A stretch of DNA of 64,000 nucleotides from Levilactobacillus mulengensis. Its GTDB lineage: Bacteria; Bacillota; Bacilli; Lactobacillales; Lactobacillaceae. Location: positions 1 to 64,000 of the forward strand of contig NZ_RHNW01000011.1 in the NCBI RefSeq assembly GCF_003946045.1, in the 5' to 3' direction. The translations under genes were made by a program, and so were the position numbers. Position 1 is the first letter of the stretch. The number at the start of each line of letters is the position of its first letter. Positions 1 to 64,000 of the stretch are shown in pieces. A model generated the notes under the pieces. The model was not told the origin of the DNA. It did not search any database and saw only the letters and a program-made list of their open reading frames with translations.

Positions 1-20
1 AATCGGTCGAGGACTTAACC
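1..20 (+). rRNA. 23S rRNA, 3' end (partial)
   Basis: The first bases match the conserved 3' terminus of Firmicute 23S rRNA (TCGGTCGAGGACTTAACC). The gene begins upstream of the window, and a short spacer separates it from the 5S gene. The exact end is uncertain by a few bases. Confidence 0.75.
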
Positions 21-96
21 AAGTTGAAAAACGTGGTGTTCTCAATAGAAAATAATTTGATGATATCTAGTTTTGAGAGAAGAAGTTCTTTCACAG

Positions 97-213
<117 letters not shown>

Positions 214-219
214 GATTAT

Positions 220-292
220 TCCGGCATAGCTCAGTTGGTAGAGCACCTGACTGTTAATCAGGTTGTCGACGGTTCGAGCCCGCCTGCCGGAG
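220..292 (+). tRNA. tRNA-Asn (GTT)
   Basis: This is a 73-nt cloverleaf. The acceptor stem TCCGGCA/TGCCGGA closes it, the anticodon loop CTGTTAA carries GTT, and the T-loop is GGTTCGAGCC. No CCA is encoded. It lies 6 nt after the 5S gene and is probably cotranscribed with the rRNA operon. Confidence 0.96.
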
Positions 293-321
293 TCGGGTTA
301 ACCTGGTTAGCCAGTTGATAT

Positions 322-394
322 GCCGGCTTAGCTCAGCTGGTAGAGCATCGGTATCGTAAACCGAGGGTCGGGGATTCGAATTCCTCAGCCGGCA
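322..394 (+). tRNA. tRNA-Thr (CGT)
   Basis: This is a 73-nt cloverleaf. The acceptor stem GCCGGCT pairs with AGCCGGC. The anticodon stem TCGGT/ACCGA encloses the loop ATCGTAA, giving anticodon CGT, which reads ACG. It is the last gene of the rrn-tRNA cluster and is followed by a terminator. Confidence 0.95.
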
Positions 395-401
395 TCAAAG
401 T

Positions 402-433
402 AGTCGTTGGTCGTAGACCAGCGGCTTTTTTTG
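402..433 (+). terminator. Terminator of the rRNA/tRNA cluster
   Basis: The stem CGTTGGTC/GACCAGCG around a short loop is followed by a run of T. It ends the 23S-5S-tRNA transcript. Confidence 0.85.
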
Positions 434-475
434 TGTTTTCATAAAATAAACTGACAATTGAAAGCCAAAACGGAG

Positions 476-503
476 TTGACACGTATCATACAATTGGTAT
501 AGT
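476..503 (+). promoter_or_regulatory. Promoter of the IIB-like gene
   Basis: TTGACA (476-481) and TATAGT (498-503) are separated by 16 nt. The -10 box lies inside the first NagR-like operator (492-502). The inferred leader is about 150 nt long. Confidence 0.6.
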
Positions 504-525
504 CATTTCAAAATAATTGGTATAG
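492..525 (+). promoter_or_regulatory. Tandem NagR-like operators
   Basis: The 11-mer AATTGGTATAG occurs twice, at 492-502 and 515-525. It matches the left arm of the GntR/NagR (dre) consensus ATTGGTCTAGACCAAT. A clear site of the same type lies in the nagA promoter of this window at 17873-17887, next to a NagR-like gene. Regulation by NagR is inferred. Confidence 0.5.
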
Positions 526-661
526 AACTAAGAATGCCGGTTTGAAGCTAATTAGGATAATAAATTAAATATTGATTTATTTGATAAACCTATTGTGGTC
601 TACTTCTGAAAGTGATATCCTATATTTATCGAATAGAGATACGAAAAAGGGAGAGGTCATC

Positions 662-982
662 ATGAAAAACGTCTTATTATTATCCGGAAATGAAAATTCA
701 AGTCATTTATTTTTAGGTGAAGCCAAACGAACTGCAGAAACTCGGCACGCACCGTTGTGCTTTAAGGCGGCTGTGATGGCTGACTTGACTCCTGAACTGT
801 TAGCAGACCAAGACCTGATCCTGTTAGCCCCACAAACGGCTAACGCTGCTGATACGGCGGCCATGAATACCCAGGTCCCAACCGTTGATATTCCTAACGA
901 CATCTATGGTTGGTTAAACGGTCAGGCTTTGGTTAAGTTTGCTTGTGGCAAGTTAAACTTAGTGCCAGCCGCTGCCATCTAA
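662..982 (+). CDS. Degenerate PTS lactose/cellobiose IIB-like protein
   Basis: A 106-residue cytoplasmic protein. The start is the ATG at 662, behind GGGAGAGG. The fold pattern resembles the lactose/cellobiose IIB family: a first beta strand KNVLLLSG, a second strand LILLAPQ, and a C-terminal NGQALVKFA segment where IIB proteins have an MNGEKVLDQA-like helix. The phosphorylated cysteine that normally follows the first strand is absent; the loop reads SGNENSSH instead. It therefore probably cannot pass phosphate as a classical IIB and may be regulatory. No IIA or IIC partner lies nearby. Two NagR-like operators precede it and a terminator follows, so it is a single-gene unit. The family assignment is moderate. 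Confidence 0.7.
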   Translation: MKNVLLLSGNENSSHLFLGEAKRTAETRHAPLCFKAAVMADLTPELLADQDLILLAPQTANAADTAAMNTQVPTVDIPNDIYGWLNGQALVKFACGKLNLVPAAAI

Positions 983-999
983 ATTAGAATTCCGCGTGG

Positions 1000-1031
1000 G
1001 ACGCCTTGTGAATCTGCAGGGCGTCTTTTTT
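1000..1031 (+). terminator. Terminator after the IIB-like gene
   Basis: The arms GACGCC(TTG) and (CAG)GGCGTC pair and are followed by TTTTTT. Confidence 0.8.
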
Positions 1032-1219
1032 GTGCCGGCTGAACAGCTTATTAGCGTCTCAGAGAGCAATTAAAACGAATTTTATACATAAATTTCTTAA
1101 TATTTTGAATGAGGCAGAAATGAATAAAAATTAAGAAGATTGCATGAGACGACTAATAATTTCATCATTGTTTTTTGTCGGACACCAAAGGAATGGAGAC
1201 GCTTTTATTCGGAAAACCG

Positions 1220-1248
1220 TTGCGTAACGGGAGTTCGTGCAGTATAAT
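1220..1248 (+). promoter_or_regulatory. Promoter of the peptide transporter gene
   Basis: TTGCGT (1220-1225) and a consensus TATAAT (1243-1248) are spaced by 17 nt. Transcription should start near 1255, which rules out the far-upstream ATG-like starts of the reading frame and supports the TTG at 1363. The rest of the 983-1219 gap holds a terminator and a set of competing inverted repeats (see findings). Confidence 0.7.
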
Positions 1249-1362
1249 TACTACTATGTTTTATTAGAGGTCTATGAGACACCGTCGCCATCAGTTTTTA
1301 CGATGTGCATTGCGGAAAATAAAATTATTCATTTTCAGAAATGCAATGGAGGTATTATCGTT

Positions 1363-2847
1363 TTGAATAACAAACCAGAACCAAGCACCACTACTGACCG
1401 AACATTCTTCGGTCAACCGCGTGGGTTATCAACGCTGTTCTTCACTGAAATGTGGGAACGGTTCAGTTACTACGGCATGCGGGCTATCCTGATCTACTAC
1501 ATGTACTACTCAGTGACTAAGGGTGGGTTAGGCTTTAGCCAAGCAACTGCTGCGTCCGTGATGTCCATTTACGGATCCATGGTTTACTTGTCCTCAGTTC
1601 TTGGAGGGTACATGAGTGACCGTGTCTGGGGGAGTCGGAAGACCGTCTTCATCGGTGGTGTCCTGATTATGTTCGGGCACATTGCCTTGTCTGTTCCAGC
1701 CGGTTCCATGGCACTCTTCATCTCAATTCTCTTGATTGTCTTGGGGACTGGGCTGTTGAAGCCTAACGTTTCCGAAATGGTTGGGGGACTTTACGATGAG
1801 GGCGATACGCGGCGTGATGCTGGGTTCACCATCTTCGTCTTCGGGATTAACCTGGGGTCCTTGGTTGCACCGCTCTTAGTTGGGTGGTTAGGCCTGAAGT
1901 ACAACTTCCATTTAGGGTTCTCCTTGGCCGCTATTGGGATGTTCTTGGGCCTGGTTCAATACTGGATCGGTGGGAAGAAGTACTTGAGTAAGGATAGCCT
2001 TTACCCAACTGACCCACTGGAACCCGGCGACATGAAGAAGCTGACCGTTCGTGGGACCATTGGTTTGGTTGCTTTCGGATTGATCATCATCTTGATGTAC
2101 CTCTTAGGTTCACTGAATTTAAACAACTTCGTGCTCTTACTATCCGTTATCGCGATTGCGGCACCAGTCGTTTACTTCACGATTTTCTTAACTAGTAAAA
2201 AAGTTACCAGCACTGAACGGAAGCACGTGTGGGCTTACTTAGGCCTGTTCATCGCTGCCATGATCTTCTGGGCAATTGAAGAACAAGGGTCCTCTGTGTT
2301 GGCCTTATTCGCGGCCAACCAGACGAACAACCATTTCTTAGGCATCCACATTTTGCCATCTTGGTACCAAATGTTAAACCCACTGTTCATCTTGATCTAC
2401 ACGCCATTCTTTGCCGCAATGTGGAACCGTTGGGGTAAGAAGCAACCTAGCTCACCAGCCAAGTTCGCAACTGGGATGCTGTTTGCTGGGGCTTCTTACC
2501 TGATCATGGTGGTTCCCGTTGTTATGTTCGGGACGGATGCCCGGGTCAGTCCGCTTTGGTTGGTCGGTAGCTGGGCAGTTGTTGAAATTGCCGAACTGTT
2601 GATTTCACCAATCGGATTGTCCGTGACGACCAAGTTAGCACCAAAGGCGTTCCAATCTCAGATGATGAGTATGTGGTTCTTAGCCGATGCTGCTGGACAA
2701 GCCGTTAACGCGCAAATCGTTAAATTATACACGCCAGAAAACGAAGCAGCTTACTTCATGGGCGTGGCCATCGTGGCCATTGTCGCTGGGCTGATTATGT
2801 TTGCCCTGGTTAAACCAATTAAGAACTTAATGGCCGGAATTAAATAA
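1363..2847 (+). CDS. dtpT: Di-/tripeptide:H+ symporter (POT/PTR2 family)
   Basis: A 494-residue membrane protein that imports di- and tripeptides with protons. It is close in length to lactococcal DtpT. The signature of the PTR2 family is present: FFTEMWERFSYYGMRAIL contains the ExxERFxYYG motif at about residues 28-36. A second family motif, GTGLLKPNVSEMVG, lies around residue 130. About 12-14 hydrophobic segments are visible. The frame extends upstream to 1237, but the promoter at 1220-1248 and the TGGAGG site at 1347-1352 favour the TTG start at 1363. It is monocistronic with its own promoter and terminator. The family call is firm; the substrate range is inferred from the family. Confidence 0.93.
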   Translation: MNNKPEPSTTTDRTFFGQPRGLSTLFFTEMWERFSYYGMRAILIYYMYYSVTKGGLGFSQATAASVMSIYGSMVYLSSVLGGYMSDRVWGSRKTVFIGGVLIMFGHIALSVPAGSMALFISILLIVLGTGLLKPNVSEMVGGLYDEGDTRRDAGFTIFVFGINLGSLVAPLLVGWLGLKYNFHLGFSLAAIGMFLGLVQYWIGGKKYLSKDSLYPTDPLEPGDMKKLTVRGTIGLVAFGLIIILMYLLGSLNLNNFVLLLSVIAIAAPVVYFTIFLTSKKVTSTERKHVWAYLGLFIAAMIFWAIEEQGSSVLALFAANQTNNHFLGIHILPSWYQMLNPLFILIYTPFFAAMWNRWGKKQPSSPAKFATGMLFAGASYLIMVVPVVMFGTDARVSPLWLVGSWAVVEIAELLISPIGLSVTTKLAPKAFQSQMMSMWFLADAAGQAVNAQIVKLYTPENEAAYFMGVAIVAIVAGLIMFALVKPIKNLMAGIK

Positions 2848-2866
2848 TTTGTTTCTGGCGAAAAAG

Positions 2867-2895
2867 TGCTACTCTATGATGGAGTAGCATTTTTT
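2867..2895 (+). terminator. Terminator after dtpT
   Basis: TGCTACTC/GAGTAGCA forms a short-loop hairpin followed by TTTTTT. Confidence 0.85.
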
Positions 2896-2926
2896 GTATC
2901 CTGATATTTTGAAAGGGGGCGACGAC

Positions 2927-3742
2927 GTGGTTAAAGTGGCCATGATCAGTGACTTACATTTAGACATCAATCACCAGAACGCAGAGGCCGTCGCACAGCA
3001 GCAGGCGACGTATCTGACCCAACGGAACGTGGGACTGTATTTAATTGCAGGTGACGTGACCAATTACTTTAGTCAGTCGCTAGCCTTCGTCACCCGGCTA
3101 CAGGCGTTGCTAGCGCCAGCTAAAGTGCGCTTTATTGCGGGCAATCATGACATGCTGCACGACATTACGTATGCGGGCTTAGAATCGCCGCAGACGCCCG
3201 TTTACTTGCATCGCGGGTATTTAGACCTCCCCGGGACTAACTGGCGGGTAATCGGCAATAACGGCTGGTATGATTATCAATTTGCTAATAACCTGGCCGG
3301 TCGGAACTTCTTGAGTTGGAAACGGGCCTTTTGGATCGATAGTACCATCGTCCAGCCCCAAAGTGATTCGGAACGGCTGAACCAGGTCGTGGCACAGATG
3401 ACCGATCAGTTGGAACAGGCACGAGCAGCCGGCAAACGGGTCCTGTTTATGACTCACTTTGTCCCGCGCCAGGACTATATCCGGTACACAGATGACAATC
3501 GCTTCTGGAACATGGCCAATGCGATGCTGGGGAGTCCACGAATCGGGGCTGTTTTGGAAAAATATTCAGTGGCTGATACTTTATTCGGTCACGTCCATGG
3601 TCGATTTGCACCCGCAACCTTTGGTCCAACAACGTATTACAATCAAGCAGTAGGGTACCACAATCGGCGACTCAACGAGTGGTCTCAGCCCGATTTTTTT
3701 GTTGAATGGCAGCGCCAATTAAGGATTTTGAATTTAAAATAA
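2927..3742 (+). CDS. Metallophosphoesterase
   Basis: A 271-residue calcineurin-like phosphoesterase. The five metal-binding blocks appear in order: SDLHLD near residue 9, GDVTN near 43, GNHD near 72, a TH pair (MTHFVP) near 180, and GHVHG near 224. These residues hold two metal ions that activate water for phosphoester hydrolysis. No signal peptide or transmembrane segment is seen, so it is probably cytoplasmic. The start is the GTG at 2927, behind GAAAGGGGG; the upstream in-frame ATG lies in the preceding terminator. The substrate cannot be told from sequence; nucleotide or wall-related phosphoesters are possible. Confidence 0.85.
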   Translation: MVKVAMISDLHLDINHQNAEAVAQQQATYLTQRNVGLYLIAGDVTNYFSQSLAFVTRLQALLAPAKVRFIAGNHDMLHDITYAGLESPQTPVYLHRGYLDLPGTNWRVIGNNGWYDYQFANNLAGRNFLSWKRAFWIDSTIVQPQSDSERLNQVVAQMTDQLEQARAAGKRVLFMTHFVPRQDYIRYTDDNRFWNMANAMLGSPRIGAVLEKYSVADTLFGHVHGRFAPATFGPTTYYNQAVGYHNRRLNEWSQPDFFVEWQRQLRILNLK

Positions 3743-3743
3743 A

Positions 3744-3783
3744 AAAAACTGCAAAAAAGTCTTGACGATTTATGCAGTTTTTT
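3744..3783 (+). terminator. Terminator after the phosphoesterase gene, overlapping a tRNA promoter
   Basis: AAAAACTGCA pairs with TGCAGTTTTT across a 20-nt loop. The next promoter (3762-3790) lies inside the loop and the 3' arm. Confidence 0.6.
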
Positions 3784-3790
3784 GTATGAT
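3762..3790 (+). promoter_or_regulatory. Promoter of the tRNA-Tyr/tRNA-Gln operon
   Basis: TTGACG (3762-3767) and TATGAT (3785-3790) are spaced by 17 nt, about 35 nt upstream of the first tRNA. Confidence 0.75.
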
Positions 3791-3825
3791 AGTGTAGTTG
3801 ATTCGTTACGACGATTCACGTTTTT

Positions 3826-3908
3826 GGTGGGGTAGCGAAGTCTGGCTAAACGCGGCGGACTGTAAATCCGCTCCTTCGGGTTCGGTGGTTCGAATCCACT
3901 CCCCACCA
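3826..3908 (+). tRNA. tRNA-Tyr (GTA)
   Basis: An 83-nt class II tRNA with acceptor stem GGTGGGG/CCCCACC. The anticodon loop CTGTAAA carries GTA, and a long variable arm precedes the T-loop GGTTCGAATCC. Confidence 0.96.
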
Positions 3909-3918
3909 TTTTTATTAT

Positions 3919-3990
3919 TGGGCTATAGCCAAGTGGTAAGGCAACAGGTTTTGATCCTGTCATGCGCTGGTTCGAACCCAGCTAGCCCAA
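3919..3990 (+). tRNA. tRNA-Gln (TTG)
   Basis: A 72-nt cloverleaf with acceptor stem TGGGCTA/TAGCCCA and anticodon loop TTTTGAT (TTG). It lies 10 nt after tRNA-Tyr in the same transcript. Confidence 0.95.
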
Positions 3991-3997
3991 CTAAGGA

Positions 3998-4024
3998 ACA
4001 GTCACGGTGTGTGACTGTTTTTTT
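3998..4024 (+). terminator. Terminator of the tRNA operon
   Basis: ACAGTCAC/GTGACTGT forms a hairpin followed by a T run. Confidence 0.85.
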
Positions 4025-4055
4025 ATGTCTTCAAATATATATAATGTTAAGATTT

Positions 4056-4085
4056 GGCGCCCGGGGAATTTTCCGAGCGCCTTTT
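4056..4085 (+). terminator. Second hairpin after the tRNA operon
   Basis: GGCGCCCGG and CCGAGCGCC pair around AATTTT and are followed by TTTTG. The rest of the 4025-4348 gap should carry the promoter of the first surface protein, but no convincing -35/-10 pair was identified. A box, AATCGTTACCC (4244-4254), recurs before the second surface-protein gene. Confidence 0.65.
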
Positions 4086-4348
4086 GTGTACGCAATGAAA
4101 ATAGTTTAAAATGGGACAGTTTTTTGTGGTCGTCCTGTAAATGAATCGGTAATTAAGTAAACACGCGGGGAAATCCAGGCGTTCATCCGGGTTTCACCGG
4201 CACCAAAGATGGATAGAACATGGTACCAGCAAATTATAGGGACAATCGTTACCCTGGTTTTCAATTTATCATCGCTGACAAATAGTTCGTGGGGTGTTAG
4301 GATAATCTTAAAAGGGGTAGTCGGTGCTCGTGAAAGGGGTGGCAGTTG

Positions 4349-7300
4349 ATGTTTAAAGAAAAATGGCAACATCGTAGTCAAGTTCAGCGGCCTAGTTGTC
4401 GGTGGATCTATGCTGGTGTCACCCTGGTGAGCTTAGGGGCGGGGGTCATGCTCGTCACGACGCCGGTCTTTGCGGATACTCGTGAGACGGCTACCGGCGA
4501 TGGCGCGCCCCAAACGGAGAACGTGACGGCCACCCAAACGACACGTTCGGCCACGCCGGCTGATGTGTCGCAGTCCGGCCAAACTGGTACCGGTTCTGGG
4601 ACTGGTGCCGTTCAGAAAGGCACTGGGACGTCAGACAAGACAGCGACGCCGGAAAGTCCGGCTAAGCCCGTGACACCGAGTCCTGAACCGACAACGAAAA
4701 CAGCACCAACGACTGGAACGGAACCAACACCAACGACTGGGAAGACGCCAGAGACGCCCGCGCCAACTGATACGCCGACGCGGACGACGGTGAACTTCAA
4801 GCCAACGGTTCCAACCGAGAAAACAACTACGGCAATCAAGCCATCGTTTCGAGCGGCTCGCTACTTACTAGCGAGAGGCGCGGCGCAACCAACGGGACAA
4901 GACGACCCGGCGACTGAAGATTCGGCGACCGTGACATCAGATACCACCCCTGCGAGCGATGTGCCGACAGTACCCGCTACAACGGCAGCCGTGACCACGA
5001 CTCCCGATGCCGATACGCAATCTGCGTTAACCTACACGTTAAATGACGGCAAGGACGGCTACGTGGTGACGGGCTTTGCCAATCAAGCACATGGCACGCA
5101 GCTTACGATTCCGGATACCTATTTAAACTTGCCCGTCACGGAGATTGCTGCGAACGCCTTTAATGGGGCCGGACTGACGGATGTGACGTTGGGGCAGAAC
5201 CTACAGGTCATTTGGGATCATGCGTTTGCGAATAATCAATTAAAAACAATTAAATTTACGAGTGGTATCTGGTCCGTGGGGGCCGGGGCGTTTGCCAATA
5301 ACGACTTGGTGACGGTTGATCTGGGGAACTTGCAGCAGATCAACGCCGGGGCCTTTCAGAGCAATCAGATTCAGCGACTGGTTCTTCCCGACTCGGTGAC
5401 TAGTATTGCGGACGATGCCTTTGAAAATAATACGATTCAGTCCCTGACGTTGAGCCAAAAGGCGGTCTCAATCGGGACGTCGGTGTTTGCGAATAACCAG
5501 ATTCAGGGCCACTTGGTGTTACCTGAGACGCTGACCGCGCTGGGGGATCAGGCCTTTGCCAACAATCAACTGACCGGGTTGACCTTAGACGCTGGCTTGA
5601 GCCTGCTGAACACCGGGGTATTTGCCAATAACCAACTGACCGGCACGTTAACGGTTCCCGCCACCATCACCAGCATTGGGGATGACGCCTTCGATGGGAA
5701 CCAGTTGACTGGTTTGCAGCTGGACGATAGCGTGACATCGATTGGGACGGCCGCGTTTGCGCATAACCGATTAGCTGGGCCACTTAACTTACCAGCCAGT
5801 CTGACGCACTTGGGGGACCAAGCCTTCTGGGATAACCAGTTGCGGAGCGTGACGTTGAATGATAAATTGACGGAGATTGGGCCGCAGACGTTTGCCGATA
5901 ATCAGCTAACGGGCACCCTGAATCTGCCGGACAGCATCTTAAACGTGGGGACATCGGCCTTTGCCAATAACCAACTGACCGGTTTGACCGGTGGGACCAA
6001 GCTGAACACGATTGAAAAGTATGCCTTTTACGGGAATAGATTGACTGGAACGCTGACGTTGTCGGATCAAATGACCAGTATTGGTGAGTCCGCCTTTGCG
6101 GGTGGCAACCAATTGACGCGACTTGAGCTGGGAACGGCCCCGTTGTCAACGATTGAAACCAATGCGTTTGCCAATAATAACTTAACGGGTGTTCTGAATT
6201 TTCCGGATACGCTGACCAACATTGGAGCCGATGCATTCGTGAATAACCAATTGACCGGGTTGACCTTTGGGACCGGTTTGGTGACCGTTGATGATGAAGC
6301 GTTTGAACATAATCAACTAAGTGGGACCCTGACGCTGAGCGACAATGTCCATGATGTCGGGAAATATGCGTTTGCCTATAACAAGTTGACTGACCTCGAA
6401 ATGGGGTCGAACATGAACAGCTTGGAAAATTATTCGTTTGCTTATAATAGCTTACAGAAAATCAATGCTCGCGGCCAGATTGCGACGATTGGCGACTATG
6501 CCTTTGCCGGTCAAACCCTGTTGAACGCTGGTATTGCAGGAGCTATTGTGGCGAATCAAAATGGCACCATCACTACGGTAGCTTCTGGGGTGCAGCAGGC
6601 GATTCGCGATGCGCTGGGGATGAAGAATCTTGATATTGCGGGATTAACCTTCATTTTCACCGACAATCAAGCCCAACTGGTCTATGATCCGGTTACGGAT
6701 ACTTTGACGCTGCCGACTGTTTCTGACAGTGCGACTTTGCCGGATTGGGTGCAGAACGGCAAGGTGGTTCTGAGCCTGACGACTACCAGCACTGATACCG
6801 GTCGTTATGGCGTTGAAAACCTCAGACTGGACTTGAATCGGTGGGTCACGGACGACGTGGCGATTCCGAGTAATCTCAGCCGCGACCCTAGCATGATCGA
6901 CATGTTGAAAGGGATGCGGGTGGATAAGGCGTGGGGGATTACCGACCGCGTTGGCAATACGCAAGTGGTTGTGACGGTTCCCGTGATTGGCGGGTACACC
7001 GCGAACAAGAAGACCATTACGGCGACGGTCAATCCAGACGGCACGATCACGGCCAATGAGGATGTCTTGTACACGCCGGACCTAACGCCCGGCGGTGGCG
7101 GCCATGATACAACTAAGCCGACACACCCCGGCGACACGACTGATCCGGACACGCCTGTGACGCCGGTTAACCCGGGAAATACGCCCGGTGGTGATCCGGC
7201 CGTGACGCCAGTGATGCCTCCAGCGACACCAGTCGTCACGCCGACGACTGGTGGAGATAAGGCCATTCCTTATCCACCTAACTTTGACGGTGGAAAATCG

Positions 7301-7687
7301 CAGACAAAGCAGGGGTCGAACGCCCATCAGGCTGGCGTCGTTTCACCGAAACTGGCCATTGAAGGACCAAACTGGCAACTGAAACGCGTCGTGCCGCAAC
7401 GCTTGACGACAACTGGCATCCGGCAACGGGGCACAACACGGATGACAGTCGCTACGTCAGGGTATCAGGTTAACTCACAGTTTGAGGGTGGCCAGGTTAC
7501 CCGGACAGAGCAACAGTCCACAGCCGACTTACAAGCCACGAATCCATCACGGCCATCGGCGTCAGCTGTTAAGCAACAGACGTTACCGCAAACCAATGAA
7601 CACCCAACTGGTTGGCAGTGGTTAGGGACGATGTTGCTGGTCGGATTGAGTTGGTTAGGTTTAGCTCACAAGCGAAATCACAATTGA
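4349..7687 (+). CDS. LPQTN-anchored BspA-type leucine-rich-repeat surface protein (1)
   Basis: A 1112-residue cell-wall protein. The N-terminus has a signal peptide: a basic head, a hydrophobic stretch WIYAGVTLVSLGAG, and a probable cut after PVFA at about residue 43. A Thr/Pro/Ala-rich low-complexity stalk follows to about residue 225. Some 21 BspA-type (LRR_5) repeats of about 22-23 residues, with the core AFANNQLTGLTL, run from about 245 to 720. A second, beta-rich region and a Pro/Thr linker follow. The C-terminus has the sortase signal LPQTN near residue 1079, a hydrophobic helix and a KRNHN tail. BspA-type repeats often mediate binding to host or bacterial surfaces, so an adhesion role is inferred. 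GGGGTGG precedes the ATG at 4349; a TTG lies one codon upstream. Codons are GC-rich, unlike the next two paralogues. Confidence 0.9.
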   Translation: MFKEKWQHRSQVQRPSCRWIYAGVTLVSLGAGVMLVTTPVFADTRETATGDGAPQTENVTATQTTRSATPADVSQSGQTGTGSGTGAVQKGTGTSDKTATPESPAKPVTPSPEPTTKTAPTTGTEPTPTTGKTPETPAPTDTPTRTTVNFKPTVPTEKTTTAIKPSFRAARYLLARGAAQPTGQDDPATEDSATVTSDTTPASDVPTVPATTAAVTTTPDADTQSALTYTLNDGKDGYVVTGFANQAHGTQLTIPDTYLNLPVTEIAANAFNGAGLTDVTLGQNLQVIWDHAFANNQLKTIKFTSGIWSVGAGAFANNDLVTVDLGNLQQINAGAFQSNQIQRLVLPDSVTSIADDAFENNTIQSLTLSQKAVSIGTSVFANNQIQGHLVLPETLTALGDQAFANNQLTGLTLDAGLSLLNTGVFANNQLTGTLTVPATITSIGDDAFDGNQLTGLQLDDSVTSIGTAAFAHNRLAGPLNLPASLTHLGDQAFWDNQLRSVTLNDKLTEIGPQTFADNQLTGTLNLPDSILNVGTSAFANNQLTGLTGGTKLNTIEKYAFYGNRLTGTLTLSDQMTSIGESAFAGGNQLTRLELGTAPLSTIETNAFANNNLTGVLNFPDTLTNIGADAFVNNQLTGLTFGTGLVTVDDEAFEHNQLSGTLTLSDNVHDVGKYAFAYNKLTDLEMGSNMNSLENYSFAYNSLQKINARGQIATIGDYAFAGQTLLNAGIAGAIVANQNGTITTVASGVQQAIRDALGMKNLDIAGLTFIFTDNQAQLVYDPVTDTLTLPTVSDSATLPDWVQNGKVVLSLTTTSTDTGRYGVENLRLDLNRWVTDDVAIPSNLSRDPSMIDMLKGMRVDKAWGITDRVGNTQVVVTVPVIGGYTANKKTITATVNPDGTITANEDVLYTPDLTPGGGGHDTTKPTHPGDTTDPDTPVTPVNPGNTPGGDPAVTPVMPPATPVVTPTTGGDKAIPYPPNFDGGKSQTKQGSNAHQAGVVSPKLAIEGPNWQLKRVVPQRLTTTGIRQRGTTRMTVATSGYQVNSQFEGGQVTRTEQQSTADLQATNPSRPSASAVKQQTLPQTNEHPTGWQWLGTMLLVGLSWLGLAHKRNHN

Positions 7688-7702
7688 ATTTAACGGTTTA
7701 CT

Positions 7703-7745
7703 AGTACGATTGACACGTTTTCTGTGTGTTGACCGTACTTTTTTG
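7703..7745 (+). terminator. Terminator after surface protein 1
   Basis: AGTACG...CGTACT, with an inner ACAC/GTGT pairing, is followed by TTTTTT. The remaining 7746-8064 gap carries the shared box AATCGTTATCCC (7913-7924). A weak promoter may lie there: TTGGTT 7952-7957, TATCAT 7976-7981, 18-nt spacer. Confidence 0.7.
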
Positions 7746-8064
7746 TGAAATTTTTTAATTTTCAGAAAAAAGTTTTTTCACCACACTTTTTTGATTGTGT
7801 TACGAGATTGCTCTGGGGTGATTCGGTTGTGCTCAAGTAAATAAGCAAAGTCACTAATTGTGGTAGGTGTGGGGGAAATTTGGTTCGATAAAAAACATCT
7901 GCATATAGCGGTAATCGTTATCCCCCTTGGCAATTAAGTAACACTGGTGTTTTGGTTAAGTCGTGATAGTATGAATATCATAGAATATTTCGCATAAGCA
8001 ACTAATGCGAAACGAAACGGTCTGTAAACTAATCACTCGAAGACACCAGCGAAGGGAAGATATC

Positions 8065-10932
8065 ATGCGGAACAATAAGGATAGGGGAGAACAACTTACT
8101 CCTACACACAGCAAGTGGCTGTTCATTAGTCTGACGATTGCGGCACTAAGTACAGGAATCGCCATTAGTGGTGAGACGGCTAACGCTGATACGGAACCCG
8201 CGACTTCCCAAATTAGTGATGAATCAACGCAAAATGATGTTGATTCAGATGTGAAAGCACCAAAAGCAGAAGTTGCCGATACAGCGAAAGATGAAAATCC
8301 TGACGCTGGTTCGGATAATCAGTTAGATGTTGAAAAAGATGAGAATAGTTCCAACCAGTTAGACAATGAAGAAGATAATGGTGAAGACACGATTGATGAG
8401 GATGAAGAAAAGTCTGAGGATGAGACCGAAGATGAGACCGAAGAACCTGTCAGTCCAGCAAATACGCCTGATGAAACGGTGACACCCGCTCCAACGAATG
8501 AGCAAACCGAAAAATCTGATTTTACCTTTCACCAAACTAGTGAGAACACAGTTGAAGTAACCGGGTATACAGGTGCAACACAACAGCAGGCCGATGGATC
8601 AGCACCAGTTTCAGGTTATAGTACCGAGATTACAATTCCAGATATGTATGAAGGCAAGTATGTTTCTGGTATCGCGGATAATGCGTTTAACAATGACGGT
8701 TCGGCTAATGATCACTTAACGATTGTTCCCGCGCTGACTAAGGTCACCCTGGGGAAAAACTTAAATTACATTGGACAGAATGCCTTTGCCAACAATGCGT
8801 TAACGTCTTTGACGTTGCAGGGAGCCACCTGGATCAACATCAAGGAAGGCGCATTTAAAAATAATGAATTGACTAACGTTGAATTGAATGGTGCCGTTCA
8901 GATTGAACAGGACGCGTTTAAGGGAAACCGGTTGACGACGTTAGTCTTGCCAGATACGGTGAACGCTATCGGCGCATCAGCATTTGAAAATAACCAGCTG
9001 ACCGATTTGACGTTGAGTACGGCACTGGAAAGTATTGGAACCTCAGCTTTTGCTAATAACCAAATTGTTGGGGCACTGGTCTTACCAGCAAAATTAAAGA
9101 CGTTAGGCGAGTATGCATTTGCAAATAATCGCTTAACGTCAGTGACCCTTAATCAGGTGTTAACTGATTTAAACACGGGAACCTTTGCCAATAATCAGTT
9201 AACTGGACTATTAACCATTCCAGACAATATTGTTCGGATTGGAGATAGTGCTTTTAGCAACGACAAAAAGAAGGGAACCGGTCTGACCGAGCTTCATTTG
9301 GGGACCGGTGTTCAGTACATTGGCAATCAGGCGTTCACGGATAACGCACTGACAAACTTAGAAATACCTGATACGGTAAATAAAGTTAGTGTTGGGGATG
9401 AGGCGTTCAGCGGCAATCAGCTACAGACGCTCAAACTAGGGAAAAATGTCAGTACAATTGGGAATTCTGCGTTTGCGGACAATCAGTTAACGGAGATGCT
9501 TAATATTCCTGATTTGGTTGAAAAAATTGGTAATCAAGCTTTCATTGGTAATCAGTTGACCGGACTGGATTTAGGTAGTCAGATTACCTCGATTGGTGAT
9601 TTTGCCTTTGCGAATAATCAGTTGGGTGGTACGCTTATCTTGCCTGAAAAGGTTAGTCTTGTGGGCAAATCAGCTTTCGAAGGTAATTCATTGACAGGAC
9701 TACAGTTAGTCAATAAAGAGGCCTCTTTAGGTGATAGTGCTTTTGCAAGGAATGCGTTGGGAAAAATTAATTCAGCGGACATGACCTGGTCAAATGGGGA
9801 CAATGTCTTCAGTAATCAGAAAGCATTAACACTAGCAAATGTGCCAATGTCGACAACGTCAGCCCACAATATTAAGGGGCTTTTAGTTAAACAACTTAAC
9901 ATGAAGCCTAGTGATATTGGGCAGTTAACGTTTACTCCGAGTGACGGAACTAGTTTGAAATATGATGAAACGACTGATAGTTTGTTGTTACCTCAGGTTT
10001 TTGACACAAGTCATGATGGTGAATTGACAGTTACGTTCACAACGAACACGGCATTTACTGGTCAGCTTGGGTTTCGGGCCCTGACTTTGGACCTACATGT
10101 ATGGACTTTTTCGGGCCAAGTTGAAATACCAGTTGCTATCAAAGATATTAATAGCAAGTACGTCTTTAAGAGTATTTGGTCCGCTGTGGTTAGTGGTCAG
10201 GTAGGATCGACCCAATCAGTTGCTGTGCCAGTCATGGCTGGTTATCGAATTCTTAATCCAGATACGCAGCGGGATATAACCACTTTTACCGCCTCGATTG
10301 GTCCAAACAGGGTAACGACGCCAGATACAATCGAGTATTTGCAAGTCGCATCCGATGGCAACGAGTCAGGGACGACGACACCCACAAAGGAAACGGAACC
10401 GGTTGACCCTGAAACGGGCGAGACTGTAACGCCGCATCCAGATGGCAGGGCTGAAACGACTGCAACGTCGAATCCAACTGGCAACACGCCAGATAGATTA
10501 TCCGATAAAACGGTGACTGATGGAACAACTAGCACATTAGATGAATCAGCCAACCATCAGATTGGCTCAGAACAGAAAAAACAAGTGCAGGTACAAAAAG
10601 CGTGGGCGCCAGTGCAATATCGGCTAGCGAACGCGCCGGTTGCGAGACAATCGGGCAAGCGGGCGCATGTTGCCTATATTTCTGCTCAACCAAAGATACA
10701 ACAAGCGGATTGGGCAAGTCGTCAGGCAGAGACACCGGCTGACTCAGTTGACGTCAATGGCTCAATGACTGAATCGGTATCGACCCAACGCATGGGGCAA
10801 GCTAAGATGGTCATGACGGCAACATCGCTGCCACAAACGAGCGAACAAAACAGTCAGCGGCGCTGGTTAGGAGCCATTGGATTAGCGGCCGCTAGTTGGC
10901 TGGGGTTTACGAAGAAAAAACAAGATGATTAA
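8065..10932 (+). CDS. LPQTS-anchored BspA-type leucine-rich-repeat surface protein (2)
   Basis: A 955-residue paralogue of the preceding protein. The start is the ATG at 8065, behind GAAGGGA; upstream in-frame codons lack a ribosome site. A signal peptide, KWLFISLTIAALSTGIAI, is cut near ETANA. A very acidic stalk rich in Asp and Glu occupies about residues 55-140. About 17 repeats of the IG..AFANNQLT type follow from about 200 to 580, then a beta-rich domain. LPQTS lies near residue 922, with a hydrophobic helix and a KKKQDD tail. The base composition is clearly more AT-rich than protein 1. It would be exported by Sec and linked to peptidoglycan by sortase; the ligand is unknown. Confidence 0.9.
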   Translation: MRNNKDRGEQLTPTHSKWLFISLTIAALSTGIAISGETANADTEPATSQISDESTQNDVDSDVKAPKAEVADTAKDENPDAGSDNQLDVEKDENSSNQLDNEEDNGEDTIDEDEEKSEDETEDETEEPVSPANTPDETVTPAPTNEQTEKSDFTFHQTSENTVEVTGYTGATQQQADGSAPVSGYSTEITIPDMYEGKYVSGIADNAFNNDGSANDHLTIVPALTKVTLGKNLNYIGQNAFANNALTSLTLQGATWINIKEGAFKNNELTNVELNGAVQIEQDAFKGNRLTTLVLPDTVNAIGASAFENNQLTDLTLSTALESIGTSAFANNQIVGALVLPAKLKTLGEYAFANNRLTSVTLNQVLTDLNTGTFANNQLTGLLTIPDNIVRIGDSAFSNDKKKGTGLTELHLGTGVQYIGNQAFTDNALTNLEIPDTVNKVSVGDEAFSGNQLQTLKLGKNVSTIGNSAFADNQLTEMLNIPDLVEKIGNQAFIGNQLTGLDLGSQITSIGDFAFANNQLGGTLILPEKVSLVGKSAFEGNSLTGLQLVNKEASLGDSAFARNALGKINSADMTWSNGDNVFSNQKALTLANVPMSTTSAHNIKGLLVKQLNMKPSDIGQLTFTPSDGTSLKYDETTDSLLLPQVFDTSHDGELTVTFTTNTAFTGQLGFRALTLDLHVWTFSGQVEIPVAIKDINSKYVFKSIWSAVVSGQVGSTQSVAVPVMAGYRILNPDTQRDITTFTASIGPNRVTTPDTIEYLQVASDGNESGTTTPTKETEPVDPETGETVTPHPDGRAETTATSNPTGNTPDRLSDKTVTDGTTSTLDESANHQIGSEQKKQVQVQKAWAPVQYRLANAPVARQSGKRAHVAYISAQPKIQQADWASRQAETPADSVDVNGSMTESVSTQRMGQAKMVMTATSLPQTSEQNSQRRWLGAIGLAAASWLGFTKKKQDD

Positions 10933-10943
10933 TAGCAACGCTG

Positions 10944-10981
10944 AAATGGGACAGATTCCAACGAATTTGGCCCATTTTTTT
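10944..10981 (+). terminator. Possible terminator between surface proteins 2 and 3
   Basis: AAATGGG pairs with CCCATTT across a 20-nt loop and is followed by a T run. No promoter is evident in the 81-nt gap after it, so some readthrough into the third gene is likely. Confidence 0.6.
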
Positions 10982-10990
10982 CAGGAGAGG

Positions 10991-11014
10991 ATGGGGTTCC
11001 AACGACAAAATTAA
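10991..11014 (+). CDS. Leader ORF of 7 codons, coupled to surface protein 3
   Basis: ATG at 10991 starts the peptide MGFQRQN and ends with TAA at 11012-11014. The stop overlaps the next start as TAATG. The only good ribosome site in the gap, GGAGAGG (10984-10990), sits directly before this ATG and about 23 nt before the large gene. Coupled translation is inferred. Confidence 0.45.
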   Translation: MGFQRQN

Positions 11015-14000
11015 TGACGGAAAACCGGCCATTGACGGCTGGACAGAAAAAATGGTTGTCAACCGGTCTAACGGTGATCAGTTTGAGTGCAGGCTTGGCG
11101 TTGAATGCCAACATTCTCAAGGCCCAGGCGGCAGACCAGCCGGCAACGACCGCCAGTAGCAGTTCGGTGACCGCGGTCACCCCTAGTGAGCCGACGACCA
11201 CTGACACGGCGGATAAGACTAAGGAATCAACGGCGACAGAAACAGACAGCACCAAGACTACCGAGAAACAGTCTGCGGGGGATGAGGACGCCGAAAAGAA
11301 TCAGTCGACCGCGACTGATGAACAGTCGGATACGGAATCGCAGCCTGATGTGAAAGAAGAAACGCCGGCTGAACCTGTAGCACCACAGAATCAGGGGCCA
11401 TCGTCATCTGAGCTAAACGATGATGAGAAGACGGCTGGGAGTGATGAGAAAGATTCAAAACAGTCCGACCAGTCTAAGGTAGTCAAGTCAGTTCAAAAGC
11501 AACAGGTGAAGCCGGCAGATAACGATAAGAAACAGACAGTGCCACCAGTAGAAACGACTGATGAGAAGACTGATCAGCAGAAGTTTGTGGTGGCTGACAG
11601 CCAATTGTTTAGTTCGCGGTTATTTTTGTCACGCATGAATGTACCTATGGCTGCGAACTTGTTGGCTGATATGGCCGATACATCTGTTGAGACGCCGACT
11701 ACTGAGACGGATAAGAATGGGGTTGTTTATCAAAAAGTTACGAGTCAATATGGTGATTCGTATACTATTACCGGCTACACAGGAACTAGTTCGGAGGTTA
11801 CCATTCCGGATGTTTTTGACGGTGCGTGGGTGACAGCGATTGGTGATAATGCTTTTGCTGGTAAAGGATTAACGAGTGTAACTTTTGGTGCGAATATTAC
11901 CTCAATTGGTAATAGTGCGTTTCAAAACAATAGCCTCACTAGTGTCATTTTGCCTGACAAATTAGGTGTGCTAGGAAAACAAGCATTTGAGCATAACACG
12001 TTAAAGAGCATTACATTTGGGGAACATACTACTGTTTGGGATATTAGTGATGAGGCCTTTGCAAACAATGCTTTAGAAAAGCTTTCACTACCCGATTCAC
12101 TTACGGAAATTGATGATTCAGCATTTGAGAATAATCTATTGAATTCGGTTCAGTTGGATGAGGGCTTAACAACTATTGGTACAAGTGCTTTTGCCAACAA
12201 TCGATTGACTGGGGCATTGACAATTCCAGATGCTGTTACAACAGTTGGGGCCTCGGCCTTTGCGGGTAACCCTGATGGTACTGGTAATCAGCTGACAAGT
12301 GTGACCTTTTCTGGGGGACAACTCCAAGAGATCTTTGATGATGCCTTTATGAATAATGCTTTGAAGACAGTTAGCTTTACTAATCATGATAAGAATCCTT
12401 TGTTAGTTGATGATTCTGCATTTGCTGATAATGGTGACTTAACTCAGTTAACTTTGAATGATGGTCTTAAAAATATTGGGCCAAATGTGTTTGCCGGGGA
12501 TAGTCTTTCTGGTACGTTAAAGTTGCCCAATTCGTTAGAAACGATTGAAAAAAATGCATTTGCTGATAATGACTTAAGCGGAATAACATTGGATACCGTT
12601 GAAAGTAAGTTAAGTAGTATTGGGGAAGATGCTTTTTTTGGTAACCAGATTTCTGGTGCGTTGTCACTGGACGATAATTTAACGACTCTGGCGGCAGCCG
12701 CTTTTCAAAGTAATCAGATTAGCGATGTCCGCTTTGGCAATGACTCTGCATCAAGCAAGTTGACATCAATAGGAAATTATTCATTTGCAGACAATCCTCT
12801 TAATATTACGGTAGAGGAGGGTGGACTGGTTATTCCCAATAAGGTAACGTACGTTGGTATCTCATCTTTCAGCAGCAATGATGAGAACAAAGCGAGCCAC
12901 GTAGCTAAGTTGACGTTGGGACCAGCTGTGACGGATATTGGGGCTTCAGCCTTTGAGAATGATGGGCTGACTGGCGCGTTAGTTATTCCAGATAGCGTCA
13001 AAACAATCCGTGCTTCAGCTTTTAAAGACAATACATTGGATAGTGTGGCTCTAGGAAATTCAGTCACTTTGATTGATGATTCTGCGTTTGAGAACTCGGG
13101 CTCAACCAGTTCAATGGTCATTCCAAATAGTGTCAAGACAATCGGTTCATCGGCTTTTAAAAATACGCAGTTAAATAATTTAACGCTGGGTACCGGTATT
13201 ACCACGATTGGTTCATCAGCTTTTGAATATGCAGGACTGGTTAATAGTTTAGTCATTCCAAAGGATGTCAAAACGGTTGGCCCTAGAGCGTTTGCTGGTA
13301 ACAAGCTAAAAGATTTAACTTTAGGCCAAGGTCTAACTGGTGAAGATGGTAGTGTTGGCAATGAAGCCTTCGCTGAAAATGATTTACAGACGATTCATAA
13401 CACTGCAGAAGAAATTAAAAAAATTGAAAATTTAGGTGACGATGCTTTTGCAAACCAAGAAGAATTGACCGTTGAAGTTAGTCGTGAAGGAAATCGATTA
13501 ACTGGCGTGAAAAAAGCAATCGAGGATAAGCTGGGCTTAACATTGACTTCACCAGTGTTTACCTATGGCGGCACAGAACTAAAATATGATGATTCAGACG
13601 GCGGTACGTTAACATTTTCAGAAGAAATTAGTGGAACGAGTCTAGTATTAGCGGTAAGCTCGGGAACGACAGGAGGTAGCACGGATCATTCTGGGAATTA
13701 TGAAACTCAGAAGTTGACGTTAAAATGGCTCACAACCAGCAATTCTGGCACCAGCACGCCAGGTACACCAACGGCTCCTGAAACTCCTGGTACGCCAGGC
13801 GCATCGACACCAACCACGTCAACGACGCCTAAAAGCAAATTACCTAAGAATAAGTCACCTAAAGCCAAGTCACCAAAACCCAAGCACCCAACAACCAATA
13901 CCGGCAAAACAGCGCCCAAGCAGCCAGCAGGGAAGCCAACGCGGCAACCAGCCACGCAGTATCCCGTGCAAGCGCAAGGACACCGGGCGACCGCGACTGC

Positions 14001-14250
14001 TCGGCGGCCACAATCGCTGAGCTGGAATCAGCTCACCACGACGCGTGCAAACGGGGCCTCGACCCCCGCAACCGGCTGGCACTACAGCCAAGCTCAAGGT
14101 ATCTGGGTGGGGTCCGCTGGCACGCTAACGCCAGCCACCTCGGCGACGCTACCGCAAACGCGTGAACAGCCAGCGACCGGTTGGCAACTAGTCGGACTAG
14201 CCCTCTTGTCCGGCCTCAGTTGGTTCGGGTTACGGCGCAAACGCAACTAA
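11014..14250 (+). CDS. LPQTR-anchored BspA-type leucine-rich-repeat surface protein (3)
   Basis: A 1078-residue third paralogue. A signal peptide, KKWLSTGLTVISLSAGLAL, is cut near AQA. The stalk is rich in Ser, Thr, Lys and Glu to about residue 200. About 23 BspA-type repeats follow (ASAFENN, SIGNSAFQNN and similar) to about residue 830. Then come a short beta-rich domain, a Lys/Pro-rich linker that repeats KSPK and KPK, and LPQTR near residue 1046 with a hydrophobic helix and an RRKRN tail. The repeat core is AT-rich while both ends are GC-rich, so the gene looks mosaic. The ATG at 11014 has no close ribosome site; it overlaps the stop of a 7-codon leader ORF. A cell-wall adhesin role is inferred from the architecture. 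Confidence 0.9.
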   Translation: MTENRPLTAGQKKWLSTGLTVISLSAGLALNANILKAQAADQPATTASSSSVTAVTPSEPTTTDTADKTKESTATETDSTKTTEKQSAGDEDAEKNQSTATDEQSDTESQPDVKEETPAEPVAPQNQGPSSSELNDDEKTAGSDEKDSKQSDQSKVVKSVQKQQVKPADNDKKQTVPPVETTDEKTDQQKFVVADSQLFSSRLFLSRMNVPMAANLLADMADTSVETPTTETDKNGVVYQKVTSQYGDSYTITGYTGTSSEVTIPDVFDGAWVTAIGDNAFAGKGLTSVTFGANITSIGNSAFQNNSLTSVILPDKLGVLGKQAFEHNTLKSITFGEHTTVWDISDEAFANNALEKLSLPDSLTEIDDSAFENNLLNSVQLDEGLTTIGTSAFANNRLTGALTIPDAVTTVGASAFAGNPDGTGNQLTSVTFSGGQLQEIFDDAFMNNALKTVSFTNHDKNPLLVDDSAFADNGDLTQLTLNDGLKNIGPNVFAGDSLSGTLKLPNSLETIEKNAFADNDLSGITLDTVESKLSSIGEDAFFGNQISGALSLDDNLTTLAAAAFQSNQISDVRFGNDSASSKLTSIGNYSFADNPLNITVEEGGLVIPNKVTYVGISSFSSNDENKASHVAKLTLGPAVTDIGASAFENDGLTGALVIPDSVKTIRASAFKDNTLDSVALGNSVTLIDDSAFENSGSTSSMVIPNSVKTIGSSAFKNTQLNNLTLGTGITTIGSSAFEYAGLVNSLVIPKDVKTVGPRAFAGNKLKDLTLGQGLTGEDGSVGNEAFAENDLQTIHNTAEEIKKIENLGDDAFANQEELTVEVSREGNRLTGVKKAIEDKLGLTLTSPVFTYGGTELKYDDSDGGTLTFSEEISGTSLVLAVSSGTTGGSTDHSGNYETQKLTLKWLTTSNSGTSTPGTPTAPETPGTPGASTPTTSTTPKSKLPKNKSPKAKSPKPKHPTTNTGKTAPKQPAGKPTRQPATQYPVQAQGHRATATARRPQSLSWNQLTTTRANGASTPATGWHYSQAQGIWVGSAGTLTPATSATLPQTREQPATGWQLVGLALLSGLSWFGLRRKRN

Positions 14251-14261
14251 ATAAGCAACGC

Positions 14262-14295
14262 AAATAGGCCTGTGCCCCTTGGTACAGGCCTATTT
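14262..14295 (+). terminator. Terminator after surface protein 3
   Basis: AAATAGGCCTGT/ACAGGCCTATTT is a long near-perfect hairpin and could work in both directions. Confidence 0.85.
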
Positions 14296-14477
14296 CGTGT
14301 CCCAGCAGTTACGTAGCTAACCAACCCGGATGAGCGACTATTTGGCAGTCAAACGGTTCACCCCAGCAATATCCCCAGAATCACCCGAAAAAATTGACAT
14401 TCACCCCTAACTTCGCTAAAGTCAAACTAATAATTGCTCCAGACCATTTGTGTATTTGATAGAGAAAGTGGGGTCTT

Positions 14478-16445
14478 ATGATGGCAACAATTGTGAAACC
14501 GGAAGACCTGTTCGCCTTGCGTCCGCTGGCTCAACCAGTGAGTGATGGGCAGCGGGTGTACTACGTGGAGAGTCAACTAGACCAGCAGAAGAATGCCAGT
14601 CAAGCCGCTATTTATTCCGTCCAACTGGCGGATGGCAGTGATCGCCGGCGATGGAGTCCGGCCGATGTGAGCGTCAACGAACTGGCGTTAAGCCCGAGTC
14701 ACCTCTATTTAGCCTTCAGTGGTGTGGTCAAGGACCACACCCAATTGTTCCTGGTTCCGCTCAACGGTGGGGCGCCGGAACAGATTACGCGCGGGGATGC
14801 CGACATCAGTCAGCTGACCTGGGAAGCCAACACCGACGTGCTCTACTTTCAAACGACGACCGGCGCCAAGCGACCAGCAAAGGATGCGCTTCCTAGCGTC
14901 CAGGTCGTCGACAAATTACAATACAAAATGAACGGCCGCGGCCTCTTACCACAAGGCCTGACGTATCAATGCATTCGTTACCAGTGTGCCAGTCGTGACC
15001 AGTCTGTCGTCCTCGAACGCACGGATCCCTTTACCGTATCCGCGGCCAACGACCAGGGCCTCTTGTTCTCAACGGAACGCCTGCCTGAAGACGAGCACGA
15101 TTTCAGCGAGGGCGTTTACTGGCATCCCTTTGATGGGACGGCCGACCGGCTTCTAAATGAAAAGCTGCCCGCGGGGTCGTTCGACCAGGGACAGCTGGAT
15201 GCCGACGGCCAACACGTGTTGATGTGGGGCCAGGACAATCACATCCCCAACGTCTCGCAATTCCACGCGTGGTTGGGCAACCTCACGACCGGCGAATTGA
15301 CCGACCTGACCGCGCCCCGTGACGTGGAGGTCGGTGACATGCTGGCCGTTGACAGCCAACAGCGGCAGTCCGGCCAGTTTGTGGCTTGGCTGACGCACAA
15401 CACCTTTTTAACCTTGGAAAATGAACACGGGCGGTTGAGTCTGGTCAGTCAAAGCCTCGACGGCGACGCGAAACCGCGGACGTTGCTGGGTGGCGACCGG
15501 GCCATCACGGACTTTAGCGTGGTCGATGCCCAAACCATCGTCTTCACCGAGTCGACCATGACCAGTGTGAGCCGGTTAAAGGCCCTTAACGTCGCCACAG
15601 GCGAGGAGCGGGAGCTGACTAACCCCAATGCCGTCTACGAGGCCAAACACGCGCTGGTGGCCGGTCAGCGCTTCACCTTTAAGGGCGCGGCCGACTGGGA
15701 CATCGAGGGCTGGTATTTCCCACCAGTCACGCCGGCGCCCCAACATCCCGCCGTGCTCTACGTTCATGGGGGACCGCAAGTCGACTTTGGCTACGGCTTC
15801 TATCACGAGCTACAATTTCTCGCGGGCCAGGGGTATGGCGTCATCACCATAAATCCGCGCGGCGGCAACAGTTACGGCCAGGACTTTGAGACGGCTGTCA
15901 TCGGCCATTACGGCGAGGGCGACTTCGAGGACCTGATGCTGGGGACCGACGCGGCGCTGAAATTAGACCCGACGATTGATTCCAAGCAACTGTGCGTCAC
16001 CGGTGGTTCCTATGGTGGCTTCATGACCAACTGGATTGAGACCCATACCAACCGCTTCGCTGCGGCCGTCACGCAACGCTCCATTTCCAATTGGATCAGT
16101 TTCTACGGTACCAGCGACATCGGCTACTTCTTCACGCCATGGGAACTCAAGCAGGACATGCACAACATCGACGTGCTCTGGAAATTCTCGCCACTGGCCT
16201 ATGTGCAAGACGCCACGACACCGATTCTGGTGCTCCACGGCGAGGAAGACCTGCGCTGTCCCACTACCCAGGGCGAGGAGTTCTTCGTGGGCCTAAAGGA
16301 AGCCGGCGTGGACACCCAACTGGTCCTGTTCCCGAAATCAAATCACGAACTATCCCGTTCCGGCCTGCCAAACTTGCGGATTGAACGGTTAAATCGCATC
16401 AATCAGTGGTTCCAAGACCACTTACCAGCTAAGGAGGAACATTAA
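14478..16445 (+). CDS. S9-family serine peptidase (acylaminoacyl-peptidase type)
   Basis: A 655-residue prolyl-oligopeptidase-family enzyme, probably cytoplasmic. The N-terminal 400 residues have the WD/propeller-like pattern typical of S9C peptidases, which filters small peptides. The C-terminal alpha/beta-hydrolase domain carries the nucleophile in GGSYGGF near residue 511. The acid is in HGEEDLRCP near 591 and the histidine in KSNHELSRSG near 624. It would cleave short peptides or acylated N-termini. Two ATGs (14478 and 14481) follow GTGGGG. The proC start lies 3 nt after its stop, with the proC ribosome site inside its last codons, so the two are cotranscribed. A link to proline recycling is plausible. 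Confidence 0.9.
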   Translation: MMATIVKPEDLFALRPLAQPVSDGQRVYYVESQLDQQKNASQAAIYSVQLADGSDRRRWSPADVSVNELALSPSHLYLAFSGVVKDHTQLFLVPLNGGAPEQITRGDADISQLTWEANTDVLYFQTTTGAKRPAKDALPSVQVVDKLQYKMNGRGLLPQGLTYQCIRYQCASRDQSVVLERTDPFTVSAANDQGLLFSTERLPEDEHDFSEGVYWHPFDGTADRLLNEKLPAGSFDQGQLDADGQHVLMWGQDNHIPNVSQFHAWLGNLTTGELTDLTAPRDVEVGDMLAVDSQQRQSGQFVAWLTHNTFLTLENEHGRLSLVSQSLDGDAKPRTLLGGDRAITDFSVVDAQTIVFTESTMTSVSRLKALNVATGEERELTNPNAVYEAKHALVAGQRFTFKGAADWDIEGWYFPPVTPAPQHPAVLYVHGGPQVDFGYGFYHELQFLAGQGYGVITINPRGGNSYGQDFETAVIGHYGEGDFEDLMLGTDAALKLDPTIDSKQLCVTGGSYGGFMTNWIETHTNRFAAAVTQRSISNWISFYGTSDIGYFFTPWELKQDMHNIDVLWKFSPLAYVQDATTPILVLHGEEDLRCPTTQGEEFFVGLKEAGVDTQLVLFPKSNHELSRSGLPNLRIERLNRINQWFQDHLPAKEEH

Positions 16446-16448
16446 GTT

Positions 16449-17252
16449 ATGAAAATTGGTTTTATCGGCGTCGGCGGAATGGCTCAAGCCATAATCGGCG
16501 GCCTGCTCAAGGCGAAAACGTTTGCGCCTAGCGACATCATCGTGCACAGTCATCGTCCAGAAAGCTATGGCCCTTACGCTAAGGCCCACGGACTCCAAGC
16601 AGCAGCCAGTAATCCGGATGTTGCGGCGGCCAGCGACCTGGTCGTCTTAGCCGTGACCCCCAACGTGGCCAACGACGTGCTCCAGGAAATTGAAGCGCAA
16701 CTGGTTGACGGGCAAAAGACGTTGATCTCTATCGTGGCCGGGCTGTCCCTGACAGACATGGCCAACGTGGTGGGCGAAAACGTGCCAATTTTACGGACGC
16801 TGCCCAACGTGAACGTTGAGGTGGGCGCGGGGATGACCGCCGTAGCCGCCAACACGCATTTGACCGGGGATGACCTGGCCGCTGCGTTGCGCGTGTTCAA
16901 TACGATTGGCTCCACGACCACGTTAGCCGAAGACCAATTCGGCGTCTTCAGCGCGTTGGCCGGGAGTTCACCAGCCTACATCGACTTCTTCATCGACAGT
17001 CTGAGCCGCGCCGGCGTTAAGCACGGGCTAAGCAAGGACCAGGCCACCAAGATTGCGGCCCAAGCGACTTTAGGTTCCGCTAAAATGGTTCTGGAAAGCG
17101 ACAAGATTCCGTTTGCCCTGATCGACCAGGTCGCCTCACCAGGTGGTAGCACCGTGGCCGGGTTACTGGCGATGGAAGAGGCCGGGCTGATGACGGCGGT
17201 GGTCAAGGGTATCGACGCCACCATCAAGCGCGACGCCGGCGGTCCAGCTTAA
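16449..17252 (+). CDS. proC: Pyrroline-5-carboxylate reductase
   Basis: A 267-residue enzyme that reduces 1-pyrroline-5-carboxylate to L-proline with NAD(P)H. The N-terminal Rossmann motif GFIGVGGMAQAIIGG binds the cofactor. The C-terminal signature DQVASPGGSTVAGL, around residue 223, is the P5CR pattern. Family length is about 265-280. The strong site AAGGAGG lies in the end of the upstream peptidase gene. The stop codon overlaps the first helix arm of a structured repeat (17251-17480), which may end or stabilise the message. Confidence 0.96.
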   Translation: MKIGFIGVGGMAQAIIGGLLKAKTFAPSDIIVHSHRPESYGPYAKAHGLQAAASNPDVAAASDLVVLAVTPNVANDVLQEIEAQLVDGQKTLISIVAGLSLTDMANVVGENVPILRTLPNVNVEVGAGMTAVAANTHLTGDDLAAALRVFNTIGSTTTLAEDQFGVFSALAGSSPAYIDFFIDSLSRAGVKHGLSKDQATKIAAQATLGSAKMVLESDKIPFALIDQVASPGGSTVAGLLAMEEAGLMTAVVKGIDATIKRDAGGPA

Positions 17253-17480
17253 AGCACCTTTGCGTGTCGGGGAGTTCCGTTCCCGGCGGCGGGCTCAAGG
17301 CGCCCTGCTGTGGGGCCGGTTCCAGCCTGAGAAGCGGGCTTCCACCTCGACTTTGAGCCTGAGAAGCGGTCTCAAAGGTCGTCCCATGGGCTAAGCTGAG
17401 TGAGAAACCTCAGCTAAGACCATCGACACAGCCGGGCGCCTTGGCCCGCCTCTGGTCACTTTAGACTGGTTGGGTGCTTT
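17251..17480 (+). ncRNA. Structured repeat element, copy A
   Basis: This 230-nt copy folds as nested helices. The outer helix is AAAGCACC (17251-17258) with GGTGCTTT (17473-17480). P1 is GGCGGGC (17288-17294) with GCCCGCC (17444-17450), continued by CAAGGCGCCC with GGGCGCCTTG and by GCTGTG (17307-17312) with CACAGC (17427-17432). Two inner hairpins carry the loop CCTGAGAAGCGG; one has the stem CTTTGAG/CTCAAAG. A further hairpin is AGCTGAG/CTCAGCT (17394-17415). Related copies lie at 17608-17827, 23654-23872 and 57861-58073. Whether it acts as RNA or as DNA is inferred, not shown. Confidence 0.6.
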
Positions 17481-17607
17481 GAGTCTGGCTGCTCGGCTAT
17501 TGTGGACTAGCTGCCTAATGCTTTGAATGGTGTATTGTGGACGCTGTCATTTAAAATCAGTGCTACCAAGGACATGGACGACCGTAATACGCGATGCTAG
17601 TCGGTTA

Positions 17608-17827
17608 GTTTGGCTGGGGTTCGGAGCCGGAGACAGACAAAATGGGACCCGCTGTGTCAGTGCTGTAAGGCCGGGAGATTTTTCCCGGCCTTACAGCACG
17701 GGACGAGCTTGGAGACGCTGTTTCTTGCGGCTTCAAGTCGAGCCGTAGGACCGTTCCTCAGGCCGAAGGCGGTCCCCATAGCGGGTCGCGTTTTGGCGGT
17801 CGCAGGTGGAGAACCCCAGCCCCAAAC
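17608..17827 (-). ncRNA. Structured repeat element, divergent copy D
   Basis: Read on the minus strand, this copy keeps the loop GCCTGAGGAACGG and the ACCCGCT/AGCGGGT helix aligned with GCTGTG/CACAGC. It also has a much longer terminal hairpin, CTGTAAGGCCGGG with CCCGGCCTTACAG, at 17661-17695. The outer helix is GGCTGGGGTTC (17612-17622 on plus) with GAACCCCAGCC (17811-17821). It lies head-to-head with copy A, just before the nagA promoter. Confidence 0.45.
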
Positions 17828-17864
17828 ATAACAGAATAAATATCGCGTTTTGCGGTCGGGTGAG

Positions 17865-17893
17865 TTGCCTTTTTGGTCTATACCGATTATAAT
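17865..17893 (+). promoter_or_regulatory. nagA promoter
   Basis: TTGCCT (17865-17870) and a consensus TATAAT (17888-17893) are spaced by 17 nt. The spacer is almost filled by the NagR operator. Confidence 0.8.
17873..17887 (+). promoter_or_regulatory. NagR operator in the nagA promoter
   Basis: TTGGTCTATACCGAT is a near-palindrome that matches the NagR/YvoA dre consensus ATTGGTCTAGACCAAT. It lies between -35 and -10, so repressor binding should block RNA polymerase. A GntR/HutC-type gene is two positions downstream. Confidence 0.75.
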
Positions 17894-17934
17894 AACAGTG
17901 TTGACTGAAGGTATAATTGATGAGGAGGAGACTC

Positions 17935-19077
17935 ATGAGTATTGTTTTAAAGCACGCGAAGATTTACACCGGTGACGAGGTTATTCCAGACGGGTTTATT
18001 CGTTTTGATCGTGAAATTGAAGCGGTTGGTCCCGTGGCTGATTTTCGCCCCTTACCTGCCGATGAAATCCACGTGGTGACTGGCAAGACGATTGTTCCCG
18101 GATTTATTGACGTTCATAGCCATGGGGGCTACGGATATGATAGTATGGATGGGGACCCCGACCAAATTGATAAGATGGTTAACTTGATGTCCTTAGAAGG
18201 TATCACGTCCATCTTCCCAACCACGATGACCCAGTCTAACGAAGCCATTGACCACGCCATGCAAGGGATTGCGGTGGCCGCCGAACGGAATCCGTTGATT
18301 CAAGGCGTCCATTTGGAGGGGCCATTCATTGCGGCCATTTTCAAAGGGGCGCAGCCAGAAAAGTACATCAAGGATCCCGACGTTGCGCTGTTAGACCGCT
18401 GGAACAAGCTGTCCGGTGGCCGGGTCAAGCTGATTACCTACGCGCCAGAAGACGACGGGGCCAAGAAGTTTGAAACTTACTGCTTAGCCAATGGTATCGT
18501 ACCTTCCGTGGGGCATTCTAACGCCACGCGGGAACAGTTGTTGGAAAGCCGGGCCACCCATGTGACCCACTTGTACAACGCACAACGGGGCTTGCGGCAC
18601 CGCGAACCCGGGGTTACCGGTCACGCCATGCTGGAAGACAGCCTGTTCTGTGAAGTCATTTGTGACGGGTTCCACATCGTGCCCGACATGATCAAGTTGG
18701 CCTACGAACAAAAGGGGCAACACCGGCTGGAACTGGTGACCGACTCCATGCGGGCCAAGGGCATGCCAGAAGGCGTCAGTGAGCTGGGTGGCCAAAAGGT
18801 GATCGTTAAGGACCGTCAAGCACGGCTCGAGAGCGGTAACCTGGCGGGCTCCGTGCTCCGCTACGATGAAGCCTTCCGCAACGTCATCGCCTTCACCGGC
18901 TGTGACGTCGACGAAGCCGTGCAAATGAGTGCTGTGAACCAGGCCGAAGAGTTTGGCTTGACACAGAAGGGTAAACTGGAAGTAGGCCGCGATGCCGACT
19001 TAAACTTGTTGACCCGCGACCTGCACGTGGACACGACCTTCAGTTTAGGCCGGAACATGCAGAAATTAGTTAAATAA
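17935..19077 (+). CDS. nagA: N-acetylglucosamine-6-phosphate deacetylase
   Basis: A 380-residue amidohydrolase that converts GlcNAc-6-P to glucosamine-6-P plus acetate, the first committed step of amino-sugar use. Seen: HxH in DVHSHGG near residue 60, the metal-binding Glu in LEGPF near 128, His in GHSNA near 194 and in THLYNA near 215, and the catalytic Asp in TDSM near 274. The start is the ATG at 17935, behind AGGAGGAG; in-frame ATGs upstream lie before this site. The operator at 17873-17887 and the GntR gene downstream point to GlcNAc-6-P or GlcN-6-P control. No nagB lies in the window. Confidence 0.96.
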   Translation: MSIVLKHAKIYTGDEVIPDGFIRFDREIEAVGPVADFRPLPADEIHVVTGKTIVPGFIDVHSHGGYGYDSMDGDPDQIDKMVNLMSLEGITSIFPTTMTQSNEAIDHAMQGIAVAAERNPLIQGVHLEGPFIAAIFKGAQPEKYIKDPDVALLDRWNKLSGGRVKLITYAPEDDGAKKFETYCLANGIVPSVGHSNATREQLLESRATHVTHLYNAQRGLRHREPGVTGHAMLEDSLFCEVICDGFHIVPDMIKLAYEQKGQHRLELVTDSMRAKGMPEGVSELGGQKVIVKDRQARLESGNLAGSVLRYDEAFRNVIAFTGCDVDEAVQMSAVNQAEEFGLTQKGKLEVGRDADLNLLTRDLHVDTTFSLGRNMQKLVK

Positions 19078-19112
19078 AAATGTAGTTATTTTGAGAAGGG
19101 ACGTTGGGTGCT

Positions 19113-19814
19113 GTGAGTTCACCGATTTATATTCAAATTCATAATGACATTAAACGTGCAATTGAAGCCGGAAAATGGGCGGTAGGCGATCGAATTCCGT
19201 CCGAACGGGAGCTGTCTCGTGATTTTGATGTGAGTCGGATGACGCTCCGTCAGGCCATTCAGACGTTGGTGGATGAAGGAATTTTGGAACGCCAGGTGGG
19301 TTCTGGAACCTACGTGGCCAATCAGAAGGTTCAGGAAAAGATGTCCGGGGTGACCAGTTTTACCGATTTAATGTTGACCCAGGGCAAGCAACCCACCAGC
19401 AAGACCATTTCGTATCACGTCATGAATCCATCCCTGAGTGAAGCCGAAAAGCTCAAGCTCAACGAGGATGATCAGGTGCTGCGGATGGAACGGATTCGCT
19501 ACGGCGACGATGTCCCGATTTGTTTTGAAGTGGCCACCGTGCCAGAAAAACTGGTCGACGGCTTGAACAAAAAGGAAGTCACGAGCTCGCTGTACCGGGC
19601 CTTGGAAGACAAGAAAAAGTTGAATCCAGGCAAGGCCCAACAGACCGTCTCGGCCATGTCCGCCTCAGAACGGATTGCGGAATACCTGAATATCAAGCGG
19701 GGCGACGCCATTTTACGGTTGCGTCAGGTGACCTATCTCCAAGATGGCACACCGTTTGAATATGTTCGGACGCAATACGTCGGCGAACGGTTTGAATTTT
19801 ATTTGGAAAAATAA
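19113..19814 (+). CDS. nagR: GntR/HutC-family regulator, probably NagR
   Basis: A regulator of about 233 residues with an N-terminal winged helix (GDRIPSERELSRDFDVSRMTL) and a C-terminal UTRA effector domain (from about residue 80, including QVTYLQDGTPFEYVRTQY). This layout is the HutC subgroup, which includes YvoA/NagR, where phosphorylated amino sugars release DNA. It lies 35 nt after nagA in the same direction and is probably cotranscribed. The dre-type palindrome before nagA is its likely target, and the tandem half-sites at 492-525 may be another. The start is taken as the GTG at 19113; a TTG at 19104 is possible but only about 4 nt from GAAGGG. Confidence 0.88.
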   Translation: MSSPIYIQIHNDIKRAIEAGKWAVGDRIPSERELSRDFDVSRMTLRQAIQTLVDEGILERQVGSGTYVANQKVQEKMSGVTSFTDLMLTQGKQPTSKTISYHVMNPSLSEAEKLKLNEDDQVLRMERIRYGDDVPICFEVATVPEKLVDGLNKKEVTSSLYRALEDKKKLNPGKAQQTVSAMSASERIAEYLNIKRGDAILRLRQVTYLQDGTPFEYVRTQYVGERFEFYLEK

Positions 19815-19828
19815 GCTAGGAATGCGAA

Positions 19829-19878
19829 AAGTGCCTCACAAAGGTTAGCTGAAATGCTAACGCGTTTGTGAGGCACTT
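19829..19878. terminator. Bidirectional terminator between nagR and tagA
   Basis: AAGTGCCTCACAAA pairs with TTTGTGAGGCACTT around an inner GTTAGC/GCTAAC hairpin. It lies between two converging genes. Confidence 0.85.
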
Positions 19879-19891
19879 GTTGTAAAACCAG

Positions 19892-20623
19892 TTATTGGCG
19901 CTTGGCCTGCTGCCGCACGAGGTGTAGGTAGCGGGGAATGACGGCGATACGTTTGAGACGCTTGGGTTCCTTCAGGGTCCGGTAGAACCATTCCAAATGG
20001 TGGTCTTGCCAGAACTTGGGTGCCCGAATCACGGCGCCGGCTAGAACGTCAAAACTGCCGCCGACCCCCATCCAGAGGCCCTTGGTCGTGTGCCGGTACT
20101 GGTGAATGAACTGCTCTTGCTTGGGGAAACCCAACGCGGCGAAGACCATGTCCGGTTGCTTGGCCGTGATGTCGGCCACGATGGGGGCCTCGTCTTGGAA
20201 ATAGCCATCGTGAATGCCGGCAATCTCTAAACCCGGGTAGTCGCGAGCGAGAATCGGCTTGAGTTGGGCAATGACCTCTGGCTTGGCGCCCAAGAAGTAA
20301 GCGGAGCGGTGTTGCTCACTGCCCCAGGCAAGCAGGTCCTGTAAGGTGTCGAAGCCGGTGATGCGTTCGGGGAGGGGCTGCTTTAAAATCTTAGCCCCGT
20401 CCAGGATGCCGACCCCGTCCGGAGTGATGAAGTCTGCGCCTAAGATCAGGTCGCGGTAGGCCGCGTGTTCATGGGCGTACATCGCAATTTCAGGATTGGC
20501 GGTCACCACGAAGGTATTTTTCTGCTGGGTGATGCGCTGCTGTAAGACGGGTAGTAAGTCCGCCGCAGTGGTCTTGACGAAGGGCAAGTCAAGCACGGTG
20601 ACGGTGGGAAATGTGGTTTGCAT
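19892..20623 (-). CDS. tagA: N-acetylmannosaminyltransferase of wall teichoic acid synthesis (WecG/TagA family)
   Basis: A 243-residue cytoplasmic GT26 enzyme that adds ManNAc to undecaprenyl-PP-GlcNAc, the second step of the teichoic-acid linkage unit. Family marks are: NPEIAMYAHEHAAYRDLI, the DG segment ITPDGVGILDGAKIL with its catalytic Asp, and the FAALGFPKQEQFIHQ stretch near residue 160, followed by a GVGGSFDVLAG block. The start is the ATG at 20623 behind GAGGAG; the frame extends 28 codons upstream with no ribosome site. It stands alone between nagR and pncB. B. subtilis TagA is of similar length. Confidence 0.92.
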   Translation of the reverse strand: MQTTFPTVTVLDLPFVKTTAADLLPVLQQRITQQKNTFVVTANPEIAMYAHEHAAYRDLILGADFITPDGVGILDGAKILKQPLPERITGFDTLQDLLAWGSEQHRSAYFLGAKPEVIAQLKPILARDYPGLEIAGIHDGYFQDEAPIVADITAKQPDMVFAALGFPKQEQFIHQYRHTTKGLWMGVGGSFDVLAGAVIRAPKFWQDHHLEWFYRTLKEPKRLKRIAVIPRYLHLVRQQAKRQ

Positions 20624-20686
20624 AGGGGGACTCCTCTCAAGATTGGCACGAGAGCGAATTAAGCCCCCGTAACCGCATGAAATAGT

Positions 20687-20715
20687 ATGACGCTCTGTTT
20701 GTTTCATGCTAAAAT
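20687..20715 (+). promoter_or_regulatory. Promoter of pncB-nadE
   Basis: ATGACG (20687-20692) and TAAAAT (20710-20715) are spaced by 17 nt. An inverted repeat, GCATGAAA (about 20676) with TTTCATGC (about 20702-20709), brackets the promoter and could be an operator. Confidence 0.5.
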
Positions 20716-20781
20716 GAACGTATTGAAATTAAAAATGAAACGTGATAATTCAGTTCGAAAACCAGCTAAGGAGTAGCTATT

Positions 20782-22248
20782 ATGACGAATTTGTATCCTG
20801 ACGACAGTATGACTCTGCATACGGATGCCTATCAGATCAATATGATTCAGACTTATTACGAACAAGGCATCGCTGACAAGCGCGCCGTCTTTGAAGTCTT
20901 CTTCCGAGACATGCCGTTTAAAAACGGTTACGCGGTATTTGCTGGCTTGGAACACATTGTTCATTATATCCAAAATCTACATTTTTCCCAAACAGATATT
21001 GATTATTTACGGGAAGCTGAAGATTATTCCGAAGATTTTCTAAACTATCTCGCCAATTTTAAATTCCGGGGCTCGATTCGCTCGGCCGTTGAAGGGGAAT
21101 TAGTTTATGCGCACGAACCCCTATTGCAGGTCGAAGGGCCACTGGCCGATTGCCAACTGGTTGAAACGGCTATCCTGAACATCATCAATTACCAAACGCT
21201 GATTGCCACCAAGGCCGCGCGGATTCGTTCCGTGGCTGGCGATGACGCCCTGATGGAATTCGGGACGCGGCGGGCGCAGGAATTTGATGCCGCTATCTGG
21301 GGCACCCGGGCAGCCTTTATCGGCGGCTTTAACGCCACGTCTAACGTCCGTGCGGGGAAGATTTTTGGGATTCCCATCAGTGGGACCCACGCGCACGCGC
21401 TGGTCCAGACCTACGGCAACGACTACGACGCCTTCACGGCCTACGCCAAGACCCACCGCGACTGCGTCTTCCTGGTCGACACCTACGATACGTTACGCAG
21501 CGGGGTGCCCAATGCCATCAAGGTGGCCAAGGAACTCGGTGACCAGATCAACTTCCAAGGGGTGCGCATCGACTCCGGGGATATGGCTTACCTGTCCAAA
21601 CGGGTTCGCCAAAAGCTGGACGAAGCAGGTTTCCCGAACGCTAAAATTTATGCGTCTAACGACCTGGATGAAAAGACGATTCAAAGTCTCAAGATGCAGG
21701 ATGCCAAAATCGACGTCTGGGGGATTGGGACCAAGCTGATCACGGCTTTCGACCAACCCGCGCTGGGCGCCGTTTACAAGATGGTGGCCATTGAAGACGA
21801 GACCGGCAAGATGAAGGGCACCATTAAGTTGTCGAACAACGCCGAAAAGGTCACGACGCCAGGCAAGAAGCAGGTTTGGCGAATCACCAAGAAGGCGGAT
21901 GGCAAGACCGAAGGGGATTACGTGGCCTTGGTCAACGAGGATCCCCGCAACGAGGACTCGCTGTTCATGTTCCATCCCAGCTTTACCTACATTAACAAGA
22001 CCGTGAACGACTTCAATGCGCGGCCAATTTTGCAAGATATCTTTGATCAGGGTGAACTGGTTTACAAATTACCGACCCTGTCGGCAGTGCGTGACCGGTG
22101 TCGCGGGGCCTTAGCGAACCTGTGGCCGGAGTACAAGCGGGATCTGAATCCACAAAAGTATCCCGTGGACCTGTCACAAGATTGCTGGGACCACAAGATG
22201 GCCATCATCAAAGACATTCACAGTTACGTTCAAACCATGCCCGAGTAA
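20782..22248 (+). CDS. pncB: Nicotinate phosphoribosyltransferase
   Basis: A 488-residue enzyme that makes nicotinate mononucleotide from nicotinate and PRPP in NAD salvage. Family signatures include LHTDAYQINMIQTYY at the N-terminus, the EFGTRRAQEFDAA block near residue 155, GTHAHALVQTYG near 205 (which includes the catalytic His that is phosphorylated in this family), and the PRPP-binding segment RIDSGDMAYLSKRVR near 262. The length fits the long PncB class. A clear AAGGAG precedes the ATG. nadE follows after 30 nt, so the operon takes nicotinate through to NAD. Confidence 0.96.
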   Translation: MTNLYPDDSMTLHTDAYQINMIQTYYEQGIADKRAVFEVFFRDMPFKNGYAVFAGLEHIVHYIQNLHFSQTDIDYLREAEDYSEDFLNYLANFKFRGSIRSAVEGELVYAHEPLLQVEGPLADCQLVETAILNIINYQTLIATKAARIRSVAGDDALMEFGTRRAQEFDAAIWGTRAAFIGGFNATSNVRAGKIFGIPISGTHAHALVQTYGNDYDAFTAYAKTHRDCVFLVDTYDTLRSGVPNAIKVAKELGDQINFQGVRIDSGDMAYLSKRVRQKLDEAGFPNAKIYASNDLDEKTIQSLKMQDAKIDVWGIGTKLITAFDQPALGAVYKMVAIEDETGKMKGTIKLSNNAEKVTTPGKKQVWRITKKADGKTEGDYVALVNEDPRNEDSLFMFHPSFTYINKTVNDFNARPILQDIFDQGELVYKLPTLSAVRDRCRGALANLWPEYKRDLNPQKYPVDLSQDCWDHKMAIIKDIHSYVQTMPE

Positions 22249-22278
22249 GCCCGAGCAAATAAATGAGGGGGCAGAGTT

Positions 22279-23109
22279 ATGCGTGCCATGCAAAAAGAAA
22301 TTATTGCGGCGTTGAAGGTGCAGCCCACCATTGATCCGGCGACTGAAGTTCGGCGGAGCGTGGACTTTTTAAAGAGTTACCTTCAACACTATGATTTTAT
22401 GAAGACCTTAGTCTTAGGGATTTCCGGTGGTCAGGATTCAACCTTGGCCGGCATCCTGTGCGAGCAGGCGGTCACGGAATTACGCCAAGAGATCGGCGAC
22501 AGCGACTACCGTTTCATTGCCGTGCGGTTGCCTTACGGCGAACAGGCCGATGAGGATGACGCCATGATGGCCATCGACTTCATGGGTGCCGACGAAGTGG
22601 AACGGGTGAACATCCAACCGGCCACCGACGCCATGGTAGCGGCCGTTTCAGCCAACCACGAAAACGTGAGCGACTTTAACAAGGGCAATATCAAGGCACG
22701 GCAACGGATGATTGCCCAGTACGCGATTGCTGGAGCGCGCTCCGGTGCCGTTGTCGGGACGGATCACGCCGCCGAAGCCGTGACGGGATTCTACACCAAG
22801 TATGGGGATGGCGCCACGGACATTTGCCCAATCTGGCGGCTGGATAAGCGCCAGGGGGCGGCTATGTTGACCTACCTCGGTGCGCCGGAGCACCTGTACA
22901 AGAAGATTCCCACGGCTGATTTGGAAGAAGACCGGCCAGCCTTGCCCGATGAGGCAGCGCTGGGCGTGCGTTACGAAGACATTGACGACTACCTGGAAGG
23001 CCGGACCGTCAGTGACACTGCAGCGGAACGCATCGAGAACTGGTACCGGAAGACCGCGCACAAGCGCCACTTACCGGTCAACGTTTACGATACATTCTGG
23101 CAAGACTAA
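22279..23109 (+). CDS. nadE: NH3-dependent NAD+ synthetase
   Basis: A 276-residue adenine-alpha-hydrolase enzyme that amidates deamido-NAD with ammonia and ATP. The P-loop [13 protein letters not shown] lies near residue 46. The second ATP and NaAD segment [20 protein letters not shown] lies near 163. There is no glutaminase domain, which makes it the short NH3-dependent type. GAGGGGG precedes the ATG. It is the second gene of pncB-nadE. Confidence 0.96.
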
Positions 23110-23127
23110 TTTGGAGGCACCAAGACG

Positions 23128-23562
23128 ATGCAAAAAAATAATATGAACGGCTACATTAAAGTTCTCTCGGGCGTGTTACAAACGACCGAAGAGGGTGCGG
23201 GTACCATGAATGATGATTTTGAAAAGATGCGCAACGCTATCGACAACGACACGGTCAGTGAGCTGAGCCAAGTCGACCTGCAAAAGGTGGCCGACAATTT
23301 CCAACGCGGGACCGACGCCTACGAAGACAACCTGAACAAGCTTGAACAGGCCAGTGTGCCCGTTCGCGTTTTGGGCAAACACAAGTCCCTGGTAGCCGCT
23401 TACCGGACCTACACGGACGCTTGCCAATCCATGACGGACAGTATTGACGTGGAACACCAAACGGTCAACGCTGAGGCCTTCAACGCGGCAGAAGCCACGC
23501 AAGAAAACGCCATGGAAAAGGTCACGGCTGCGACGCAACGGATCATGACGAGTCCCATGTAA
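23128..23562 (+). CDS. Small helical protein of unknown function
   Basis: A 144-residue soluble protein that I do not recognise. It is Gln/Asn/Asp-rich and almost entirely amphipathic in pattern, which suggests a helical bundle. No signal peptide, membrane segment, Cys cluster or enzyme motif is seen. A GGAGG site lies 10 nt before the ATG and the gene starts 18 nt after nadE, so it is the third gene of the NAD-salvage operon. A terminator follows directly. A second ATG with weaker support lies at 23143. Confidence 0.75.
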   Translation: MQKNNMNGYIKVLSGVLQTTEEGAGTMNDDFEKMRNAIDNDTVSELSQVDLQKVADNFQRGTDAYEDNLNKLEQASVPVRVLGKHKSLVAAYRTYTDACQSMTDSIDVEHQTVNAEAFNAAEATQENAMEKVTAATQRIMTSPM

Positions 23563-23572
23563 TCAGTTAAAT

Positions 23573-23609
23573 AAAAGGGTCGCTTCACAGCTTGTGGGGT
23601 GACCTTTTT
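23573..23609 (+). terminator. Terminator of the pncB-nadE operon
   Basis: AAAAGGGTC(G) pairs with (T)GACCTTTTT around CACA/TGTG. Confidence 0.8.
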
Positions 23610-23643
23610 GCTTGCGGTAATTCGCCGTGCCCAGCGGGTAGCA

Positions 23644-23652
23644 TGGTATAAT
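23644..23652 (+). promoter_or_regulatory. Extended -10 promoter in front of repeat copy B
   Basis: TGGTATAAT is a consensus extended -10 (TGnTATAAT). The predicted start, near 23659, falls within the first arm of the structured element (23654-23660). The -35 region is poor. Confidence 0.55.
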
Positions 23653-23653
23653 G

Positions 23654-23872
23654 TAGCAAGACTGTACCGTTTCCGGCGGCGGATTCAAGGTGTCCCGCTG
23701 TGGGGGGGGGGCGGCTCCAGCCTGAGGAGCGGTCTTCCGCCTCGCCTGGAAACCTCGCTAAAAATCGCGAGTTTTCCAGGTCGCCCCATGGCCTAAGCTG
23801 AGTGAGGAACCTCAGCTAACGCCATCGACACAGCGGGGCACCTTGATCCGCCTCTGGTCACTGAGACTTGCT
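23654..23872 (+). ncRNA. Structured repeat element, copy B
   Basis: This 219-nt copy has outer helix TAGCAAG (23654-23660) with CTTGCTA (23866-23872). P1 is GGCGG/CCGCC, continued by AAGGTGTCCC/GGGGCACCTT and GCTGTG/CACAGC. One hairpin, with stem CTGGAAA/TTTCCAG, replaces the CTTTGAG/CTCAAAG stem of copy A. AGCTGAG/CTCAGCT lies at 23796-23817. An extended -10 box ends 1 nt before it. The 23873-24083 remainder of the gap has a long inverted repeat (23883-23969) and probably the tex promoter. Confidence 0.6.
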
Positions 23873-24083
23873 AAATTATCCGGATGCGACGATGTAATTT
23901 CAGATTTTTTATTTCGTTAAACGTTCCCTGCGGTTAATACTGGTTTAGCTCGTGGCATCGTCGTATTCCTATGGCGTGTTGTTAGCTGTTTTATCTGGTA
24001 ACACTATTTCTCTAGGAACTTACAAAACTGAATATAGAATAATTTAAAGACACTTATTTAAAAAATTAGAACGGAGGGGTTGC

Positions 24084-26276
24084 ATGGCAACTACCCACGA
24101 AACAGCACTAAGCGACCTGGCCAAGCCGGTTCAGCAGCAACTGAGCCAGTACCGGGTCCAACAGATTCAAGCCGTGTTGACCCTGTTAGACGAGGGCAAT
24201 ACGGTGCCCTTCATTGCGCGGTATCGGAAGGAACGGACGGGCTCACTGGATGAAGTGGCCATTCGCGACATTGAGGATGAAGCGCACCGCCTGCTGAAGT
24301 TGAATCAGCGACGGCAAGAAGTTTTAAAGATTATTGCTGAGCAGGGTAAATTGACGCCTGCGCTTAAGCAAAACTTGGCCCACGCCACGGTTTTGCAGCA
24401 GGTGGAGGACCTTTACCTGCCCTACAAGCAGAAGCGTCGGACCAAGGCCACGGTTGCCCGCGAGGCTGGGCTGGCGCCATTAGCGCAATGGTTATTGACC
24501 TTTCCGGCGTCTGGCTTAAACGCTAAGGCCCAGCAGTTTGTGGCGCCTGCCAAGGAATTGCCGGATGTCGCCGCCGTTTGGGCCGGGGTTCACGAAATCC
24601 TGGCGGAAACGTTTAGCGAACAGGCGGCGTTTCGGGAATGGATTCGTAAATACACCTGGCAACATGGTGAACTGACCAGCAAGCTCAAGCGAGGCGCGGC
24701 GGACGATGATGACCAGCAGGTTTACGCGACCTACTATGACTTTAGTCAGAGTTTAAAGCAGTTGCCGCCATACCGGGTCTTGGCCATCAACCGGGGCGAA
24801 CGGGAGAAAATTTTGTCCGTTGGCATCTCGGTTGACCCAGCATCCATTTTGCAGTATGGGCATTTCCGCCTGGTTGGGCAACACCAGGGGCCAGCCGTGG
24901 CCAAGGTGAAGGAGGCCTTCGCGGACGCCTACAAGCGGTTCTTGGGACCCGCCATTGAACGGGAGCTCCGCCGGCAGTTGACGGACCAGGCGGACGAGCA
25001 CGCCATTCAGGTCTTTGGCAACAACCTGTATCACCTGCTGATGCAGGCCCCCTTGAAGGGGAAGGTCGTCATGGGCTTTGACCCCGCGTACCGGACGGGG
25101 TGTAAACTGGCCATCATGGACCCCAACGGCCGTTTTCTCGCTAAGCAAGTGATCTATCCGCACAAGCCAGCGAAGGCCAAGGAACGGGCAGCCGCGGGTC
25201 CCGCGTTTAAGAAATTGCTCGAGGACTATCACGTTGAAATGATTGCCATCGGGAATGGGACCGCTAGCCGGGAGTCCGAGGAGTTTGTGAGCGGCATTTT
25301 AAAGACGCTGGATTATCCGGTCTACTACGTGCTGGTCAACGAGGCCGGTGCATCGGTCTACTCGGCTAGTGCCAACGCCCGCGCAGAGTTTGCGAACTTT
25401 CACGTCGAGGAGCGGTCGGCCGTCAGCATTGGCCGGCGCCTACAGGACCCCTTGGCCGAATTGATTAAAATTGACCCCAAGGCGGTCGGCGTTGGCCAAT
25501 ACCAACACGACGTGCCCGAGAAGGCCTTGGACGAGCAGCTGGACCGAGTCGTTGAAACGGCCGTCAACCAGGTCGGCGTCAACGTGAACACGGCAAGTCC
25601 GGAGCTTTTGACCCATATTTCCGGGCTGACGGCGACGACCGCGCAAAACATTGTGACCTATCGCAATGATAACGGGAGCTTTGCGGCGCGGCAGGAGTTG
25701 AAGAAGGTGCCGCGGTTGGGGCCCAAGGCCTACCAACAAGCGGTCGGCTTCCTACGCATCATTGATGGTCGCGAACCCCTAGACAACACGGATATTCACC
25801 CGGAAAGTTATCCGGTGGCGCGACAATTGTTACAGGCATTAGGGTCGGATCAGACCATTGGTCAGCCTAAGCTACAGCAGCAATTGGCTCAGCTCAATCA
25901 AAGCCAGTGGGCGGAAAAGTTAGACGTTGGCTCCGCAACCCTGAGTGATATCGTGGCCAGTCTGCGAAAACCGGGTCGGGACCTGCGAGACAGCATGCCG
26001 GCGCCACTGTTGCGCCAAGATGTGTTGACCATGGCCGATTTGAAACCGGGGATGGAGCTGCAAGGCACCGTCCGCAACGTGGTCGATTTCGGGGCATTCG
26101 TGGATATTGGCGTCAAGCAGGATGGGTTGGTCCACATTTCTCAGTTGGCCGACCATTATGTGAGTGACCCCAGCACGGTCGTAACGATTGGGGATGTGGT
26201 CACGGTCTGGGTGCTGAGTGTCGATGAGAACCGGCAACGGATTCAACTGACGATGCGAGCTGATAATCATGACTAA
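24084..26276 (+). CDS. tex: Tex-family RNA-binding transcriptional accessory protein
   Basis: A 730-residue cytoplasmic nucleic-acid-binding protein. Domains in order: an N-terminal Tex helical domain with GNTVPFIARYRKERTGSLDE, a YqgF/RuvC-like domain (GFDPAYRTGCKLAIMD near residue 330), a helix-hairpin-helix segment (VNTASPELLTHISGL near 500), and a C-terminal S1 domain (GTVRNVVDFGAFVDIGVKQD near 657). Length matches the family (about 720-780). AACGGAGGGG lies before the ATG. The stop overlaps the next start by 8 nt, so the SprT-like gene is translationally linked. The family role in transcription and RNA turnover is known only in outline. Confidence 0.95.
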   Translation: MATTHETALSDLAKPVQQQLSQYRVQQIQAVLTLLDEGNTVPFIARYRKERTGSLDEVAIRDIEDEAHRLLKLNQRRQEVLKIIAEQGKLTPALKQNLAHATVLQQVEDLYLPYKQKRRTKATVAREAGLAPLAQWLLTFPASGLNAKAQQFVAPAKELPDVAAVWAGVHEILAETFSEQAAFREWIRKYTWQHGELTSKLKRGAADDDDQQVYATYYDFSQSLKQLPPYRVLAINRGEREKILSVGISVDPASILQYGHFRLVGQHQGPAVAKVKEAFADAYKRFLGPAIERELRRQLTDQADEHAIQVFGNNLYHLLMQAPLKGKVVMGFDPAYRTGCKLAIMDPNGRFLAKQVIYPHKPAKAKERAAAGPAFKKLLEDYHVEMIAIGNGTASRESEEFVSGILKTLDYPVYYVLVNEAGASVYSASANARAEFANFHVEERSAVSIGRRLQDPLAELIKIDPKAVGVGQYQHDVPEKALDEQLDRVVETAVNQVGVNVNTASPELLTHISGLTATTAQNIVTYRNDNGSFAARQELKKVPRLGPKAYQQAVGFLRIIDGREPLDNTDIHPESYPVARQLLQALGSDQTIGQPKLQQQLAQLNQSQWAEKLDVGSATLSDIVASLRKPGRDLRDSMPAPLLRQDVLTMADLKPGMELQGTVRNVVDFGAFVDIGVKQDGLVHISQLADHYVSDPSTVVTIGDVVTVWVLSVDENRQRIQLTMRADNHD

Positions 26277-26748
26277 CGACGACTTACAACGGTTGGTCGA
26301 ACAGATTTCATTGGCCAGCTTCGGTAAGCCCTTCCGCCATCACGCCACGTTTAACGCGCGGCTACGGACGACGGGCGGCCGTTACCGGCTGACGGATCAT
26401 GATATTGAAATCAACCCCAAGATGCTGACGGAACATGGTGAGGCCGTTTTGATCGGTGTGATCAAGCATGAGTTGTGTCACTATCACTTGCACTTGGCGG
26501 GCCAATCCGGTCAGCACCGGACCGTGGCATTTAAAAAGTTATTGCAACAGGTGGGTGGCCTCCGGTTCGCGCCGGCACCGCCTCACCGTCAACCCCGGAT
26601 GCGTCGCTGGATGCTGTACGAATGCGTTCAGTGTCACCAGCAGTATTATCGGGCACGACGCATTGATGTTTCCAAGATGGTTTGCGGACGGTGTCACGGT
26701 CATTTGCGTTGGCAAAAGACTGTGATTGCCGAGGAGCGGCCACAATAA
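26269..26748 (+). CDS. SprT-like zinc metalloprotein
   Basis: A 159-residue SprT-family protein (YdcK-like). The zinc motif HELCHYH lies near residue 67, in an IGVIKHELCHYHLHLAG context. Two CxxC pairs near the C-terminus (CVQC and CGRC) form a zinc ribbon. This layout is shared with SprT/Spartan proteases, but protease activity in the short bacterial members is unproven. It overlaps tex by 8 nt. Confidence 0.9.
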   Translation: MTNDDLQRLVEQISLASFGKPFRHHATFNARLRTTGGRYRLTDHDIEINPKMLTEHGEAVLIGVIKHELCHYHLHLAGQSGQHRTVAFKKLLQQVGGLRFAPAPPHRQPRMRRWMLYECVQCHQQYYRARRIDVSKMVCGRCHGHLRWQKTVIAEERPQ

Positions 26749-26767
26749 CGTAAGGAGGTCATTACTG

Positions 26768-27649
26768 ATGGGTAAAACCATTATTCGGGTTCCCGCTACG
26801 GCGGCTAACCTGGGCCCCGGAATCGATTCGATTGGGGCGGCATTACATTTATATTTAACGGTTATCATTGAAGAAAAAACGGAAGCTTGGCGGGTCAACC
26901 ACGCGTTGGGCACTGAGATTCCTCGCGATGAGCACAACTTGATGGTGGAAACGGCTTTGAAGGTCAATCCCGATTTGCCAGCGCACCAGTTAACGGTGAT
27001 GTCGGACATTCCCGTCTCACGGGGGTTGGGGAGCTCGACCAGTGCCATTATCGCTGGGATTAAGATTGCCAATGAGTTGGGCGACATGAATTTAACGATT
27101 CCCCAACAGTTGAACTGGGCCGTCAAATTAGGAGGCACACTGGATAACGTGGCGCCCGCCTTGATGGGCCAGGCCACAGTTGCCACGGCGGAGGGCGATG
27201 AGGCCCACGCCATCAAGCTCCCACTACCGGACTTGCAGGTGCTGGTCTTCATTCCAGGACAAAAGCTATTGGCCCGCAAGAGTCGCGCGGTCTTACCGGA
27301 AAAGTTGCCCCTGCAGACGGCGGTTCATGCCAGCAGTGTGGCCAACGTCTTGGTTGCCGCATTGCTCAAGGGTGACTGGGACTTGGCCTCAACCATGATT
27401 GAACGTGATGAGTTCCATGAGCAAGCACGTTCGCAACTGGTACCGGAGCTTAATCAGATTCGAGCAGCCGCTCACGAGCTAAATATCACCGGTACCTACC
27501 TCAGTGGGGCTGGTCCAACCGTTGTGACCTTCGGAACCTCGCCACAGTTAACAATTTTGCGGGCAAAGCTGGCCAAGCTTGATATGGCCGGTAGCTTGCG
27601 GGTTATCGACCTTGATCAGGACGGTGCGACCGTCTTAACCGATGCATAA
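26768..27649 (+). CDS. thrB: Homoserine kinase
   Basis: A 293-residue GHMP kinase that phosphorylates L-homoserine for threonine synthesis. The GHMP P-loop PVSRGLGSSTSAIIAG lies near residue 84. The N-terminal VPATAANLGPGIDSIGAAL and the C-terminal GTYLSGAGPTVVTF are family blocks. TAAGGAGG precedes the ATG at 26768; the frame extends upstream into the SprT-like gene without a ribosome site. hom and thrC are not in the window. It follows the SprT-like gene by 19 nt and may be read from the tex promoter. Confidence 0.94.
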   Translation: MGKTIIRVPATAANLGPGIDSIGAALHLYLTVIIEEKTEAWRVNHALGTEIPRDEHNLMVETALKVNPDLPAHQLTVMSDIPVSRGLGSSTSAIIAGIKIANELGDMNLTIPQQLNWAVKLGGTLDNVAPALMGQATVATAEGDEAHAIKLPLPDLQVLVFIPGQKLLARKSRAVLPEKLPLQTAVHASSVANVLVAALLKGDWDLASTMIERDEFHEQARSQLVPELNQIRAAAHELNITGTYLSGAGPTVVTFGTSPQLTILRAKLAKLDMAGSLRVIDLDQDGATVLTDA

Positions 27650-27682
27650 ATAAAATTTTTTTGAATTAACTTGCAAAAAATA

Positions 27683-27711
27683 TTGTCAGGTGCGGAATCA
27701 TTTGTTATACT
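27683..27711 (+). promoter_or_regulatory. tRNA-Leu promoter
   Basis: TTGTCA (27683-27688) and TATACT (27706-27711) are spaced by 17 nt and lie just upstream of the tRNA. Confidence 0.8.
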
Positions 27712-27728
27712 ATTTCTTGTGAGTTAAT

Positions 27729-27813
27729 GCGGCCATGGCGGAATTGGCAGACGCGCAAGATTAAGGATCTTGTCCGGGTAATCCGGGTGGAAGTTCGAAT
27801 CTTCTTGGCCGCA
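27729..27813 (+). tRNA. tRNA-Leu (AAG)
   Basis: An 85-nt class II tRNA with acceptor stem GCGGCCA/TGGCCGC and a long variable arm with CCGG/CCGG. The anticodon stem CAAGA/TCTTG encloses TTAAGGA, so positions 34-36 are AAG. An A at position 34 is uncommon in bacteria outside tRNA-Arg(ACG) and would need deamination to inosine to read CUC. Confidence 0.93.
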
Positions 27814-27827
27814 TCAGAGGTTTACAG

Positions 27828-27859
27828 AAAGTACCGACCTATTGGGTTGGTGCTTTTTT
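27828..27859 (+). terminator. tRNA-Leu terminator
   Basis: AAGTACCGACC pairs with GGTTGGTGCTT (with G-T pairs), followed by T6. Confidence 0.8.
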
Positions 27860-27992
27860 GTTTTGTCGTGGTGGTAAACGTGCAGGTTGCAGATACTGTA
27901 GGACCATATTTTAAAAGACCAATTGTTCGGTACTTGCCGTCGAATTGGTCTTCTAGTTTGTTTTTTCAAGTTAATAGTAAAGGATACAAATA

Positions 27993-28409
27993 TTATTCAA
28001 TAGCTTTGTGATGGCTCGTGTAAGTTATTCCGTATACATTCTGAATGACTCGAAGAGTGTGTTTAGTACGTTTCATAGTGATTACATGGTATGAGGTACC
28101 ACCCATAGTTGTTTTTACATGTACTTTATAGAGACCGTGGCCTTTACTGATTACGTAGCGAACGGTGCTGGGATATGTATCAGATTGGGTCATCCCCTCC
28201 CAAAAGCTATGTTTATGGCCAACGTATGTATAGGCTTTTTCCCAGGTACTTTGCTTGTAATGTCCCCAGCCCAGGTGTTTCTTCCAATTCCCACGTAGAG
28301 CTTTAGGCAGAGTAGAGAGAGTTTTGGCTTGGGCGTTTATTGGTGTATTAGAGACACCGAGTCCAAGTGAGACAGCTACAAGGGCTGCCACTAGTAAATG
28401 TTTTTTCAT
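27993..28409 (-). CDS. Small secreted protein of unknown function
   Basis: A 138-residue protein with a clear Sec signal peptide: MKKHLLVAALVAVSLGLG followed by a probable cut after NAQA, leaving about 110 residues. The mature part is basic and rich in Trp, Tyr and His, with the motif LPKALRGNWKKHLGW, seen in many small lactobacillar exoproteins. No sortase or lipobox motif is present. AGGAGG precedes the ATG at 28409. It converges on the tRNA-Leu unit. The function is unknown. Confidence 0.8.
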   Translation of the reverse strand: MKKHLLVAALVAVSLGLGVSNTPINAQAKTLSTLPKALRGNWKKHLGWGHYKQSTWEKAYTYVGHKHSFWEGMTQSDTYPSTVRYVISKGHGLYKVHVKTTMGGTSYHVITMKRTKHTLRVIQNVYGITYTSHHKAIE

Positions 28410-28743
28410 TGAGTTACGCCTCCTGTTATAGATACGACTAAATAATATCACTGTGGAAAATAAGTTAATAGTGGCTCAACGCAATGAATTAGTGCTTTTG
28501 AGGTGTTTCATGGAAAATTGAGGGGGGCCACTTTTTAAACGAGGCTTAAGAACCGTGTTATCCGAGAGTCATGGTGGTTTAACGATGACCCCCAAAAACA
28601 ATTAAATTAACCCCGAAAAATGACAAACAGGTAACATTTTCGCCAAGGAATCGTTTTCATGAAAATAGGTCTTCAAAAATCCTTAAGAAGAGCGTAAGAT
28701 TGAAAATTAAATCAACCACTTTTCATTTTTCTAAGTAAATGTA

Positions 28744-28772
28744 CTGACAAGCGGTGGTGAACGCGTTATAGT
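28744..28772 (+). promoter_or_regulatory. Promoter of the MATE exporter gene
   Basis: CTGACA (28744-28749) and TATAGT (28767-28772) are spaced by 17 nt. Nothing else was recognised in the 28410-28743 gap, which is AT-rich and should also hold the promoter of the minus-strand secreted protein. Confidence 0.6.
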
Positions 28773-28823
28773 GGTTGTCTTGTGTCAATTTAATTGACCA
28801 TAATTTTAGAAGGAGGTCGGCGT

Positions 28824-30281
28824 ATGAGCGACTTAACCAAGGGCAATTCCCTCAAACTTATTTTCTTTTTCACGATTCCATTGTTGATTGGTAATTTATT
28901 TCAGCAATTATATAACGTCTCTGATACTGTAGTTGTGGGGCAAACCCTTGGTGTGAAGGCGCTGGCTGCCGTTGGTGCGACCGGTTCGATCAACTTCTTA
29001 ATTATTGGCTTCGCGCAAGGTCTAACTGCTGGCTTGGCCATTATTACGGCCACCCGGTTCGGGGCCCGCGATTACAAGGGTGTGCGGCGGTCCTTTGCCG
29101 CGAGCATCATCATTTCAATCTTAATGACGATTGTGTTGACGGTTCTGTCGTTGACCTTCGTTGATCCTATCTTGAAATTGATGCAAACTCCAGCGTCCAT
29201 CTTTGACAACGCCCGGATCTTTATCAGCACGATCTTTGCCGGGATCTTTGCGTCGATGGCGTTCAACTTACTTTCTAACATTATTCGGGCGCTCGGGGAT
29301 TCCCGGACGCCGCTGATTTTCCTGGTCATCGGGACCGTGGTCAACGTGCTTTTAGAATTACTCTTCATCCTGGTCTTCCACATGGGCGTCGCCGGTGCCG
29401 GGTGGGCAACCGTCATTTCTCAAGTGGTGGCTTCGCTCCTCTGTGTGGGCTACATCATCCGGTCCATTCCCATCCTACACATCTCTAAGGAAGATTTTAA
29501 ATTTGGATTCGATGAACTCTGGCAACACTTCTCCACGGGGATGCCCATGGGCTTTCAGCTATCCATCATTGCGATTGGCACGATGGTGATGCAGGCAGCC
29601 TTGAACTCTTTGGGGACCGACTCCGTTGCGGCATCGACTGCAGCGTCTAAGGTCGATCAACTGTGTTCACTGCCGATGTCTTCCTTCGGGGTCACCATGG
29701 CAACCTTTGCTGCCCAGAACTTTGGTGCCGGTAAGTACGGCCGTATCATGGAAGGGGTCAAGAAGACCCTCTGGTTATCCGGAACCTTTGCCGTCTTGGC
29801 GGGGAGCTTGGTCATCTTCTTCGGTAAGCCAATTGTGACGTTGATCATCGGGACAGCCGACGAACACGTCATTCAATTGTCGCAAACCTACTTCAACATT
29901 ATTGGGAGCACGTATCTTTTGTTAAGTGTCCTCTTTATCATCCGGAACACACTCCAAGGTCTGGGACGGCGAGTCTTGCCAACCTTAGCCGGTGTTGGGG
30001 AACTGACCATGCGGGTCTTTGCGGCGGTATTCCTGGTGGGGACGTTGGGGTATGCCGGGGCCGTTTCCGCCGAACCGTTGGCGTGGTTGGGTTCCTGTGC
30101 CATCCTGGTACCCTCTTGGATTCGGGCCGTGAAGCAATTACGGAACTTACAACGTTCAGAAGACATCGCTGCTGGGAAGGACCCAGAGGCCGAAGCGTTG
30201 GCTGCATCAGTTGCGCGCACCGAACCTGTGGGTGAAACAATTTCATCAGCACCTGAATTAGAGTCTTACCGTAAAGCGTGA
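28824..30281 (+). CDS. MATE-family efflux transporter
   Basis: A 485-residue multidrug and toxin extrusion protein with 12 predicted membrane segments. The N-terminus LIFFFTIPLLIGNLFQQLYN and the following DTVVVGQTLGVKALAAVGA are the MATE entry signature; the second half repeats the pattern with LPMSSFGVTMATFAAQNFGAG. It would export cationic compounds against Na+ or H+. AAGGAGG supports the ATG at 28824. The substrate is unknown. It is monocistronic with a strong terminator. Confidence 0.92.
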   Translation: MSDLTKGNSLKLIFFFTIPLLIGNLFQQLYNVSDTVVVGQTLGVKALAAVGATGSINFLIIGFAQGLTAGLAIITATRFGARDYKGVRRSFAASIIISILMTIVLTVLSLTFVDPILKLMQTPASIFDNARIFISTIFAGIFASMAFNLLSNIIRALGDSRTPLIFLVIGTVVNVLLELLFILVFHMGVAGAGWATVISQVVASLLCVGYIIRSIPILHISKEDFKFGFDELWQHFSTGMPMGFQLSIIAIGTMVMQAALNSLGTDSVAASTAASKVDQLCSLPMSSFGVTMATFAAQNFGAGKYGRIMEGVKKTLWLSGTFAVLAGSLVIFFGKPIVTLIIGTADEHVIQLSQTYFNIIGSTYLLLSVLFIIRNTLQGLGRRVLPTLAGVGELTMRVFAAVFLVGTLGYAGAVSAEPLAWLGSCAILVPSWIRAVKQLRNLQRSEDIAAGKDPEAEALAASVARTEPVGETISSAPELESYRKA

Positions 30282-30287
30282 TAAACT

Positions 30288-30319
30288 ATGGTGTGGTCAG
30301 TGATGACCGCACCATTTTT
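30288..30319 (+). terminator. Terminator after the MATE gene
   Basis: ATGGTGTGGTCA pairs with TGACCGCACCAT, followed by TTTTTC. Confidence 0.88.
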
Positions 30320-30362
30320 CTTTACCTAAAAATGTAAAAAACGCACAAGGAGACCTTGCGAA

Positions 30363-30974
30363 ATGAAAAATTTTATTTTTGATATTGACGGGACCTTACT
30401 GGATACCGAGGCCATGTACATGAAGTCGCTTCAGGCCGTTCTTCATGACCGGGGAATTGAACGGGAATATGCGACGCTGGCGAAGACGTTTGGGATTCCC
30501 AGCCGGGACGCATTGATTCGCTTGCAGTTACCGGATGTCGATGACATCTTGGCAGAGTGGGGCCCCCGGACGCAGGATTACCGGGATACGGTGGCCATCT
30601 ACGCGGGGGTCAAATCGGCTCTTGCCCAGTTGAAGGCGGCCGGTGCGGGTCTCGCCATCATGACCTCCAAACAACGGTTTGAATATGACCGGGATGTGGT
30701 CAGCATGGGGCTAGACAGCTACTTTAGCCAGGCCATCGTTGCCGAAGACATTGCCCACGGCAAGCCGGAGCCGGATGGTATCCTATTGGCGATGGACCGG
30801 CTCGGTGCCAAGCCAGCGGAGACCGTTTACGTGGGGGACACGGTGTACGACGCCGAGGCTTCGGCGGCGGCCCACGTGACCTTTGGTTTTGCTGCGTGGA
30901 ATGGGCGAACACCAACTGATTTTACGCCGGACGTTAGTTTTATCACGCCAGCGGCCATGTTGGACCACCTGTAA
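30363..30974 (+). CDS. HAD-superfamily hydrolase
   Basis: A 203-residue class I HAD phosphatase or phosphoglucomutase-like enzyme. Motif I DIDGTLLDTE carries the nucleophile Asp near residue 8. Motif II is IMTSKQ, motif III is the HGKPEPD lysine near 140, and motif IV is VGDTVYDAEAS near 162. A small alpha-helical cap lies between motif I and residue 80. The substrate cannot be assigned; phosphoglycolate or sugar phosphates are typical. AAGGAGA precedes the ATG. Confidence 0.88.
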   Translation: MKNFIFDIDGTLLDTEAMYMKSLQAVLHDRGIEREYATLAKTFGIPSRDALIRLQLPDVDDILAEWGPRTQDYRDTVAIYAGVKSALAQLKAAGAGLAIMTSKQRFEYDRDVVSMGLDSYFSQAIVAEDIAHGKPEPDGILLAMDRLGAKPAETVYVGDTVYDAEASAAAHVTFGFAAWNGRTPTDFTPDVSFITPAAMLDHL

Positions 30975-31078
30975 ATTTAGCTGAGGGAGTAGCTGGAACC
31001 GCTTTTTTATGCTATATTTAATTCGGACGCAATTTACGGAAAACCGCTGAATAGCGGAATTGATGAAGGGGTGGCAGA

Positions 31079-31498
31079 ATGCTCGCCATAATCGTCACGA
31101 GCCACGGTGAATTTGCCCGTGGAATTTTACAAAGTGCCGAAATGATCTTCGGTAAAGCTCAAAAAATTATTGCCGTCACACTGGCGGCCGACGAAAGTGT
31201 CGAGGACTTGGCAAATCACTACCAGGCGGCGATTCAGGAAATGGCCCCGGTAGACGAATTGTTGTTTTTAGTCGACTTATGGGGCGGTTCGCCCTTTAAC
31301 GCGGCTAGTCGGGTCGTTGCCCAGCATCCGGACCGGTATGGTCTCGTGGCTGGCTTGAATCTGCCAATGTTGATTGAAGCACTGTCGATTCAGAACCAGA
31401 CCTTGGCTGAGGTGATTCCCCACTTGGAGCGCGCAGCTCAGGGGGGAATTCGCCATTTAGATTTACAAGCGAACACGGGAGATGACGAGTTACTATGA
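31079..31498 (+). CDS. PTS mannose/fructose/sorbose-family IIA
   Basis: A 139-residue cytoplasmic EIIA-Man domain. The phosphoryl-accepting His is His9 in VTSHGEFA. The LVDLWGGSPFNAA block near residue 63 is typical. It takes phosphate from HPr and passes it to the IIB encoded next. Its stop overlaps the IIB start by 4 nt. GAAGGGGTGG precedes the ATG. The CCGCTGAATAGCGG hairpin upstream could be regulatory; I saw no convincing sigma-54 box. Confidence 0.92.
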   Translation: MLAIIVTSHGEFARGILQSAEMIFGKAQKIIAVTLAADESVEDLANHYQAAIQEMAPVDELLFLVDLWGGSPFNAASRVVAQHPDRYGLVAGLNLPMLIEALSIQNQTLAEVIPHLERAAQGGIRHLDLQANTGDDELL

Positions 31499-31998
31499 CG
31501 ATGACAATTAAATTAGCGCGGGTCGATAACCGCTTACTGCACGGTCAAGTTGCGACGGTGTGGACCAAGACGGTACGGCCTAACCGGATTTTGGTCGTCT
31601 CCGATGACGTGGCACAGGACCAACTGCGCAAGACGCTGATCGTCCAAGCGGCACCAGCTGAAGCTAAGGCCAACGTCATTACGTTAGCGAAAATGGCGCA
31701 GATTTATCGGGATGCCCGTTTTGATGGGTTTCAGCCGATTGTCTTAATGGAAACGCTGCCGGAAATGGCTAGTTTGGTCGATCAAGGTGTCGACCTGACC
31801 GCGACTGGCGTGAACGTGGGGAACCTGGCCTATACGGCGGGGAAGACCCTGTTGACGGCTAGTCTGTCCGCCGATGAAGCGGACGTCGCTGCTGCCAAGA
31901 AGTTGGTTGCGGCCGGTGTCGATGTTTATGCGCAGACGGTTCCCACGGATCGTAAACAGGATTTCTTAAAGTTAGCAGCTAAAAAGGGTTTGTCGTAA
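31495..31998 (+). CDS. PTS mannose/fructose/sorbose-family IIB
   Basis: A 167-residue EIIB-Man/Sor domain with the active histidine in VDNRLLHGQVATVW, near residue 15. The C-terminal half, with NVGNLAYTAGKTLLT, matches the family. It phosphorylates the sugar brought in by IIC/IID. The ATGA overlap with IIA means translational coupling; a second ATG at 31501 is an alternative start. A hairpin terminator separates it from IIC. Confidence 0.92.
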   Translation: MTMTIKLARVDNRLLHGQVATVWTKTVRPNRILVVSDDVAQDQLRKTLIVQAAPAEAKANVITLAKMAQIYRDARFDGFQPIVLMETLPEMASLVDQGVDLTATGVNVGNLAYTAGKTLLTASLSADEADVAAAKKLVAAGVDVYAQTVPTDRKQDFLKLAAKKGLS

Positions 31999-32014
31999 CA
32001 CCTCACTCGGTGGT

Positions 32015-32039
32015 CACCCCACCTGAGCGGGGTGTTTTT
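32015..32039 (+). terminator. Intra-operon terminator between IIB and IIC
   Basis: CACCCC/GGGGTG with loop ACCTGAGC is followed by TTTTTG. The upstream CTCACTCGGTGG could pair with CCACCTGAG and break the hairpin. Confidence 0.6.
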
Positions 32040-32077
32040 GCGGTACATATTAGAAAGTAGAAGGGAGTCAACGGGTC

Positions 32078-32872
32078 ATGAGCATTTGGGGAGTTTTGAT
32101 TATTGCCTTCTTAGCGGGGATTGAAGGTGTGATTGATGAGTGGGAATTTCATCAACCCATCGTTGCCTGTACGCTAGTCGGTTTGGCAACCGGGAATCTC
32201 GTGAGTGGGATTGCCCTCGGGGCTTCACTGCAGTTGGTGACTCTGGGCTGGATGAACATTGGGGCCGCTGTTGCCCCTGATCCGGCGCTAGCCGCCGTTG
32301 TGGCCGCATGGTGGGTCAGTGGCCCGGCACACCTGCCCGTGGCAGCAGGGGTCATTTTAGCCATCCCCTTGGCCTTGATTGGTCAGGGCTTGACTCAGGG
32401 CTTGCGTAAACTGATTATTCCGTTGGTGCAACAGGCCGACGTGGCCGCTGCCAGTGGCAATCTGCACCGAATTGACTGGATTCTGCGCCTCAGCGTGGTC
32501 TTACAGGGACTTCGGGTCCTGATTCCCACGGCACTCTTGATGTGGATTCCTAGTACCTGGATTCATGCGAGTTATCACCTGTTGCCCCAAGTCATTCAGG
32601 GTGGTCTGCGGGTGTCCGCGGGTCTGCTGGTCGTGGTCAGCTTTGCCATTGTTATCAACATGATGGCGACCCGGCAGCTCTGGCCGTTCTTCTTCATTGG
32701 GTTTGCCCTCGCGACGGACGGTCATCTCAGTCTGGTAGCGCTAGGTTTAATTGGCGTGGGACTGGCTATTCTCTACCTGCGTCTACAGGACGGCGGTCAC
32801 CACGATAATGGTGGGGGCGGCGGTACCCAGACCGATGAAGACGAATTGGACCGCGAACTGGATGATCTTTAA
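32078..32872 (+). CDS. PTS mannose/fructose/sorbose-family IIC
   Basis: A 264-residue membrane channel subunit. The N-terminus WGVLIIAFLAGIEGVIDEWE and the GIALGASLQLVTLGW block are typical of EIIC-Man. About 7 hydrophobic segments are present. The C-terminal tail is odd: a His/Gly-rich run, then an acidic stretch ending DELDRELDDL, which is longer than usual. GAAGGGAG precedes the ATG. IID follows after 13 nt. Confidence 0.92.
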   Translation: MSIWGVLIIAFLAGIEGVIDEWEFHQPIVACTLVGLATGNLVSGIALGASLQLVTLGWMNIGAAVAPDPALAAVVAAWWVSGPAHLPVAAGVILAIPLALIGQGLTQGLRKLIIPLVQQADVAAASGNLHRIDWILRLSVVLQGLRVLIPTALLMWIPSTWIHASYHLLPQVIQGGLRVSAGLLVVVSFAIVINMMATRQLWPFFFIGFALATDGHLSLVALGLIGVGLAILYLRLQDGGHHDNGGGGGTQTDEDELDRELDDL

Positions 32873-32885
32873 GGAGGCGTGACTA

Positions 32886-33713
32886 GTGGCAACTGAACAA
32901 ACAAAACCGCGCCAACTCACGCTGGGGGATCAGTTCCTGATTTTCGGGCGATCCGGTTGGGAACAAGCAGCGTGGAATTATCCGCGGTTACAAAATTTAG
33001 GTTTTTGTTATTTAATGATTCCGGCGATTCGGCGGCTTTATCCGGATAAACAAGAGGCCGGTGCCGCAGCAGAACGGCATTTGGCACTATTTAATACCAT
33101 GCCCTACATGCAGTCATTGATTACCGGGGTGACGCTGTCGCTCGAAGAGGACCACGCGAATGGCAAGCCGGTCTCGGCTGAGGACATCAGTGCCGTGAAG
33201 GTTGGCATGATGGGGTCCTTGGCCGGGGTGGCCGATCCCGTTTGGTGGGGGACCTGGCGACCGATTCTGAGTGCCTTTGCGGCCAGCTTAGCGCTAAGTG
33301 GCTTTGGTATCGTTGGGCCCTTAGTCTTCTTTATCGGTTGGAATGTGGTGCGGTTGGCCTTTCGCTGGATTGCGCAGCGGTGGGGCTACCACCAGGGACT
33401 CAAGGTCGTGACGGCTCTGAGCAGCGGCATGCTTCAGAAACTTACGTTGGGGGCATCCATCGTTGGGATGTTTGTCATGGGCGCTATCGTGCCGCGGTGG
33501 ACGCGAGTCAAGCTGGCACCCATCATCGCGACGAGTGCCCAGGGGAGTCTGTCGTTGCAAGGCATGTTGGACCGGTTGTTGCCGGGGTTGGTACCTTTGC
33601 TGTTAACGTTGGGCTGTGTCTGGTTATTGCGCCGCCACGTGAAGCCCTTGTGGCTACTAGTCGGCGTCTTCGTCATTGGCCTGGGTGGTTACTGGTTGGG
33701 CATCTTCCGGTAA
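32886..33713 (+). CDS. PTS mannose/fructose/sorbose-family IID
   Basis: A 275-residue membrane subunit that pairs with IIC. Marks are RSGWEQAAWNYPRLQNLGF at the N-terminus, GVADPVWWGTWRPIL near residue 116, and four C-terminal hydrophobic segments. The GTG start at 32886 follows AAGGAGG. It is the last gene of the IIA-IIB-IIC-IID operon. The substrate could be mannose, fructose, sorbose or an amino sugar; sequence alone does not decide. Confidence 0.92.
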   Translation: MATEQTKPRQLTLGDQFLIFGRSGWEQAAWNYPRLQNLGFCYLMIPAIRRLYPDKQEAGAAAERHLALFNTMPYMQSLITGVTLSLEEDHANGKPVSAEDISAVKVGMMGSLAGVADPVWWGTWRPILSAFAASLALSGFGIVGPLVFFIGWNVVRLAFRWIAQRWGYHQGLKVVTALSSGMLQKLTLGASIVGMFVMGAIVPRWTRVKLAPIIATSAQGSLSLQGMLDRLLPGLVPLLLTLGCVWLLRRHVKPLWLLVGVFVIGLGGYWLGIFR

Positions 33714-33941
33714 TCGCGGCGGGTGTTTGGGTGGTATGCGCAATTGCTGTGGTGAGACGTTGAGAAGCCGGGACTGGGCCAACAAGCGTGGTAATGGCAG
33801 ACAACGAAGCGTAAGCACAGGGAACATAGGAACACCGCCTATCTTCTGATTTGGTAGCCTTACTATAGCATGACCAGAACGATGGTTCACGCCATTTACC
33901 TTATAACCTTTTTCATAAAAAGTAACGATTAAATTGTATAC

Positions 33942-33978
33942 AAAAACGCGCCTGGGAGAAAATTCCAGACGCGTTTTG
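33942..33978. terminator. Shared terminator of the IID and GGDEF genes
   Basis: AAAACGCG(C)CTGG pairs with CCAG(A)CGCGTTTT. It serves the minus-strand cyclase transcript and could serve the plus-strand PTS operon. A nearly identical hairpin lies at 56253-56286. Confidence 0.75.
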
Positions 33979-34115
33979 TGTTCTAATCTACATAGCGGAA
34001 ACGTGCGCCAAAAGGCAGTCGGTTCCGCTTAAAACTGATAACCAACCAATCCAAGACCAGGGTTGCCTGGTTGTCAGCCTTAATGCTCGCCGACTAATCG
34101 CCTTTTGTCCCACTC
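33942..34115 (-). repeat. Structured 3' element headed by GAGTGGGACA, copy 1
   Basis: On the minus strand the element begins at the stop codon of the cyclase gene with GAGTGGGACAAAAGGCG. CAAAAGGC and AGTCGG later pair with CCGACT and GCCTTTTG. Inner helices ACCAGG/CCTGGT follow, and the element ends in the CGCG terminator. A shorter relative lies at 56253-56336. Apart from this I see nothing in the 33714-33941 part of the gap. Confidence 0.5.
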
Positions 34116-35246
34116 TTATCCCACGGTTACTTGATCCCGGCCGTTACGTTTAGAGTAGTACAGGCTCTGATCGGCTCGCCGGTAAACGTCCAACTGTTCC
34201 TCGTCGGCCGTTTGGAGCTGGGTCAGACCAACTGAGATACTGACGCTAATTTGCTGGCCGCCGTGCGAGAAGATGGCCGACCGGACACTCTCGGCGATGT
34301 CGTCGACGTGTTCACGGGCCTGATCCGTCGTGTAATTCTTAAAGAGAATCGTAAATTCCTCGCCACCAGTTCGGTAGAGAACCAGATTGGGGTCGATGCG
34401 CCGAAGCTGATCACTGATCAGGGTGGCGGTGTGGCCCAGCACGTAGTCGCCCGCCAAATGGCCGTAGGTATCGTTGACATGCTTGAAGTGGTCGATGTCG
34501 AACAGCATCAGTGTCAGTGGCTTGTGGGTGACCTTACTGTTATCAAAGGCCGCGCCGAAGTCATTTTTAAAGGCAAAGTAGTTCTTCACATGGGTGAGGT
34601 CATCGTAGTTCGTGGTATAGGTCAACTGCGCCAGGGTAGCCGCGCCACTCATCAACGAATCCACGTAGATGTACATGATGGTGAGCAGGAAGAAGCTAAA
34701 AATCAATTCCCACATCATAATTGAGGAGGAGAGGCCGAAGCGTTGGCCGACCACGCCCCAGAGAATCGCGGAGAGCAGCAACGAGGCAATCGTGTATTCA
34801 ATGTAGTCGAGCCACATGTGGTGCCGGCGACTGCGGACGAACTTCATCACGTAGAAGTAGGCGATGAAGACCACCGCGAAGACCCAGGCGAGTCCCAGAC
34901 CCAGCGTTTGGTTGACGACCATGAATAACAGAATGGCCAGAACCAACTGCCAGAGTTTAATTTCCAACATTAAAAAGTAACTGACAAAGACGATCGCAAA
35001 AATTTGAAAATTGGTGAAGGCCCAGCTATAAGGCGTGTGGTTGACGGCGAGCTGCACGCCAACGTTCAACACAACCATATAGACCAGACCGACGTCGGTG
35101 CGGACCTTGTCTTCATTGGGGTGCTTGCCGCGGGTTTTGAACCACCGAATAATGCGGTTGGTGAGGTACCAGTACAGCGTCAACACGCCCAGCAAGAAGA
35201 ATAGACTCGTAATTGCCGGGGTCACAAACCAGTGAGACCAAGTCAT
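34116..35246 (-). CDS. Membrane-bound diguanylate cyclase (GGDEF)
   Basis: A 376-residue protein. Six or more membrane helices fill residues 1-200. A GGDEF domain follows, with the active-site motif TGGEEF near residue 291, DIDHFKHVNDTYGHLAGD near 244 and a conserved ISVGLTQL near 340. It should make cyclic di-GMP from two GTP. I see no RxxD inhibitory site directly before GGEEF. The MFVFGLG-like helices resemble a sensory 5TM or 8TM domain. An EAL-domain gene lies 150 nt upstream on the same strand, so the two probably form a c-di-GMP pair. Such pairs are uncommon in lactobacilli. Confidence 0.9.
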   Translation of the reverse strand: MTWSHWFVTPAITSLFFLLGVLTLYWYLTNRIIRWFKTRGKHPNEDKVRTDVGLVYMVVLNVGVQLAVNHTPYSWAFTNFQIFAIVFVSYFLMLEIKLWQLVLAILLFMVVNQTLGLGLAWVFAVVFIAYFYVMKFVRSRRHHMWLDYIEYTIASLLLSAILWGVVGQRFGLSSSIMMWELIFSFFLLTIMYIYVDSLMSGAATLAQLTYTTNYDDLTHVKNYFAFKNDFGAAFDNSKVTHKPLTLMLFDIDHFKHVNDTYGHLAGDYVLGHTATLISDQLRRIDPNLVLYRTGGEEFTILFKNYTTDQAREHVDDIAESVRSAIFSHGGQQISVSISVGLTQLQTADEEQLDVYRRADQSLYYSKRNGRDQVTVG

Positions 35247-35400
35247 TAAGGAACACCATCCAATCTATATTCAGCATTTATTTGTACCTACCATACATGT
35301 TAACTCTCAAAACTTAAATGTGACACATGCAGTTGCCCCATTTTGGGTAAAAAGAGGGAGTCTCAGCACCGAAACCGGTTCCGAGACTCCCTTATAAAAT

Positions 35401-36048
35401 TTAAACTAAACTAGGTTTACCGTATAAGTAACCTTGATGTAGGGTGATACCGAACTGCTTGGCCAAGGCCTGGTCGTCCGCGTCCTCAACCCCTTCAAGA
35501 ATCAACCGTAAGCGGTATTCCCGAGAAATTTGCGCCCAGAAGGCAAGGCTAGCAGGAATCAAGTCGGCTTCCCCACTCATCCGTAGGTTTTGCATGGCAA
35601 ACTTGATTTCATCCACGAAGGGTAACAGGTCGCGAATGTTTTGGTACGTGTTGGAACCCGTGCCCACGTCGTCTAAGACTAACCCAATGCCATATTGGTG
35701 AACGGCCAGACTGAATTGCTTCATTTCCTCGAGGGTGGGGGCTTCTGTCAGCTCAATGGTCAATGCGGCTGGGGCAATGCGTTTCTTTAAAGCAATTACC
35801 GTCCCCAACGTGAGGGGGTTGCGAAGCTGTTGATTATTGAGATTAAAAGCGAGTACCTGATTGTTAACGGCTGTATGTAATGAAGAAGCCGTGTCCTCAA
35901 GGAGCTTAGCCTGATCGGCGACAGAGATGTCCGTAAAATGATGCGGCAAGACCCAAGCGTCCTCTTCCTGCTTACGTAACAAGACTTCATAGCCGAAGAC
36001 TCGGTGGTCATCTTGATTGATTTGTGGTTGTACAAAGAAACGATACAT
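35401..36048 (-). CDS. EAL-domain protein (c-di-GMP phosphodiesterase type)
   Basis: A 215-residue stand-alone EAL domain with no membrane segment. The signature reads GYEVLLR near residue 20 (EVL for EAL). The metal and catalytic blocks are LTIELTE near 99, LVLDDVGTG near 123 (DDVGTG for DDFGTG), EIKFA near 145, LEGVED near 184 and QGYLYGKP near 205. Most acidic catalytic positions are kept, so it may hydrolyse c-di-GMP; a receptor role is also possible. It is upstream of the cyclase on the same strand. Confidence 0.88.
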   Translation of the reverse strand: MYRFFVQPQINQDDHRVFGYEVLLRKQEEDAWVLPHHFTDISVADQAKLLEDTASSLHTAVNNQVLAFNLNNQQLRNPLTLGTVIALKKRIAPAALTIELTEAPTLEEMKQFSLAVHQYGIGLVLDDVGTGSNTYQNIRDLLPFVDEIKFAMQNLRMSGEADLIPASLAFWAQISREYRLRLILEGVEDADDQALAKQFGITLHQGYLYGKPSLV

Positions 36049-36576
36049 AACCGATCCACTCCTTTAGAATCTTCTTACCCGTAACTTTAAGTCTATTCTA
36101 CCGCAAACTTTTAAAAGCACAACGACATATATCGTTTATTGTGGTAACTGCGGGAGGCTATGACTTGCTTGCGACTCAAATCATTGGCTAATCACACTAA
36201 CGGATGGGGTCGTGATTAGGGCGACTGCTGACAATACTGGCTAAGTTGCTTTCCCTACTGGGAGTAGTCAGTTGCGTGATTTTAGCCGGAATAGGAGAAG
36301 TGTGTATTAGTTAACGAATGATAACCCACAACTGTCATTTTTAATAAGTAAAACGTTAAAACTTTTGGCAATCAGCGAACTAAATTTTGTTAGGGATATC
36401 CTAAAAATTGCGCCGTCAAGTCAAAGCCACGTGCAAGCGATTTGCCAATTTTACCGGGTGCTTCCAAAAAATGCAAGCAAAAAATCCCCGGGGCCGCAAT
36501 CTTAAGAATTAGCCGACTGGTGTCACCAAAAAAGGCATCCGGAAATTTCCCGAACGCCACGTGAAGTCTTGTTAAT

Positions 36577-37698
36577 TTAGTAGCCGTATCCGCCGCCGTT
36601 AGTCCCGCTATTGTCGTAGGAGGAGTCACCGGTCGTGCTGGTATCGGCGTCAGTCGTGAATTGCTTGGTGTTGGCCAGGCCCAGCGTCTTGCGAATGTGG
36701 TTCGAGACGCGTTTCAACTCGGTCGTGGTTGGGACTTGATAGGAGAGCCCATCGATCATCGCGTCTTGCCCCTGTAAGGTCTCAGACTTGATGTGGTGGG
36801 AGGCATCCCCGTACTTGGCCCGAATCTGCATCAGGTCATCGAAGGTCAGGTCGGTCTTAAGGTTCCCATTCAATGATTTCAAAATGGTTTGGTAACGGGT
36901 GATGGAGGACAGGCCAGCCGCCTTCACGACCAGTTTCTGTAAGACCTCCCGTTGCCGTTTCTGTCGTCCGTAGTCACCTAGTGGATCGTCATGACGCATC
37001 CGGGAGTAGTCGAGGGCTTGTTTCCCATTCAAATGGCTCTTCTTACCCTTGACCACATTGGCAGCGCCGTACTGGAAGGTCAGCGTGGGTTTCACGTCGA
37101 CACCCCCGACGGCATTGACCATCTTTTCCAGGCCCCCCATGTTGACGATGGCGTAGAAGTCAATTGGAATGTCCAGCAGGTCTTCCACGGTCTTCACGGC
37201 CGTCTTTGGCCCACCAATTGTGTAGGCCGCGTTGATCTTTTGAATCGAGGCGTTGGCCCCGGAACCGACCGTTACCCGGGTATCCCGGGGAATACTGGTC
37301 AGGTAGGCGGTTTCCTTGGTCGGGTTAATGGTGGCGACCATCATGGTATCGGTCCGCCCGACGTCTGAACGGCCCAGCGCCCCGGTGTCGGTCCCCATTA
37401 GGAGAATCGAGAAGGGCTTGTTGGACTTCAATACGGCGGAAACGTTCCGGCTCTTGGCAGCGTTCGAGGCCTCGTAGGTCTGGCTAAACGTCTTCTTTGC
37501 GGACATCCAGGCCTGGTAGCCATACGCGAGGCCGCCACCTAGCATGATCAGGACGAACAAGACAACCGTCCACATGATGGGGCGGTGTGGGTGAACCTTG
37601 GGTGTTTTAAAGTGTGAGTTACGGTCGGCACGGCTGTCGTAGACCTGTTCGAAATCCTCGGGTTTGTGCTGCCGTTTAGGTGTGTTATCGTTTGGCAT
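36577..37698 (-). CDS. LytR-CpsA-Psr (LCP) family cell-wall glycopolymer ligase
   Basis: A 373-residue protein anchored by one N-terminal membrane helix (IMWTVVLFVLIMLGGGLAYG, from about residue 41). The LCP domain follows outside the cell: SILLMGTDTGALGRSDVGRTD near 95, SIPRDTRV near 134 with the lipid-phosphate-binding Arg, and LDYSRMRHDDPLGDYGRQKRQ near 226. It moves wall teichoic acid or polysaccharide from lipid carrier to peptidoglycan. The tail is disordered and rich in Ser, Asn and Gly. The start is the ATG at 37698 behind GAGG; upstream in-frame codons have no ribosome site. It is monocistronic. The 36049-36576 gap downstream shows no gene I can support. Confidence 0.93.
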   Translation of the reverse strand: MPNDNTPKRQHKPEDFEQVYDSRADRNSHFKTPKVHPHRPIMWTVVLFVLIMLGGGLAYGYQAWMSAKKTFSQTYEASNAAKSRNVSAVLKSNKPFSILLMGTDTGALGRSDVGRTDTMMVATINPTKETAYLTSIPRDTRVTVGSGANASIQKINAAYTIGGPKTAVKTVEDLLDIPIDFYAIVNMGGLEKMVNAVGGVDVKPTLTFQYGAANVVKGKKSHLNGKQALDYSRMRHDDPLGDYGRQKRQREVLQKLVVKAAGLSSITRYQTILKSLNGNLKTDLTFDDLMQIRAKYGDASHHIKSETLQGQDAMIDGLSYQVPTTTELKRVSNHIRKTLGLANTKQFTTDADTSTTGDSSYDNSGTNGGGYGY

Positions 37699-37994
37699 AA
37701 TTATTTCCTCATCCTCATTAAAAACTTTGGCTGACGCACCGGGCCAGGCGCACATGTCGCGTGGCGGCACCGGTGATACAGATTTATCAATTCCCCTGGA
37801 ATCCCATCTGTAGACTCAATTAATTCATTAGACCATAAAAATCGTCATTCGTAAATGTTTCCTCCGGCTAAATCGGCTAGTTTGGGGAGCCGTCTAGACC
37901 GGCTAATGGCAAATCTACTGAGTTGTCAAGGTGACCTAAAGTGTATTATAGCGCTATTTGTAACCGGTTGCGAAGCGGGCCGACGGTGGAGGCG

Positions 37995-38003
37995 TGCTAT
38001 AAT
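37995..38003 (+). promoter_or_regulatory. Extended -10 promoter of the AEC transporter gene
   Basis: TGCTATAAT is an extended -10 box with a weak -35. The rest of the 37699-37994 gap should carry the minus-strand LCP promoter, which I could not fix. Confidence 0.6.
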
Positions 38004-38062
38004 AAGAAGCGTTGCTTAAGAAACTCTAATTTTTGGTAATGTTTAAGTGGGGAGGGACGCCG

Positions 38063-39010
38063 ATGGCCGTCTTTATTCGAAGCGTTTCGGGTGTGTTGAT
38101 CATCCTGGTCATGATTGGCCTGGGCTACGTGCTTTCCCGGCGTGGTTGGTTTGATGACCAAGCACCCAAGTTGATTGCCCGGCTGGTCACGCAGATTGCG
38201 TTGCCCGCTTACATGATCAGTACGATCACGGCGAAATTCTCGGCGGAGACGCTGAAGAAGACGTTGCCGGATCTGCGATTCCCAATCGTCTCAATGCTGA
38301 TCATGTTTGGGCTCTCCATCATTGCCTTTCACGCGTTTCGCATTAACCCCAAGCACCGCGGGCTGTTTGAATCCATGTTTTTGAATTCTAACACCGTGTT
38401 CGTGGGGTTGCCAGTCAACGAAGCGTTGTTTGGCCCCAAGAGTCTGCCGTTTGTGCTGGTCTATTACATGGCCAACACGACTTTTTTCTGGACGCTGGGG
38501 GTTTACCTGATTCAACGTGACGGGCAGGGCGCAGCCAAGTTTGACCTCAAACAGACCCTGCAGAAGATTTTTTCACCGCCGTTACTGGGATTCATTCTGG
38601 GGGTCCTGCTGGTGTTGCTCGACATTCAATTGCCTGGCTGGATCATGCAAGACTTCCAATATGTTGGTGGCCTAACGATTCCGTTGTCGATGATTTTCAT
38701 CGGGACGGCAATTGCGGGGGCGGGCTTACAAAATGTCCACGTCGACCGCGACAGCCTGGGGATTCTCCTGGGACGCTTCATCGTCGCACCGGTCTTGATG
38801 GGCTTGCTTGTCTTACCAACTAGCATGCCAATTCTAATGAAGCAAGTCTTTATTTTACAAGCAGCGATGCCCGTAATGACCAACGCGCCGGTAGTGGCCA
38901 AACTCTACCGCGCCGATGCCGATTACGCGGCCATCATGGTAACCGAAACTACCCTCCTAAGTTTAGTGGTCATTCCGATTCTGATGGTCATCGTGCAACA
39001 CGTTGCCTGA
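38063..39010 (+). CDS. AEC (auxin efflux carrier) family transporter
   Basis: A 315-residue membrane protein with 10 predicted helices in two halves. The family pattern includes GLGYVLSRRGWFDD at the N-terminus, FLNSNTVFVGLPVNEALFG near residue 112 and the C-terminal QAAMPVMTNAPVVAKLY near 277. Bacterial members include malate permeases of malolactic loci, but no malolactic gene is near. GGGGAGGG precedes the ATG at 38063. The EamA gene follows after 41 nt. Confidence 0.88.
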   Translation: MAVFIRSVSGVLIILVMIGLGYVLSRRGWFDDQAPKLIARLVTQIALPAYMISTITAKFSAETLKKTLPDLRFPIVSMLIMFGLSIIAFHAFRINPKHRGLFESMFLNSNTVFVGLPVNEALFGPKSLPFVLVYYMANTTFFWTLGVYLIQRDGQGAAKFDLKQTLQKIFSPPLLGFILGVLLVLLDIQLPGWIMQDFQYVGGLTIPLSMIFIGTAIAGAGLQNVHVDRDSLGILLGRFIVAPVLMGLLVLPTSMPILMKQVFILQAAMPVMTNAPVVAKLYRADADYAAIMVTETTLLSLVVIPILMVIVQHVA

Positions 39011-39051
39011 TTGATGCCGTTTGACTTAATAAGGAGGAACATTTTTTCGTT

Positions 39052-40083
39052 TTGAGAAAAACACTATTGTATATCGCGTTTTCAACGTTAATGTTTAGTT
39101 CCATGGAAATTGCCTTGAAGTCCGCTGGAAATGCGTTCAATCCAATTCAGCTGAACCTGATTCGCTTTTTCATCGGGGGCTTGATCCTATTACCCATTGC
39201 TTTACGAGCCTTACATAAACAAAGTCACCGGTTAAACCGCAGTGACTGGGCCCTGTTCTTCTTGACCGGGCTGGTCTGTGTCATCATCAGTATGACGCTG
39301 TACCAATTGGCCATCAGCGTGGACGAAGCCTCAACCGTGGCCGTTCTGTTCAGCTGTAACCCCGTCTTCGCCTTGATCTTCTCTTACCTGATCTTGCACG
39401 AACGGTTAGGCCGAGCGAACTTGATTGCCGTGATCGTGTCGATCATTGGGCTGGTCGTCATTGTGAACCCCGCCCATTTGACCAATCCAGTCGGGTTGAT
39501 GTTGGCCATTGGCTCCGCCTTGACCTTTGGGTTGTACAGTATCGTGTCCCGGTGGGGGTCCGTGCGGCACCACTTCAACGGCATCGTCATGACTTGCTTT
39601 ACGTTCTTGGCCGGGTCATTGGAACTGTTCGTGATCATGCTGATCACCCACATCCCCGCCGTTGCGGGTGGCTTACGGCAAGCAAGCTGGTCTCGCCAAT
39701 TTGCCGCGATGCCGATCTTGCAAAATATTAGCTTACAATACTTCTGGATCTTATTCTTCATTGGGGTCTGTGTCACCGGTGGTGGGTTTGCCTTTTACTT
39801 CTTAGCCATGGAACGTTCCGACGTTTCCACGGCGTCCCTGGTCTTCTTCATCAAGCCAGGGTTGGCACCCATCATGGCCGCAGTCCTGATTCACGAAAAG
39901 ATTTTGACCAACACGATTGTCGGCATCGTCATTATCCTGATTGGATCGGTCATCACCTTCATGGGGAACCGGGTCAAGGCGCGCGAATCTGCTTTGGCAG
40001 AAGAAGACGCCAGCGACTTCCAGGAAGCCGACGATTCTGTGGCTGCCAAATTAGCCGCGCACTCCGAATCATCAGCCGACTAA
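39052..40083 (+). CDS. EamA/DMT-family transporter
   Basis: A 343-residue protein with 10 membrane helices made of two EamA repeats (residues 5-145 and 160-300) and a charged, acidic tail. The typical endings SYLILHERLG near residue 119 and LAPIMAAVLIHEKILTNTIVG near 270 are present. The substrate is not predictable; export of amino acids or metabolites is usual. The only in-frame start is the TTG at 39052, and the ribosome site AAGGAGG lies 14 nt upstream, which is rather far. Confidence 0.88.
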   Translation: MRKTLLYIAFSTLMFSSMEIALKSAGNAFNPIQLNLIRFFIGGLILLPIALRALHKQSHRLNRSDWALFFLTGLVCVIISMTLYQLAISVDEASTVAVLFSCNPVFALIFSYLILHERLGRANLIAVIVSIIGLVVIVNPAHLTNPVGLMLAIGSALTFGLYSIVSRWGSVRHHFNGIVMTCFTFLAGSLELFVIMLITHIPAVAGGLRQASWSRQFAAMPILQNISLQYFWILFFIGVCVTGGGFAFYFLAMERSDVSTASLVFFIKPGLAPIMAAVLIHEKILTNTIVGIVIILIGSVITFMGNRVKARESALAEEDASDFQEADDSVAAKLAAHSESSAD

Positions 40084-40109
40084 GCGTTTAAACACTTAAA
40101 TTGAAATTG

Positions 40110-40146
40110 GGCGTTCTTCTGAGTTCTTGGGAGGACGTCTTTTTTT
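40110..40146 (+). terminator. Terminator after the EamA gene
   Basis: GGCGTTCTTC pairs with GGAGGACGTC (with G-T pairs), followed by T7. Confidence 0.7.
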
Positions 40147-40284
40147 GCGGCTTAGGCGGGTGTTTCCAAAAAGTCAGGTGGGGAAGAAAAATACGTGAAA
40201 ATGAGCACAAATTGCGCGAAGCCACGCCAAACCTATGTTATGATTATCAGTGAGAATTGCAAAGAGAGAAAGGGAGCATGATCA

Positions 40285-40956
40285 ATGGCAACGCTGGTCA
40301 TTTTACGGCACGGGGAAAGTGTCGCGAACCGAGACAACATTTTCACGGGGTGGAGTGACGTGCCGCTGACGGCCAAGGGGCGTGAACAGGCGGCTGCAGC
40401 TGGCAAATTGGTGGCGGCCACGGGCTTACAGTTCGGGGCGTTACACACCTCCATGCTGCAGCGCGCCATTGTGACGTCTAACATCGTGCTGGAGGCTATC
40501 GACCAACTGTACATCCCCGAATATAAGTCATGGCGGCTAAACGAACGCCATTACGGCGCGTTACGTGGGAAGAACAAGGCCGCGGTCAAGGCGCGGGTCG
40601 GCGAGGCCCAGATCAAGATTTGGCGGCGAAGCTTTGAGACGGTGCCACCCTTACTGGATCACGTAAGTCAGGACCGGCGTTACGATCAATTCGGGCCGCA
40701 CGTGGAGCCCCGGGGTGAGAGCCTGGAGATGGCCTATCATCGGTTATTGCCGTATTGGACGGATCAGATTGCGCCGCGGTTGTTGGATGGGCACAACCAG
40801 TTAGTCGTGGCCCATGGCAGTACGTTACGCGCATTGATTAAGTACTTGGACCACGTGGCCGATGCGGATATTAGCAAGGTTGAAGTTGCAAACGGTGAAC
40901 CCATTCGCTACGACTTTGATAACCGGCTAAACGTGTTAGCCAAGCAAACCCTGTAA
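40285..40956 (+). CDS. gpmA: 2,3-bisphosphoglycerate-dependent phosphoglycerate mutase
   Basis: A 223-residue glycolytic enzyme that interconverts 3- and 2-phosphoglycerate. The phosphohistidine motif [17 protein letters not shown] lies at the N-terminus with His9. The second motif [16 protein letters not shown] lies near residue 87 and the second catalytic His in [11 protein letters not shown] near 178. The family length is 228-250, so it is slightly short. GAAAGGGAG precedes the ATG. It is monocistronic. Confidence 0.95.
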
Positions 40957-40984
40957 GTTTTTAAAGTAAATAATAAGTTCCCGC

Positions 40985-41022
40985 TGTTGGCGAAGACATT
41001 CATTGTCTTTAGCCGACTTTTT
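40985..41022 (+). terminator. Terminator after gpmA
   Basis: GTTGGCGAAGAC pairs with GTCTTTAGCCGAC, followed by TTTTTC. The next promoter overlaps it. Confidence 0.8.
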
Positions 41023-41030
41023 CGTATAAT
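41003..41030 (+). promoter_or_regulatory. Promoter of the serine hydrolase gene
   Basis: TTGTCT (41003-41008) and TATAAT (41025-41030) are spaced by 16 nt. The -35 box lies in the loop and 3' arm of the gpmA terminator. Confidence 0.6.
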
Positions 41031-41104
41031 CAAGGTAAGACAGTTAGGTCCGACCGTTTAGGCGGTAAAAAAGCAGTAGGGGAATCTAATTGGGGGAGAG
41101 AAAA

Positions 41105-42337
41105 TTGAATAAACGAAACTTACGCCATTGGGCGGTATTGTTCGTCGTCATCTTGGGGATTGGCGGCGTGGTTTTTGGTATGCACGCCATTGACCAGCAG
41201 GATAAGCGAGAAGTGGCGATGAGTAATCGGCAGCACGCCCAGCAGACCAAGGCGACGTTGGCGGCGGGCGCCGCGGCCAGCAAGCGTCACCGGAATTTAA
41301 GCAAGACGGCCTTTGACCGCACGAACAAAGGACAGGCGCATCCAAAATTTAGCTCCCACTTGACCAAGGAGCTGAAGAACAAGAAGTTTGTGGGCACGGC
41401 GCTGGTCGTGAAGAATGACCGGGTCGTTTATCAGCGGGCCTTCGGGTTTGCGAACGCCAAGAAGCACAAGAAGAACAAAGTTACGTCGCAGTATCTGATC
41501 AACTCGGTGCAGAAATCCATGACCGGCCTCTTGGTCATCAAGGCGGCTCAGGCGGGGCAACTTCAGCTGACGGACCGGTTGAACCAGTATTATCCGGGCA
41601 TCAAGGGCAGTAACCGCGTGACGATTCGCCAGATGCTCAACATGGAGGCCGGGATTACCGGTGAGCTCAAACCGGGCCGGACGCTGACGGAAAATGAGGT
41701 TTACCAGTATGTCAGTCAAAACGTCCGAATCAACCCTAGCAAGATCGGCCAATTCGACTACCAGCAGATCTGTTTCACGTTGCTGGCGGGCATTTTACAT
41801 CAGGTAACGCATGATTCTTATTACGATTTATTTTACCAACAAATGGTCACGCCGCTGAACCTGAACCACACCGGCTTTGCGCAGCTGCGGTCCAAGACCA
41901 AGGGGATGACGACGGGCTATGCCGGCGCCACACCGCGGGATTACAGCGACCCGCACAAACCATCGGCCGCCAGCATGGCCGTTCAGGTGGCCACAGGAAA
42001 CGCCACAATGAGCACGGGTGACGTGTTCAGGGCGGAGCGGGCAATTGTGCAGGGTAGTCTGCTAAGCACGCCAGCGGGCGCCCAGGTGCTGCATGAGGCG
42101 GATGCCACGATTCATTACGCGGGTGGGGTCTACCACCTCGACCAGGGCAACGGGTATTACGGTCACGGCATGGGCGATTACTACGAGAGCACCTTTGCCA
42201 TCAGTAAGAACGGCAAGAACGGGGTCGTCTTCCTGTCGAACAACTTCGAGAAGAAAACGATGTATCCGGACTGGTCAACGGAAGACCTGGCCTTACAGAC
42301 GTTCCAACAGATCAATGCAGCGAAAAAATTAAAGTAA
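41105..42337 (+). CDS. Membrane-anchored beta-lactamase-like serine hydrolase
   Basis: A 410-residue class C beta-lactamase/penicillin-binding-like protein (COG1680). One N-terminal helix, WAVLFVVILGIGGVVFG, anchors it outside the cell. The SxxK nucleophile motif is SVQKSMTG near residue 139, in an INSVQKSMTGLL context. The expected Y-x-N position may be FDYQQ near 219, which would be YQQ rather than YSN, so activity is uncertain. A GHGMGDYYES stretch near 362 replaces the HxG/KTG box. The TTG at 41105 follows GGGGGAGAG. Likely roles are wall D-amino-acid or esterase activity. Confidence 0.85.
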   Translation: MNKRNLRHWAVLFVVILGIGGVVFGMHAIDQQDKREVAMSNRQHAQQTKATLAAGAAASKRHRNLSKTAFDRTNKGQAHPKFSSHLTKELKNKKFVGTALVVKNDRVVYQRAFGFANAKKHKKNKVTSQYLINSVQKSMTGLLVIKAAQAGQLQLTDRLNQYYPGIKGSNRVTIRQMLNMEAGITGELKPGRTLTENEVYQYVSQNVRINPSKIGQFDYQQICFTLLAGILHQVTHDSYYDLFYQQMVTPLNLNHTGFAQLRSKTKGMTTGYAGATPRDYSDPHKPSAASMAVQVATGNATMSTGDVFRAERAIVQGSLLSTPAGAQVLHEADATIHYAGGVYHLDQGNGYYGHGMGDYYESTFAISKNGKNGVVFLSNNFEKKTMYPDWSTEDLALQTFQQINAAKKLK

Positions 42338-42344
42338 ATCAGCG

Positions 42345-42390
42345 ACTGCTTAGCCGTCTGTCCATTGGGGAGACGGTTAGGCAGTTTTTT
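42345..42390 (+). terminator. Terminator after the serine hydrolase gene
   Basis: ACTGCTTAGCCGTCT pairs with AGACGGTTAGGCAGT, followed by T6. Confidence 0.9.
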
Positions 42391-42520
42391 AGTGGCAAAT
42401 TTTATCAGGAAGTAGTGTTGTTGATGAACAAATTGGGTAGTGGGGATGATTAGTCAACTCATTATTAAATAGATAAAATGTGGCAATGTGCGGTAAACTA
42501 AAGAAAAAGGAGGCGGAGCA

Positions 42521-42844
42521 ATGCTCGAAGTTGGCTTCAATCATCAGTTATCCGGGGTGTACGGCGTGTCGCTAGCCGGCATGGTCTTGTTGGCGGTCAT
42601 CGTGGTCCCACTGGTTCAGAAACGGTGGCACCGGCGCTACCCCGTGCTCAACAGTATGTGGTGGCAACTGACACCCATCCTGGCATTTTCGGCGGTCCAA
42701 ATGGCCTATGTGCGGTTTAATTTAGTGTTGGGTGGGCTGTTTTTATTGATTGATCTGATGCTCATTTTGGATGGGTATCAGCGGCAGGTCGCTAGGCAAC
42801 GACATGATCAGCAGGAAAACAAACGGCATCAAAAAAACGTCTGA
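42521..42844 (+). CDS. Small membrane protein of unknown function
   Basis: A 107-residue protein with three hydrophobic segments (VYGVSLAGMVLLAVIVVPLV, LTPILAFSAVQMAYV, LVLGGLFLLIDLMLIL) and a basic, Gln-rich tail. No family is recognised. AAAGGAGG precedes the ATG. The last three codons and the stop lie inside the left 41-bp direct repeat of the island, so the gene end is a target of the recombination that built it. Confidence 0.8.
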   Translation: MLEVGFNHQLSGVYGVSLAGMVLLAVIVVPLVQKRWHRRYPVLNSMWWQLTPILAFSAVQMAYVRFNLVLGGLFLLIDLMLILDGYQRQVARQRHDQQENKRHQKNV

Positions 42845-42872
42845 GATTTTTATCTCAGGCGTTTTCTAGTGA
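42832..42872. repeat. Left 41-bp direct repeat of the island (terminator)
   Basis: This 41-bp block is identical to 53637-53677. It contains the inverted repeat ACGTCTGAGAT/ATCTCAGGCGT with flanking A and T runs, so it is a bidirectional terminator. It overlaps the end of the preceding gene. The sequence between the two copies is clearly more AT-rich than either side. Confidence 0.85.
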
Positions 42873-42886
42873 TTACTTGAAATAAA

Positions 42887-42900
42887 GTTAACCGGTTAGC
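42887..42900. promoter_or_regulatory. LacI-type operator O1
   Basis: GTTAACCGGTTAGC is one base from the palindrome GTTAACCGGTTAAC. It lies 14 nt inside the island. Confidence 0.6.
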
Positions 42901-42981
42901 TATTATACAAAATCATTAAATGTTGATGGTGGGAAGTTTTGGAGGAATGTATTTATTTTGTAAGTGAGAATAGATGATTAA

Positions 42982-42995
42982 GTTAAACGATTAAC
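42982..42995. promoter_or_regulatory. LacI-type operator O2
   Basis: GTTAAACGATTAAC keeps both outer arms of the island palindrome. Confidence 0.5.
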
Positions 42996-43130
42996 CTTAT
43001 TGATTAATGTAAACGTTTTTAGCTTCAAATGCAATGTGTGGCTGTCTATTTATAGCGAACGGTGTATTGATTTTTTTGAAAACGATTATGGTGTTGGACT
43101 TGAAGTTACTTGTTTAAAATTTAATAAGCT

Positions 43131-43255
43131 GGGTAAAGCTAAATACACGTACAGAATCTGAATGAAAGTTGGCTTAATGCTGACACAAAAGGGAATCGTA
43201 TAGGGCAAATTTTTATGGAAACACTTTTAACAGATGGTAATAGTGAACGCTCGTG
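43131..43255 (+). pseudogene. Possible remnant of a coding region
   Basis: A short open frame reads VQNLNESWLNADTKGNRIG and continues IFMETLLTDGNSERS to a stop near 43249. It has no start codon or ribosome site and looks protein-like. I do not recognise the parent. The remaining 42900-43320 stretch is AT-rich, with operators and no clear gene. Confidence 0.25.
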
Positions 43256-43323
43256 ATTACTTAAACAAATAAAAAATTCAAAAAACATAATATAGTAGGA
43301 AAAAATAAATGCTATATTAATGA

Positions 43324-43352
43324 TTGACAAATGGATTGTAAGCGAATACACT
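43324..43352 (+). promoter_or_regulatory. Promoter of island operon 1
   Basis: TTGACA (43324-43329) and TACACT (43347-43352) are spaced by 17 nt. A cre site covers the spacer and -10, and LacI operator O3 begins 18 nt after the -10. Confidence 0.75.
43336..43350 (+). promoter_or_regulatory. cre site (CcpA)
   Basis: TTGTAAGCGAATACA matches the cre consensus WTGNAANCGNWNNCW at every fixed position and overlaps the -10 box, the usual position for CcpA repression. Confidence 0.75.
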
Positions 43353-43369
43353 TTGTCTTGTAAGTTCAA

Positions 43370-43383
43370 GTTAAGCGGTAAAC
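43370..43383. promoter_or_regulatory. LacI-type operator O3
   Basis: GTTAAGCGGTAAAC lies just after the predicted transcription start of operon 1. Confidence 0.65.
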
Positions 43384-43456
43384 CAATTCCAAAACCAAAA
43401 GTTTAAGAAAGCTGTTACTACTGCATTTAATTTTTATTAAGCAATCTTTCATTTAG

Positions 43457-43470
43457 GTTTATCGGTTAAC
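43457..43470. promoter_or_regulatory. LacI-type operator O4
   Basis: GTTTATCGGTTAAC keeps a perfect right half-site. It lies 6 nt before the first possible start codon of operon 1. Confidence 0.5.
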
Positions 43471-43475
43471 AAACA

Positions 43476-44240
43476 GTGGAGGTGTGTGTCATCAATACGA
43501 AGACGGAGTTTATTTTGAATACAATTGCCTTTGCTGAGCAATTGCAATCCGGTATTTCTCAGTTAGAGGTAATCCCAGCTGTTGCACGGATGGGGTTTCA
43601 AGCCGTTGAAATCAGGAATGAATTTTTAGCAGGCAATGTAGAAGAGTTACATCAAATTCGAGATGAGGCTCAGAAGAACAAGCTCAATGTTTACTATAGT
43701 GTTAATGATCCGTTATTTATCAATCAAGGTATTAACCGGAAACTGACACAGTATATTGCAGAGATGCATGAATTAGGGGCCAATCACCTTAAACTTAATT
43801 TCGGACAAGTTGCTGAACCTAACGATGAGCTTGTTAGCAAATTGAGTGAGTATTTGGATGACGGCTTCGAACTTAATGTTGAAAATAATCAGACGTCATC
43901 CGAAAGCAAGCTAATTGATATTGCAAAATTCTTCAAAGTAGTTCGAAATTTAAAAATTGATATCGGTTTTTGTTTTGATTCGGCCAATTGGTATTGGACT
44001 GGTAATACGCCAGAAGATGCGGCAGCACAGCTGGCGAGTGTGACGCGTTATCTCCATCTTAAGAATAAGCGTGGTAGCGATGAAAATCTTAGTGTTACCC
44101 CCTTAATTGAAGGTGACATTGATTGGAAAAAACTTGTAAAGAGCTTTCCTGATGTTCGTGAGGTAGCTTTGGAATATGCAGGTACACAGGATGAGGTTCA
44201 GCAAGGGCTACAGGCAATACAAAAAGAATACTTGAATTGA
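43476..44240 (+). CDS. TIM-barrel sugar isomerase/epimerase
   Basis: A protein of about 250 residues in the xylose-isomerase-like TIM-barrel (AP endonuclease 2) family. Seen: LEVIPAVARMGFQAVEIRNE near the N-terminus, metal-type acidic residues in LNVENNQT near residue 147 and in GFCFDSANWYW near 171, LHLKNKRG near 199, and a final ALEYAG. Such enzymes isomerise or epimerise free or phosphorylated sugars. The start is unclear: the GTGs at 43476 and 43482 lie within the ribosome-site-like GTGGAGGTG, and the codon at the proper distance (43491) is ATC. A role in making a ketose for the L-xylulose kinase of this island is possible. Confidence 0.82.
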   Translation: MEVCVINTKTEFILNTIAFAEQLQSGISQLEVIPAVARMGFQAVEIRNEFLAGNVEELHQIRDEAQKNKLNVYYSVNDPLFINQGINRKLTQYIAEMHELGANHLKLNFGQVAEPNDELVSKLSEYLDDGFELNVENNQTSSESKLIDIAKFFKVVRNLKIDIGFCFDSANWYWTGNTPEDAAAQLASVTRYLHLKNKRGSDENLSVTPLIEGDIDWKKLVKSFPDVREVALEYAGTQDEVQQGLQAIQKEYLN

Positions 44241-44272
44241 TAATTGATCAATGAAAAGAGGATGACAGTCAA

Positions 44273-45733
44273 ATGTTAGAGATGGTAAACCAAGTATTCC
44301 AGACTTTTGGTGCGAGCGTAGTTGTGCCAATTATGATTTTCATTGTTGCACTTTTTCTGAAAGTCAGAGTACGAACAGCAATGATGAGTGCTTTCTATGC
44401 TGGGGTGGGGTTGACTGGTTTTGGTTGGATTATTTCGGCCTTTACACCAGTTGTCACGAAAGTTATTAAGCAAATGGTTAACAACACTGGAATTAAGTTG
44501 CCGATTGTTGATATTGGTTGGCAAGCGGGATCATTAGCTACTTTTGGTTCAACGGTTGGTCTGAGTTTCTTTGTTTTTGGATTGATTTTAGAACTAGTAT
44601 TGTTTGCTGTAGGGGTCACGAAAGTATTTATGCCCTCGAATTTATGGAATAATTTCGGATTTATGGTTTGGGGAACGATGGCCTACTATGTAACTAGAAA
44701 CTTCTGGCTCTCGTTAGGTTTATCGTTCTTCATGTTACTTTACACTTTAGCTTTAGCTGAAATTCAAGCGGATCGTTGGTCTGACTATTATGGTGTTAAA
44801 AATGCTACGGTTAGTTCTTTACATAACATGGAGCAAGCTGTTCCAGCAATCTTATTAGACCCGTTGTGGAATCTAATTGGTTTGAACAAGGTTAAGATGA
44901 CGCCTGAATACTTTAAAGATAAGTTAGGAGTGTTTGGTGAGCCGACGACCTTGGGAGCTATTCTGGGGCTTATCATCGGGATTCTTGGAAACCTTAAGAT
45001 CTTAACCACAATGGCCGCTTGGGGACAGATTTTAACCTTTGCAATTGAATTATCAGCCGTCATGACTATTTTCCCACTGGTAACTGGTGTCTTCTCAAAA
45101 GCCTTTTCACCACTGGCAGAGGAAATTGACCGTAATAGCCATCGTAATGATGATCCTGATGAAGAAGAAAACAAGGGTTATGATAAGAAACGGTGGTTCT
45201 TAGGTGTCGATGATGGTGTTGGGTATGGTGAACCAGCAACGATTATTTCTGGCGTTATCTTGATTCCAATAATGGTTGTGATTGCATTTATTTTACCTGG
45301 AAACAAGACGTTACCTGTCGTTGATCTGATTTCAATTCCATTTATGATCGAATCAATTGTAGCAGTAACTCGTGGAAATATTTTAAAAGTTATCTGCAAC
45401 GGGATTGTCTGGTTCAGCTTAGGATTATATGCAAGCAGCTGGTTAGGTACAATTTATACTGGAGCAATTTCACATTATGGAGTCGCAATTCCAGCTGGTG
45501 TTGTCTTGATTACTAGTTTTAACTTAATGGCACGTCCCATGAACGCTGTTGTGTTTGCTGCTTGGATTTCTGGTAATTGGGTCTTTATTGGATTAACAAT
45601 TATTGCTTACTTAATTGTCGAAGTGTTACTTCGTACTCGACGTGAACAAATTTGGGCTTACTTAAAACGTATGTCAGAAAAGAACGCTGGGTTTACTGGT
45701 AGCAAAGAGAAAATTACGTACGACAACGATTAG
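44273..45733 (+). CDS. Galactitol-type PTS IIC (orphan)
   Basis: A 486-residue membrane protein of the EIIC-Gat family (GatC/SgcC). Seen: GASVVVPIMIFIVALFLKV at the N-terminus, GVGLTGFGWIISAF, a GxSLGLSFFMLLYTLALAEI helix, VPAILLDPLWNLIGL near 196, and ARPMNAVVFAAWISGNW near 426. About 10-12 helices are visible. No IIA or IIB lies in the island or elsewhere nearby, and a sugar kinase is encoded downstream. It may therefore import unphosphorylated substrate, or rely on IIA/IIB encoded elsewhere. GAAAAGAGGATGAC precedes the ATG. Confidence 0.85.
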   Translation: MLEMVNQVFQTFGASVVVPIMIFIVALFLKVRVRTAMMSAFYAGVGLTGFGWIISAFTPVVTKVIKQMVNNTGIKLPIVDIGWQAGSLATFGSTVGLSFFVFGLILELVLFAVGVTKVFMPSNLWNNFGFMVWGTMAYYVTRNFWLSLGLSFFMLLYTLALAEIQADRWSDYYGVKNATVSSLHNMEQAVPAILLDPLWNLIGLNKVKMTPEYFKDKLGVFGEPTTLGAILGLIIGILGNLKILTTMAAWGQILTFAIELSAVMTIFPLVTGVFSKAFSPLAEEIDRNSHRNDDPDEEENKGYDKKRWFLGVDDGVGYGEPATIISGVILIPIMVVIAFILPGNKTLPVVDLISIPFMIESIVAVTRGNILKVICNGIVWFSLGLYASSWLGTIYTGAISHYGVAIPAGVVLITSFNLMARPMNAVVFAAWISGNWVFIGLTIIAYLIVEVLLRTRREQIWAYLKRMSEKNAGFTGSKEKITYDND

Positions 45734-45760
45734 CTAAAAATATATATGGAGGGTTTTATT

Positions 45761-46732
45761 ATGAAAAAAATTGATGGACATTTGCATTTAGTTCGTTCTA
45801 TTGCGGGGTTTAATGGTAAAGGCCGGATGACACCATTAGGTGATGGTCGTACAATTTGGGATGATGGGACTGCAATCAAGTTGATTCCAGATGGCTGGGG
45901 TAGTGATGATTTCACTGCTGAATCAGCACTTAAGGTTATGGAAGAAAATGGTATTGACAAGGCTGTCTTGCTGCAAGGGAGCTTAAATGGTTACCAAAAT
46001 TACTACTCATACCAAGTTGCTAAGAAATACCCAGATCGGTTTGTTGCAGCCTTCTCCGTTGATCCGTTCTCAGAATTTTATATGAAGATTGTTAAGCGTC
46101 ATGTAGAAGACTTAGGTTTCAGAAGCATCAAGTTTGAAATCAGTCAGGGTGGTGGGATGCATGGTTACCACTTCACTACGCCATTTAGATTAGATACCGA
46201 TCCACGAATTGGTCGTATTTTCCATTTTCTGAGTGATTACCCTGGCTTCTCCGTTGCTGTTGACTATGGTGACTATACGCAATTTAGTCATCAACCAGAG
46301 GCAATTGCTAACTTGGCAAAGACATACCCACAACTTAACTTTGTCGTTTGCCATTTGTCATTCCCAAATGCAGATCATCCAGATCGCTTAAAGGCTGAAT
46401 TAAACCAATGGGCTGGTATTGATAACATCTATACCGATATTTCAGCTATTCAGGATATTGATGGAGAAACTGAATTCCCATTCCCTCGTTGCCAAAAAGA
46501 TGTCAAAATTGCTAAAGACATTTTAGGCGCCGGACATATTATCTGGGGGACGGATTCACCATGGTCTTCAACCTTCAATTCATACAAGAATTTATCTACT
46601 TGGCTTGAAGCAACTGATATCTTCAATAAAAAGGAACTGGAAGATGTCATGTATAATAACGCAGAAAAAGTGTACTTTAATAAGGCTGCTGTCCAAGCAA
46701 TGAAGGACGCAGAAGATCCTGTACTCAAATAG
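45761..46732 (+). CDS. Amidohydrolase-family metal enzyme (COG2159 type)
   Basis: A 323-residue TIM-barrel metallohydrolase. The N-terminal metal motif is IDGHLHL (HxH near residues 5-7). Other blocks are AAFSVDPFSEFYMK near 100, FEISQGGGMHGYH near 129, VCHLSFPNADHPDR near 198 and the catalytic-type Asp in IIWGTDSPWSS near 262. The group holds lactonases, ACMSD-like decarboxylases and other hydrolases. In this operon a lactone hydrolase or a decarboxylase feeding the pentulose pathway would fit; neither is proven. The ATG at 45761 follows TGGAGGG. A strong bidirectional terminator ends the operon. Confidence 0.85.
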   Translation: MKKIDGHLHLVRSIAGFNGKGRMTPLGDGRTIWDDGTAIKLIPDGWGSDDFTAESALKVMEENGIDKAVLLQGSLNGYQNYYSYQVAKKYPDRFVAAFSVDPFSEFYMKIVKRHVEDLGFRSIKFEISQGGGMHGYHFTTPFRLDTDPRIGRIFHFLSDYPGFSVAVDYGDYTQFSHQPEAIANLAKTYPQLNFVVCHLSFPNADHPDRLKAELNQWAGIDNIYTDISAIQDIDGETEFPFPRCQKDVKIAKDILGAGHIIWGTDSPWSSTFNSYKNLSTWLEATDIFNKKELEDVMYNNAEKVYFNKAAVQAMKDAEDPVLK

Positions 46733-46759
46733 TATAAAATCCACTCTGAATAGGTAATC

Positions 46760-46815
46760 AAAAAGCCTGGAAGAGCTGTAATCTACTTAAGATTACAGCT
46801 CTTCCAGGCTTTTTT
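46760..46815. terminator. Bidirectional terminator between operon 1 and the LacI gene
   Basis: A near-perfect 24-bp stem, AAAAGCCTGGAAGAGCTGTA with its complement, has A and T runs on both sides. Confidence 0.95.
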
Positions 46816-46822
46816 AGTGAGG

Positions 46823-47830
46823 TTAAAAGCTTTCACGGATAATCATGTCCGTTGGAACTACTTTAACTTGTGGAGCAGGTTCGTTAGTAAAAGTAGTTTC
46901 CAATTTATCCTTTAGTAAGTTCATTGCAGAGCACCCAATAGTAAAAGAATCTTGGCGAATACAACTAATACCAGGGTTTAATAACTGCATCCACTCAAAC
47001 TCTTCGTATGTGGCAACTCCAAAATCAGTTGGATAGGTGTAGTTTAGACGTTGAGCAGACTTTAGCAACTGCAGGAGAACTCGGGAGTTCATTGTAAAAA
47101 AGCCGATTTTTTTATGAGGATTAGTCATGATCTTTTTCAGAACCTGATCGAAACCATTACTTTTAGTCAGCTCGGTATTATAAGGAACGGTTAACAGATG
47201 TTCATCGTCAAGATAGTTAGTAGCAAGCTTAAACCCAGCGTAACGATTTACCCGGGTACTAAAACTGTCGAGTGGCCAACTAATGAAGTATAAATCCTCA
47301 TAGCCATTAGCCTGCATTTGAGCAACCATATTTTTTACAGAGTCTCGGTTATCAGTAACGATAGTGTCAATGACGTTACGGCGAGGTTGTCGGTCGACAA
47401 TGACAGTATATGCATTGGAGAGTTGATTGTAGATATTACTATCTGGATTGACTGGATCAATAATTAGTCCAGCGACTTCTTCTTCACGCATACGATTAAT
47501 GTTCTCAATTTCACGTTGTTCATCATTGTTGGAGTTTGTAAAGATAACCTTGTAGCCATACTTCTCACAGCGTTCGGAAATTCCAGAGATGACGGGTGTC
47601 GTAAACGGATTTGTGATGTCAGCAACCGAGACACCAATAGTTTTATTTTCGTTTTTTGCAAGATTCCTAGCTGTTGTGCTGGGGTGGTAATTGGTTTTAT
47701 TGATAATGTTAGCTAGCTTTGTCCGTGTGTTATTAGACATTTTTGCATAGTTACCATTCAAAAAATTAGACACTGTTGCTGTGGAGACTTCAGCTAGCTT
47801 TGCAATATCTTTAATGGTGAATTTATCCAA
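46823..47830 (-). CDS. LacI-family transcriptional regulator of the island
   Basis: A 335-residue repressor. The N-terminal helix-turn-helix is TIKDIAKLAEVSTATVSNFL, followed by the hinge helix NKTNYHPSTTARNLAKNEN. The periplasmic-binding-like effector domain starts at KTIGVSVADITNPF. The TTG start at 47830 has GGAGG at 6 nt. The gene is divergent from operon 2 and converges on operon 1. The palindrome GTTAACCGGTTAAC, repeated at seven sites in the island, is the likely operator; it has the central CG typical of LacI sites. The inducer is unknown, probably a sugar of the encoded pathway. Confidence 0.93.
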   Translation of the reverse strand: MDKFTIKDIAKLAEVSTATVSNFLNGNYAKMSNNTRTKLANIINKTNYHPSTTARNLAKNENKTIGVSVADITNPFTTPVISGISERCEKYGYKVIFTNSNNDEQREIENINRMREEEVAGLIIDPVNPDSNIYNQLSNAYTVIVDRQPRRNVIDTIVTDNRDSVKNMVAQMQANGYEDLYFISWPLDSFSTRVNRYAGFKLATNYLDDEHLLTVPYNTELTKSNGFDQVLKKIMTNPHKKIGFFTMNSRVLLQLLKSAQRLNYTYPTDFGVATYEEFEWMQLLNPGISCIRQDSFTIGCSAMNLLKDKLETTFTNEPAPQVKVVPTDMIIRESF

Positions 47831-48017
47831 AATAGGCCTCCGAAATTCTTAGTTTTGTAACTTAATTTTAGCATGTTTGCAAACGATTAGGTCATGCATA
47901 CCCTAGTATTTATGTTAATACCTTAACACTAAAGATAGTTGTTTTGTTCTTTCTTTGGGAAAAAGGTGTGTGATTTCAGAAGAAACAGCTATTTGAACAC
48001 CATTTTAGCCTAACCTA

Positions 48018-48046
48018 TTGACAAAATAAAATGATAGTCTTAAAAT
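48018..48046 (+). promoter_or_regulatory. Upstream promoter of island operon 2
   Basis: TTGACA (48018-48023) and TAAAAT (48041-48046) are spaced by 17 nt. Operator O5 begins 15 nt after the -10, which copies the layout at operon 1. Confidence 0.7.
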
Positions 48047-48060
48047 CTGTGTATAAGGTA

Positions 48061-48074
48061 GTTAAGCGGTTAAC
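48061..48074. promoter_or_regulatory. LacI-type operator O5
   Basis: GTTAAGCGGTTAAC is one base from the perfect palindrome and lies at the predicted start of transcription. Confidence 0.7.
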
Positions 48075-48129
48075 CTTAAGGGCTTAAGTGACTTGAAAAT
48101 ATTGGGTGCCGTTTTATTTTTAAATTCAG

Positions 48130-48158
48130 TTGAAAACGCTGCCAGATAATGATATACA
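48130..48158 (+). promoter_or_regulatory. Second promoter of operon 2 with cre site
   Basis: TTGAAA (48130-48135) and TATACA (48153-48158) are spaced by 17 nt. TTGAAAACGCTGCCA (48130-48144) fits the cre consensus and covers the -35 box. Confidence 0.6.
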
Positions 48159-48208
48159 GCGAATGAGCTATTTTGAAAATAAAAGTAAAAGGTGTTTTAT
48201 AATAGTTT

Positions 48209-48222
48209 GTTAACCGAATTAC
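48209..48222. promoter_or_regulatory. LacI-type operator O6
   Basis: GTTAACCGAATTAC has a perfect left half-site and three mismatches in the right half. The 47831-48279 gap otherwise holds only the promoters and sites listed. Confidence 0.45.
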
Positions 48223-48279
48223 TTAACTCTCATTTTCAAAAGAATAACAAGTCAGAATTTTAAAAAGGAGATTATAAAA

Positions 48280-49236
48280 TTGGCTAAAGCAAAAGTATTA
48301 GTGACTGGTATCATACCAGAAGAAGGATTGACGGAATTACGAGACGTATTTGACGTTACCTACGAGCCAGAGAAAGAAACCCGTGAGTGGATTTTATCTA
48401 ATTTGGATCAGTTTGATGGCCTATTGCTGATGGGGACTAAGGCTGACCGTGAATTAATTGATGCGGGTAAGAACTTAAAGATTATTACGGCTAATGGAGT
48501 CGGATTTGATCACATTGACATCGCATACGCAAAGGAGAAAGGTATTGTGGTGTCAAACTGTCCAATGGGTGTTCGAGTACCAACATCTGAGATGACTTTT
48601 GCATTGTTGCTAGCCACTGTTCGGCGCCTATCTTTCTATGATAAGGTCGTTCGTAACGGGGGATGGCTGGACGTTTCCGAACAGAAAAATATGGGAATGA
48701 GTCTGCAAGGGAAAACCTTAGGTATTTATGGTATGGGGAGAATTGGTTCTGAAGTTGGCAAGTTCTGTCAGGCACTGGGCATGAAGGTTATTTATAATGA
48801 TGTTCATCAATTAGACCATAGTCTTGAAGAAAAGCTGGATGTCAACTACGTTAGCTTTGATGATTTAGTTCAAAAGGCCGACGTAATCACGTTACATGCA
48901 CCAGCTTTGCCATCAACGAAAGGTATTTTTAATGCTAGTGTATTTTCAAAAATGAAGAATACGGCTTACATTATTAATGCTGCTCGTGGCGTCCTAATTA
49001 AAGAATCCGACTTAGTTGTCGCTCTTAAGAATGGTGAAATTGCAGGAGCAGGACTAGATGTATTTGAGAATGAACCCAACGTTTCTGCTGAGTTGCGTTC
49101 ATTAGATAATGTCATCATGTCTCCCCATGCAGGGACGGGAACGTTAGAAGCACGGACCGCAATTGCACAAGAGGCTTCAAAGAATTTAATCTCATTTATT
49201 CGCGACGGGAAAGTACTGAATCACGTTAATGCTTAA
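48280..49236 (+). CDS. D-isomer-specific 2-hydroxyacid dehydrogenase
   Basis: A 318-residue NAD-dependent dehydrogenase of the PGDH/D-lactate family. The nucleotide motif is GIYGMGRIG near residue 149. The catalytic triad appears in order: Arg in INAARG near 235, Glu in FENEP near 263, and His in SPHAGTGT near 284. It would reduce a 2-keto acid or oxidise a D-2-hydroxy acid. Its place in a sugar island suggests a keto-sugar acid or a reductase step before the kinase, not serine synthesis. The TTG start follows AAAAAGGAGA. Confidence 0.88.
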   Translation: MAKAKVLVTGIIPEEGLTELRDVFDVTYEPEKETREWILSNLDQFDGLLLMGTKADRELIDAGKNLKIITANGVGFDHIDIAYAKEKGIVVSNCPMGVRVPTSEMTFALLLATVRRLSFYDKVVRNGGWLDVSEQKNMGMSLQGKTLGIYGMGRIGSEVGKFCQALGMKVIYNDVHQLDHSLEEKLDVNYVSFDDLVQKADVITLHAPALPSTKGIFNASVFSKMKNTAYIINAARGVLIKESDLVVALKNGEIAGAGLDVFENEPNVSAELRSLDNVIMSPHAGTGTLEARTAIAQEASKNLISFIRDGKVLNHVNA

Positions 49237-49281
49237 AGGTTTCTAAGTACCGCGATGGTTTCTTAAAGATAATGTCGCAAT

Positions 49282-49315
49282 AACCACTTCTCTGAAGGGA
49301 GTGGTTTACTTTTAG
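49282..49315 (+). terminator. Weak terminator inside operon 2
   Basis: AACCACT/AGTGGTT closes an 11-nt loop and is followed by a T-rich stretch. The perfect operator O7 comes next. Confidence 0.5.
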
Positions 49316-49322
49316 AGATTTT

Positions 49323-49336
49323 GTTAACCGGTTAAC
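49323..49336. promoter_or_regulatory. LacI-type operator O7 (perfect palindrome)
   Basis: GTTAACCGGTTAAC is perfectly symmetric. It lies 13 nt upstream of the next start codon, touching the ribosome site AGGAGGG, with no clear promoter before it. A roadblock on readthrough is one possible use. Confidence 0.7.
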
Positions 49337-49349
49337 TAGGAGGGAAATT

Positions 49350-50357
49350 TTGAAATTTGAAAAAGTTTTCAAAGATGTATTGGATCACTGCTATGCAATC
49401 ATGCGACTGAAGCATGATGATCATGACTTTATTGTTGTTGCTTCGGAAGAGAATAAGCCCTGCTATGCGTATGACTTAAATGATAACTATCGACGAGTAA
49501 CCGTCTGGCCGGACGTTGGCGGAACCATGACAATGGTTCAAATTCCAGGGACTCTAAACTTCTTGGCCACACAGCGATTTTATCCGGGATTCAATTCTGC
49601 TGCTTGCAGAATCGTGAAGGAAACATTTAATGGAAGCGAATGGGACCAAACGATTATTGGTGATTTCCCGTATATTCACCGATTTGATATCTTGCCTAAA
49701 TCTGATGGTAAAGGCTATTGGTTCGTAGGCTGTTCGATTGCTAATTCTAAAAAGGACACTGACGATTGGACAGATCCTGGAAAAGTTTGGGTTGGCGAGT
49801 ACAAAGACAGCGAAAGCCGTGTCGATAAGTTACGGGCATTACCAAACTTTAGACTGACTAAAAATCACGGCTATAAACGAATGAGTGGTTATTCGTTAAT
49901 CACTGGTGTTCAAGGAATCTTTAAGTTGACGCCACCAAATGAATCTTCTGACTGGAAGCTAGAACAGCTTTCAGACATTGAAACTTCCGATATTTTTAGC
50001 GCTGACATCAATCAGGATGGACGTCAAGAATATTTGACGATTGAAGAATTTCATGGTCCATACTTGCGTGTTTCAGATGATAATTTTAAGTCCATTACCC
50101 GGAGCAAAGCTGATACACCATTTGGACATGCAATTTGGGGTGGTCGCTTAGGAAAGCGTGATTACTTTATCTTTGGTTGGCGGTCAGGAAAACAAAATCT
50201 GGAACTCATTTCTAGTGAAAATTTGGATGCGCAATTAATTGATCAACAGGTTGGACCAAGCAATGTAACAGTGTATGAAAAAAATGGGCGAACTTATTTG
50301 TTATCAGCTAATCGAGAAGCCAATCAAGTTGCAGTGTACGCTATCGATTTGGAATAG
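49350..50357 (+). CDS. Beta-propeller-like protein of unknown function
   Basis: A 335-residue protein with a repeated beta pattern. It has no signal peptide, so it is probably cytoplasmic. A calcium-type loop DINQDGRQEYLTIEE near residue 214 resembles FG-GAP/VCBS blades, and HRFDILPKSDGKGYWFVG and GHAIWGGRLGKRDYFIFG look like blade strands. No catalytic set is recognised. Sugar lactonases and mutarotase-like proteins share such folds, so a lactonase role in the pathway is conceivable. The TTG start at 49350 follows AGGAGGG. Confidence 0.78.
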   Translation: MKFEKVFKDVLDHCYAIMRLKHDDHDFIVVASEENKPCYAYDLNDNYRRVTVWPDVGGTMTMVQIPGTLNFLATQRFYPGFNSAACRIVKETFNGSEWDQTIIGDFPYIHRFDILPKSDGKGYWFVGCSIANSKKDTDDWTDPGKVWVGEYKDSESRVDKLRALPNFRLTKNHGYKRMSGYSLITGVQGIFKLTPPNESSDWKLEQLSDIETSDIFSADINQDGRQEYLTIEEFHGPYLRVSDDNFKSITRSKADTPFGHAIWGGRLGKRDYFIFGWRSGKQNLELISSENLDAQLIDQQVGPSNVTVYEKNGRTYLLSANREANQVAVYAIDLE

Positions 50358-50371
50358 GAGCGTGGGTGAAT

Positions 50372-51904
50372 ATGTCCAACAACTTTTTAACCATTGATAA
50401 TGGGGGAACTAATACGAAAGTTGCCATCTTTAATGATCAAGGGCAGCAGCTTGCAGTTGCAGCGTTTCCTACAAAAAATCGTGAACGGCAATCAGGTTTC
50501 CATGAGGTTAATCTGGCAGAACTACGTCAGGACTTAGGTAAAACTATTCATAAGGCGTTGAAAAAGTCCCATTTATCGGGTAGCCAGATCAGCGGCATCT
50601 CAACTGTAGGCCATGGAAAAGGTCTCTACACGTTAGATCGTGAACGGCACATTTTTATGGATGGGATTCTTTCAGCTGATAGTCGGGCGGAGGAATATGC
50701 TGAGAAATTTGAAAAGCGAGTCCACGAGATTTTTGATATTAGTCATCAGCATGTCATGACCAGTCAGGCACCGGTAATTTTGCGATGGCTAAAAGACCAC
50801 GAACCGCAGAATTATGCAGAAATAGGTTTCGTACTTTCGAATAAAGATTTTATTCGTTTCCTGTTGACCGGAGAAGTTTTCCAAGAAATTGGAGATGCCT
50901 CAGGAAACAATTTAGTAAATCTGAATACGAAGACTTATGACGACAGATTATTAGATTTCTTTGGTATTCCAGAAATGACCGACAAATTACCTAAACTTGT
51001 TCAAGCAACTGAGCAATGTGGAACGGTTTCAACTAATGTTGAAGACCTCACTGGTTTAAAGGCTGGGACACCAGTATTTGGTGGTATGTTCGATATTGAT
51101 GCCTGTGCGATTGCGACAGGAGTGCTGGACAATGATAAGTTCAGCTTAATTGCGGGAACTTGGAATATGAATATTTTTCCTAATGACCACATGGCCCCTG
51201 AAGAGAGTGGATTAATGAATTCAATCTTTCCAACCGGGAAGAAGCTTATTGAAGCATCCAGTCCGACTTCGGCAGGAAATCTAGCTATCATGATCAAAAT
51301 GCTGATGACAGCAGAACAGAGAGATGCGGAAGCTAATGGTAAGTCAATCTACGACAATCTTGAGGTCTTTCTTGAAAATACAGATGCGACATTCTCAAAG
51401 ATGATTTATTTTCCGTTCTTGTATGGTAGCAATGCTGACCCAGAAGCTTCTGGAGCATTTATCGGTTTGCGTAGTGCAAGCACTAAATCTGAAATGATTC
51501 GTGCCGTATATGAAGGAATTGCATTCGCCCATCGTTATCATGTTCAATCTTTACTGCGAGTATTAGGGCACCAACCACAAGTCATTCGTATGTCTGGTGG
51601 TGGTACAAACTCACCAAGTTGGGTTCAAATGTTTGCTGACGTTTTAAACTTGCCAATCGAATTGGTTGAAGCTAATGAGCTTGGTGGTTTAGGTGGAGCG
51701 ATAGCCTCTGCTGTTGGGACTGGACAATATTCTAACTTAGAGGAAGCAGTTGCCAAAATGTCACGGGTTAAGACACGTTATGAACCTCGACCAGAACAGG
51801 TAGCTATCTATAATCAAAAATATCAGGCTTATGAGTCACTATTGACTGCCTTAGATGGTCATTGGAATCCCTTGAAGAGCTTCCAGGAAGGAGTAGTGCA
51901 ATGA
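50372..51904 (+). CDS. lyxK: L-xylulokinase-like FGGY kinase
   Basis: A 510-residue carbohydrate kinase. The phosphate-1 motif TIDNGGTNTKVAIF lies at the N-terminus, with GHGKGLYTL near residue 86. The substrate Asp lies in GGMFDIDACA near 240, and the adenosine motif RMSGGGTNSPSW near 408. From memory it resembles E. coli LyxK in several blocks, such as ADSRA, RWLKDHEP, TGLKAGTPV and EASPTSAGNL. It would phosphorylate L-xylulose or a related ketose such as 3-keto-L-gulonate. The ATG at 50372 is preferred; a GTG at 50366 also fits the AGGAG. The end overlaps the ulaE-like gene by 4 nt. Confidence 0.85.
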   Translation: MSNNFLTIDNGGTNTKVAIFNDQGQQLAVAAFPTKNRERQSGFHEVNLAELRQDLGKTIHKALKKSHLSGSQISGISTVGHGKGLYTLDRERHIFMDGILSADSRAEEYAEKFEKRVHEIFDISHQHVMTSQAPVILRWLKDHEPQNYAEIGFVLSNKDFIRFLLTGEVFQEIGDASGNNLVNLNTKTYDDRLLDFFGIPEMTDKLPKLVQATEQCGTVSTNVEDLTGLKAGTPVFGGMFDIDACAIATGVLDNDKFSLIAGTWNMNIFPNDHMAPEESGLMNSIFPTGKKLIEASSPTSAGNLAIMIKMLMTAEQRDAEANGKSIYDNLEVFLENTDATFSKMIYFPFLYGSNADPEASGAFIGLRSASTKSEMIRAVYEGIAFAHRYHVQSLLRVLGHQPQVIRMSGGGTNSPSWVQMFADVLNLPIELVEANELGGLGGAIASAVGTGQYSNLEEAVAKMSRVKTRYEPRPEQVAIYNQKYQAYESLLTALDGHWNPLKSFQEGVVQ

Positions 51905-52785
51905 CAGTAAATGCGTTAGGAATTTACGAAAAGGCTTTGCCACAGAATCTTAGTTGGGAAGAAAAATTTAACTTAGTACATGAATTGGGTTTTAACTTTT
52001 TGGAGTTCTCAATTGATGAAAGTGATGAGCGGTTAGCACGATTGGACTGGAGTAAAGAGCAACGCGCTGAGTTTAGAAAAGCAATGTGGAATACGAACAG
52101 TCGAATTAACACCATGATGTTGTCTGGGCATCGTCGCTTTCCGTTAGGCTCAGCTAATCCAGAAATTCGGGCTAAAGCGTTGGATATGATGCAAAAGGCA
52201 ATTAACTTGGCGGTTGATTTGGGTATACGTAATATTCAGATAGCTGGATATGATGTTTATTATGAAAAGAAAACAGTCCAATCACGAGAATACTTTGCTG
52301 AGAATTTAACGAAATGTGTCCGAATGGCTGCCGAAAAGCTTGTGACGCTATCTATTGAAACCATGGATGATCCATTCATCAATTCGATGAGCAAAATTGT
52401 TCACTATAAGACGATGATTAAGAGTCCATTCTTGCAAGGCTATCCAGATTTGGGAAATATTTCTGCTTGGCCAGAAAATGATGTTTCTGAGGATTTGGAA
52501 AATAACATTGAACATGTTGCGGCTGTGCACTTAAAAGATACATTGCCGGTTACGCCGACGTTTAAGGGAAAGTTTAAGGAAGTTCCTTTTGGTGAGGGCT
52601 GTGTTGATTTTGAAGGGTGCTTACGACTGCTTGAACGCTTAAATTATTCTGGCAGTTATACGATTGAAATGTGGACTGGGACTTCTGATGATGCTGTAGA
52701 AGAAGTTAAAAAAGCCAAGCAGTTTTTTGATGAACTTTTTCAAAAAGTAGGGATTACTCAGGAGCCGGTATCGGTTGTAAAATAA
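51901..52785 (+). CDS. ulaE: L-ribulose/L-xylulose 5-phosphate 3-epimerase
   Basis: A 294-residue TIM-barrel epimerase of the UlaE/SgbU family that converts L-xylulose 5-phosphate to L-ribulose 5-phosphate. Metal and catalytic positions appear in LEFSIDESDERLARLDW near residue 35, the glutamate of SIETMDDPFINS near 155, HLKDTLPVTP near 213 and TIEMWTG near 258. The start is the ATG at 51901 behind GGAAGGAG, in an ATGA overlap with the kinase stop, so the two are translationally coupled. It is slightly longer than E. coli UlaE (284). Confidence 0.9.
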   Translation: MTVNALGIYEKALPQNLSWEEKFNLVHELGFNFLEFSIDESDERLARLDWSKEQRAEFRKAMWNTNSRINTMMLSGHRRFPLGSANPEIRAKALDMMQKAINLAVDLGIRNIQIAGYDVYYEKKTVQSREYFAENLTKCVRMAAEKLVTLSIETMDDPFINSMSKIVHYKTMIKSPFLQGYPDLGNISAWPENDVSEDLENNIEHVAAVHLKDTLPVTPTFKGKFKEVPFGEGCVDFEGCLRLLERLNYSGSYTIEMWTGTSDDAVEEVKKAKQFFDELFQKVGITQEPVSVVK

Positions 52786-52797
52786 GGAGAATAAATT

Positions 52798-53529
52798 ATG
52801 CTCGAAAGTTTAAAACAAGAAGTTTATGAAGCAAATATGCGTTTGCCAAAGTTAGGGTTAGTGACTTTTACTTGGGGAAATGTTTCAGGAATTGACCGTG
52901 AAAAAGGGCTTTTCGTCATTAAGCCCTCTGGAGTTGATTACAATGATTTAAAGCCTTCTGATATGGTTGTCGTGAACTTAGATGGGAAAGTTGTGGAAGG
53001 TGAACTGAATCCATCCAGTGACACACCTACGCATACGTATCTCTACAACCATTTTCCAAAGATTGGTGGGATTGTGCACACTCATTCCCCTTGGGCAGTT
53101 TCATTTGCTGGAGCTAAGATGGACGTACCAGCCATGAACACGACGCATGCCGATACTTTTTATGGAGATGTTCCGGCTGCAGACGCCTTAACAGAAGAAG
53201 AAATCAAGGAAGACTACGAAGGCAACACAGGCAAGACCATCGTTAAAACTTTCAACGAACGTGAAATCGATTATGAGGCGGTTCCGGCCGCTTTGGTTAG
53301 CCAGCATGGTCCATTTGCTTGGGGACCAACTCCTGATAAAGCAGTGTATAATGCTAAGGTGTTAGAAGTTGTCGCAGAAGAAGATTATCACACGATGCAA
53401 TTAACACGTGCCAATAGTGAATTGCCACAATACTTGCTAGATAAGCATTACTTGCGTAAGCACGGAAAGAATGCTTATTATGGTCAAAATAATGCGCATT
53501 CTAAGGATCATGCTGCACGAGAAAATTAA
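52798..53529 (+). CDS. ulaF: L-ribulose-5-phosphate 4-epimerase
   Basis: A 243-residue class II aldolase-like epimerase of the AraD/UlaF family that yields D-xylulose 5-phosphate. The zinc-binding blocks are HTHSPWAVSFA near residue 95 and SQHGPFAWG near 176. The N-terminal LVTFTWGNVSG near 21 and KPSGVDYNDL near 43 bind the phosphate. It is the last gene of operon 2 and feeds the phosphoketolase or pentose-phosphate route. AAGGAGA precedes the ATG. AraD and UlaF cannot be told apart by eye; the ulaE neighbour favours ulaF. Confidence 0.92.
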   Translation: MLESLKQEVYEANMRLPKLGLVTFTWGNVSGIDREKGLFVIKPSGVDYNDLKPSDMVVVNLDGKVVEGELNPSSDTPTHTYLYNHFPKIGGIVHTHSPWAVSFAGAKMDVPAMNTTHADTFYGDVPAADALTEEEIKEDYEGNTGKTIVKTFNEREIDYEAVPAALVSQHGPFAWGPTPDKAVYNAKVLEVVAEEDYHTMQLTRANSELPQYLLDKHYLRKHGKNAYYGQNNAHSKDHAAREN

Positions 53530-53636
53530 TGCTTTCAGTTTATATCAGATCTAGTAAGTGACGATATTCTCCCCAAAATTCCCTCTATTAACACTGGTTG
53601 ACAGAGAGTCAAATCTTTTGACTAAAAGTACGCACT

Positions 53637-53677
53637 AAAAAACGTCTGAGATTTTTATCTCAGGCGTTTTCTAGTGA
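53637..53677. repeat. Right 41-bp direct repeat of the island (terminator)
   Basis: Identical over 41 bp to 42832-42872. It serves as the terminator of minus-strand pepC and of the island. Before insertion the small membrane protein gene and pepC would have shared a single copy. Confidence 0.85.
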
Positions 53678-53685
53678 CCAACAAC

Positions 53686-55020
53686 TTAGGCTAAGGCACC
53701 CATTGGATCCCAAGGAGCCAAAACAGTTGGTTCTTCAGTTTCTTGAATTTGCTTCAAGTCGTCAGGCAAGAATTGCTTGTTGACCACAACTTGGTAGCAG
53801 TATTCGTCCATCCAGGCGTCGCTCATCACGAAGTAACCCTTCGTGCCGACCTTTTCACCCCAGGAGTTTTCAACCTTCCACTTGGTTGGTTGGCCGTCGA
53901 CTAAATCGACACCAGTCAAGACCATGGCGTGGGTCATCATGCTTTCCCCGTAGTCCAGGCGTTCTGCCTTGGTCGTGGAGAAGTCGATGCTGAAGAGGGC
54001 ATCCTTGTCGTAGTACTTGGTGTCCATGATTCCCTTTTGACGTTCGGAAGATTGACCAACATCACAACCGAACCAAACAGATTGGCCAGCCTGCAATTGC
54101 TTGATGGCTAATTGTTTGAAGTCCTTCATTGTAACGTTCAAATGCTTCACTTGACGGCCGTTGACCACGTTACCCAGCATTTCAACGGTGTAAGTGTGGT
54201 TGTATGGCTTGTCAGCGGTTGGCGCGTTGATGATGGACACGTAATCGGTCAAGTCCCAGTTGATGTACTTGTCGAAGAATGACTTTGGCGTTAAGTCCTT
54301 GTCGATGTGGTATTGCTTGTCATCGTCGCGGTATTCGAAGTCAAACTTGCTGACGGGTTCGCCGAGGGAGAAACTCAGTAAGCGGTAAACTTCGCCGAGC
54401 ATCTTGTCTTTGGCAGCGGCGATGTCGTCGGTGCTAGCCTTGTCAGCAACCAGCTTACGTAAAATCACGGCATCCTTACGCAGCTTCAGGTTCAAGGTGC
54501 TGTTGAGTTCGTTAGACTTGGAACTGTTGTAGGTTTCAGGCATCACAGACTTGGGCACAATCCCGTATTTTTGAATGATAGCACACAGCATGTCCCATTG
54601 CCCACCGTCTTGTTGGGGGGTCGCCATTAAGAAGGCAACCTTCCGACTAGACGTAGGTTGGTCAGCGGTGGCCAAGACGTTTTCGTAGAAGTAGTTAGCT
54701 TTTTCAAATTTGTCCCAGAAATTGGTGTAGTTTTGGGATAATTCAAAGTCACTTAAGTTAAACAGGTCGGCTAAGTGATGACGCATGGTGTTCAATGCGG
54801 CAAACATCCAGCAGCGGCCACTTTGCTTTTGGTTAGCAACTTTCCCGGTGTCCAAGTCAATGGAGAACACGGGAGTCATGTCGGTTTCGGAAGCGTAATC
54901 GGCAGACGTTGCTAAGATACCTTGATGACTGACGGCGCGTTCTAAAACCTTTGCGGTTGGGTCAGTAGCTAAAGCTTGTTGATAACGGGCGGTTTGATCC
55001 GCCGTAATTTCTTTACTCAA
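53686..55020 (-). CDS. pepC: Aminopeptidase C (C1 cysteine peptidase)
   Basis: A 444-residue cytoplasmic aminopeptidase of the bleomycin hydrolase family. The catalytic Cys lies in KQSGRCWMFAALN near residue 70, the His in MMTHAMVLTGV near 364 and the Asn in VENSWGEK near 388. The C-terminal PWDPMGALA tail reaches into the active site in this family. The TTG at 55020 has AGGAG at 10 nt and gives MSKEITADQ; a GTG at 55029 is too close to that site. It releases N-terminal residues from casein-type peptides. Confidence 0.95.
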   Translation of the reverse strand: MSKEITADQTARYQQALATDPTAKVLERAVSHQGILATSADYASETDMTPVFSIDLDTGKVANQKQSGRCWMFAALNTMRHHLADLFNLSDFELSQNYTNFWDKFEKANYFYENVLATADQPTSSRKVAFLMATPQQDGGQWDMLCAIIQKYGIVPKSVMPETYNSSKSNELNSTLNLKLRKDAVILRKLVADKASTDDIAAAKDKMLGEVYRLLSFSLGEPVSKFDFEYRDDDKQYHIDKDLTPKSFFDKYINWDLTDYVSIINAPTADKPYNHTYTVEMLGNVVNGRQVKHLNVTMKDFKQLAIKQLQAGQSVWFGCDVGQSSERQKGIMDTKYYDKDALFSIDFSTTKAERLDYGESMMTHAMVLTGVDLVDGQPTKWKVENSWGEKVGTKGYFVMSDAWMDEYCYQVVVNKQFLPDDLKQIQETEEPTVLAPWDPMGALA

Positions 55021-55072
55021 TGACGTCACTCTCCTATCTTATTCTCTCATTGTACTCCAATCTTCTCATTTT

Positions 55073-55267
55073 TTGTATAGAATTGGGCAAGTTGCTGAAA
55101 AATATGGTGACAGGCGAGGCGGGTTTGTGGATACTAGGACTAAACGAAGTGAAAAGGGGCGTGGTGATTTGGCTATTGCGGATAGTATTTTTTACATGGT
55201 GGTTTTAGGCGCTGTTGGGGCGACGGTTGTTGGGTTGGTGTGGTTGTTGCTGAGACGTCGAAAGTAA
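55073..55267 (+). CDS. Doubtful small membrane protein
   Basis: A 64-codon frame with one C-terminal hydrophobic stretch (FYMVVLGAVGATVVGLVWLL) and an RRRK end. The TTG start has no ribosome site. The membrane tail with basic end looks real, but the N-terminal half is not recognised. It could be a small membrane peptide or the end of a lost gene. Confidence 0.3.
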   Translation: MYRIGQVAEKYGDRRGGFVDTRTKRSEKGRGDLAIADSIFYMVVLGAVGATVVGLVWLLLRRRK

Positions 55268-55274
55268 ATAATGA

Positions 55275-55322
55275 AAAAGGGATTGCCTTTCCTCGTAGAA
55301 CTTGAGGAAGGGTATCCCTTTC
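55275..55322. terminator. Terminator between 55267 and the aldo/keto reductase gene
   Basis: AAAGGGAT...ATCCCTTT encloses CCTTTCCTC/GAGGAAGG. It lies just past the stop of the minus-strand gene and has A and T runs. Confidence 0.85.
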
Positions 55323-55335
55323 AACTTTTAGGTAT

Positions 55336-56142
55336 TTAGTCGTAATTCAAATGCTTGTCTTGATCCAACCCATTAATTTCGGCAATTTCTGCATCCGTTA
55401 AGTGAAAACCAGAAATTTCAAAGTTTTCGCGCACCCGGGCTGGCTTGGACGACTTCGGAAAGACCACGAAGCCCGTGTCGATTTGCCACCGCAAAACGAT
55501 TTGAGCAGGGGACTTGCCGTATTTGTCGGCCAACTTCGAAATGACGGGGTCTTCGAGAATCAAATGACCGTGACCAATTGGGGAGTAGCCTTCATTGATG
55601 ATGCCGTTGTCCGTATCGAACTTGCCCAGGTCGGCTTGCACCTTGTAGGGATGGCGTTCGATTTGGTTGACCATTGGCTTAACCTTAGCCATGGCAAAGA
55701 CCTGTTCGAGTTGGTCCTTGGAGAAGTTGGACACCCCGATGGCCCGGACCTTCTTTTGTTGGTACAGGGTTTCTAGGGCGCGCCACGTGTCCAAGGTCAG
55801 GTCGAAGTTTTTCTCATTAGGCCAGTGGATCAGATAGAGATCCAGGTAGTCTAGCTGTAAGTCGGCTAACGTCTTGTCAAAGGCGGCCAGGGTCTTGTCG
55901 TAACCTTGATCGGCGTTCCAGACCTTAGAGGTGATAAACAGGTCAGACCGGTCAACGCCGGAAGCCTTGATAGCCGCGCCAACGGCTGGTTCATTGCCGT
56001 AAATGTGGGCACAATCGAGGTGCCGGTAGCCAGCGTCTAAAGCTGTCTTGATTGATGCGGGGACGTCCTTGCTATCAATTAAATAGGTCCCGAATCCTAA
56101 CATTGGGATGGTCACGCCGTTGCTTAACTTTGTCGTTTCCAT
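55336..56142 (-). CDS. Aldo/keto reductase
   Basis: A 268-residue NAD(P)H-dependent reductase. The AKR tetrad is visible: Asp in HLDCAHIYGNE near residue 43, Tyr in the same block near 48, Lys in FITSKVWN near 73 and His in YLIHWPNE near 106. The GVSNF motif lies near 136, and VVFPKSSKPARVREN near 226 binds the cofactor. The nearest functional group is the 2,5-diketogluconate reductase-like family, of broad substrate range. It has no operon partner on its strand. Confidence 0.93.
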   Translation of the reverse strand: METTKLSNGVTIPMLGFGTYLIDSKDVPASIKTALDAGYRHLDCAHIYGNEPAVGAAIKASGVDRSDLFITSKVWNADQGYDKTLAAFDKTLADLQLDYLDLYLIHWPNEKNFDLTLDTWRALETLYQQKKVRAIGVSNFSKDQLEQVFAMAKVKPMVNQIERHPYKVQADLGKFDTDNGIINEGYSPIGHGHLILEDPVISKLADKYGKSPAQIVLRWQIDTGFVVFPKSSKPARVRENFEISGFHLTDAEIAEINGLDQDKHLNYD

Positions 56143-56252
56143 GTCTTTACCTCGCTCTACAAATATTTAACGCATGCCTTAATGATACACTACCGAGCTA
56201 TTAGTTTCATGGGTGAGGCCTTAACGACAGTCATATATTGATGGCTGTACGA

Positions 56253-56336
56253 AAAACGCGCCTGGGATTTCTCTCAGACGCGTTTGTTATTGCAATTTTA
56301 GATGGTGGAACCAGCTAACCGCCCTATGTCCCACTC
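56253..56336 (-). repeat. GAGTGGGACA 3' element, copy 2, with terminator
   Basis: On the minus strand it begins 8 nt after the rpiA stop with GAGTGGGACATAGGGCG. GTGG(G)AC pairs with GTTCCAC, and the element ends in the CGCG terminator at 56253-56286. It shares its head and tail with 33942-34115. Confidence 0.5.
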
Positions 56337-56344
56337 TTGAAAAA

Positions 56345-57031
56345 TTAGTCGCGAGCGTTCAAGACTTCTGGGCCGTCTTGACGACCAACGATGACCGTGT
56401 TGACCGTGTCCAGGAATAAACCATGTTCCACGATACCCACGATGCCGTTTAACGTGTTGGCTAATTCGTGAGGATGGTCGATGCGACCCAGGTGCAGGTC
56501 GATGATGTAGTTTTTGGAGTCGGTTAAGACGTGGCTGCCGTCTTCTTGCATCCGGAAACTAGGGTTGAAGCCCATCTTGTCTAATTTTTCCAAGACGTGG
56601 CTGGAACCGAAGGGGATGACTTCCAGTGGCAATGGGAACTTGCCCAGGTGGTGAACCATTTTGCTCTCATCCACGATCCACATGTTCTTGGTGGAGTTGA
56701 TGGCAACGATCTTTTCCCACAGGTGAGCGGCACCGCCACCCTTGATACCTTGGAAGTTGTCGTCAATTTCGTCGGCACCGTCAATGGTGAGGTCGAGGTG
56801 GTCGACTTCATCTAATTGCTTGATGGTGATGCCGAGGGATTCGGCTTGCTTGGCGGAACGGTCGGACGTGGCCACACCAACGATACTGAGGCCTTCGTTC
56901 TTCACTCGTTCGCCGAGGGCGTCAATCATGTAACGGACGGTCGAACCGGTCCCGATACCTAAAATCATGCCGTCCTTAACGTACTTAACGGCTTCTTGGC
57001 CAACAAGGGCTTTTAATGCGTTTTGATCCAT
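56345..57031 (-). CDS. rpiA: Ribose-5-phosphate isomerase A
   Basis: A 228-residue isomerase between ribose 5-phosphate and ribulose 5-phosphate. Blocks are [15 protein letters not shown] near residue 26, [20 protein letters not shown] near 81 with the catalytic acids, and [14 protein letters not shown] near 137. Length is normal. It lies 5 nt before the stop-side neighbour on the same strand, so the GNAT-like gene and rpiA form an operon. Confidence 0.96.
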
Positions 57032-57036
57032 CTTAA

Positions 57037-57381
57037 CTACTCCTCTTCTGTGTGTTCTAGATGTAAAGCAACTGGCTTGACCGCCGCGTCACCGGTCACG
57101 GGTAGCTGATTAGCTGCCAAAATGGCCTGTTCCTCGGGGTGCTGGCTGAAGTACCGTTTGGCGTACGGATCAAGCAGTTTAACCGTCACGTTCGCGGTCG
57201 TTGCCAGTTGGGTAAAACGATTTATCAGTTGGTCAGCTAGCGTCGTGGCGGACTGTGAAGGGCGGACAAAGATTTGTTCAAGCACCCAGCTGGTGTCGCT
57301 CAAACACAGGTAGTGTAGGCTTGCCAGCAGCTGCTCGTCTTGGGTAATCTGCAATTGCCCGGGGTGTTCCGTAATCGTCAT
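57037..57381 (-). CDS. GNAT-like N-acetyltransferase (YjdJ/COG2388 type)
   Basis: A 114-residue protein of the small GNAT-like group. [24 protein letters not shown] near the N-terminus is the family beta4 region. The short VRPS-ADQLINR part takes the place of the acetyl-CoA loop, and [17 protein letters not shown] matches the conserved C-terminal pattern. The substrate is unknown. It overlaps nothing and precedes rpiA by 5 nt. The 57382-58141 gap upstream holds repeat copy C, a GGCTTAG/CTAAGCC hairpin (57811-57835) and no gene I can support. Confidence 0.85.
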
Positions 57382-57860
57382 GGGTAAACTCCTTTCATGA
57401 CCAGTCTCGCCTCTAATTCTGGTCTATCGGCCGGTCATTGTCAACTCCTTTTCCCCGGCAAAAAAGTTTGACGCTGGGCAGACTTTTGCTGGTAATCACG
57501 GGGGAGGTTGCTTACACTAAAGTAGGCATTGCCGGGCCGACCGAATTGGGAGGCTCACACTGTTTAAACCAATAGCTACAAAAGAAGCTCGACCAATTCA
57601 ACCGACCAGTTCGGATATAATCGTTGCGAATGCTGGTGTAAATGGTAAAATTACTAACTCACGGTAACTAGGCCAATCGAAAATTAGAGGGTTAACGTCT
57701 GTGTAAAAGCTGTTGAACCCAGCGACAAAAAGATAATGATGAGGTCCTCTGCTGATTGGCCTGCTATCACGTTGATTGACTGGATTAATATGCGAGAGAC
57801 GGTGACGGATGGCTTAGTCGATTACGGGCTAAGCCAATGTAAGCCGCAGGGCTGGGAAAC

Positions 57861-58073
57861 TGGACCAGTCGTGGTAGTGACCAGAGGTGAGCCAAGGTGA
57901 CCAGCTGTGTCGGTGGTCTTGGCTGGCGTTCTTTGCCAGCCTAGTCCACGGGGCAACCTTTGCGACCGTTCCTCAGGCGCAAAGTTGAGGTGGAAGCCCG
58001 TTTCTCAGGCTGGAACCGACCCCACAGCAGGGCAGCTTGAGCTCACCGCCGGGAACGGACGCGACTAGGTCCA
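57861..58073 (-). ncRNA. Structured repeat element, copy C
   Basis: On the minus strand this 213-nt copy has outer helix TGGACCTAGTCG with CGACTGGTCCA (one bulge). P1 is GGTGAGC/GCTCACC, where copy A has GGCGGGC/GCCCGCC. GCTGTG/CACAGC is kept. One hairpin is CTTTGCG/CGCAAAG, where A has CTTTGAG/CTCAAAG. The other is GGCTGGC/GCCAGCC, where A has AGCTGAG/CTCAGCT. The loop motif CCTGAGRARCGG occurs twice. No clear -10 box was found on its 5' side. Confidence 0.6.
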
Positions 58074-58141
58074 TTTTCACCAGCCCGGAGGCGACACCAA
58101 GGACAAACAAAGACAAAAGACTATCAAGGGAGTGTTTTGAC

Positions 58142-58681
58142 ATGCAACGAGGATTTGAAATTGTCAGTAAGTACGCCAACCAAGGACTAAAGCTGCCGTA
58201 CCGGACCACCCAACAGGCGGCCGGCTACGATTTTGAGTGTGCGGCAGACTTTACCCTGCCATCTATTTGGCGGCATGACCTACTCCACGCCTTCAAGCGA
58301 CTTCGGCACCAGAACGAGCTGACGACCGAGGAATTACTGGCCGGTCAAAGCGACCTGAAGCCATGGCTGGTACCAACGGGGGTCAAGGCCTACATGCAAC
58401 CGGGCGAGGTCTTGATTCTGGCCAACCGGTCCAGCAGTCCGTTGAAACACAACCTGATTTTACCCAATGGTATCGGGGTGATTGACGCGGATTACTACAA
58501 TAATGAAAAGAACGAGGGCGAAATTTTCGTCCAGTTAATCAATGTTGGATTAGAGGACCAGGTCATTAAGAAGGGGCAACGTATTGCGCAGGGCCTGTTC
58601 ATGCCGTATTTATTGGCTGATGATGAGCAGGCGCCGCAACAACAGCGGACCGGTGGATTCGGGTCGTCTGACCGTAACTAA
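58142..58681 (+). CDS. dut: dUTP diphosphatase (dUTPase family)
   Basis: A 179-residue dUTPase-type protein that hydrolyses dUTP to dUMP. Motif-like segments are AGYDFECAAD near residue 25, LANRSSSPLKHNLILPNGIGVIDADYY from about 99 to 124, and VIKKGQRIAQGLFMPY near 143, plus the glycine-rich tail RTGGFGSSDRN that closes the active site. It has an insert between motifs I and II, as in other lactobacillar members. The start is the ATG at 58142 behind AAGGGAG; upstream in-frame codons fall in copy C. Upstream of radA, as is common in this group. Confidence 0.92.
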   Translation: MQRGFEIVSKYANQGLKLPYRTTQQAAGYDFECAADFTLPSIWRHDLLHAFKRLRHQNELTTEELLAGQSDLKPWLVPTGVKAYMQPGEVLILANRSSSPLKHNLILPNGIGVIDADYYNNEKNEGEIFVQLINVGLEDQVIKKGQRIAQGLFMPYLLADDEQAPQQQRTGGFGSSDRN

Positions 58682-58773
58682 AACTTTACAATTGACGTTG
58701 ATAGACTAGTGGGGGATTGCCCGCTAGATATGCTAAAATAAGGGTATTCAGACTAAGAAAAAGGGGGATCTCC

Positions 58774-60156
58774 GTGGCTAAACCAAGAACGACTTACGTA
58801 TGTCAAAATTGTGATTATAGTTCACCGCGTTATCTCGGGCGTTGCCCGAACTGTGGTGAGTGGAATACCATGGTGGAGGAAGTGGTCACACCTACGGCCG
58901 CAAAGGCTAAGCCTCAGTCAACGCGGACTGCGGTAGGCAGCGAACAATCTCATCCCCAATTAATGAAGGATATCAAGCATTCCAGTGAGACGCGAACCAA
59001 GACCAAGATGGAAGAACTCAACCGGGTCTTGGGTGGCGGTATCGTAGCCGGTTCTCTCATCTTAATTGGTGGGGACCCCGGTATCGGGAAATCCACGCTG
59101 CTGCTCCAGGTCTCTGGTCAGTTGAGTGAGACCGGTGGCAAGGTGCTGTACGTTTCCGGTGAAGAAAGTGCCTCACAGATCAAGATGCGGGCCGACCGGT
59201 TAGTCGTCAACAGCGATAACCTCTACCTCTATCCCGAGACGGATATGGCCAGCATCCGAGCCAACATCGAGCAGATGCAGCCGGATTACGTGGTGATTGA
59301 CTCCGTTCAAACCATGCAGGCACCGGGCATTGAGTCCGCCATCGGGTCCGTTTCACAGATTCGGGCCGTCACGGGCGAACTGATGCAGATTGCGAAGACC
59401 AATAACATTACGATTTTTGTAGTAGGTCATGTGACCAAGGGTGGCGCGATTGCCGGCCCTAAGATTTTGGAACACATGGTGGATACCGTCCTCTACTTTG
59501 AAGGGGACCTGCACCACACCTACCGGATTCTCCGGGCGGTCAAGAACCGGTTTGGCTCGACCAACGAACTGGGAATCTTTGAAATGCGCGAGGGTGGCCT
59601 GTACGAGGTCGCCAATCCGTCGGAAATATTCCTGGAGGAACGACTCAAGGACGCGACGGGTTCCGCTATCGTGGTTTCAATGGAAGGGACGCGGCCAATT
59701 CTGGTCGAAGTTCAGGCCTTGATTTCACCGTCCGTCTTCGGAAATGCCCAGCGGACCTCCAGTGGTTTGGATCGTAACCGCGTGGCCCTGTTGATGGCGG
59801 TTTTGGAAAAGCGGGCCAACCTGATGCTCCAGAACCAGGATGCCTTCCTGAAGGCGGCTGGTGGCGTTAAGCTGGATGAGCCAGCGATTGACTTGGCCAT
59901 TGCCTTGTCGATTGCCTCCAGCTATCGCGATACGGCCACGGCACCAACGGACTGTTTCGTGGGTGAAGTTGGCTTGACCGGTGAAATTCGCCGGGTCAAC
60001 CGGATCGAATCCCGGGTGGCCGAAGCCAAGAAGCTCGGTTTCAAACGGATTTTTGTTCCTAAGAATAACCTCCAAGGTTGGACGGCCCCCAAAGGCATTG
60101 ATGTGGTGGGGGTCTCCACCTTGCGGCAAGCGTTAAAATTAGCCCTCGGCGTGTAA
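58774..60156 (+). CDS. radA: DNA repair protein RadA
   Basis: A 460-residue RecA-like helicase. The N-terminal zinc finger [18 protein letters not shown] is followed by Walker [12 protein letters not shown] near residue 101. The RadA-specific [13 protein letters not shown] lies near 259. The C-terminal Lon-like domain ends the protein. It acts in branch migration and recombination. The GTG at 58774 follows AAGGGGG. YacL is 33 nt downstream. Confidence 0.96.
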
Positions 60157-60189
60157 GCCACAGGGACCTTTGAAGGGAGGTGAACAAAT

Positions 60190-61368
60190 ATGCGTAAAAA
60201 AACGGTTGTGTTAATTATTTTCGCCATCTTAGGTGGGGTCATGGGAGCCGCTTACTTCTCCCGGCTCTGGCTACTGATGGGGGTGACCAGTCGGTTACTG
60301 AACAACGTTATCGTGAATATTTTGCTTGGTGCCATTATTTTCCTTATTCTTGGAGTCCTCTTCGCGGGCGTGATTCTCCGACTGATCAACCGCATTGAAA
60401 CGTACCTGAATAAGCAAAACCCGATGACCATTATCTTCGGTAGCCTGCTGACCATTGTGGGCCTGGCACTGGCTTTGCTGATTTCTCAGTTTCTGTTCCA
60501 CGTGCCGTCATTCTTCATTGGCACGGTGATTCCGTGGATTCTGATGTTGCTGTTCGGTTACTTCGGGTTCCGTATCGGGGCGCGGCTCAGCAAGATTCGG
60601 CTGGAGGAGTGGCGGAAGCTGTTCCAATCCCGTGGGAAAAAGGCTGAGGAAGAGGCTGACAAGAAGGTCTTGGACAAGGAAACGGAGCCTAATTTCCATC
60701 ACTACAAAATCTTGGATACCAACATCTTAATCGATGGGCGGATCTATGATTTGGCTAAGACGGGCTTCCTGGAAGGCACGTTATTGGTGCCGAACTTCGT
60801 GCTCTACGAACTCCAGTACATCGCGGATTCTAGCGATTCTATCAAACGAGTTCGTGGGCGGCGCGGACTAGACATCTTGAACAAGTTGCAAAATGAACAT
60901 ATCATGCCAATTGAAATGTACGAGGGTGACTTCGAAGACATTCCGGAGGTAGATAGCAAGTTGATTGCGTTGGCCAAGCAAAACGGCGGGGTCATCGTCA
61001 CTAATGATTACAACTTGAACAAGGTCATCCAGTTCCAAAACGTTCAGGTCTTGAACATTAACTCCTTAGCTAACGCCCTGAAACCACGAGTCATTCCTGG
61101 AGAAAACCTCCACGTGATGGTCGTGAAGAACGGGACGGAACGCCAACAGGGGGTCGCTTACCTTGACGACGGCACCATGGTCGTGGTCGAAGACGGGCGG
61201 TACTTTATCAACAAACAACTGGATGTTGTGGTCACCAGTGCCATTCAAACGGATGCTGGGCGGATGATCTTTGCCAAGCCACTACATTCCAGCAAGAACA
61301 TTGAAGAACAAGCCGATGCCGGTAAGAAAGGGTCTAGCGAGTCCAAAAACGGTAAACGTTCCCGGTAA
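60190..61368 (+). CDS. PIN/TRAM-domain membrane protein (YacL type)
   Basis: A 392-residue protein. Four N-terminal helices fill residues 1-130. A PIN nuclease domain starts at ILDTNILIDGRIYDLA near residue 177 with its first acidic residue, followed by VPNFVLYELQYIADSSD near 200 and VDSKLIALA and VTNDYNLNK near 260-275. A TRAM-like segment (PGENLHVMVVKNGTERQQGVAYLDDGTMVVVEDG) ends the domain. Bacillus YacL has the same build and sits at the same place between radA and gltX. A membrane-tethered RNase role is inferred. Confidence 0.9.
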   Translation: MRKKTVVLIIFAILGGVMGAAYFSRLWLLMGVTSRLLNNVIVNILLGAIIFLILGVLFAGVILRLINRIETYLNKQNPMTIIFGSLLTIVGLALALLISQFLFHVPSFFIGTVIPWILMLLFGYFGFRIGARLSKIRLEEWRKLFQSRGKKAEEEADKKVLDKETEPNFHHYKILDTNILIDGRIYDLAKTGFLEGTLLVPNFVLYELQYIADSSDSIKRVRGRRGLDILNKLQNEHIMPIEMYEGDFEDIPEVDSKLIALAKQNGGVIVTNDYNLNKVIQFQNVQVLNINSLANALKPRVIPGENLHVMVVKNGTERQQGVAYLDDGTMVVVEDGRYFINKQLDVVVTSAIQTDAGRMIFAKPLHSSKNIEEQADAGKKGSSESKNGKRSR

Positions 61369-61434
61369 TGGACTAGACAATTTCACATTTCTGGAAAGGA
61401 TTGAGGCGCACACCTTTATTTTTCCGCGGCGGCA

Positions 61435-61464
61435 TTGTAGAATTAAAGCATTGCGTCATAAAAT
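61435..61464 (+). promoter_or_regulatory. gltX promoter
   Basis: TTGTAG (61435-61440) and TAAAAT (61459-61464) are spaced by 18 nt. A 16-bp palindrome, GTCATAAAATTATGAC (61455-61470), covers the -10. Confidence 0.6.
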
Positions 61465-61520
61465 TATGACGAGGCTTCACCAAATTAACGTAATAAAATT
61501 TAGAAAGAGGCGCAAACGTT

Positions 61521-63011
61521 TTGGCGAAAAATTCAATTCGGGTTCGGTACGCTCCGAGCCCAACCGGTCATTTGCATATTGGTAATGCCCGGACGGCCAT
61601 TTTCAACTATTTATTTGCCCGTCACAACAAGGGTAAGTTCATCATTCGGATCGAGGATACGGATACGAAACGGAACATCGCTGACGGTGAACGGAGCCAA
61701 TTAGAAAACTTGAAGTGGCTCGGTTTGGATTGGGACGAAGGTCCTGACGTCGGTGGCGACTACGGTCCTTACCGTCAGTCTGAACGCCGCGACATTTACA
61801 CGCCACTTATCCAACAACTGTTGGACGAAGGCAAGGCTTACGAATCATACCGGACGGAAGATGAATTAACTGCCGACCGTGAAGCCCAAAAGGCGCGTAA
61901 GGAAATGCCTCATTACGAATACGAATATGCTGGGATGAACGAAGAAGAAAAGCAAGCTGCCATTGACGCCGCTAAGGCTAAGGGCTTGAAGCCTGTTATT
62001 CGTTTCCGCGTCCCTAAGGATGAAGTCTTTGAATGGGACGACATGGTTAAGGGTCACGTGGCCTTTAACTCCGACACCATTGGTGGGGACTTTGTTATCG
62101 CCAAGCGCGATGGGATGCCAACCTACAACTTTGCCGTTGTCGTTGACGACCACAAGATGGCCATCAGCCACGTCTTCCGGGGCGATGACCACGTTGCCAA
62201 CACGCCAAAGCAATTGATGATCTACCAAGCATTCGGTTGGGAAGCCCCAAAGTTTGGGCACATGAGCCTGATCATCAGCAAGGACACCGGTAAGAAGCTG
62301 TCCAAGCGTGACGAATCCGTCTTACAATTCATCGAACAATACCGTGACCTGGGTTACTTACCAGAAGCTATGTTCAACTTCATTCTGTTGTTGGGCTGGT
62401 CCCCAGTCGGTGAAGATGAAATCTTTAACCGGAAGCAATTTATCAAGATGTATGATGAAACGCGTTTGAGCTCTTCACCAGCCACCTTTGATAGTGACAA
62501 GCTGGAATGGTTGAACAACCGTTACGTGAAGGATGCTGACGACAGCACCATCATGGACCTGGCTTTGAAGCAATTGATCAAGGCCGGCAACATTCCTGCT
62601 AACCCAGACAACATGAAGTTGGAATGGGCGCGTCAATTAATCAATTTGTACAAGCGGCAAATGAGTTACATGGCCCAAATCAATGACATGGCTTCGGTCT
62701 TCTTTGAAGAACCCGAACAAGTCAGTGGTGAAGCCTTTGACGAAATTAACAACGAAACGGCCCCGGTCGTTTTGAAGGAATTCGCTGCCCAAATTGAAAA
62801 GCTCGACCTCTTTGATTCCGTAGAAATTTTCCACGTGATCAAGGCCGTTCAAGCCAAGACCGGCATCAAGGGCCGTCAACTTTGGATGCCAATCCGAATT
62901 GCCGTGACCCACGAAATGCACGGGCCAGAATTACCAGAATCCATCGAATTAGTTGGACGGGAGACCGCCTTAAAACACATTCACCAGACCTTAGCACAAT
63001 TAGAAGGCTAA
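61521..63011 (+). CDS. gltX: Glutamyl-tRNA synthetase
   Basis: A 496-residue class I synthetase that charges tRNA-Glu and, in most Firmicutes, tRNA-Gln for later amidation. The HIGH-like motif is [15 protein letters not shown] near residue 12. The KMSKS-like motif is KKLSKRDES near 254. IEDTDTKR near 42 binds glutamate. The TTG start has AGAAAGAGG upstream. cysS follows, the usual gltX-cysS order. Confidence 0.96.
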
Positions 63012-63020
63012 TGATTTGGT

Positions 63021-63065
63021 AAAGAAGCCGAGTGAGGGCCAATTGGCGCTTCATTCGGCTTCTTT
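63021..63065 (+). terminator. Terminator after gltX
   Basis: AAAGAAGCCGA pairs with TCGGCTTCTTT around GCCAATTGGC. Confidence 0.85.
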
Positions 63066-63096
63066 GTTATCGGGTGAATATGCTACAATGGAGCTA

Positions 63097-63200
63097 ACTC
63101 ATTTGGTCCTGCATGGTTTGCCTGAGTTAAAAGGTTTCGTCAGTGTGGCAAAGTAGTCGCTTGGATGTCAGTCTAAGCGCGGGTACACAGAAACGGCCGC
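63097..63200 (+). promoter_or_regulatory. Structured leader of cysS
   Basis: The leader folds as AACTCA (63097-63102) with TGAGTT (63123-63128). A nested set then follows: GTTTC/GAAAC, GTGT/ACAC and CGCTT/AAGCG. It lies between a probable -10 (TACAAT near 63084) and the cysS ribosome site. No T-box sequence (GGTGGTACCGCG) is seen. Confidence 0.45.
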
Positions 63201-63254
63201 CAGCAGGGCTAATTCAAACTATAATTCAACTAATGACGTGAAAGGAGCTTCGGC

Positions 63255-64000
63255 ATGCTCAAAGTTTTTAATACCATGACTCGCCAGAAAGAAACATTCG
63301 AACCAATTACCCCGGGAGTGGTCAACATGTACGTGTGTGGCCCGACCGTTTACAATTACATTCATATTGGGAATGCGCGGAGTGCCATTGCCTTTGATAC
63401 GATTCGACGGTACTTTGAGTATCGGGGCTATCAAGTGACCTACGTGTCTAACTTCACGGATGTCGATGATAAAATGATTAATGAAGCCCACAAGGAAGGC
63501 ATCACCGTGCCCGAATTGGGGGACAAGTTCATTGCGGCCTTTAAGGAAGACACGGCGGCCTTGAACGTGGAACCCGCCACGGTTAATCCCCGGGCGACCG
63601 ACCACATCACTGAAATCGTGGCGTTTGTTCAGGACTTGATCGATAAGGGTTACGCCTATCCGGTTGATGGGGACGTCTATTATCGCGCGCATAAGTTTGC
63701 CCACTACGGCGAACTGGCTCACCTGAACCTCGACGACCTTGAAGAGGGGGCTTCCCAGCATACCAATGATGAGGAGACCGCCCGTAAGGAAGATCCCGTC
63801 GACTTTGCTCTGTGGAAGGGCGCCAAGCCGGGTGAAATTTCCTGGCCATCTCCTTGGGGCGCTGGTCGGCCGGGCTGGCACATCGAGTGCTCGGTCATGT
63901 CGACCCATTACCTGGGCGATACCTTTGACATTCATGGTGGTGGCGAAGACCTGATCTTCCCCCATCATCAAAATGAAATTGCCCAGAGTGAAGCCAAGAC
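63255..64000 (+). CDS. cysS: Cysteinyl-tRNA synthetase (partial)
   Basis: The first 248 residues of a class I synthetase; the gene runs off the window. [17 protein letters not shown] near residue 29 has the zinc Cys and the HIGH motif. [21 protein letters not shown] near 195 and [18 protein letters not shown] near 230 hold the other zinc ligands. The ATG at 63255 follows AAAGGAG. The KMSKS part lies beyond the window end. Confidence 0.96.

Follow-up and report, generated by a model that had tools for sequence, protein, structure and literature searches.

EFAR of E. faecalis and BOX, RUP and SPRITE of pneumococcus are small folded repeats interspersed in intergenic DNA, and the attC sites of integrons are folded-strand DNA sites that lie after genes, with variable sequence and conserved structure. 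Passages on bcr1 of the Bacillus cereus group give it a length of 167 or 147 bp (PMC2267715). REPs are described as palindromes of 20-40 bp with a GTAG or CGTC tag next to the palindrome (PMC3733652), and as often occurring in inverted pairs (PMC2817692).

Here we describe a repeat found in a 64,000-nucleotide stretch (the window) of the genome of Levilactobacillus mulengensis. Like REP and BIME sequences it consists of high-copy intergenic palindromes that are often arranged in inverted pairs; in contrast to the 20-40 bp palindrome given for REPs in the passage cited above, its core is about 190 bp long and encloses a three-hairpin junction. By description alone it also resembles EFAR, BOX, RUP and SPRITE and, with a similar size as far as the cited passages go, bcr1, although the passages on bcr1 and the pneumococcal repeats make no mention of two features of our element, facing pairs and host-derived arms. 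Its neighbouring copies face each other, whereas attC sites point one way. Our best explanation is that the element belongs to a family of non-coding, high-copy repeats of Lactobacillales made up of REP/BIME-like intergenic DNA hairpins, a reading to which we give a probability of about 0.42. REP/BIME would then be its closest working analogue, and the working form would be DNA and not RNA.

Two covariance models were used. R1 was built from 37 own-genome copies (alignment A2, comprising 37 of the 39 copies from the search, with two chimaeric or deleted copies left out), and R2 is a second, core-only model; a further alignment (A6) holds 64 of 74 matches, five of them from the genus g4. The sequence-only reading had located four copies, A to D, in the window, and all four are present at those positions. 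Their parts are as follows.

17244 to 17258, plus strand: 5' arm of copy A, formed by the last bases of proC, stop codon (17250-17252) included
17274 to 17462, plus strand: copy A, full model range, abundant subfamily (R1, 221 bits)
17473 to 17488, plus strand: 3' arm of copy A, an imperfect inverted complement of the proC end
17618 to 17815, minus strand: copy D, divergent subtype, convergent partner of A (R1, 90 bits; R2, 115.9 bits over 17647-17786)
23644 to 23652, plus strand: extended -10-like sequence TGGTATAAT adjoining copy B, within the arm repeat
23654 to 23663, plus strand: 5' arm of copy B, TAGCAAGACT
23664 to 23864, plus strand: copy B, full model range (R1, 161.8 bits; fold z -10.0)
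23697 to 23702, plus strand: junction-closing helix GCTGTG of B, partner at 23829-23834
23713 to 23741, plus strand: hairpin 1 of B, with the motif AGCC-N7-CGGNCT
23743 to 23783, plus strand: hairpin 2 of B, at the same position as in A and C but of another sequence
23788 to 23825, plus strand: hairpin 3 of B
23863 to 23873, plus strand: 3' arm of copy B, GAGACTTGCTA
57874 to 58061, minus strand: copy C, a long form of the abundant subfamily, its outer arms shared (R1, 212.6 bits)
58074 to 58090: shared arm of copy C, CTCCGGGCTGGTGAAAA

In the core, a long closing helix is followed by the helix GCTGTG/CACAGC and then by a junction with three hairpins, the first two of which have the motif AGCC-N6/7-CGGNCT in common. 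Several details of the sequence-only reading are confirmed, namely helix P1 (A: GGCGGGC/GCCCGCC; C: GGTGAGC/GCTCACC) and the strands GCTGTG/CACAGC (17307-17312/17427-17432 in A; 23697-23702/23829-23834 in B). Two CCTGAGRARCGG loops per copy hold for A and C, but B and D have one each, and the stem of D measures 16-17 bp instead of the 13 bp claimed. The fold z-score against shuffles was -7.4 for A, -10.0 for B, -6.3 for C and -8.5 for D, with none of 200 shuffles as good for any copy. A scan of the B region for terminators found no terminator-like match inside B, the nearest lying at 23959-23976, 95 nt downstream, and a plain orphan terminator was rejected on this ground; a promoter scan of the same region did not detect the -10-like site. 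At its junction B carries a run of ten G (23702-23711), longer than in the 36 other rows of alignment A2; slippage in replication or an artefact of sequencing may explain it. Among named loci, which put the window in Levilactobacillus, that of L. wangkuiensis is closest, with 100% identity in the nicotinate phosphoribosyltransferase nearby. At the B site of L. wangkuiensis (L089:12939-13045) the 5' part of the element precedes a different short repeat, whose arms are GGATGGTGAAAATGAG/CTCATTTTCACCATC and whose hairpin, GGAGCCAAAGGGCGGTCTCC, contains the AGCC-N-CGGNCT motif. Elsewhere, the window holds a second repeat (42832-42872, 53637-53677 and 56253-56293), present as a 41-nt terminator-like hairpin (AAAAAACGTCTGAGATTTTTATCTCAGGCGTTTTCTAGTGA) in two identical copies and as one 68% relative, and three very large ORFs (1113, 975 and 1078 aa; 4346-14250) with internal repeats in a 66-69 nt register, which we guess to be leucine-rich-repeat-like.

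The element is far more abundant than the four copies first counted. R1 finds at least 150 in the own genome, all 150 scored of 1800 first-look candidates being matches; the number is a floor, because the weakest scored match still has an E-value of 5e-33. A DNA search of the same genome, with 40 of 333 first-look candidates scored, returned 46 matches, and the best of these for copy A is 94% identical over about 186 bases. The contig containing the window (C3, 114,264 bases) has nine copies by R2, four of them in the window, which scales to about 245 copies in 3.11 Mb. R1 matches 85 of 397 family genomes, spread over 9 of 40 genera, and R2 matches 69 of 395 genomes taken from the order, spread over 17 of 80 genera. 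One genome (G016) without an R1 match has seven R2 matches, so an R1 count of zero is no proof of absence. The possibility that the copies are a known mobile repeat, named in the sequence-only reading as what would overturn it, is half borne out: they form a high-copy dispersed repeat, but literature searches found no published description of it.

Among the 37 own-genome copies, 95.8% of cells are paired, and two-sided changes occur at 24 of 61 pairs, where shuffled alignments give 10.9 ± 1.7 and slid partners 2-5. In 69 copies from several genera the paired fraction is 89.9% against 64.1% after shuffling, with two-sided changes at 59 of 61 pairs (1057 cells against 291 ± 16 shuffled), counts which lean towards structure, this alignment (A3) having been made to fit the model. 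Pairing is poor at some positions of the structure as drawn. Mean identity between copies within a genome is as low as 59% (G010), 57% (G002) and 53% (G020), and all still match the model. The early observation that paired positions change together thus stands, with two-sided changes far above shuffles in both alignments. Loop and junction letters are also kept across genera.

Covariation is usually taken to mean that an RNA has been selected. A fold that is maintained as RNA puts up with G-U pairs but not with A-C mismatches. Our cross-genus count is 99 G-U against 132 A-C in 4010 cells, and 33 against 42 at the 44 best-paired positions. As a control we took the acceptor and T stems of 109 distinct tRNAs from the fetched loci, which gave 70 G-U against 14 A-C (Fisher p 6.5e-11 versus the element counts), a figure in which A-C is trimmed since tRNAs with fewer than 9 of 12 Watson-Crick or G-U pairs were dropped. 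As G-U is no commoner than A-C across genera, the counts agree better with folded DNA than with folded RNA. Transcription from both strands would also disfavour G-U and A-C equally, and the wobble preference would be lost under any of three conditions: a DNA fold, such two-way transcription, or template switching. The sequence-only reading had proposed a selected RNA or single-stranded DNA fold: a selected or maintained fold is strongly supported, RNA is not clearly so, and the wobble balance favours the single-stranded DNA option or another DNA-level cause.

The main rival, possible though in our view doubtful, is a structured RNA, either a 3'-UTR element or an sRNA, perhaps read opposite to the model strand, that affects mRNA stability or termination. 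It gains something from two smaller counts in which G-U exceeds A-C, mainly at single column pairs. In 92 copies from the own genome and close sisters G-U is 121 and A-C 107, but 91 of these G-U come from one near-invariant G-T column pair, which may not be a true pair, leaving 30; in 15 g4 copies the counts are 48 and 13, with 42 of the 48 G-U on three neighbouring columns where RNAalifold pairs GGG with TTT, leaving 6. The 5'-side ORF runs towards the element in 36 of the 57 own-genome copies for which such an ORF was called, as this rival would have it. Neither strand shows a wobble preference across genera, however, and no terminator-like match lies inside B.

The strongest counter-evidence to a DNA reading comes from the genus g4 (Lactobacillales). 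R2 matches 30 g4 genomes, 29 of them once, a result that is partly by construction because five g4 sequences were built into R2; R1 alone matches seven. All 15 fetched g4 copies (L249-L254 and L257-L265) lie between purD and purE, genes assigned from Pfam matches at one locus and by visual inspection at the 14 others, a constancy of place that also suits an RNA. These copies fall into two sequence types with compensated changes between them, together with one mosaic (L260). All six g4 loci scanned match the Rfam family SSRC8_2 (Streptococcus sRNA 8, RF02616) with 33.4-44.5 bits and E-values of 2e-9 to 7e-6, below the gathering cut-off of 72 bits. The matches cover positions 138-242 on the strand opposite to R1, and about 100 nt are common to both, including the CTTTGAGCC/GGTCTCAAAG hairpin. 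Northern blots and circular RACE are reported to show SSRC8 in S. pyogenes (PMC3675131). Since the g4 relative partly matches a streptococcal sRNA, an RNA role is possible, and the working form may be RNA at least in g4. Against this, the same scan found no SSRC8_2 match at E<=0.05 in eight Lactobacillaceae loci. Rfam at gathering gave no match to the copies in the whole window, nor did A, B and D match at E<=5, SSRC8_2 included, so that a known Rfam family was rejected for the window copies. The statement that no named family fits is therefore correct for these copies but must be qualified for their g4 relative.

Many cores sit within inverted repeats of unique sequence, in an analysis of arms that covered 60 of 61 copies. 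For the 38 own-genome copies without the shared long-form arms, the two arms of a copy match each other with a mean of 17.3, against 10.75 (sd 2.8) when arms are swapped. Arms above the 95th percentile of swapped arms were found in 19 of these 38 and in 22 of 106 copies in other loci. At A, the end of proC (identified by NCBIfam TIGR00112) serves as the 5' arm, and the 3' arm repeats it imperfectly in inverted form. In the element-free proC-nagA locus of L. cerevisiae, proC is followed by 19 bases and then by the shared ATAACAGAATAAATATCGC; by eye, the inverted copy of the proC end that makes up the 3' arm of A was not seen there, and at this one locus arms as pre-existing hairpins were rejected. 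With R2, a copy lies within 400 nt downstream of proC in 7 of 26 named Levilactobacillus loci. In family f5, four loci (L266-L269) show several copies with copy-specific arms, and in two of them (L267 and L268) T-rich, terminator-like tails follow the arms, as judged by eye.

Arms that match unique host sequence, including the proC end, are what would be expected if the element were largely a product of mutation, a long hairpin that template switching in replication perfects and lengthens again and again, its fold without present function. The scarcity of one-sided intermediates beside two-sided states points the same way; columns 136 and 158, for example, hold AT 58 times, GC 33 times, AC once and GT never. 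The conservation of loop and junction letters across genera, however, goes beyond what template switching alone would give, and one site, purD-purE, is kept in another genus; we regard this explanation as improbable.

Placement also speaks for the REP/BIME-like reading. In 49 of 55 copies it is the 5' end that lies closer to a gene (median distance 58 nt, against 377 nt for the 3' end; 55 of 61 copies used, with mechanical ORF calls). Among neighbours within 700 nt, 42 pairs are convergent, A and D being one such pair, eight point the same way (five and three) and none is divergent, after removal of 26 of 163 rows that were opposite-strand readings of the same copy. Sister-species sites are not independent in these counts, and the pairs from loci L209-L248 are no random sample because these were chosen as high-scoring copies. 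In the 26 named loci, which were not picked for copies, all six pairs are convergent, two of them at proC-nagA. The genes around 40 pairs are of mixed orientation (15 ++, 12 +-, 9 -- and 4 -+), and that the facing arrangement is kept whatever the gene orientation argues against the RNA rival.

The facing pairs might instead belong to a non-autonomous transposable element, with the pair and its spacer as the unit and a putative transposase as mover, and A, spacer and D are jointly missing from the L. cerevisiae proC-nagA locus. In 13 facing pairs from three genomes, however, partners share 43-59% identity, which does not exceed that between non-partners (means 53-59%), and on this basis recent terminal inverted repeats were rejected; one sister genome carries a single member of a facing pair. 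Set beside the terminal inverted repeats of MITEs, the arms are complementary but copy-specific, and no clear target duplication was seen in comparisons with empty sites, which are strongly diverged. Nor is there a correlation with Y1_Tnp, the RAYT companion of REP/BIME and the only transposase family examined: PF01797 is absent from G002, G005, G012, G017, G023 and the incomplete G006, all with R1 copies, and present in G022, which has no R1 match (R1 search only). A Y1 transposase was accordingly rejected as the mover. With copy A and the g4 relative as blastn queries, plasmid and phage records gave no match, and presence on plasmids or phages was likewise rejected. A transposon of this kind is the least probable of the explanations we weighed.

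Many sites are shared between sister species among the matches listed. In hand-picked ortholog groups the core diverges by 2% to 27%; the 5' flank is usually less diverged than the core and the 3' flank about equally (0.03-0.34). Since core divergence is close to that of the 3' side, the core is not clearly faster than intergenic DNA, and conversion is not proved. Pair changes between orthologs number 131 two-sided and 126 one-sided, as summed over pairwise comparisons and not all compensatory. Two sites carry a different core type in a sister species, in one case within the same outer arms, which suggests that cores may be replaced at old sites.

In the REP/BIME-like reading that we favour, the DNA would act as a cruciform or as a folded single strand exposed in replication, and would be recognised through its conserved loops and junction. 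Stems might keep their complementarity through selection on the fold, through intrastrand template switching that copies one arm of the hairpin onto the other, or through both; copies would spread by rare insertion at gene edges, and cores would be replaced at existing sites. Copy number, fold, covariation, the wobble balance across genera, arms, placement and convergent pairing are observed; a recognising factor, a benefit and a copying step are what we infer. A more specific proposal, which we consider unlikely, is that these are order-wide DNA-fold sites, in which facing pairs of junction-type hairpins mark gene edges, a putative host factor recognises the folded strand, and template-switched synthesis copies the arms from the flanking gene. 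If this were true, each site would carry a mirror copy of its own neighbour.

The element combines overwhelming covariation with the lack of a wobble preference across genera, and is thus a warning against the inference from covariation to RNA. It provides a naturally occurring example on which DNA folds or template-switch repair can be tested. Furthermore, the family annotates intergenic DNA of many fermentation bacteria and links it to a streptococcal sRNA family.
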